Origin: Pezizomycotina sp. ARF18
Lineage: Eukaryota > Ascomycota
Direction of reading: 5' to 3'
Assembly: GCA_002224055.1 (NCBI GenBank)
Contig: AZLU01000302.1
Coordinates: 1 to 40,656 of the forward strand
Length of the DNA stretch: 40,656 nucleotides
In this document: piece after piece, positions 1 to 40,656 of the stretch
Position numbering within the stretch: the stretch's first letter is position 1
Layout: every line of letters begins with the position of its first letter
Position numbers and translations under genes: made by a program
The notes under the pieces: model-generated
Told to the model about the DNA's origin: nothing
Seen by the model: the letters and a program-made list of their open reading frames with translations, nothing else
The model's database searches: none

Positions 1-2453
1 AGCCTGTGGGGGTAAAATAAAGACGATACCAAGCACTTAAATTACCTTGTGATTGAGTAGTCAGATAACTGTTGGCTCTCACGACGAACGGCTACAGATC
101 GATGAACTCAAAGTCTAAGTTGAAACGAGTCATGCGGAAAGCCAGAACAAACGTAGAAAAATTGTATATCATACGACTTTTGTTATTGGCAAGCACACCT
201 TCGTCTAAGAATTCTCTGCTCCTTTCCTTTCTTTTTCCTCTGTCCTTTTTTTTTCCTCTTTCTTCTTACTTGCATTTCGTTTCGACTATCATCTAGGGAG
301 ACGAATAACAAAAAAAAAAAAAAAAAAAAAAAAAGACGCAACGGGCTGGGCTCATGCCATTCCTAGGTTGGAGTGGAGTCCGACCAAAATTGGGGGCTAA
401 AACGCGGTATTGCGTTCCCGCTTGAACATGCTCTGAATTCTTCGACTACTATATCACACGGCACACCAACTCTTTACAGAGATATATTATATTCTTTTCC
501 CAGTTCCGTAAGGATCGGGAAAAAAAAAAAAAAAAAAACGATAATAATAGATAGATAAATAAAAAGCCGCACTGTATCGGCAATATTACCGGGTAGAATA
601 CGTTGAGATACGATATCATTAGCCGCAATTCGATTAATTCGTTCGCGCGGGCACCGGAAAGCGTAATAGTAAATACTAATATACCAATACTTATATAAGA
701 ATTACTTGAAAACTTTATAAAAGAGGGGAAACGAGAAAACTCAGGATAGGGAAAGGGATGTGATAACTATCTCAGAATATAATACAGAGAAGAATACTAC
801 GCGAGGAGTATGATCCAGGAAGAGCGCAATAGTATATGATTCGCTCGTCTTCTTATCGAAACCTTGTGCCAAATCTTGGAGTTTATATTCAAAGCTTCCT
901 ATATTTGACTGTTTCGTATACTCTCGAATTTCAACGGCCTACGATATCTAACTGTATGTATCATCGCAAAGTCACATTTTTAAGGTTTATACATGGATAT
1001 ATTTATTATATACAGCGTCGTAGGTTAGGTATTGCCTGAAGAATCTTATTCTACGATCGCTTTTCTTTTAATTTAATTTTATTTTATTTATTTAATTTTT
1101 ATTAATATTATTGTTATTATTTCTTCCAAGGAGAAAAAGGAATACTTAAGTAATCAAGTGGTGGAAGTATTGACGAGAAAATTAAAGTCCTAATTAGAGA
1201 CCCAGATCGATAGACTCGGTGGCTTATAGTGGCTTTTGTCAACCTGGGTCTAAAATAGGGATCGACAAAATTCTCATGAATTCTTTCACCCACTTAGCAA
1301 TTGATAAGCAAAGCATCTGCTGAAGATGTCACCATTGGTCGCAGGGTCTAAATGCCATTCGCGATTTTCGCCACCAGAAGCCTCGGAGTGTTTATTAGGC
1401 GCGTTTGTGTTCGCGAAAAAAAAAGTCAATGAGCTGACTCAAAGATCCGTGGACAGTATCCGTCTACCAGTATTTACACCACTTTCGTAAAACACAAGAA
1501 AGAGGGCTGTCTGTGCTTGCATCATTTCCTTTTTTTTTTTTTTCTTTCTTGAACGCTCACGCGCCGTGTGCGCCACCAAGGATGCATGCTGCCGTCACGA
1601 ATTTGAGGGGATATCGGCGCGAAAGAGGGGTTGCTGCATACCCGAAGTATTATAATTCGATAGAATAAAAAGCGATTTCCCAAGTATACCTCTCGTTCCT
1701 CTCTTCTATTTCCCCCTGCCTATATTCTCGTTCCTTTGCTTAGCATGATCTCGAGCTTCTGAGTGATCACCTTTAATGGTTCTCTTTTTTTCTTCTCTCT
1801 TTTGAAAGCGCAATGATTATAAAGTATATATACTGAATATTTCACTTCTGTTTGGAACAAGGAATCATGGGTTTACGGATGGCGTTGCAACTATTAATAC
1901 GCAAGCTATAAAGATAAGCTGGAGTCTGGGAGGAAGTTATAGATATATTATTACTACCGTAGGTAATATGGACTGTTGGGGACTTGCTCGTTGCCTGGCC
2001 TTTAGCCTCCAGCCCTCGCCCTATGTCGATGCGTCGAGTTTAACCTGCCAGAAAAAAAAATTTATCATTTAGAAAAACAGAGAAAAAGAAAAGAAACACT
2101 GAAAGGAAAGCACACTCTTGTCGAGCGTGGGGCACCACTGGGTTTCTTAACAAGCTCGGTGAATACAAAATCAGCCAGCGCAAGGAGGCTTGTTGACAAG
2201 GGCAGCTGTTACAAGTGGAATAATAGGTGCCAAATTACGGGACTAATTCTACTCTCGTACCCTTCGGACACCAAAGATCGGCTGAACGACGATGCACTCT
2301 TTATTGCTTCACAGGTTTATCTTGATAGGGCGAATAAGTATACTTATTGATTTATTCAAACTCGGGTATTTGTCGTGTCTGCATCCCTCTTATAAAGCTA
2401 AGACGCGAAGGAGGGAATGATTGAGCCTCGATTCGAGACAGAATGCCTGAACC

Positions 2454-2455
<2 letters not shown>

Positions 2456-2495
<40 letters not shown>
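2456..2495. repeat. poly(A) tract, 40 bases
   Basis: Uninterrupted run of about 40 A, the longest homopolymer in the window. No target-site duplication or element body is obvious next to it, so I call it a mononucleotide repeat and not a retroposon tail. Confidence 0.9.
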
Positions 2496-2498
<3 letters not shown>

Positions 2499-3393
2499 GA
2501 CAGAAGAGATAAAGAAGGAGTAAATATCCGACGTCTATAATTAGCGGTTGAAGCTGTAGAGTAATTGACCTTAAATAGAGCGTCTTCCGTTCTCAAAAGA
2601 CTTCTTTGGTAATATAAAGATCCCGAGATAGTCAAAAGGTTATCAGAATTTTCTCGTCGGACGGGTATTATCTTAAATTTGATATACAATAACAATAATA
2701 ATAAATAATAATCTTGTCTTAATATATAGTTTCTATATGCCCTGCACACTCCGGTTGATCTGCGTTCGATAATTCTAGAAGCGATATAGATGGGTTCTGC
2801 CTGCTAAGACGAGGCCCCCCTTAGAACCCGGAGAACGCCGCGTAAGATTGCGAAGCCGATGAGAAATATATATATCTATATATATATTCGTCAAGAATCG
2901 ATACTATCATGTAATATAATATATCGATTATATACTTGCATGAGTGTACGCTGAGTCGAGGCCCCATATGTCTATGAGAGCGTACTGTCGTAGAACATCT
3001 CAACAGGAATATCCTAGAAGCTCTCTACTATCCAGCATATGTCGTGAATCCTCAATAGAATATCAACTGGGAAATAGTTTTCGCACGGAAGCTCGGCGTA
3101 AGAGCTGGGCAGGGTACTGGTGTAAGTTCAACAGTTTCAATCTCCAGACGTTATCGGTGTGAGATTCGACATCTTGATCTTGACATGAGCGGAGTAAAAG
3201 AGTACAAATAGTACTGATACCCACCTCTCTCTTGCCGGTTGTAATGATCATCCCCGCGGATCACGATCATGAACTCATGTCGACGGCGACATATCGTTTC
3301 GGAAAACTCCGCCGCAAAATTGGAAATTTATTTCTCCGAATTACTCTTGATTTTGGGGAGGATAGCTCATTCTTCAGAATGCTCTCCTAGGAA

Positions 3394-3406
3394 CCCCCCC
3401 CCCCCC
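3394..3406. repeat. poly(C) tract, 13 bases
   Basis: Run of 13 C, one of two long G/C homopolymers (the other is G13 at 11069-11081). Notable because short G/C runs inside genes of this window appear systematically contracted by one base. Confidence 0.85.
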
Positions 3407-4847
3407 AAACTAAATCAGGATTGCAATGGGGAAATGATGGGGAAAATAGGTTTGAGATAATTCTGAAGATTTTTATGGTTTATATTGTATATTCGTTAAA
3501 TAATCAATTCTCTGCTAAGCACTACATGGGGATATCTACCATGTTAGCAAGGCCGGCATTCGATTTTCATGTATCGGTACAGCAGTACTATTAGGTATAT
3601 AAAGTAACTAACTACGAGTCTTCGGGTATATTAGTGATATATCGAGTAAACAACGGCTATAATCGCTTGAATAGTCGGTCTTGCATAGGTCCCCACGATC
3701 AGTCTTCAGCCAGTACACGGTATTGCGTAAAAAGTAAAATAAAGATATCATTGCTGGCATTCATCGTTACGAGATATATACTGTCTAAAGTACCCTACAT
3801 AGTCTCACCTGTACACATATACGCATTGCGATCAGAGCTTTGGCGTTATTCATCGCTTCTTCCACCCGATGTATCAATGGGTTCTACTTTGTATAATTAT
3901 ATTTGTACACCACAGCAGGCATCGTGTACACAAATATACATGTATATACGTATCTATATAACTATCCGCTACTGTTTCTAACCACAATATGAGCGATAAG
4001 AATCATAAGAAATGCTTCTTGGAAAAACTACGGGGAAATACAGTCTATGGTCCCTACAAAGTAAGAGCCCGGTTCAAACGTGAAAGTTTCCAGACGAGTT
4101 GAAGTTAACGTTTAGCCATTTGTCACCGTCAGTTCCAGATGCGGTTTAAAACAATGACTTGCTCTAGATCTGGAGTTGGGGAGATTACTAGCGCATGCAT
4201 TTATCCTTTATTCGATGATAAATCAACGAGCTATAATGCTGGGGAACGACCTGAGAATCTGGTTATCTCCAGAACTGGGCAAAGCTCTGAAGCCACATCA
4301 CGTGTGCTCGGGAATAGTCCAAGGGTAAAAGACTACATGGGACCAGAACAAATAATAAAGTAAGAATAGAAACTAGTGAAGATGGATTGGTGGATATGTC
4401 GCGACTAGTACGAAAAAGAGAAAAGAAGAAGAAAAAGACATCAACCCTATTCCCCCCCCCCCACACACACGTACACACATACATACACACATATCTATAT
4501 CAAAAAAAAAGCTGCGTAACATGGAGGAAAGAAAATGAAATAGAAGATGTGAAACAAGCAGTGTTTGAAAGATAACTGTACTGCGTATTGAGATATTGAC
4601 AAGGGAGGGGGAGAAGGGGGTGGAGAGAGAGAAGATTAACAGCCACCGAGCATACACGATCATTATAGCCATCATCAGTATCGTCATATCGCTTGTGCTT
4701 GTTGAGTTGTGCTCGACTTCCTCCCAGTTTTGCTTTTCAAGAAGGGTTTGGCTGCTTGAGAAGATCTCGTAGTCTTCATGCATTTCCTGCTAATAAGATA
4801 GCTGTTAAGCCATTTATATCGCTATCAAGTTTTTGTGCGGCAGTATT

Positions 4848-4882
4848 CCATGTCTGCCGCAGCCGAGTCCCGGCAGACATGG
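4848..4882. repeat. perfect 12-bp inverted repeat (hairpin)
   Basis: CCATGTCTGCCG at 4848-4859 is exactly complementary to CGGCAGACATGG at 4871-4882, with an 11-base loop. It is GC-rich in AT-rich surroundings. No T-run or gene end adjoins it, so its role (structured RNA, transposon relic, binding site) is unknown. Confidence 0.8.
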
Positions 4883-5577
4883 TAAACCCCGATCTTCTAT
4901 TCCCCGGCAACTTTAATTCAACCTCATATCATATCCATAACGGGTGGGAAGGGAGAAAAAGGAAAGGGGAAAAAAAAAAAAAAAAAAAAAAAACAGACAG
5001 GAAGTATTCAGAATATTTAAGAAACTATAAATGTTGGTAGTTATTTGTCAAATTGCAGGCAAATTACAGTCTCGTGACTAATATTACCCACTACCTACTA
5101 CCTACATGGGGTCCTTCCTAGTTCAATATTATCATTTATTAGGTATTTCTACTTCGTTTACATATCGTTACCCTTTCTTTTGTCTTCCTTTTTTTTCATT
5201 TTCTTTTTCCTTTCTCTTCCCCATATAACGAACGAGGTACTTCATCCTAATCGTCACCGTCGACTTCCGATCCCGCGATGGCTGCCTCCACAGCAATGAT
5301 ACGACCAATCCCTTCGAAAAACGCAACAAGACAGAAGCAGGACAGAGTGATGGGGGAATAGGAGGATGGAAAGCTACGTTTCCCTTTGCTTTCTCAGTTC
5401 ATACCCTGTTCATCCATCCCTTGGATTTTTTTTTTTTCCATGTCAGAATTCACGATAATAATAACGGTATTAGTAGGGGGAAAATATATATATAAGAGTA
5501 TCAGTAAAAGCCTTGTACACATTTTACTCGCGTCTAATAAAATTTCCCCAGCAATTTATCGAAAAAGGAAACGAGAT

Positions 5578-6127
5578 CGATGATTCGTATTCCATGGAGC
5601 GGTCTCTCGAGATCAGTTCGCCGATTTCAGCCCGAACTCTTATACATGGCGACGAAGTTGAGCACGACGACCCCCGCCTGCCTTCCTTCCCCAACATCAC
5701 AGCGAGACGATCTGCCTGAGTACTGGGTCTCTCTCATTGATCCTCCGGCCGCCCCCTTGCAAGGCCACCTTTCAAAAGGATGGAGCGATGATGGTAAGAA
5801 GACCCAAAGGTTACCCAGATACTATTTACACAATCGGATCTGACGTATCATATAGGGTCTGTTGACGGCTGCAATGGAAAGAAAGGCCCGTGAAGGGGTA
5901 GCCTGGGAGGTCATGGGGATTGACCCCAGGTTTGACGGGTTGGAAAGAAAGTATAGCGGCTTGGTTTGCAAGCAAGACCGAAGTCGAGCCAACAAATCCT
6001 TCAAAGCCTCCGACATAGATGCCTTGAGCCCGGCCGGCGGACTCCATTCGGAGTACCACAAATGAATGAAGCTCTTCATTCTCTGTGGAGCAGGGAAAGG
6101 GAGCTCTGGAAAGAGTACCCTAATCAC
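5578..6127. other. GC-richer island with overlapping open frames, unidentified
   Basis: Base composition rises relative to both flanks and several frames stay open on both strands: plus-strand frames at 5580-5843 (87 codons) and 5862-6065, minus-strand frames at 5822-6127 (101 codons) and 5826-6059. The plus frame from 5646 (about 65 residues, containing LPEYWVSLIDPPAAP) reads like protein, as does part of the minus strand, so I cannot choose. This could be a repeat or transposon fragment or a short frameshifted gene. I recognise no family. Confidence 0.3.
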
Positions 6128-8150
6128 GAAATCAAAGTCTGAAAAGGGCTTTGGTAAGATTCGGCTTCAGCAAGCTCTCTAAAGGTCTAGATGTGGACTC
6201 GTCTTTTTCTTCTTCGCATGCACGTCTGGCACCATTGGATATTCCTTCAGAGAACAAAAAAAAAAATAAAATTAAACACCGGAGCTCCGTTCCACACTTT
6301 GGTTTCTTCCTAGTATAGGGAAATAATAGCAGAAAATTTCAGTATCCATAGAGTGAGTCTAGAACTCTCTGAAAAAGTGCCTTTAAATATTGGTTCTTAT
6401 GCGACTATCGTGTGATTGATTTTTTTCAGATCAGAGCGCATGCAGAAACGGCCAGGTCCGATGACAGGTGCAGCTTCTATATACTTGAGGTTAATACCTT
6501 GAAATGCAACTCGTTCTTTATCTTATTTGATAGCTGCACGCGGGGATTTTTTGAAGGCGGTGTTAGCCTGGCTCTAGCCCTCACATACGATGTTTGACTG
6601 GAACCGAGACCATGGTAGTGCGCGGAACCAAGTCATATTTAATTCTTGCTTGTAGTATGGCTAAATTTTTTTTTTTGAGGTACCTGAGTGAAGGATGAAA
6701 CGAGTAGTTCAAGGCGAAGGTGGTTTTGGCTTACAAAAGATATTGACTCTACAAGATACTTGATTTGTGCTTTGCAAATGGTCCGCAGGCGTAACCGTAG
6801 TACATTATATTATTTAGTGAAGGCACGAGTAATATTAATCCTTCGATTACTAGTTTTCAATGACTGGTTAATTCTATAAAGCGTGTGTGTATGTGAATGT
6901 GCCGAGTGGGAAGGATCAAATGATGCCACCATCAGCAACGTTAATATAGAAGTATCTCACTAGGATGTTATAAAAGCATCCATAGCTGGCGGACACAGTC
7001 CACATTGTTAGTGCTAGAATGTGAACCTTCGTCTAGAACAGATAATTGTTGAATACAACGACCTGCTGGTATAACCCCGGTATATGAGCATGAACTTGTT
7101 TGTGGATAGTTTTGGTCCCTGGTATATAGACCACGCAGGGGCGATGATTACACTTATCGGTGAATGATTTGGCAGAGAAGAATAACACGAATGTGTCTCG
7201 TGAAAGTTATCAGTATAGCCTGAGAAAGTAGAGAGTTCTCGCCTGTCGTATTTGGTCCAAAGTCTGTTTCTCCCCTCTAGATGATCGCGGTACATTAGAT
7301 AATACTTCGTTGATGTTTATCTATCTTCAATGTCAGAGATAAGTAAAATACTGCACCTACGTCATATCATTCAACAACTTTCGTTCGGAATCGGAAGACG
7401 GTTTAAACAATCAACAAATTTGGTATTATGGCAAGTTGGAACATCTTTGATCGTCGATTATCAATATTCGGATAAAGGTATACATCGAAAACCCGATCAA
7501 TCTCAGCGGAGCAAGGTGCATGGATGTGTACTTCATATCCATGGGAAAAGCATGGATATATGCTTTTGAGGGAAAAAAAACTATTCTACTCGACATAATC
7601 AGGTGAATCATCGATTTACGCACGCTGATGGATTAACTAAATCAGCGTATCAAATGACAGCCTGCAACCGCATCCCGAGGGCCGTATGAAAATCAGGCCT
7701 GGTTTTTCCGTCCGGCGTTGCACAATTTTAGTGCACACGCATGTGCCCATGGAGATATCTTCTCGGTATTAGATCTGTGATTAACCATCGTGGAAATGAT
7801 TATCCAACATAGGTTGATCGCAAGGGTTTCGTGAGCATCTAAATGCGTTGCTATGTATATCATATCACGGCCCTTCGTTTTCTCCGCCCTAAGAAAAAAC
7901 GATCCTTTTTCAGCGTTGTATTGTTTAGCAACTGGCTTGCAATTGAAAGGCATTCGCATAATAAATATATTTTAATTGCTTGGCGGAGGATCGAACGCGT
8001 TGAAGATAGACTTTGCTGTCCCTCTCGCCCTTCATCACGAGTCTCGTACGGACACAGAATGATATTGACGATTCGATCAATGATCGTACACCTCCCAAGA
8101 AATGTTTTTGTGTACGTATTGAGCTTCGGAGATAGCGATTCAGATAGGAC

Positions 8151-8174
8151 CCCGCGGATCTAGGTAGCCGCGGG
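8151..8174. repeat. short GC hairpin
   Basis: CCCGCGG at 8151-8157 pairs with CCGCGGG at 8168-8174 around a 10-base loop. Each arm contains the self-complementary CCGCGG. No gene context was identified. Confidence 0.6.
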
Positions 8175-8753
8175 ATTGCATGGTCAAGTAAAAGCTCTTA
8201 ATTTTACTGGAAACCTTCGGCCGACCAGCTCTCATAGAGAGCGTTTCTTTTATCTGAGGAGTCGCGAAGGATCTCCCTCCACCATTCAAACGCCACTGTG
8301 TTGCCTGTGTTTGTGTGACCATGATCGACGGCCAATAAGAAATCATCGCTGTAAATAATGTATGGCAGCGACGGACATCCTAGGATCGGTTTCATCATAC
8401 CTTGTCAGGTTTTGCCTTCAGCGTCCTTTTTTGCGACCTGCTAAGCACATGCAATAGGCATCCATAAAAATAATAATAACCCAATAAGTAAAAAAGAAAA
8501 TAGATAATAAATAAGGATATAACTTGTGGCCGAGAGCAGCATCCTGGGTTTCGAGAATGAAATAATGGAAAGACGCTGCTGGCTTACCTTGGTAGCACAT
8601 GAGTCACGTGTGTGCTGGGATATCTTTAGCAGCCCGATTACCAATGTTGAAGTCGCTGGTAAGGTCCAGATTTTTTTCTTCCCTTCGGTTTCTGACGGGT
8701 CAAGAGCAGCGTACAGAAAGCCTCAACTTTTGTGATCGTCATATTTGGCCATG

Positions 8754-8786
<33 letters not shown>

Positions 8787-9641
8787 CCAAAAAAAACGGA
8801 AAACAAATGTCGTGAAAACGAAAAAGGTGCTTACTCTTCGCGTCACCCCACAAGTACTGTCGCGTTTCTCTCGAAAAACGGGTGAAAATGAAAAAGTAAA
8901 CATCAAGCTATTTTCGTCTCCGGTATTTTAGGGGACGTTAAGGAACTAGATTTGCTGCTTTTCCTTATTTTTACTTCTTTTTCTTCCATCTTTCCCGTTA
9001 GATTTGGAACATCTCGGTGATCTCGGGCACGCAAGCGAACGGGGATCTTAAAGTGTGTGGAGTGAGGCCCAACTAAAAAAAAAAAAAAGATACCTTTTTC
9101 GTGGTTCTTTTTTGTAAGAGCGTTTCGGAATATTCTCTATAATACCCAATCATGACGCTGTTCCTGGCTATTTTGTGGGGTAAAAATGATCCATGACATG
9201 TGCGTGGGTGCAACGAACATTCCATGAAGCTTTTTTTTTTTCGTTGAAGAAAATTTTCTCTCCTCCGCTTGAACCTTTTGCAATGTCTTCCCGCCTCTTA
9301 CCTTCGGAATACCGTCATTCTTTTTCCATCTCCTGTTAATTTTCACGAGCAAAAAACAAACCCCACCCGAATCAACCCATATTAATTTGTTGCGTCGTAA
9401 ACCGCTTTTCCTCTCTCGGAAAATATGCCGTCGATTTTCTCGGTCTGCTGCCGACGGATTAGGGCGGAGCAAGCGAGACGATCACGGTAGGAGATCGGAG
9501 GAGCTTAATTTTTCTTTCCCTGTTGCTAAGGGTCCGGTACTTCCTTTCTCTAACCCCTCCCAAATATATGTGTTGAAGCGGCGACTCAGGAAGTGGAGAT
9601 ATCTTAAGAGAAAAATCTGAGATAAATTAGGGTGAGAGTCG

Positions 9642-9674
<33 letters not shown>

Positions 9675-10896
9675 TGTCGGTAATCTTACTTACTGATCAC
9701 ATGCCCAGCCAGCCTACCCATTACCAGTAGCTAATTACCATTAATAATAATATTATTATTACTACAATAATGATGTCAAGAGCTAGGTGGTAACAGTAGC
9801 CAGTCGTTGGATTTCTAGAAGAATATAGATACAAATGTAAACTGAGACCAATAGCTTATTTTATACTGGACAGCGTGACCCTAGGTGTGGTTGCTCAGAC
9901 TGCCTTTGTTTGTTTCCCGCCGAGTTCTGATTAGTCTGGAGTGGTAGTGTGAGTCGGAGTAGGAGATAATGTGTGATGAAGTTGGTCGCCGTGGCGGATA
10001 GAAGAAGTTCCGTTTTCGATTATAAGGTCAGGGAGGGAAAAAATAAATAAAAAATACATTAAAATAATATCAATAATAATATCAATAATAATAAAAAAAA
10101 ATGGTGTAATAGCTGTAAAATACACGTATTTATTATATTATTTATTCTACGTCGGCTAGGAGGAGAGTGGGGGAAAATAAGGAAAGACCAAGAAAAAAAA
10201 AAAAGAGAAAGATTAATAGAAAAAGAAAGAGAAAGCAGGGAGAGAGGGAAGAGAGACAGAGATAGGCAGGAGAGACAAAGTTAGATGTACCCTTCTCTTT
10301 TACGGGGAAGGTACATGCAGGGAAGAAGCCTTGGTCCGAAAAGAATAAATACTGAGATGGGAGGAGGAAGATGGGGGTTAGAGTATGTAAGTACATGTCA
10401 ACTTCTCTTTGATCTTGACGATCTTTCACCATCTCGAATCTCCAATTGCAATCTCAACACAAACTTCAAATACCCTTTCCCTACCAAGCTTAGCGAAACA
10501 TAACAGGCTCTTTTTCTCAACGAGCAGGCAACAGGGCAGGCACTTCATTTTTTCTCCCCGTACCATCCATGTCAATTGCAGCAATTGAGGGCGAGGATTG
10601 CGCAGGCCTAGCCGTGTCTGTCAATCAACTTGTTACAAATATTGATACATCTCCTCGCTCTCTCGCTCGCTCTCTCTTTGTCTCTCTCCTTATCTATAGC
10701 TAAGTAGCTAATTTTAACCAGCGGAACTAAGACTTTGAAGCCCCGACGGCCGCGGAAGATACGAATGACGAAAGGGCAGAAGATTTTCCCTTTTTCCATG
10801 GCGAACGGGGGTTTCGAACCTTGAGGTGTGTAACTACCAAGATCTTGGTAAAAAAAATAAAATAAAGAGAGAGAACGAAATACTTGAAATTTAATA

Positions 10897-10929
<33 letters not shown>

Positions 10930-11068
10930 GTCCTCGTGAGACTCGTGATAGTGTACGGGGTTACCAGCATCTTAAAGCCTTTTACTTCACGGCCGTTTCG
11001 CCTAGACCTTACAAAAATAATGCAAAAGGAAAAAGAAAAAATGAACAGGACAGGCCAGAGAGTAGAGA

Positions 11069-11081
11069 GGGGGGGGGGGGG
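11069..11081. repeat. poly(G) tract, 13 bases
   Basis: Run of 13 G in an AG-rich context. It shows that long G runs do survive in this assembly even though short ones in genes look contracted. Confidence 0.85.
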
Positions 11082-12200
11082 AAGATCAATCGATGATGCC
11101 TTGGAGAAGAGGGCAGGCAGGCAGGCAGGACGCCGGCTTGAACGGAAGCTGATATCCTTCTTCCCCGCTGCAAATAGAGGACCGCCGCGTTCCCCCTTAT
11201 ATTCTGTTATCAAACGCAATCGCAAGTCTTAATAATACATCCATTGGTATTGAATAATAGTAATAATATTCGGTCGAAGTCTCTCTCGCTTTTCACTCTA
11301 CATAATCTCCATCAAATCAAATTGCGCATGTACCATTTTTACCACCTATTTTGATTTTTTTGTTCTTGCTTTGATATCACCCACCACCGTTCCTCCGCTA
11401 GTCCAGGCGAATCTACTGCATATCACTGTTCTCAAGTTGATCAATTTTATAGATATTTACTTTCCCAATTGTTTATACTATCATTCTCTCCGCTTCCAAG
11501 CTCTCACCCTCCACCCAACTTCGCCTCCTGGCCAATTATTACTCCACACCCTGCCCTTATCTCTTCTCTTTTGCAGAGATTATTCTGGAGTCGTCATCGC
11601 TGTCGCTCGCTCGCTCGCTCGTAGGCAATCAGCTTTGTTATCCTTTTTCTTTTCCTTTTCTTCTTTTCCTTTTTTGATCTTGCAGGCTGCAGTGCAGGAT
11701 ACAACCTTTTTTTTCTCTAACCCATCATTAAACTTCAGCTGCATTCAGCGTAACAGACCTGCGCACGCCGGCGAGAAAAAAAAAACGACTTCTCTCCCAC
11801 TGCCTTGGGAGCTCTCTTGTTTCTTCCAATCATATTTCTAAAAGGGATACCTTTTACCACGTGCCACCATTCTGAACATTTCCCACACCAGATTTTTAAT
11901 ATAAAGTTAGTTGGTTATGGGAGGAGAAGAAGGAAAAACGAAAGGGGGAAAAAAAGAAAGAAAATATATATATATAAAAAAAAAGGAAATATAAAGCTAT
12001 TAATTTTTGGTGTGTGAGATAGACTTTGCAACAAGTACCCCAAGACCCCAAGATAGCCGGGCCAACCTTATTAGATTTTCCTTTTTTTTTTTTTTTTCTT
12101 TTCTTTCTTTTTTTCTTTCTCTTTTCTGTTGGACGAGCGAGGTAGGGGCGGACCCACACTCAGTCCACAGTTATATCACAATATACTTTTCTCTTCCTTT

Positions 12201-12202
<2 letters not shown>

Positions 12203-12232
<30 letters not shown>
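12203..12232. repeat. poly(T) tract, 30 bases
   Basis: Run of about 30 T in a long CT-rich block (11.3-12.5 kb) upstream of the gene at 12,622. Poly(dA:dT) tracts near promoters disfavour nucleosomes in fungi; that role here is inferred from position only. Confidence 0.8.
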
Positions 12233-12236
<4 letters not shown>

Positions 12237-12621
12237 CTGTTATATCTATCTAAATTCTCTGTTTCTTATATAGAACAACAACCTTAAAAAGCCTACGTTA
12301 ACCTTTTTCTCCTCTATTGACGGACCAGAGTGAAAAAATAATAATATAAATATTACTCCCCTCCACCTTCCTCCTTTCATTTATCAAACCCCAACCAATA
12401 TACTCTAAGAATACAAACCTACAACCTCCCGCCTTTCTTACCATCCTATTCCAACTGCCTGCTGCTTTTTGCTACAAGGTCTCGAGTTTCCATTACACGA
12501 TATCTTTCGCTTTGATACTCTCTTCAGCTCGCCGGCGATAAATTCTCTCGAATACTAAAAGCAAAGCAACCCTCCCTTCCTCCGTGTAAAGGAATTAAAA
12601 AACTCGACCTTCGTAACAAAA

Positions 12622-13061
12622 ATGCTCCCATCCTCCAGCTCACCCACGAACCCTCCAAGCCCTACGTTCTCAAGGAGAAGGTCCCCGAGGTTATCCCTCA
12701 GCACACCTCTACCCGACGGGACTCTACCTTCCTCATCCTCACCGAAGAGCCCACTTCCCTCGTCATGCCGCAGCAGCGACCGCACTCCTTCCTCGTGCTT
12801 GCTCCGGTCCACTCTGACAACTATAGCGTCATCCGTCACTCTCGACGCTCCACCAATACTAGCGTTGCCTCTTCCTCCGCCATCTTGCCGTCTCCCCAGA
12901 CGTCTCCGATGCTCTTGCCTAGCGAGGCCAACGCTGTTACCTCTGTGCGTCGTAGCACCAGTGTCTCATCCACTGGCAGCGACGGCAAGTTCAGGACTTT
13001 CCTTAGGCTCGCCCCCGTTCATGATGGTGAGGATGACAATGAGTGTGCGGTCGAGGAGTAG
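12622..13061 (+). CDS. small conserved-type fungal protein with two FLxLAPVH motifs, one frameshift
   Basis: The open frame runs without a stop from 12516 to a TAG at 13059-13061, but its first in-frame ATG is internal (12765). An ATG in good context (aacaaaaATG, 12622) lies one frame off. A single missing C in the CCC at 12627-12629 would join them and give about 147 residues. The protein has an N-terminal segment with LKEKVPEVIPQHTSTRRD, then PHSFLVLAPVH at mid-length, a Ser/Thr-rich linker, and FRTFLRLAPVHDGEDD near the acidic C-terminus (ending AVEE). A C-terminal FLKLxPVHxG-like motif is familiar to me from small uncharacterised ascomycete proteins; the function is unknown. No signal peptide or membrane segment is seen. 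If the frameshift is real rather than an error, translation could only start at 12765. Confidence 0.7.
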
Positions 13062-14384
13062 ACGGGGTCTGAACTCTTCAGAAGTCCCTCGTAAATCTTG
13101 ACCAGCGATTCCCTTCCCTTTTATTCTGGGTTTTGTAGTGATTATCCATTCACTCGCTTTATTTCAGATTCGATGACTATTGCTTCCTTACCCGTGTTTT
13201 TCTTTTCTAACGACAAATCTTGCATTTCTGGGAGTTTCTTTTTTCTCACGATGGACGGTTTCTTTCCTTTATAAGAAAATGTTTTTCAAAAGCGACAAAA
13301 AAAAAGTAGTTGGGCAGGGCTGTTTTCCTTTTCATTCACTTCTTAATAGCTGTATTATTTAAAAATTGATATACGAAAATAGTGTATCCTTTATGTCGTC
13401 AGTTGGCGTGTTGAATATCTCGAGAGGGTAGGTTTTATTTCTTTCTTCCTTTTTTTTTTTTTATTTGTTTGGAAAATGCGGCCATTGGCCATTATTGAAA
13501 ACGTTCGGAAAAGGGCAACTTGTTGAACAGTATCAAGTTGTTTTTGCTAGGTTCTTACTCTATTTTCTTTTTCTGTATCCTAAAGACGGTAGTTATTGGT
13601 TACTGTTGTATTTTGAATAGTGTTAATGAAATCAAATACGAAGTCCACAAAAGAAAAGTGCATCACTCCAAGCATTCTTTGAAGACCATTTGACGAAACA
13701 TTCCAATAAACACGAAAGGGAAAGCAATGCTCTGTAACTTATCTGTCAAAGGAAAGGACTATTTTTCCTCGATCGCTCGCAATTAGAGGATGGAACCAGG
13801 CGCAAATGCAATATTATTAGGCAAGCTAGAAAGAGGGCCAAAAAAAAAAAAAAAAAAAAAAGAAAAAGAAAAGAAAAGAAAAAAGAAAAAGAAAAAAGAA
13901 AAAGATATCTTATTTGACACCTTCGGAGCGCTGCGTAGCCAGCGTCCTAGTCACAGCCTGTCAAGTGTTTATATAAGGCAAAGATTTATAGTAGTGTCTT
14001 TTTTATAAGAACGAAACAAAAAAAGTTTCGTGTATATATGTATTTTTATGTGTGTGTGACCTGGAACCGTTTTATTCTATATACTCCAGGTACTTACAGT
14101 ATAGAAAATTTTATAGATTGTGAATTTAAGCTTAAAAATTATCCATGTCAGGGATGTGTCGCCTTAGAAATAGGCAGGAAGATCTGTTAAGCAAAATGTC
14201 CGTTTTGACGCTGTGAAAATGCTGTGCGCATTTTGACATGGCCAAGGCTTTGCTTGCCCTCCGTTTGCCCCTTCCCCAAAATGGCACTGATCCTTCTTTA
14301 TACTTGGCTCCCTAGCCTATACCACTATCAGTATTATTATTTTCTGTGTCTTTTCCGATGCTCCAAGCGTAAGACAGGAGGTGG
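13062..14384. other. intergenic stretch, no gene seen
   Basis: 3' flank of the LAPVH gene followed by AT-rich sequence. It holds an A run plus an (A)nG-type repeat at 13840-13905 whose translation is pure Lys/Glu and is not a gene. Confidence 0.5.
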
Positions 14385-14820
14385 ATGAATTCTTTCTATA
14401 TGTTCGCTCCGATTACCGGAAGAAGACGAAGAAGATCTCCCCGCTGCTCCCTGGAGATGTACGCCTCCGACTCCTACACTCCATCTGAAGCATCCAAATC
14501 CGTAGCAGGGAGCGATTACGCACTGGAGGCTATGGACGCTAGCGAAGGCTTCATGCGGGAGTTTCAAGATGAAAGTATCTCACTCTCTTCCGGGTCAACC
14601 AGGTGCGTTTGCCAACCCTCGGGAAGCCAGCGCCGTTTTGGATACCGACACGGGCAACAAGCATGCGAATCCTACAAACTCAGCGATTCCGGAGCCGAGG
14701 CCGAAATTCTGCTTCAGATGTAACGCGTTCATTCCCCTCGACGTTAGCTGGGGTATACACAAACTGAGCCGAGTTACAGGGCGTCTGAAGCAAAGCTCAT
14801 ATTGTAACGTCATCAAGTAA
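14385..14820 (+). CDS. candidate short gene, frame-shifted, unrecognised
   Basis: A GC-richer block. The upstream frame (from 14385) gives about 65 plausible residues including MDASEGFMREFQDES. The downstream frame, ending at a TAA at 14818-14820, reads PRPKFCFRCNAFIPLDVSWG and on to a C-terminus NVIK. Moving from the first to the second frame needs two added bases, the same direction as in the recognised genes here. There is one CxxC pair. I recognise no family, and antisense frames of 76-80 codons overlap it, so strand choice is tentative. Confidence 0.35.
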
Positions 14821-15870
14821 CGAACTACTACAACCACAGCAAAGCCCCGCTATTCCTTCAATAGTCCTTCATGTTGGATTTCTTTTACTACTACTAGTAT
14901 ATATTCTTTCGTTTCTGTTTCGTCTCGATCTTCCTCCCTGTTCCCTTGATATATATGACCCTTTCCCCTTGTTTCTCATTCTTCTTTATACAACTTTCTC
15001 CTTGTTTTCGGGCTTTTTGTAATTTTTCTCCCTATATCCATAAGTACCTTTCCGTTTTCCTATTGTTTTTCATTCCCATTCTTCTTCTTCTTGTACACCT
15101 GATCCAGAAATCTCCTCTTCTCTATCCTGTTTTCCTTATTTGGCTCTCTTGATTTACTTCCTCCTATTTTAAAATTCATTTTTCCATTATCATTCCTATT
15201 GAAAGAGCATTTCGAGTCTTCCTTACTTCCGCATATCAAGTTCAATAAGTTTATAATACCCCTATATACCCGCACCACTGGAATTCTTCTTCTTTTCCCT
15301 AAAGCATTGAGCTCGCTTTCAAGAATTATGTTCTTCATCATCAGAAGAAACTATGTACTTTACGGTCAATGGCCTCTTCAAATAGTTCTACTTCCATAAT
15401 ATCCGGGTAGAGTATCTCGAAATTGCGTAAAAAAAATCCCCTTTGAATAATTATTCCAAGTCGTAGAGCCCTTCATCTCTCAGAAAGTAGATACTTGCGG
15501 TAGTTAAAGTAAAGAAAACAAAGGAAAAGAAAGTCTATAACTTACTAGATCTCAATGTTGGCGCCGGACAATTCGATTGTCACTTAACAAAAGCCTTCTC
15601 AACGTTCTTCCACTGCTGCAGCGAACTTTCACCGAGCACAGTGCACGTTTCCAGTATGTAAATACGGAAATCGTTCAAACTGTCCTCCAGGCCCGAGGGT
15701 CCTTTAAGTCGACCCCTCCCAGCTCTTTTCCACTACGAAGCTATACGATATCTTACGTTCCTTGTAGAAATAAAAACACCACGGTCCAAACAAGCCCCTC
15801 TCCTCTTCAACATTCCACGACCTATTTCACGAATTCAGATTAAAATATTAGCAGTACCCGCTGATATAGT

Positions 15871-16421
15871 TTACCCGAGCATCGAATGATTTTTTTGGGG
15901 TGGACCACTATACCTTATCAAAACTATCATCTTGTCGCCACTCAGAAACCTCTTAAATGTTTTCTCTAGGAACTCGATGCTGCTACCAACCTTGCTCAAC
16001 ACCTTTCCTCCACGCGCCCCTCGAACTCCATCCTCCACTTGCTTCCATAAAGTCACTTTCTATCAGGAAGTAATTCAAATACCTTCCATGTCTCAACGCC
16101 CTTCCCCTTCCCCTTCACCTTTGTCGGGTCCGCTACCTGTGATTTGATGCCAGCGCGGGTCCTCCTCTTCCAGATAGTGTCCTCGTTGCTGTATGTATTG
16201 CCCGGGCGCGGCAGGTGGATGGCGGCTTTAGCAGACGAATCAACAAGGATTGCGTTTTGATAGTCAGGCGCCGTGGACTCCGTCGTGGAGGTAGGTCGTC
16301 GGTAGGTAGGTATTTGGAACTGACGAAGTAGCTGGTTCACACGGAGCGCGAAAATAACACACGTCCCGGTCGCCAGCTCTTTTATTTCGAAGGTTTCGTG
16401 AGCTAACAATGTCTTCGACAA
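15871..16421 (-). CDS. candidate hypothetical protein, frame-shifted
   Basis: On the minus strand a 122-codon frame (16421 down to 16053) starts with an ATG and has mixed, protein-like composition, ending in a Lys/Gly-rich segment. It is followed directly, in another frame, by a second protein-like segment down to 15871 that includes VEDGVRGARGGKVLSKVGSS. One gene interrupted by an indel near 16056 is the simplest reading. No signal peptide, membrane segment or known motif is visible. Confidence 0.35.
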
Positions 16422-17095
16422 AGATCTGGGAATTTTCCCGTTTTATAAAAGGCTTCTTTCGAATCTTGATTTATATTTCTGAGATGACAGAGAAGAGAGA
16501 TGTTCCCGAATGCCATTTCCTTCCAAATTCTTTGTATACTTCTCGGTGGCCCCGAATATCTGGCTATTGGTCACAAAGGAACGGCCGGAGGGTTTAACAT
16601 TCGTAATCTCCAGCATGATGGGATTCTTGGTAAAAGATCTAATACTTTATAATATAAATGGAATTAAAATGTATACAAAAATAATGATTTCTCAACAAAA
16701 GAATAACTTTCAGCGGTGGACGAAGAGGTCGGACTCGAAGATGAAGAAAGCGAGGAAGCATGGAGTTTATGGTCGCGAAATTTTTTGTGGGTATATGGTT
16801 AAAAGTCGTTGCGGCAGCATTATATTTGTGGCAGACGATTGAATCATGACTATTGAAAAGAAATGGGCGTGAAAAAAGCCTAGCAGAAACATTTGCGTTC
16901 CCTCTCGTTTGCCAGCAACAACTCCACTTTTCAGTATTTGCACCAATTTTTTCCTCTTTGAATGCATGATTGGTGTCAGATTCCGTCGTCCTCTTGTATA
17001 TTTAATCATTTCGTAATGCTTAAATCTCAACATTCATTGTTTATTCTAGGACATCTTGGATAATTGTTGCTAGTTCAATGTTATAGTTCATGTGT

Positions 17096-17830
17096 TTAGT
17101 ATACATATTCAAAGGAGGTCGCCCGTTTGACCTCCGTTTCTTTACCAACTGTCTTATCCACACTCTTCCAAGAGCTCTTCGAGAACTTTACGATCGTGTT
17201 CCTCGTTAAGCAGCAGCGGCGGGACTGTGACAATGATTGTTTGTGGTTAGTTGAATATTTGCGACTATGTAAGAAGAAAAATAAAAAGGTAGAGCGTAAA
17301 CGAGAAGACGTTGCAGGCAAGGGCATTTCATACCCGTCTCCTGGCCATAAAGTCGAATCTTACGCAGCCTTTGCTGCTCTTTGGTCCCGGGAACTGGTGG
17401 CTGCAATTCTTCCCGAGCACTGCGTCCATATCTTTAGGAGATAGTTCCCAGAAAGGCTTTGTGCGTCGGGTGAGAGGAGGGAGACCTCTTGTTTTCGGGA
17501 AAACCATCGAGCTTATGGCGTCATCCGAAGACTCGTCGTCATGGTCTCCCTTCCTAATGGCGTCTTTTTCGGCGGGGGTGGTGGCGCCTTGCGTGTGGCT
17601 CCGTCTTCGTCTTCCACATGTATAGATTTGAGATATTGGGTGCTTGACTTGGAGGAGGCGGCGCAGGGCAAGCAGGGCGAAGAGGAAGTATTCTAGCAAC
17701 CGGCGGATATGTTATATTCGGTGCACCGACGTCTGAGGGTGTAGGAATCGGTCATACTTGATGTTGAGGTGGTTGAGGGTGTGGAGTTCCTGTTCGGAGA
17801 AGGCAATGTTGGTTAGTGGTGATAGTTTAT
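17096..17830 (-). CDS. unrecognised proline- and Asp/Ser-rich protein, several frameshifts
   Basis: On the minus strand protein-like segments follow one another in successive frames. The first (from about 17830) contains SEQELHTLNHLNIKYDRF; next comes a Pro-rich segment; then a Lys/Pro-rich stretch (ATRKAPPPPPKKTPLG); then an acidic piece DDESSDDAISSMVFPKTRG continuing to SSKGCVRFDFMARRR near 17330. A GT donor there and a TGTCACAG acceptor near 17218 suggest an intron, after which VLEELLEECG and a tail end at a TAA at 17096-17098. Each frame change is explained by one or two missing bases, as in the recognised genes. No ATG is clear at the 5' end, so another exon may lie upstream. I do not recognise the family. 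Confidence 0.45.
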
Positions 17831-17870
17831 ATTATTAAATTGAGTTTAAGAAATAAGATTTTGGTTCAAA

Positions 17871-17900
<30 letters not shown>
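17871..17900. repeat. (AAAT)n microsatellite
   Basis: About seven copies of a 4-base unit (aaat/taaa) just upstream of the minus-strand candidate gene at 17.1-17.8 kb. Confidence 0.8.
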
Positions 17901-17901
<1 letters not shown>

Positions 17902-18201
17902 ATTGTCTCTTTTGAAGCAACGCGTTGCAACGCATGTATCAAAGTGCATCCGAGAGGCTCTGCGAAGAATAATAAAAGAAATGCAGCTCGCCTTGAACGA
18001 TATCGGGTTAAAGCATCACTCACTATCGCAAGAATGCATTCGAATGAGAAAATGAATAAATCACTGGCAATCGATTGATTGCAATTGTTCAACTGCTTAA
18101 CGGAAGTTTGCGTCTTTTTGTTTCTTTTCATAAGTTAGATAAAGGGCGGGATCAAGAGCAGGTAAAAGATCATGAAAAGCTTCTCAGATCCGTGAGTAAA
18201 T

Positions 18202-18440
18202 TCAGGCCCTGGAGTTAAATAATTGACGCAGTTGAGAAAGATGGAAATCGAGAGATCGGAACACCTTCATCGCTCGCGCGCTTTCTTCTTCTTCGGAGTC
18301 TTCACAACAGCTGCATTGCGACTTGACTTCTGGGTAATGTATTTGCTGAATAGGACAAAAGGGCTTCTCAATCTCTCTACGGAAGACATCCCAAATCTGA
18401 AATTTCCACATCGCATTCGCCTCCGATCCGAACAGCCCGG
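18202..18440 (-). CDS. candidate coding fragment, unrecognised
   Basis: A minus-strand frame is open from about 18440 to a TAA near 18202. Its first ATG is at 18411, but the frame stays open upstream of it. It contains a Cys/Glu/Ser-rich segment (SQCSCCEDSEEEES) and a C-terminus with FHLSQLRQLF. Composition is protein-like, but an overlapping plus-strand frame (18223-18444) is also open and no family is recognised. It may be a fragment of a longer frameshifted gene. Confidence 0.3.
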
Positions 18441-18449
18441 ATAATACTC

Positions 18450-21234
18450 GCTCTGGTAAAGCTCCTAGTAGACCATCGTATTTATCAAAATATAAGCTTC
18501 AATATAATACAATATGCAGAGGTTTTACCGCGTTCAGTGAAGAGGAAGCGACGTATCCAAGAAATATACAACATTCCATGCTATAAGTTTGAGGTGAACG
18601 GTGTAATTTTAGCCCCTACTGCCTGTAGCGCGAGCCAAACCCCTAGGCGAGCCGCGATACCCACTAGGAAATTTTCGTGCGAATAAGTGGCTAACTCAGG
18701 GAGAATAATACTACTGAGATACGCTTGTTCTTGGGTTGAGCTCTGTGAACTATTGGATCTATACTCTACGATTCCATATAGTTGGGTAACAAACGGTAAA
18801 GGGTCTGTAGAGCGGACTTGGAAACTTTGATTTAACTTTCACATCACTCAATTGGTCAAGAGGATATGGATTAAAGTATATACCATGTTCGGCATGTTAA
18901 ACATACAGTGCTCTTCAAGAATCCGTAAAGTATTATTATGGAATGGCCGTTTGTTTCTTCTCGATGAGGTAGTGCGCCGGTGAGCTGATTAAGCTGTATT
19001 GTTTCCTGGTGATATAGAGTCCCAGATTTTCGGATATACCGTATACTGGGGCTAATGATTCACGAAAGATATTATATTACTTATCTATGAAATCGCTGAC
19101 ACGCAACCGGCAGATCGGAGAAAGAACACTTAAAAACTTGCCTCGTGCCCAATACCCGGTATTTTTTATATACGCTTTCTGCAAGTACTGGAGTGCAAAG
19201 AGTAGGGTAGAGACAGCTTAAAACTGAATCATAGCTGATTGAGATATTTTATCAGGTTATGAATACCACTATCTTGATCTATACAATAGTAGACAATTCC
19301 TAACTCTTAAGAAGCAACATTAAACGCGATCGCAGCATGAAATAAATTGGCCAACAATTCCTGGTGTCACAGACACACGCACAAGCACGCATATATAGAG
19401 CTATACTATATATTATACGTATTATGCGTATTATATTTATTCAAGTGAAAATTCCTAGAGCAGAGAAATAACGAAGATATTTACTCTCGATCTAGAATAG
19501 AGCTAGCATCTAGTACTGATATAAATTGTTAATCGGTAAGTAATCACACTGATGTCTCTCAGCTTGCAATGATTCACTGATAACCTTTCCCTATATACAT
19601 TTAAAAATATATATTACTACAGAAAAGGTGTCTTATTACTCCCAACACACAGGATATTGTAGTAGCTAGAAGAGTTTAGACGTTATATCTGATGCGCTTA
19701 GGGCAATACTGGTTCAGTTTATTCTGAATTTCCAATTGACAAGAGCACTTAAGCATGCTATCGAAATACTAGCGCGAATTTGAAGGTCTCTTAAGAATAA
19801 CTGAACTAACAACTCTCGCGCTTAATTGTTGCAACGATTTCTTGATTTTACGTAAAAGGAGACGTGACCTAACCCATAGCTTTTATCAATAACTATCAGA
19901 ACTAGTTGCTCTTAATGGTATGGCTCTTAAAAGGCTCAGCCTCGTCTAGCTTGAAGGAACAAAGAGAAAGGAGAATATATTACCTAGGACAAGCACTAGG
20001 ATTTTACATTTCTTTTATTATATATCCAGTTCCTCTTATTTCCTAATGGTTCTAAATACTACCTGCAAAAATATACGGAGCGATTCTTGGTCTTTTATGT
20101 TTTTATTTTCCTTACCTGTTAACATGCAAATCGTTTCGCTTGTTGGCCTCCGGCAGCGCGAGGTCTGGTTTCTAAGGCGATAAGTCTCTATATAGCCTTG
20201 TGAGCAAGCAAAAAGGAGAAGTTGAACTAAAGCGTTTAAAAAAAGTTATTTATTAATTTTTATATTTTAAAGTAACAAGGATACAAAAATATAGTAGTAA
20301 ATTTTATTACCCCTAAATATTATCATCTATAAGCTCCAAATATAAATTAATAAAAGAAGCGCCTCTAAAAAAGATATCTGTAAGAAATTTTTTTTTTTTT
20401 TTTTAATAAAAAAAAATACTGCTATAATTTATAAGCGCGTATATATATAAGGATTTACAGATAAGGAAGAAAGGTTTCCTATTTATTAGTCTAATATATA
20501 TAATAATTTTGAGATTTAATTATCTTAGTTGAGTGTTTTTAGAGAGGGAAGGTGTTGGGTTGAAGGGAAAAATATTTTTGAAAATAATTAATATATTATT
20601 TATTTTATATATAAGATTTAGTCTCGGACCCTCCAAGGGGGGTCCGATACTAATAAGGTTGTGTTTGTATCATTTTATTTACTCATATTTCTCTACATAA
20701 AATTTTCAAAAAGAAGATTTCCCCCGTTGTCTCTACATTTCACCTTCTTCCATTTTGCAATTCGTTGTCTTTCAACATTCTGGTAGTAGTTTCCTTAACG
20801 GCCAAGCTTGTCGAGTTTTAAAAACCAATACTAACATTCTTCTTCTTCTCTCTTTAAATATTATAAAAAAGATCCTTTATAACTCTTTAAGTAAATATAT
20901 ATATATTTTTTTTAATAGTTGCTGCTTGACCAGGATGTTCCGTCTCGCTCGTTAATAATATTGCCGATAAATATTTCTCTGGATTTTGTTTATAGCCTTC
21001 CGTTTCTAAAGTCGTCTATAAACCGTATACTGAAAATCAAATATATTTATTTTTTGGTTTATAATTTTATTGTTGGCATGACCTTCTGGTCTGCCTCTTT
21101 TACTTCCTTGCTGGTACTCGTTATATATGATTAGCGCACGTTGCTTCGAAGTTCGAACTCGCTCACATCAATATATACCCGGTTTCTAGATTCCCGAGGG
21201 TCCTAACCAATGAAAAGGCTCAAATCAGCAATGC
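18450..21234. other. AT-rich island without genes, possible decayed transposon
   Basis: No protein-like frame on either strand. AT content climbs towards 20.2-20.6 kb, where almost only A and T remain, and then a short GC hairpin (20624-20647) appears. This composition is what repeat-induced point mutation plus decay would leave, but I see no recognisable transposase or reverse-transcriptase remnant and no paired terminal repeat, so the transposon origin is inference. Confidence 0.4.
20624..20647. repeat. 8-bp GC inverted repeat at edge of AT-rich island
   Basis: TCGGACCC (20624-20631) is complementary to GGGTCCGA (20640-20647) with an 8-base loop. It stands out sharply against about 400 bases of nearly pure A/T to its left. 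It could be an element end or an isolated hairpin. Confidence 0.65.
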
Positions 21235-21642
21235 TCATCTTACTGTTGAGGCTTCAGTATTGACGAAGGCGTCTAAAAAAAAGGGAACACTTGAGAGCAG
21301 CGCAGATCGATTGGGCCGCACAACAACAGAAATGATGAGGGCGTCCCCTTTATTAATATTTCTTATAGGCGTCCGTTGACTCGGGGAAGGGAGAGAAGCC
21401 CAGAGGGAAACGATTTCTACGTTGATCCATTCATTTCCCTTGATAGACCGCCGGGAGTAGACTGGAAAGCCCGCTACTTTCACGCCCCGGAAAGACGGAG
21501 GAATCAGGGCAATCTTGGGGGGAGGATGGTCGGTGTGTTTATGCTTTAACACCTGGACGTATCCACTGGCATCCAGTGATAATACCTCCAAATACCAAGC
21601 GCTTCCGGGGCCGCCTGCAAAAATTATACCCACATAATACAT
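21235..21642 (-). CDS. candidate 135-residue protein, unrecognised
   Basis: A single uninterrupted minus-strand frame from an ATG at 21642 to a stop at 21235, in a local GC-richer block. The translation is compositionally ordinary and includes GGPGSAWYLEVLSLDASGY and later KGNEWINVEIVSLWASL. No intron signals, signal peptide or known motif are seen. It is one of the longest frames in the window not built on homopolymers, which is the main support for it. Confidence 0.35.
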   Translation of the reverse strand: MYYVGIIFAGGPGSAWYLEVLSLDASGYVQVLKHKHTDHPPPKIALIPPSFRGVKVAGFPVYSRRSIKGNEWINVEIVSLWASLPSPSQRTPIRNINKGDALIISVVVRPNRSALLSSVPFFLDAFVNTEASTVR

Positions 21643-22027
21643 TCATGTTGTGAACATGTGAGTGGGCTGCGCATCAGTCTTCCCCTATTTCCTTGTGATC
21701 CTGACTTGATAAAAAATAAATAAAAATTAAAAGACAGAGATGATATTTTAAGCCGTTAACTGGGGATTCGGATCCATGGTTGTATCGATACAAATATATT
21801 ATTATATAGATATTTAAGTATATTTTTGATCGAGTTTTATCTTTGTATATATGTCCACGAGCTAGATATTTTCTCTCCCTTTCAAAGCCACACCAACCTA
21901 TATTTCATAACGTTTGCGTCGTTGTATCCTCTGTGCCTTTTTTTTTCTCTCTCTCTCGGTTATCCCAGCCGCTCGCTCGTTAGTAGTCCCCAAAAAAAGA
22001 CAAATTTTCCATGCGCTTAAAAAGAAT

Positions 22028-22059
<32 letters not shown>

Positions 22060-22575
22060 GGCGGCGAAAACACGCAGTAGTATACAAACAATACTTAGTA
22101 ACAATACTGTTATAAATAATATCTAATAAAAAAACAGTAGTATTTTTCTTCTTTTTCCTCTTCCCCACCCCCATGTGCTATTAAAACGAATAATTTATAT
22201 TTCTGGCAAACTACTATTTTCTCTCTTCCCCTCCCTTTCCTCCCTTTTCCTCCTTTGCATCCATCGCTCGCTCATCAAGTACCCTCCGCGAGCGAACCGC
22301 CCGTCTTGTGACCGTGAGACGCTTCCAAGTGTATACCCTTTCCCCGATTCCCAACGCGTGCCTCTACTATACTTGGGTAGGTCTAGATAGGAGATCCTTG
22401 CAGCGTTTGGATATTAGATAACCGTTTGGTAGGTGGTATTAGTCGATCAAAGGTTGGCCATCTCGAGATATATCTCATATTGAACTTTTTCTCCGTTTTT
22501 ATTTTTCTACTCTCGTATTTCGGGTTGTTCGTTTCCTCGAGTAAATCATTTTGCGGTGTCGAGTTATTAGGCTTG

Positions 22576-22610
<35 letters not shown>

Positions 22611-23645
22611 GTCTCGCGAGATACAAGCAGAAAGGAAGTGTTTATAAGTCAATAAATTACCAAGCCAGCCAGCCCAGTTTTAATTTCGTTTATCCTTGAG
22701 TTCTGTAAAAGTAATGTCCCCCCTCCAAAAGAAAAAAGAGAGAGAGAGAGAGAGACAAAACAGAGATGAGGATATAGATACCAGTCAAATTAAAAGGAAT
22801 AAATTGGGATGGAAAGATTCCCCCAAAGAATTAATTCCCTTTTTTTGAAAAAAAATTAATTTGATTATTATTATTGATTTATTATTATTATTATTATTTA
22901 TTTATTTTTCCCTTTCCGTTTTCCCAACCCCAATTTCCCTCATCCCTCTTCCTTTCGTCGACCACTTTTCACTCCTTTCCTGTTCTGTCTTCTTTTTCTT
23001 TCCCTTTGCAATCCGGACATTCCCCTCTCTTCTTCTCCGCCTCGACTCGAAAATTTCAACAATTTCCCAAGGAACACGGACGGAGACACGGTTTTTTGCT
23101 GTTTTCGATCTCATCTTTCGTCGAGAATTTTTTCCAATCGAGACGGAGAAGGCTTGAAAAGAAAGGGGAACAAAGGGGAAAATAGCAGCCAAAGGACTTG
23201 TCCGTCAATCGCCCAGCCATCCTATCTTTGCAACCTGAACATTTTCAAGATCCAGCCTCTTTCGCGAAGGGAAGGTCGAGGATTATTGAGTCGGGTTTTC
23301 TGCAGAGAGAAGAAGAAGGTTACAGAGGCAGAACCGCGCAGAGTCGACGGTTTATTGCGACAGAGGCAAGAGACTTTTTGGAAGAGCGGCTTTGAGGGGG
23401 CTCTTTACCTTTTGTTCTTTTTTTTTTATCGCTATTATCAATTTTTTCCAATCTATTTATTATATCCCTTTTTATTATTTCCTTTATATTCTTTCCCGTT
23501 GTGCTTTTGCTCTGAAAGGCTCGAGCTGAACAATTTCTCTGTGAGAAAAGAAGAAAACGAGTTCTAGATACGAAAAGAGATTTTTCAAATCTAGACTTTC
23601 ATTGTCAAATTCCAGCGGGACGCTTTTGTTCGATGGAAATTAGTG
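21643..23645. other. intergenic and 5' leader of psr1, no separate gene seen
   Basis: Contains A28 (22028-22055), A33 (22576-22608), an (AG)n microsatellite near 22736-22755 and TAT repeats near 22.87 kb. From about 22.9 kb the sequence becomes pyrimidine-rich, like long fungal 5' leaders. Short open frames at 22.86-23.57 kb are low-complexity (Phe/Ser/Leu or Arg/Glu) and I treat them as leader sequence. Confidence 0.45.
22576..22608. repeat. poly(A) tract, 33 bases
   Basis: Uninterrupted A run upstream of psr1; one of many such tracts in the left half. Confidence 0.85.
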
Positions 23646-23844
23646 GTAAGTTCATTGGACCGTACTTTTATCCCAAACCTTTTCATCGCCCTGTTTTTTT
23701 TTTTTTTTTTGCTCTTTAGTTTTTTCTCCCCTCCATTTATATTATTCTATCATTTTCAAACAATTCTTGTTCTGTTTCATCTGCATCGCTTTCTTTTCCT
23801 AGCATATCATTCACATTTTCTATTTGTCAAATCCTTTTCAACAG
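23646..23844 (+). other. probable 5' UTR intron of psr1
   Basis: A strong donor (gtg|GTAAGT, 23646) and a pyrimidine-rich acceptor (ttttcaacag, ending 23844) bracket T-rich sequence. The first downstream coding ATG is at 24047. A second possible acceptor (ccatctag) lies near 23945. This is inferred from splice motifs only. Confidence 0.45.
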
Positions 23845-24046
23845 GGTTCGGTGCATTGCGACGCGCTACGCAGCCTTGTTTGCCGGCGGAGTTTGTCTAA
23901 AATTTCTCCCAGTTGCTGATACTTCATCTTACCATTTCCATCTAGATCAGAATCAACAAACGCTTGAAGATCACCAAGAAAGACCGAACAGCCTTCAATC
24001 ACCCCCGATTCCGCCGGTTCGAACCTCTTCGAAAAGTTCTAGGGAC

Positions 24047-25924
24047 ATGTCTTTGCCGACAACGACGGCAAACGGTTCCAGTTCAGTTCAGGCTCAATCC
24101 GCGCAGAGAGATTCGCTTTTGACAGTTCCTACCCGGACGTCTTCGAAAAAGGGACAGAATTCGCCCACTTCCACGGCCACACCGCAGCAACCAACAGTCC
24201 TCCGAGTATCTCGAACGAAGTCGGAGGCGAAGGGACCAGCAGAAAGACCGGAAGCGGCGTAGGAGAAGAGAAGGAGGAGGTAGCGGCACACCAAGCGTAG
24301 CCGATTCGATGGAGAGCAGAGGAGAGAAAAAACGCTCCGGGTTATCTGGGTTCTTCAGTTGCCTGAGCTGTTGTCGCGGGTCCGATGATTTGGGTGCCTC
24401 TGGTGATGAGCCCCCGAGGAAAGTACAACCTCAACGTGAAGCTGTACACCAAAACCAGGCGGTACAGAATGACGTGTACACAGAATCCAAGAGGCGGTCA
24501 CAGCCAGTGAAGGCAGTAGAGGAAAAGAAACCAGGGGACGCCGATGACCATGATGCCGTCCTCAACGAGAAAGCCCGACTCCTGTTCCAGTACAGGAGCC
24601 TTCAACGACGACTCAGGAATCTGTTCCGGACGTAGCAGGGGAAGCTTCGGATTCCCAGGACCGGATACTCCCTGGAGACAAGACTAACGCGGAGGAGGCC
24701 GTTGCCAGCCGCGAGAGAACACCTCTGCCGGTGGTAGCACCGCTGCCGGAGCACCAGAAGCACCGGAGGGTCTGGCGCCACTCACCCGCCAGCGATAAGT
24801 AATAAATTCGAGAAGCAACCTCAGCTAGACACGAGGTCGGCTGGTCTGCAGCCTCCCCAACCGTCATGCAGACCCCTCCCTCTCCGATGGATGAAGACCA
24901 TAAAACCGAGGAGTCCGCACCTGCTGCGTCAGCATCAGCGCCGCAAGTCGCACCATTGACTATTTCGACAGATAAAGAAGATAAGCGCAAGTCGGCGTCT
25001 AGCATTCAGCCATCTACCCCATCGAAGATGATGGAACGCACATAATGCCTATTGAACCACCAACGGAGAGCTTGCCCGAGGAAGATGCGGAAGCGGAAGC
25101 AGCTAAGTGGGAATGACAACGATTCCTACGGATGAGCCCGAGTCGCCAGCTGCCGAGAAGTGGCTATTACCCCACTTCAGAACGATTCAAGGGTAAAAAA
25201 TGTTTAGTTTTGGATCTCGACGAAACGCTTGTCCATAGCAGCTTCAAGGTATGTCCACGTGATCACTCCCTTGTGTTGAAATTACGAGTTGCATAAAATG
25301 AGCCCGCTAATATAGTGCTTGCATGAACAGCTACTACATCAAGCCGATTTTACAATACCCGTTGAAATCGAAGGATCCTACCACAATATTTACGTTATTA
25401 AGCGTCCAGGTGTGGATCAATTCATGAAGCGTGTCGGTGAGCTGTATGAGGTGGTTGTTTTTACCGCCTCCGTTTCAAAGGTATGGTCTCTGTAATTTGA
25501 ATATCTTCCTCGATCCACAATATTAATTGATAACACTATTCTCCAGTATGGCGATCCGCTCCTTGATCAACTCGATATCCACCACGTTGTTCATCACAGG
25601 CTTTTCCGGGATAGTTGTTCAACCACCAAGGGAATTACGTCAAGTAAGAAACTGCTCCGCCTTGTAATCTTTAGCTTTCTCCAAAATATTCATGCAATTC
25701 CCCCTTTTTTAGGACCTGTCACAATTGGGTAGAGACTTGAAGGATACCATCATTATGACAATTCACCTACATCGTACATCTTCCACCCACAACATGCCCT
25801 TCCCGTTAGCAGCTGGTTTCTGACGCACACGACAACGAACTGCTTGACCTTATACCGTCCTCGAAGATCTCGCCACGTCCCAAGTTAGGGATGTCAGCCT
25901 TGTTCTTGATGTCGCCTTATATAA
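24047..25924 (+). CDS. psr1: Psr1/NIF-type HAD phosphatase (FCP1-like domain), with about 15 single-base losses
   Basis: Membrane-associated Ser/Thr phosphatase of the Psr1/Psr2 (plasma-membrane sodium-stress) type. The C-terminal catalytic domain has the HAD signature [16 protein letters not shown] (DxDxT nucleophile), then [52 protein letters not shown], and a C-terminal part with the conserved DNSPTSY and [13 protein letters not shown] blocks, the last two in shifted frames. Introns at 25249-25330, 25481-25546 and 25644-25712 have good splice sites. The long N-terminal half is disordered (Ser/Pro/Thr/Glu-rich) and carries a Cys cluster ([10 protein letters not shown], from the frame at 24309) that could be palmitoylated, as known for yeast Psr1. 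I chose ATG 24047 because composition becomes coding there. Reading the whole gene requires about 15 missing bases, nearly all G or C in short runs (for example 24574-24576, 24746, 24785, 24861, 25017, 25109, 25170, 25183, 25757, 25855). The stop at 25922-25924 also depends on one such correction. Identity is very secure; intactness is not. Confidence 0.93.
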
Positions 25925-27387
25925 ATTACGTCCTATTCTGGTCCGCGACCGAGGGCCAGGCTCTGAGCTAGTTGTCGGAATTTTCGACCGTCTCTGTATC
26001 AAACCGCTTTTTTTCGCCTTTTTTGAGCATCCGATCTCTCATATTCACCCATAGATCCCGTCGGTGTCATAATTAATGGTCTCTTAGCTGCTGTACCGTT
26101 TTCCCAGCTTCGTAGGACATCGTTTCCCCTTTCCCGTTAAGTTTTTTAGTATCATTATCAGAACAATCTTCCCTTTTCTCCTATATCAAAAAAAGAACAT
26201 GTTTCGTCTATGTTTTTAGCTATTGCATATGCCTCTTACATTCTCCTTTCCGCCTATGGCTTTCTCATTGTACCTTAAGTAACATAACAAGAATATTTTC
26301 CCCTTCCCTTTTGTATTTGCGTATTTGGCCCTTTCATTTCTGTGTTACTAGTGTCTTTACCTTCAGCTTATTTCCTTTGTCTTCTTACTCTATACTTTTT
26401 TTCCTTGCATTTCTTTGTCATCTACTTTCAGTTCTACAGTGTATTTATTTTCTCGTTGCTCTCTCGAAACTATTCCCCCTCTCTGAGGCTTGTTTATTGG
26501 ATAAATCTTTCCAGTCCCAGAATTGATTACTAGGATGGTTCTAGGTACTATATATATAAATCCGAATAGTCCCAATATTTTGGCAGTGTCCAAATTACAA
26601 AATCTTCTCGTTCGATCTGGAGAAGATATACGTATTTTCTTGCAGTATTCTACAGTGAAACGACGCACACCCCTTATGCCCTTCGTCTTGGTTCTCTATC
26701 CAAATTGGTGTCTCGTGCTTGTATCCCGGTCCAATCTCTCGTATTACGAGAGTGCAATTGTCAACTCGCCATCCTGGGCACAAACCTTTTGTTTATCTCA
26801 TTCTTGAGTTCATTTACTTTAGTCTTACTACTTTTCCTTCAAATAATCCATCAAGGCCATGTTGACTCGATCTGTATAATGTGTGTGGTTTTCAGACTGA
26901 GACTGCATAAGCCTATATGTATATACGAGGGGATACCTTTTTGGACGGTTGCCCGTTGAGTCGGCTCGCTTACCTTTCTTTCCAATACTAGTTTTTTGTA
27001 ACGTTTGTAATGTTAATATTAATATTTGAATATTCAATCATAAGCTATAACAAAATCAAGAAGTAGATAACATGCCTTGATAATATATATAAGTATCTAT
27101 CAACACTTCGTATATAATATACCTGCCAATATACACACTCATTCTTTAGTTCTCCACTTCTACCATTTGATTTACAATCTAGACTAGGCTCGATGATTGA
27201 AAAAAAAAAAAAAAAAAGACAGGGAACTAAAAATCGTGTTATATGCGTGTGTGTGTTTGGGGTTTCGGTCTGATGAAACATTCGGTTGACGTTTTTGACA
27301 GCGCTGGTTGTTTTGCTGTGAAAGTATACGTAGTAGAAAAAAGTACTAGTAGTAATAAAGTAAATAAATTCCCTCGGGATAAGAAAA

Positions 27388-27429
<42 letters not shown>

Positions 27430-27711
27430 GGCAAATAAATACTTAAGTAATAAGGTAGCAAGCGAGCTACTGTATACTTAAAGTATCCTATTTCCTTTTT
27501 GAGATACCCTTCCTTGACTTTATATCAATCCCGGTAGATTGAACTTCAATAGCGTTTGTCCGCTGCTTCCTTTTGACTCCAGCCGTTATCAATTTACAAT
27601 CAGCGAGAGAGGTGTGATAGAGAGCTCACTAGATTTGGGGCCGATCTCAACCAATTCGCTCTCAACCCGTTCACCTCTCCCCTCATTTTCACGAGTACAC
27701 GAAGATCCACT
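25925..27711. other. intergenic region between psr1 and sds22
   Basis: 3' flank of psr1, then AT-rich sequence with no convincing gene. Includes an A8T33 tract at 27384-27424. Open frames of 60-138 codons here are low in complexity or antisense shadows. Confidence 0.5.
27384..27424. repeat. A8T33 homopolymer block
   Basis: Eight A followed directly by about 33 T, roughly 290 bases upstream of the sds22 start codon. Confidence 0.85.
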
Positions 27712-29519
27712 ATGGTAGAACCGGCAGGCAAGAACGACACGACGGCCTCGGTAGCGATGCCACGAACGGCGAGGCAGCTACAGCAACTGGAGCATCGAAT
27801 AGAAACGATGCCCCAAGGGCGGCAGTGGTGGTAAACCCTCAGATCCTCAACCCAGACACCGACCAGGAAGATGACGAGGACGAAGGGCCTCCGCCAGAGT
27901 AATCGCAACGGATGAAGGTGTGAAGTAGCTCATTTTTACCCTATATTTCTTTCTATCTCTACCGCTGTACATATTATTCAACGTGCTTTCCCATCCAGAG
28001 TCACGGATTACTGTTGTCCACAGTTTACTGATAACCGCAATATAGATCTTTTAAACGATTACCCGCCCGATTCTGAAGTAAGACATTTTAAGGAAACGAA
28101 ACTCCATTTCTAAAAACCAAAAAAAGAAAAAAACCCACCACCCCAATTTTATGACTCCGTGCTACGATGTATCAACAATCATTACTATTCAACACGCTAA
28201 ACCCACTTCCGCCTTTGCTTCTTTCCTCTCCATATATATCCCGCGGATAAAACCTTCGTCGAAATTATTCGCTGCTGGTGTTTGCTAATGATGACTTTCC
28301 TGGCTGTACCCCCCAGGACATAGACCTCGTACACATGCGAGTATCGTCCATTCCATCTCTTGGTCTCCACCGCTTCAAGAACGTACAAAAGCTTTGCCTC
28401 CGACAAAACCAAATATCGCGGATTGAAGGGCTCGACACCCTCGCGGACACGCTCCAGGACGTAGACCTTTATGATAACAGTATATCGCATATCAGTCACG
28501 GCCTGCTTTCCCTAACGAACCTCACGAGCTTGGACCTCAGCTTCAACGCGATCAAGCACATCCGCAATGTCGAGACGCTAGTGAAGCTGAAAAATATATA
28601 TTTCGCCCAGAATAAAATATCCAAGATTGAAAATCTCGAGAAGCTGGTGGAATTGACAAACCTGGAGCTAGGAGCCAATAGAATCAGGGTAGGGAAAATA
28701 TCCGCGGCAGTCTACTTGAAAAAAAGAAAGAAAGAAAGAAAGAAAAAAAAAAGAAAAATAAATAAATAAATAAATAAATAAACAATTAGACTAACTATCG
28801 CGGGGTTTTTTTTGTAGGAAATTGAGAATCTGGAAACTCTTACAAAACTGGAAGAACATGGCTTGGGAAGAACAAGATTATTGAAATAAAGGTTCCACAC
28901 CACAACCCTCGTCATTTATTTGTATGTCCCATGCTAACTGCACTCGCAAGAACATCTCTCCTCTTGCAAACCTTAAGATCCTATCAATGCCGTCGAACAG
29001 GCTTACCTTCATATCCGGTCTAGAGGGCCTATCGAACCTAGAAGAACTATATCTTTCACACAATGCCATTGAGCAGGTTTCTGGCCTTGACAATACGGTT
29101 AGCCGCCTGTTTTTGAGCTGCTGCAGTAATAAAACAATATTGCTAATTCGCAATTGATTTGTTAGCCAAATCTGCGGTAATAGACATTTCCGCCAACCGC
29201 ATACAACATTTGAGCGGTTTAGGTCATCTCACGCACCTAGAGGAGCTGTGGGCTTCAGAGAATCAACTGTCGTCGTTCGCCGAAGTCGAAAGCGAACTCA
29301 GAAACAAGGCTGAGCTCACTACGGTATACTTTGAGCAGAACCCGTTACAGACTGAAAACCGGGCTACCTACCGCAACAAGGTTCGGCTAGCGTTGCCTCA
29401 GATCAAACAGATCGACGCCAGTACGTCTTCTCCCAGCCCTTTGCTTGTTACCATACAGCATTGTTTCGCCTACTGACGTGATATTGAATCGTGCAATAGC
29501 ATTCGTAACCACAGCATGA
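27712..29519 (+). CDS. sds22: Sds22, leucine-rich-repeat regulatory subunit of protein phosphatase 1
   Basis: PP1 regulator acting on the nuclear/cytoplasmic PP1 catalytic subunit. The acidic N-terminus NPDTDQEDDEDEGPPPE is typical of fungal Sds22. It is followed by tandem 22-residue LRRs of the SDS22 class (LCLRQNQISRIEGLD, LTSLDLSFNAIKHI, LKNIYFAQNKISKIENLEK, LELGANRI, LKILSMPSNRLTFISGLE, LEELYLSHNAIEQVSGLD, IDISANRIQHLSGL, LEELWASENQLSS) and the C-terminal cap with YFEQNPLQ and RNKVRLALPQIKQIDA. I place seven exons: introns 27918-28045, 28078-28316, 28689-28817, 28892-28950, 29098-29165 and 29421-29499, most with CTAAC/CTGAC-like branch sites. The final exon gives TFVTTA and a TGA at 29517-29519. 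Four single-base losses break the frame: at 27756 and 27899 (lost G), 28857 (probably C) and 29176-29177 (lost G). Length, about 350 residues, fits the family. Intron 28689-28817 contains AAAG/AAAT microsatellites. Confidence 0.95.
28721..28783. repeat. AAAG and AAAT microsatellite inside an sds22 intron
   Basis: Tandem aaag units followed by aaat units, entirely within the intron at 28689-28817. Confidence 0.85.
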
Positions 29520-30040
29520 TCTTTTCGATTATATTTGATGCCAAGCATAGCTTTTCTCTCCTTATTTTTCTTTCTTAATTACCCTTTCGACGCTATCTTG
29601 CATAATATCCTTCTTGCCATACACATATATCTTAGAATTAGTAGCGGTCCTATGTTCACTAATTTTTTTTTGTGGCCCTTCTAATTGTCTTCAATTATCA
29701 TTCCCTACATCATCATCAAAGTGCTTTCTACATATGATCTATACCACTTCTAGCACTGAAATGTCCTTTTCGTTCATTTTTCCTAATTAATTTTGCTGAT
29801 GTGATATCAGTTATGATATTATGATTCAGAACCCCAGCTTTGGTCATCAAGCTTTTCTTTCCTTTTCATAATTCGCTACATTTGGCGCCATTCGAAAGCA
29901 AGGCGTGACAGCAGCAACGTAAATGTGAATAGAAATTTGTAGCACGAGTTGAGATGCACCTTGCTAGACGTAGCATCATATCTTGAATTTTCTGAGACAA
30001 ATACCGTGGACAATATTTGCTAGTAAATGCACAGACACTT
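29520..30040. other. convergent intergenic region, no gene seen
   Basis: Separates the 3' ends of sds22 (+) and the dehydrogenase (-). T-rich, with no protein-like frame. Confidence 0.6.
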
Positions 30041-31102
30041 TTACTCAACGTCTACACCTTTGATCAAGGTCTTAATGCCCTTGCCTTGTTTGACGTTCTT
30101 AAAAGCTTCTTCAGCGTCCTTGAATGCAACCTGACCGGTAATGAGCTCCTTCACACTGACTCTTTTATCCTCCAAAAGCGCCACGGCCGTCGCGTAATCT
30201 CCGGGACCATATCTAAAAGACCCTTTGAACGTCAACTCCTTCGCTATCATCTTTGCCACGGGAACTGGATTTCGTCTTTGCCCATTCCAGCCTGCACGAA
30301 CGTTCCTCCCTTTTTAGCGACTTTGATTCCTGTGGCTATGCTGGGTTCCGCCCCCGATGCATCGATGACAATGTCGGCGCCGGCTCCAAGCCCGTTCTCA
30401 TCGATGATCCTGGCAGCGTTCTCAGAGGGTTTCGAGTCCCTTGACGGGTGAATGTTCCCGTGGCCACAGCGTACTCGTTCTTCGCAAAGTCCAGGCGAGA
30501 CTGCACGATATCCGCCGCCACAACTTTCGACGCCCCGAACGCCTTCGCGACGGCGCAGCACAGCAGCCCCACAGGTCCCGCTCCGAATACCACGACGGAT
30601 TGCCCCGGCCGGACGTCCGCGAGGCGAACGACGTGCACGGCCACGCTCAGCGGTTCCACCACGGCCCCTTCCTCGAGGCTGACGTGCTCGGGCAGCTTGT
30701 AGCAGAATTCCTCGGGCAAGACGTAGTACTTCGTCAGCGTGCCGTCGTACGGCGGCGTGGCGGCGAACCTCATGTCGTCACACAGGTTGTATTTCCCCTT
30801 TATGCACTGAACACAGTGTTGGCACGGGACTCCCGGTTCCATCGCTACCCTGTCCCCGACTTTTAGGTTTTTGCAGTCCGGGGAGACTGAGGTTACGATC
30901 CCGGAGGATTCGTGGCCGAGGATCATGGGTTTCGTGACGACATATTCGCCGATGCGGCCTTCGACCCAGTAGTGCACGTCGGAGCCGCAGATGCCTGTGT
31001 ATTTTACCTCGACGAGGACTTCGCGGGGGTTTGACAGGTAGGGGTGGGTCTTTCTTCGAAGACGATATCATCTTTGGCGCGGAGGATGAACGCGAGGTGC
31101 TG
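30041..31102 (-). CDS. zinc-dependent sorbitol/xylitol-type dehydrogenase (MDR family)
   Basis: NAD-linked polyol dehydrogenase oxidising sorbitol or xylitol to the ketose; cytosolic. Visible motifs, N to C: LAFILRAKDDIVFEERP; the catalytic-zinc region with GICGSDVHYW and GHESSG; the structural-zinc cysteines in CQHCVQCIKGKYNLC; FAATPPYDGTLTKYYVLPEE; the Rossmann motif VFGAGPVGLLC with a following Asp (AADIVQSRLDFAK) that fits NAD preference; GADIVIDASGAEPSI; and a C-terminus with FKGSFRYGPGDY ending at a TAA at 30041-30043. Three single-base losses break the frame, each in a C run of the coding strand (plus-strand G runs at 31037-31038, 30446-30448 and 30260-30262). The first few codons seem to be on an upstream exon: an acceptor (attag) precedes the CAG-CAC-CTC at 31102, but no start ATG is certain. 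Sorbitol versus xylitol preference cannot be decided by eye; L-arabinitol dehydrogenase is less likely. Confidence 0.93.
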
Positions 31103-32272
31103 CTAATTTTATAGTACATTCCGTTTAGAATTAGAATTCTGAGATATATACTTAAGTACCAAAGGGAAAGAAACGAGTAGTATTACATGGACGGATGGGA
31201 AGACGTTTATTTTATACCTTTTCGTTTGCCATTTTTGGCTGGAAAAGAAGTATTTCTATCGCTTTATCTCTTATCTCTTCTTATCGTACCACTTCAATTC
31301 GACCAAGCAGTTATAAGTGTCAAATACAACGTTCCTCCCTTTGCAAAATTGAAAAAGAAGATTGAATCGTTTAGAGTATTGCGACTTGTGCTTGCCCTTT
31401 ATATCCACACCTATATGACGACGATATGACTTTCGAATTGCCTTTCGGCTTCCAATAACATTTACGGCATCTCCGCCCGTTGGAACAAATTCTTTCAAGC
31501 TACTGTAGAAATTGCAAGGGGGATGGATATGTTGAGCGATATGGTGGGGGGAGACCAAAACGAAAGGAAGAAAAAAAAAGGAAAAAGAAAGAAAGAAAAT
31601 TAGTTCCCTCGTCGGAACCCCATCCGGTATATTTAAGTAAGTGAGAGGCGTTTTGAGTGCATAAAGTATTCGAAAAGCAGGGCATTTTTAGGCAGAGAGA
31701 GACATTTCTACCCCAGAGCTATATTTTTGAAGGAAGCCTGCCACGATTCACCAAGTTCACTCCGGGGGTAATAATCCGCCTAACAATTGTTACACAAAAT
31801 GCCTGTGTGCACGCACGCACCGCTCCAGTGCGTACAGGGAGGACACTCGTCGGTATATATCAAGAACCAGTCTATACTACTTTATATTTGAGAATAATTG
31901 CTGGCACACAATGTAAGGAACCTGTATTATATATAAAGAAGAAAAGCATATGTCATGTTGAAGTGAAGTGAGCAACTAAACAAATAAGGTGTAGCAGTGG
32001 TCTTTGTATATTCATCGGGATCTGAACTTTGGTAGACTCGTGGTTCTGAATCCATTTCGTCTTAAGCATCTCAAGACAGCAGATATATAATACACGAAGT
32101 CTCAAAATTAATATAGACCTGCAGAATAGAGGAGAGAAATTGAAATATTCGTATTCGCTTTGACTCGAGGAAGTACTGTATCCCTCCCTTCGTCCTTCGA
32201 ATACCGTGAAGCATGTCTCGTCTGTCGTGATCGTATAAGTTCTGCGTGGTGCAAAAAATCAAAAATTCCATC
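31103..32272. other. intergenic region, no gene seen
   Basis: Upstream of the dehydrogenase; probably holds its promoter and first short exon. Frames of 61-104 codons on both strands are not protein-like enough to call. Confidence 0.45.
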
Positions 32273-32537
32273 TCATTTTATGGAATCTGAGTTCGACCCG
32301 TTTTGTTTTCCTTCATCGTTTGTCTTTAACGAAACATCTTCGTCTCCCTTTGCTTTCTCCGAAGGAGCTGCCACCTCAGCCGCCGCCAGAGCGAAGGAAT
32401 CTGATATGTCGATATCCGAATATCTTTAATGCCGTACGTATAGTCATTTCCGCCCGAACGGCTAGTAGTTTGATCGCAACGGCAAGGCCCTTCAGCGGCT
32501 CGACAGACACGTAGCTGCTGCCGTTTTTACCGGGCAT
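32273..32537 (-). CDS. small unrecognised protein, frame-shifted
   Basis: Minus strand. An ATG at 32535-32537 (context cacaaccATG) opens a frame reading GSSYVSVEPLKGLAVAIKLL. After a frame change the sequence continues DIDISDSFALAAAEVAAP and then a hydrophilic tail with SLKTNDEGKQNGSNSDSIK, ending at a TGA at 32273-32275. Two lost G in short G runs (the second near 32416-32417) would connect the parts into about 88 residues. Composition is clearly coding on this strand, better than the plus-strand frames that overlap it. No family is recognised. It is divergent from the next gene. Confidence 0.5.
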
Positions 32538-32742
32538 GGTTGTGATATATATCGGTCGAATATATATATTAAAAATGGCCGCATGGAAGGAAATATTCGA
32601 ACACGACTAAGGAGGGCAAGCAATTAGGGATCCTCAAAAGCTCAAATCCTTGCTTGAAAACAGTTAGGCAGATGTAACAAATATATTATAGCAATATTGA
32701 TCAAATATACGTATATTAAGTTGAAGAACAAAGAATTACCGC

Positions 32743-33274
32743 GATATCGCCCAAGAGGCGCACAATACGATTAAAATCAAACACAAGGCTGAGTTTTATC
32801 GCATCGGTCGAACGGAATCGCTAGTGGGATATAACTTTTTCTTCAGATTTGATAAACAAATCGTACTTGTGAATGTTCAGTTTCTTGACTATCCCTAGGA
32901 TGATCAGGAGGCTTTTGAGAATACTGGTATGGAGGGAGCTTACCTCCCACGTCCTCTTGGCCCTAATCCTCCTGCTGCATTGCATGCTTAAAAGTGCGGT
33001 TTGTTGTTCGAAGGAAAAGGAGCGGTCAGAAGGACGCGGTATACATCATTAACGCGGAGCGAGAGATAGTTGATCCTTTCAACGCGGCCGCGGGCGCGCT
33101 GAGCTTCGAAGTAGGTTGATTCAGATAGTCAAAGAGGTAAATCCTTCGTATAAATTGATTATATAATATTCAAAATAGGTGTTTATAAAAAGTGGAATCT
33201 TGGTAGAAGCTTCGACGATGGAAAGATATGTTGAAATGGATCGTGTTCGTTCCCTGGCCCCGTTAGCAGGATAA
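32743..33274 (+). CDS. unrecognised protein, two or more exons, partial 5' end
   Basis: A plus-strand frame from at least 32743 reads AHNTIKIKHKAEFYRIGRTE, then SLVGYNFFFRFDKQ, meets an in-frame TAG at 32896-32898, and continues in the same frame with DDQEAFENTGMEGAYLPRP and LGPNPPAALHA. A lost C near 33000 restores the frame to GQKDAVYIINAEREIVDP and on to LSFE. An intron (33111-33178, donor GTAGGT, acceptor aaaatag) leads to a last exon, VFIKSGILVEASTMERYVEM and on, with a TAA at 33272-33274. The upstream start is not resolved; a frame change near 32741 suggests the coding region begins earlier. The TAG could lie in a very short intron (32863-32898, 36 bases). I do not recognise the family. 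Confidence 0.45.
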
Positions 33275-35424
33275 TGCAGAGATCCTTAAAAAATGAATAC
33301 GCTACGAACTTTGGTACGGTTACTACATGGTCATAAGATTTACCTTGCAACGCTGTAGATCAGCTGTAATTCAACTTGCAAGTTTAATATCAACCAAACT
33401 CTACAAGATGGAAACGATAGGTTATTTGTCTTTGCTTTTTTCTTTTTCGTTATATATATCAAACTTTCGCTTCGAGCTCGCGATTTCACTTCCTGCGGGA
33501 GGCGAACATGAAAAACTGCGGGGTCGAAAGCAAAACTTAACCTTAGTATACTAGGTATCTAGCCGCCGACAACCCTCTTCTCTATAGACGACATGTAATC
33601 AATTATTATTATTATTATTATTATTGGTAAATAAATAATATACAGCCTGGATTTAGGGCGGAGAAGGAAGAAAAAACGAGATAAGGAAGGGGGATATTGG
33701 GAGGCTTTGAACTCAGCCTTTTGGATAATTTTGAGAATAATTACGTCTACCAAAAACGAAACTACGGATCGCCTCAGAAAAGTAAACATAATTATTTATA
33801 TTTAAATAAAAAGTGATTCGCCTTGATAATATTCTGAAATAGCTCCGCCTTATATCCGATACCGTTTGCCATCAACATACAATCCAGCTTTTTCTAATTT
33901 CTTGTTCTTATTTGCCTCTCGATCAATTAAGGAGTCAGCGTCGTTGCGTGGACTTCGATTCCGGAGACAAAAGCGGATAGGAAGAATTACGCCCGATATC
34001 ACCTTTTTATAATTACATTGGCTTTATTGTTACAATGGACTACTGAAAGATGGCCTAAAAGCAGAGACTGATCAATCGCTGGCTTCCCGGCTTGCAGCTT
34101 GCTTGATGACATATATGTAAAGAATTGGATTCAGAAAAGATATCAGATCAAATCTGCTTCTAAGCTTCCGAGTATTTAGTTATTTAGAATTCATTATTTG
34201 GAATCAAAATAGTTACTTACTAGTATATATTTATATATATGGAATTTACGATGACTGGCTAGGTAGTTTAGACTTGGAAGATTTCATCATTCCTAATATA
34301 TACAACTCTTGTGACCTAAGATATAATACGGGACGAGAGTGTACATGAAAAAACACCAAGTAGCGATAGTTAATAAAAGCTTCTTTCTTTTCAAATTCAT
34401 CGAATTCTCTCTCTTCGAATTTCTCTTGAGCTTTTTTTATTATTTGTTTATTTTTTTGTTCCTTTGGGAGCTCGAGCTGTAAGCAAAGGACTGATCGCCA
34501 CGTGTGCTCGGATACGGCTGACGTAAAAACCGGGCGGATACCACTAGATCTTCAAAATTATAATAATATCAAACAAAGAGACAAAGAAATTTCTGAGGGC
34601 GAAATAATTTAAGTAGCTATGAATATATATCAGGCGCCTGAATCGCTCTTTGATTGGAATCCTTTATATTATCATTGGCGCGATGCCGTGGCGGTGATTC
34701 GGGGCCAACACTAAGGCAAGCGAAAGTTGAAAGATCGCCGAACCAACCGAGGTGTCCGCCAATGTTCCATGACGTTGAGAAGGAGATACATTTGAGCAGA
34801 ATTAAAGAGAAAAAGTATCATCCGTTCATTCTCAACTGCGAAGGAGGAAATATAATAATGGATTACGACGGATAAGCCGACGACGATATTACCCCAACTT
34901 TCCAAGCAAATGCTTGTTCTTTTTCGTTTTCTTTTCTTTTTCCTTAATTCATTCCGCCAATTACCGTCCATCGATGGAGTCGTAACAGAAAAGGTCCTGT
35001 CCCTAACTTCCTTATTGTGCATCGATACGGCCGAAAGTATTGTCATTATTGTAAAGTCTCTGATGTTTCATCTTATTAGTGTAACCGTTATTTTTTTTTT
35101 TTTTAAAAAAAAAAAAAAAAGTAAGCACTAAAACCCATTCCGAGACCATTTTTATACGTCTGCTGTTCCTGGTGGAAGAGATTCCCCCGGATGTCGCAGA
35201 GGGCGATGATGCAAACCATGGGATTATCCCTACTTCCTGTGGGGTCTAAAGAATCAGGGTGTTTCTGGTTTCCGCACAATTTTCATTATTCTAGAAGTTC
35301 CATGTTTACCCGTTGGCTGTTTGAAGGTTTTGCATAGCCATTGTCAGAAATAGAAATCGTATATACAGAAGTACGCGAATGTAAGTATGCGAACGTATCA
35401 AACGTGGGAGCTGGCTTCCTGGTT
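33275..35424. other. intergenic region, no gene seen
   Basis: AT-rich. Includes a (TTA)n microsatellite at 33605-33627 and a T/A homopolymer block near 35,090-35,120. No convincing frames. Confidence 0.5.
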
Positions 35425-35432
35425 TATAAATA
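35425..35432 (+). promoter_or_regulatory. TATA box of the cystine-knot precursor gene
   Basis: TATAAATA lies 169 bases upstream of the ATG at 35601, in otherwise mixed sequence. The distance would give a leader of about 100-140 bases. A consensus TATA box fits an inducible, highly expressed secreted-peptide gene; that inference is mine. Confidence 0.5.
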
Positions 35433-35600
35433 CACCGGCAGCACGAGACCCGAAGGATAGAAATATCAGTTTTCTAAAATCAAAGGTGGAAGGAACTGAA
35501 AAGTTCATACGCAATATCCTTTACTATTTCCCTCGTTACAATCTGCATCACAGTACAAGAGCATCCAAGTCCTATCCTTCGTATATTAATCACAACTATC

Positions 35601-36410
35601 ATGAAGTTCCTATCCGCTCTCCTTCTCGCCTCCGCTGTTGTCGCTTCAGCGGTACCAGAGCCTTTACAAGAGGAAGGCATTTGCGTTAAGAGAGGCAGTA
35701 AGTAAAGAATAGTCTGCAATGCCCCTATCTAATGTCAGAGAGAGGATATAGCCAAACGTTGAAACAAAGAATTGAATAAAACAATAATAACATGGAGATG
35801 TTTGAGATGACGCTGATGAAATCCTTTCTTCCCCCTTTTCTTTGCTTTAATTTTTAGACCTCTGCAAAGGAACAGATAAATGCTGCGGCGGGCTTCTGTG
35901 CTACGGCTTCGGCGGCGAAAAGTCTCGTTGCCGTTTCCTGTCAAGAGAGATCTCGGATCTATCGAAGAACGAGACAACTGCGTACCACGTAACCGTAAGA
36001 TTTCCCATAGTCCCCTTCGATTAATATATACGTATATACTAATGAACTTCTCAATTATTTAAGATAAATGCAAACCGCACGACAAGTGCTGCGGGGGCCT
36101 CTTATGCTACGGAATGGAGAAGAACCTCGCTGCCGCTTTCCCGTAAGGAGGCGTGACATCGAGTCAATTGAGGAACGAGATACATGCAAGGGCTTAACCG
36201 TAAGATTCCAATACCCGCCATGCATGCTGCTCTATTCTCCTGGGATTAAATCGACAGATGCTAACGTTATTACCTGGGCGCGTTAAAGAGAAGTGCAGCT
36301 CGACTCGGGAGTGCTGCAGTAGATTCCTCTGCTACGGTTTCGGCGGAAGCCCTCGCCTCTGCCGTTTCCCGGTAGAAAGGAGAGATACTGTTTCTGAAGT
36401 CGATGCTTAA
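35601..36410 (+). CDS. secreted three-repeat knottin-like precursor with dibasic processing sites, frame-broken
   Basis: Four exons (35601-35697, 35858-35994, 36064-36199, 36289-36410; introns 35698-35857, 35995-36063, 36200-36288). Exon 1 encodes a typical signal peptide (MKFLSALLLASAVVASA) and the first cysteine of repeat 1. Each later exon carries the remaining five cysteines of one repeat. Repeat 1 shows C-x6-C-x5-CC-x4-C-x9-C, the spacing of inhibitor cystine-knot peptides; repeats 2 and 3 share it closely, with the core CCGGLLCYG or CCSRFLCYGFGG. After the last cysteine each repeat has a Phe and then a basic pair or triplet, where Kex2-type cleavage is likely, and an acidic spacer. All introns fall at the same point between the first two cysteines. 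Three lost bases break the frame (C at 35937-35938, G at 36111-36112, G at 36190-36192). As written, only repeat 1 would be translated, followed by a short aberrant tail. Function is unknown: a defence, signalling or effector peptide is possible. Exact family unidentified. Confidence 0.8.
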
Positions 36411-38673
36411 AGCTCGTACTGAACGAATAACATTGTTATTCTTGTATCAAAAGCGCCATTTGCTTGCAAGCATGCTTTAGCGTGTGGGAAAGAGTCCGAT
36501 GAGAACAATACTAGATTGTAAAAATATTTTATCACGATAGAATTCTTTTCTGAATTTCAGCGAGGAAAAGTCTACTTCTTTGCAATGTAGCTGAACAGAT
36601 TGATTTGTCAGTATCTTCGGAATGTATTTCAGCTAGAACGATAGTCCAAAGCAGTATAGAACACCGCCACGAATTAGTAATAAATTTGGTTTTCGTATCT
36701 CGCTTGATATAAACCATCCCTAAGCATTCTCGCGGATATAAATGCATGAAGGCGCTGCACTGCCCAAATAGCAAATATGTTATTGACGCGAGGTCAATAA
36801 TAAGGCTGTCGCTTGAAGAGCAACAATACAAAACGTATGAGGCTGCAAGCGACTCGTGAAGTTAGGAAAGTCTTTCATGAGCACCTGCTTGCGCCTTTAT
36901 ATATATAGCTATCTATACAAATAAATGGAAAGGAAGTTAAAAAAAAAAAGGAAAGAAAAGAAAGAGAAGAGAAGAAACTAGCGCTCCCAGTTTGGACATT
37001 AGAGGTAGCCCAATCAAATCCCGCAGCAACCTATCCTCAGACGACGAGGGACCGAAAGGAACCAATACCGAGCACCTGGATTGGAGAGCGAGATTTTCAT
37101 TGTGACAAAGATCGGACGGAAGGCTTGAATATGCTCAAGCTGCGCGACCGATTATTGTTGAAGTCTGCAGTACTATTTAGCTACTTAAGTAACATAGTGA
37201 TGAATGTCTGTCTGTAGCCTATATGTAATATTTAGCTAGATAAAAAATAAAAGAGAAAGAAAACTAGGGAACAGGACATTTTGATTTCGGTATTATCACA
37301 TAGCGGTTTTAATATGTGTAAGTAGAATCACGATCGAAGAGCTTATAAGCACAATATTTGGATCATATATACCACGTCTGTTTAGTGACATTAAAGTCTC
37401 ACGAGAAGAGCTCAACTTGGCATAGGGTACTAGATCTTGTACAACTTCTTGGTTCATACCTTCGCGAGAGGAAATTTCGGACGGGTAGGCTAGACAAGGC
37501 TGTCAAGGCAAATACTATTATACTACCGGGTTCCTTGGTCTAGCCATCTCGCGAAGATATACGGAGGGTTAACCTGGGTGTGGTGGGGGGGGGGTCGATC
37601 AATGCGGATCTCACGAACCATTCCAAAGAACTTGGATACCTCCGCGGCAGGAGGCGGCATTGACGTCCGCCGCATCATGCATGGCGTTGCAAAAATCGGG
37701 CGTTTTTTGTTTACCGTCCCCAGCTTTTGGCTTAAAATTGCGAATTAAAATAGAAACGAACTGTAGAAAAAACTAAAATATACACTGCGGAGAAAATAGC
37801 GATCCTATTTGATTGTTTCGTGTTCGTAAGCATAAGAGCTCCAGTCCGCGAAGTTGGCTTGATTTAGTTGGGGTTTTCCCTGAGTCGCTTCCCCATGCCT
37901 TGATCCACCCAGCCTGCCATTCGGTGTGCCGACGCGAGAATTTCTCCAACAGAATGTGTCGTATGTTACATTTATGCACCGAGCGAATAAAGCCCGCCGG
38001 GCCTGGAATGGGAGGGAGGCAAAAGGAGCTCGATCGTTGCGTTGTCTCAAAACCGTACGTTCGAGTGAGAATAGGTCGCTACCTTTCTGCTCTCTATTCT
38101 CGAAATCTTTCAGCTTTTTTGCATAGGCCCGAAATGGCAAATCCATGAAGCTATAGGAGGAGGATCTTAGGAGTGCTGGCCACAAGGCTGAAGGTGAATC
38201 TATTTACTTATACGTATATTACTAGTATTTATCATTGTTATTTGCTAAGTATTTTCCTTTAATTTTTATTTATATTTTGTTTTTCGGTGTGGGTGGCGGC
38301 TTTCTGGTTGGTTGGAGCAAGTTGCTGATGCCACGACACTAGCCTTGTTTTCCCGCGGCCCCGCGTATTTTTTGCTTTTCCCTCCCCAAATTCCCGCTTT
38401 CTACGGCTGAAGGAAAGAATCTTAGCTCCGCCGCGAAAATCGTGAACCCCTTTTAGACGGATCTGTTGAGTTTTAGGAAGAGTAAGGGTTATGCCTAGGT
38501 CCAAGAGCTGCCCGGTGAAAATCATAAAAGCACACGGTATGCTATCGTACACGGTATAGGTATATATATCTAAAAGAAGTCCTACCAAAAAGATATTGTC
38601 GTGTTGAGTGGAAGCTTTCAAAAATTCAGAAAGATATACTGTTTTAGCAGGAAAAGAAATAAAACGCTTTAGA

Positions 38674-38704
<31 letters not shown>

Positions 38705-38780
38705 TGGTACTTACCTACCTTTAAAACTCTTTGACAGTAGTGGCGAATCTACGAAAAAAGGAAAAAACCGCCTTGCAGTC
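36411..38780. other. intergenic region, weak frames only
   Basis: The best candidates are overlapping frames at 37805-38185 (minus, 126 codons) and 37813-38148 (plus, 111 codons), which are antisense to each other; neither has supporting motifs. Also holds a G11-type run near 37,586 and T27 at 38679-38705. Confidence 0.4.
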
Positions 38781-39547
38781 ATGCTAAACACTCAGTCCCA
38801 CAACTGTTTTTCCTTCAACTGGCGGCCATCGTCGTCGACTTTGAGCGGCATCAAGACGCCCCAGTTCAGCAATTACATACACTTCCAGTCTCCCTTCCCT
38901 TCTTCTTCCTCGGCTCCGCGTCCTCGATGCCAAGACACGCACCCGTGCCGATACCTCTGCTGCGGCCGTCGGACCAAGTCGTCTCGAAGTCGTCGCTGCG
39001 GAGCCGAGCGTAGCTAGCTACGCAATGTCAGAGATGGCTGCGTCACAAATGGAACTGTTGGACGATATATCATCCTCGATATAGATGAGGATCTTTCATA
39101 CCAGAATATACCGGATCAAACGGAGAGCGGGAGGTAGATGAGGAGGAAAATTAGGAGATGGGTAAGCAGCGTCAGCAGCCAACGCCTCTCCAGCGGTTCT
39201 TGGAAGATGAGACGGACTCCGACGTCAGGGTGCACAGTATACCTACCGCTCCTCAGGAATCGGCAGCGGGCGAAGAGTGCATAGTGGAAGGAGAAGATCT
39301 GCAGATGATAATGGAGGAGGACGAACTGGAAGATGAAAATGACCGCCTACCGACCGACCAGGAAGCGGAAACGGAAGCGGAGCATAATAATTCCGGGCTA
39401 TCGTTATCAAGGAGAGGCTCGTTGCTGGACCGGTGGCGGAAAAAAATCTGTTACAGTGGCTGGCGAAGCTTTGGCGGCCAGGACGTACTAGGGGATCTCA
39501 CGGATGATAAGAGGAAGCGGAAGAGGCAGACGTGGGACTTGGAATAA
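38781..39547 (+). CDS. acidic hypothetical protein, several frameshifts
   Basis: A clean 3' part (39158-39547, 129 codons to a TAA) reads TPLQRFLEDETDSDVRVHS, then a long Glu/Asp-rich segment (LQMIMEEDELEDENDRLP), then RRGSLLDRWRKK and a basic end with DDKRKRKRQTWDLE. Upstream, an ATG at 38781 opens a Ser-rich segment (NWRPSSSTLSGIKTPQFSN). Protein-like pieces such as EVVAAEPSVASYAMSEMAAS and IILDIDEDLSYQNIPDQTES follow in successive frames, each change fitting one lost base. An in-frame TAG at 39152-39154 just before the 3' part remains unexplained, so 39158 may be a separate start or lie after an intron. No domain is recognised. A basic C-terminus (KRKRKR) could act in nuclear import. Confidence 0.5.
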
Positions 39548-39950
39548 AAGCAATATAGTTGCTTATCTTCGTTGCCCTTCCTATCATTTTTTTTTTTTTT
39601 TTCATTTTGCATAGCTTGCGGGACCTTTGTATTTTCCGATTCATAGCGATAACTGCACTAATATTATGATACCAGCAGTTTCACAGTCGTGCAATTTCGT
39701 ATAAAGCCGGGGCCTTTTCTTTCTTACTTTTTTTTTTCTTTTTTTTCATATTTATGAAAAATGTTTTGATGGCGCCTGAGCCAGCGGATATTGACACCTT
39801 TGTGATATGCAGAAAGGCAAAACGTGTAGAGCAAACCCACACTTTCTTCCTCTATGAAACAAGGCAAAAAAAATCTTTTCAAGGAAAACGCAAAAACAAA
39901 ACGCCTAATAGTACACCGCGGAATAAAACAATTCCATCTCCTAAAGGAGC

Positions 39951-40656
39951 GACTTCTTGTCGGGCTCAACGCGGACAATCTTGTCACAATTGAGAAGGCA
40001 TTGGGGTCGAAGGCCAGTTTCAACTAGAAAAAAAAGAAGACAAGATTAGTGAAAACGGTAAACGGGGTAGCTAATTAGGAATTGATATTTTTTCTAACTT
40101 ACCCTCCGCATGGCATCAACGTGGTTTGTCCGAGTTCTTTGGGGAGATAATCTCGCTTTATTAATCCTACACCGTGTTCTCCAGTAGTTGTGCCTTCCAT
40201 GGAAATAGCCCTCTCCACCATCCTGTGCACAACGGCCTCAGCGACCTTCCTTTTCTCCTGGCTGAAAGGCAGGATGCAATGGAAGTTGCCATCGCCGACG
40301 TGACCGACGATAGAAGCCAGTGAGATTGTTGGAACTAATATCGTTTTTGGTCTCCTCTATTATATCGGCAGCCTGGATAGCGGGACGGCAACGTCTGTAG
40401 TCCACACCTGGTCATCGTCATGCTCTTTCAGCGCCATGACAGACCACAGGGCCCTTGCGGGCCGACCAGAGTTCCTCCTGCTCCTCCTCCTTATTGGTGC
40501 GAACTCGAACGACTCCGACTTGCAACTCTTCGCTATATCCTTGACTATGGATATCTGCTCTTTAACACCGTTCTGAGTACCGTGAACTTGAAGAAGAGAG
40601 TCGGCCTCTCCTCCACTTCCTGGGTGTGGCCGGTCTGATTTAGGCAGTGCATTTGC
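39951..40656 (-). CDS. dld1: D-lactate dehydrogenase (cytochrome), C-terminal part, cut by window edge
   Basis: FAD-linked oxidase of the DLD1 family, which oxidises D-lactate to pyruvate and passes electrons to cytochrome c at the mitochondrial inner membrane. Reading leftwards from the edge, the segments are EERPTLFFKFT, KSESFEFA, EEEQEELWSARK, QVWTTDVAVPLSRLP, the FAD-oxidase C-terminal signature SIVGHVGDGNFHCILPF, VVHRMVERAISMEG, TTTGEHGVGLIKRDYLPKEL, then an intron (40024-40102) and LKLAFDPNA, with the last residues in a shifted frame before a TAG at 39951-39953. Seven sites with lost bases break it (plus-strand positions near 40580, 40496, 40449-40455, 40367, 40317, 40120 and 39997); two of them appear to lack two bases. 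The FAD-binding N-terminal half and start lie beyond the window. D-2-hydroxyglutarate dehydrogenase is a less likely alternative. Confidence 0.92.

What the first reader, a model, noticed from the sequence alone, without database searches (positions are those of the whole stretch)
35601..36410. Kexin-processed, exon-duplicated precursor of three cystine-knot-like peptides
A signal peptide is followed by three cysteine repeats with knottin-type spacing (repeat 1: C-x6-C-x5-CC-x4-C-x9-C). Each is followed by a basic pair or triplet and an acidic spacer. One phase-1 intron per repeat sits in the same loop, and the exon ends are near-identical (aacc|gtaag). This is the layout of a multi-peptide precursor built by tandem exon duplication. 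Fungal kexin-processed proteins are known, but I do not know of a described family with knottin repeats of this design.
Basis: partly seen in the sequence, partly recalled or inferred. Interest (0 to 1): 0.8.

Follow-up and report, generated by a model that had tools for sequence, protein, structure and literature searches.

The report
Fungal gene with three knottin-like repeats
A fungal gene appears to encode one secreted precursor of three small cysteine-rich, probably knotted peptides, each on its own duplicated exon and followed by a likely cutting site; as sequenced its reading frame is broken, most likely by errors in the assembly.

Summary
At 35601-36410 there is a signal-peptide-like start, three cysteine repeats with cystine-knot spacing, three introns each between the first and second cysteine of a repeat, and KR/RRR/RR after the repeats. 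The exact pattern occurs twice in the window, never in 100 controls. But exons 2 and 3 each change frame inside, and intron 3 reads as phase 0 as sequenced. All five conserved genes I judged in this assembly also change frame, so assembly error is likelier than a pseudogene. Repeats 1 and 2 differ mostly at third codon positions (17 of 26, p = 0.0008). The same genome holds an unnoticed two-repeat paralogue (contig C176) with two phase-1 introns in the same loop; it too changes frame near its end. One kexin gene is present. Best reading: an exon-duplicated multi-knottin precursor cut by Kex2. Fungal knottins and Kex2-cut repeat precursors are known separately; among listed results of nine literature searches I saw no combination. 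Fold, cutting and target are untested. New variant of a known kind.

The parts
35425..35432 (+). TATAAATA, possible TATA box
   Evidence: sequence; by eye
35601..35697 (+). exon 1: signal-peptide-like start (about 35601-35651), short acidic stretch, first cysteine of repeat 1 (35682-35684)
35688..35693 (+). KR inside loop 1 of repeat 1, a caveat for the processing model
35698..35857 (+). intron 1 (160 nt), phase 1, in loop 1 of repeat 1
   Evidence: GTAAGT...TTTTTAG, CTGAT
35858..35994 (+). exon 2: cysteines 2-6 of repeat 1, KR, acidic spacer, first cysteine of repeat 2; changes frame between CRF and PVKR
35943..35948 (+). KR site after repeat 1
35995..36063 (+). intron 2 (69 nt), in loop 1 of repeat 2
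   Evidence: GTAAGATT...ATTTAAG, CTAAT
36064..36199 (+). exon 3: cysteines 2-6 of repeat 2, RRR, acidic spacer, first cysteine of repeat 3; changes frame between CYG and EEPRC
36146..36154 (+). RRR site after repeat 2
36200..36290 (+). intron 3 (91 nt), in loop 1 of repeat 3; phase 0 as sequenced
   Evidence: GTAAGATT...TTAAAGAG, CTAAC; an AG at 36288 is an alternative acceptor
36291..36410 (+). exon 4: cysteines 2-6 of repeat 3, RR, short acidic tail, stop TAA
36378..36383 (+). RR site after repeat 3

Best explanation
A gene for a small secreted precursor that carries three domains of inhibitor-cystine-knot type, built by tandem duplication of an exon that runs from loop 1 of one repeat to the first cysteine of the next. 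Shown: the repeats, the splice-site layout, the basic sites, a kexin gene in the same genome, and a two-repeat paralogue with the same intron position. Inferred: the frame breaks are assembly errors; the precursor enters the secretory pathway, each repeat folds into a disulfide knot, Kex2 cuts after KR/RRR/RR in the late Golgi, the acidic spacers are discarded or stay on the ends, and three related but unlike peptides (repeat 3 differs most) are released. Their targets lie outside the cell and are unknown; antagonism of competitors or interaction with a host are the roles proposed for other fungal knottins.
For: Pattern 2 times in the window, 0 in 100 controls; exon similarity far above controls. 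Repeats 1 and 2: 17 of 26 differences at third codon positions, p = 0.0008, in two pieces each read in its own frame. Paralogue on C176 with signal-peptide-like start, C1-x6-C2-x5-CC in both repeats and two phase-1 introns in loop 1. Kex2-like gene on C56: catalytic motif and membrane tail by eye, P domain 61.7 bits over a cut-off of 21. Frame changes without room for an intron in other genes: actin on C382 three in about 0.8 kb, XDH in the window two in about 1 kb, kexin, and by eye an actin-related gene and a D-lactate-dehydrogenase-like end. Weak PDB hits: 1 of 1, 3 of 4 and 4 of 4 are peptide toxins or channel inhibitors, cysteines in register in the alignments printed.
Confidence: 0.58

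Rival explanations
1. Tandem knottin protein that stays whole: the repeats remain linked and act as a bivalent or trivalent binder, as in double-knot spider toxins.
For: The paralogue's repeats are joined by a short QPKKQTV linker without KR; bivalent spider ICKs exist and their linkers can be short.
Against: The window gene has KR, RRR and RR at the same place in all three repeats, and acidic spacers after two of them.
Confidence: 0.2
2. Pseudogene: the frame changes in exons 2 and 3 are real and the precursor is no longer made.
For: Two frame changes in 490 bases of predicted exons, somewhat denser than in actin (3 in about 0.8 kb) or XDH (2 in about 1 kb); the paralogue changes frame too.
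Against: Five of five conserved genes judged for this change frame in the assembly, among them actin, which a fungus needs; third-position excess shows past constraint in both halves of the repeats; no stop codon inside the cysteine cores.
Confidence: 0.12
3. A different small disulfide fold (WAP-like or colipase-like) rather than an inhibitor cystine knot.
For: The few structural rows include SLPI and omwaprin (WAP proteins) and Dickkopf.
Against: WAP domains have eight cysteines (recalled); here there are six with ICK spacing; sequence hits are mostly ICK-type toxins, all non-significant.
Confidence: 0.15
4. Exon 3 is skipped and the product has two repeats: exons 1, 2 and 4 as sequenced form one open frame to the stop.
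For: Exon 2 as sequenced ends in phase 0 and exon 4 (from 36291) starts in phase 0 (own arithmetic).
Against: Repeat 3 would lose its first cysteine, and the conserved spacer of exon 2 would be read in another frame than the one that shows third-position excess.
Confidence: 0.05

Closest known systems
Fungal knottins (KNOTTIN 'Fungi1' family, Histoplasma and other Onygenales; Avr9; Melampsora MLP124266/AvrP4)
   Same: small secreted fungal proteins with six cysteines of cystine-knot type (passages of PMC4503680, PMC6889267, PMC9632046)
   Different: in the passages read, one C-terminal six-cysteine region; no tandem exon-encoded repeats with dibasic sites.
Kex2-processed repeat proteins (KEPs; Ustilago Rep1, Hum3)
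   Same: secreted, repeats separated by Kex2 motifs (start of abstract and passages of PMC6339444, passages of PMC4617103)
   Different: KEPs are defined by identical or nearly identical repeats, here they are 38-62% alike; peptides in the passages read are amphipathic or have two conserved cysteines, not six-cysteine knots
Bivalent spider ICK toxins (DkTx, Hi1a; 'SCREPs')
   Same: tandem ICK domains; Hi1a is the only, non-significant, PDB hit of exon 2
   Different: animal venom; in the Hc1a subfamily duplication was inside one exon without introns (passages of PMC13172734)
Nasonia naickins and nasonins
   Same: naickins: ICK with an intron before the second cysteine; nasonin-6: one exon per repeat, exon duplication (passages of PMC2853521)
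   Different: insect; the naickin intron is phase 0; nasonin repeats are defensin-like and lack processing signals
Dikaritin RiPP precursors
   Same: signal peptide and tandem repeats (passage of PMC9632046)
   Different: no UstYa gene on this contig: 0 of 4 matches in the genome

Membership tests
Inhibitor cystine knot (knottin) | six cysteines in the order C-C-CC-C-C with ICK loop lengths | tested here: met
   repeat 1 C-x6-C-x5-CC-x4-C-x9-C, repeat 3 C-x5-C-x5-CC-x4-C-x9-C; repeat 2 only in two pieces because of the frame break
Inhibitor cystine knot (knottin) | knotted fold | tested here: inconclusive
Inhibitor cystine knot (knottin) | disulfides 1-4, 2-5, 3-6 | not testable with these tools
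   needs the peptide
Pfam Toxin_12 (PF07740) | score at or above the gathering cut-off of 21 bits | tested here: not met
   14.9 bits for 1 of 5 window pieces, no match for the other 4; 16.9 and 18.3 bits for 2 of 3 paralogue pieces
Kex2-processed repeat protein (KEP) | secretion signal and repeats separated by KR/RR | tested here: met
   signal peptide by eye only
Kex2-processed repeat protein (KEP) | repeats identical or nearly identical | tested here: not met
   38%, 41% and 62% identity between native pieces; so it may work like a KEP but is not filed as one
Kex2-processed repeat protein (KEP) | a kexin in the genome | tested here: met
   one P-domain match over cut-off, spanning four stops, and a Kex2-like catalytic piece before it
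Kex2-processed repeat protein (KEP) | cut peptides | not testable with these tools
   needs mass spectrometry
Dikaritin RiPP | UstYa gene in the cluster | tested here: not met
   4 matches, on C87 and C96, 0 on C302, of which the window is the whole; the contig is only 40.7 kb
KNOTTIN Fungi1 / Avr9 | match to the Fungi1 profile | not tested
   profile not held

The most novel reading that the evidence does not exclude
A fungal lineage has its own family of multi-knottin genes in which an exon bounded inside loop 1 (phase 1) is the unit of duplication, and Kex2 turns one transcript into a set of different knotted peptides: a fungal counterpart to venom-style peptide diversification.
Probability: 0.42. 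Interest if true: 0.65.

Novelty: new variant of a known kind. Interest (0 to 1): 0.5.

Why it matters
If true, it joins two known fungal themes, single-domain knottins and Kex2-cut repeat precursors, into one gene design, with an exon border placed inside the knot so that duplication of the exon always yields complete knots. It also shows how such genes can be missed: the repeats lie on short exons, and indel-rich assemblies break them.

Tried and rejected
Rejected: dikaritin RiPP cluster. Rejected as main reading: pseudogene (see rivals). No relative in viral contigs (17 stretches matched a pattern, 0 confirmed) or in bacterial and archaeal genome contigs (34, 0 confirmed); each scan used one short peptide pattern. 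No Rfam family in the window at gathering score, no tRNA by ARAGORN, no tandem array in 31000-40000 apart from a T run. NCBIfam: one meaningless weak hit for 1 of 3 pieces. Pfam Toxin_27 also appeared below cut-off for one paralogue piece. Foldseek and VIA were run on the exon 4 model only, not on the exon 2 model. That it is a fungus is inferred from actin, Kex2, UstYa and short introns. Literature searches behind 'no paper combines them'; two searches listed only 25 of 178 and 10 of 24 papers, so the claim covers the listed ones.

Full report
What is there. On the + strand at 35601-36410 a short gene can be read: exon 1 (35601-35697), intron 1 (160 nt), exon 2 (35858-35994), intron 2 (69 nt), exon 3 (36064-36199), intron 3 (91 nt) and exon 4 (36291-36410, stop TAA). 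Exon 1 has a signal-peptide-like start and the first cysteine of repeat 1. Each later exon holds cysteines 2 to 6 of one repeat, then a basic site; exons 2 and 3 end with an acidic spacer and the first cysteine of the next repeat. So each intron sits between the first and second cysteine of a repeat.

Is it more than chance? The pattern C.{5}CC.{4}C.{9}C occurs twice in the six frames of the window and 0 times in 100 first-order Markov controls; CC.{4}CYG occurs three times and 0 times in the controls; a relaxed pattern occurs twice against a mean of 0.06. Exon pairs 2/3, 2/4 and 3/4 score 78, 50 and 47 against maxima of 29, 28 and 28 in 300 controls each.

Exon 2 is read in one frame up to CRF and in another from PVKR on; exon 3 in one frame up to CYG and in another from EEPRC on. 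As sequenced, no full three-repeat precursor can be made. Intron 3 is phase 0 as sequenced. Repeat 1 has a KR inside loop 1.

Why the breaks are probably not real. In the window the xylitol-dehydrogenase-like gene (- strand, 31067 to 30044) changes frame twice: the first piece matches 7y9p residues 33-240, a middle piece reads on in a second frame, and the last piece matches 293-372 in a third (the ORF with the middle piece found nothing at E 1e-6, so its identity rests on reading it). The actin gene on C382 is split into matches whose profile positions run on without a gap (43-95, 93-160, 158-282, 268-344) in different frames over about 0.8 kb. The kexin gene changes frame within its catalytic part (by eye), as do an actin-related gene on C15 and the end of a D-lactate-dehydrogenase-like gene (by eye). 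That is five of five conserved genes judged; the leucine-rich-repeat gene in the window was not judged, and no genome-wide rate was measured. In addition, repeats 1 and 2 of the window gene differ at 26 positions over 27 compared codons, 17 of them third codon positions (binomial p = 0.0008), in both halves, each in its own frame. Repeat 3 is more distant: against repeats 1 and 2, 7 and 8 of 15 codons are non-synonymous, and third positions make 10 of 19 and 7 of 18 differences.

A paralogue. Exon 4 as a query found, besides this locus, C176:22632-22736 at E 0.039, and the reverse search returned exon 4 at E 0.019. These E-values alone are weak, and the exon 2 query did not find it. The locus, however, holds a signal-peptide-like start, CALEKAPC, then C-x5-CC-x4-C-x11-C, a short QPKKQTV linker, CESANRRC, and C-x5-CC-x6-C. 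Two GT-AG introns of 67 and 76 nt, both phase 1 and both in loop 1, connect these in one frame; the middle exon is 120 nt. Its second donor, AACC|GTAAG, is like two of the window gene's. After the fifth cysteine of repeat 2 its own frame has no sixth cysteine; a piece in another frame has one (by eye). No further copy was found at E 10 in four searches, whose counts are lower bounds.

What it resembles. Pfam: Toxin_12 below cut-off in 1 of 5 window pieces and in 2 of 3 paralogue pieces, one of which also meets Toxin_27 below cut-off. PDB by sequence: Hi1a at E 3.2; none; three peptide toxins and one unrelated enzyme at E 0.6-4.2; four peptide toxins or channel inhibitors at E 0.45-5.3. None is significant alone; cysteines are in register in the toxin alignments printed. 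Models of exon 4 and exon 2 pieces, with three sequences each, give the same hairpin around cysteines 5 and 6, with low confidence; fold matches of the exon 4 model are weak and mixed between ICK and WAP.

Processing. The genome has one P-domain match (spanning four stop codons) and a Kex2-like catalytic piece before it. KR, RRR and RR follow the last cysteine of the three repeats. No cutting was shown. By the published definition of KEPs the repeats would be identical or nearly so, which these are not (38-62%). UstYa genes lie on other contigs.

Literature. Fungal knottins are described (passages: PMC4503680, PMC6889267, PMC9632046, PMC12099005, PMC12705615, PMC12204505), Kex2-cut repeat proteins too (start of abstract and passages: PMC6339444; passages: PMC4617103). 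Tandem ICK proteins are known in venoms (abstract, outline and passages: PMC6262176; passages: PMC13172734) and exon-duplicated peptide precursors in Nasonia (passages: PMC2853521). Among the papers listed by nine searches of the open-licence library I saw no fungal multi-knottin precursor; two lists were cut (25 of 178, 10 of 24), and most subscription journals are not in that library.

Verdict. An unusual gene family with at least two loci in this genome, most likely functional, best explained as an exon-duplicated multi-knottin precursor. It lies between known kinds, hence a new variant of a known kind, interest 0.5. On re-checking I corrected wording and added results against the reading; the odds did not change.

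Noticed in passing
   Followed up: yes
window 30044-31067, - strand: Xylitol/sorbitol-dehydrogenase-like gene that changes frame twice without an intron; sign of an indel-rich assembly.
   Followed up: yes
window 40102-40656, - strand: FAD-linked oxidase C-terminal domain (D-lactate-dehydrogenase-like by eye); its end seems to change frame.
   Followed up: partly
window 28251-29473, + strand: Leucine-rich-repeat protein in three pieces, SDS22-like by eye.
   Followed up: partly
L007 (G000:C382) and L005 (G000:C15): Actin and an actin-related gene split into several frames.
   Followed up: partly
G000:C87 88916-94127 and C96 141603-141797: UstYa-family matches, three close together on C87: a possible dikaritin RiPP cluster.
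   Followed up: no
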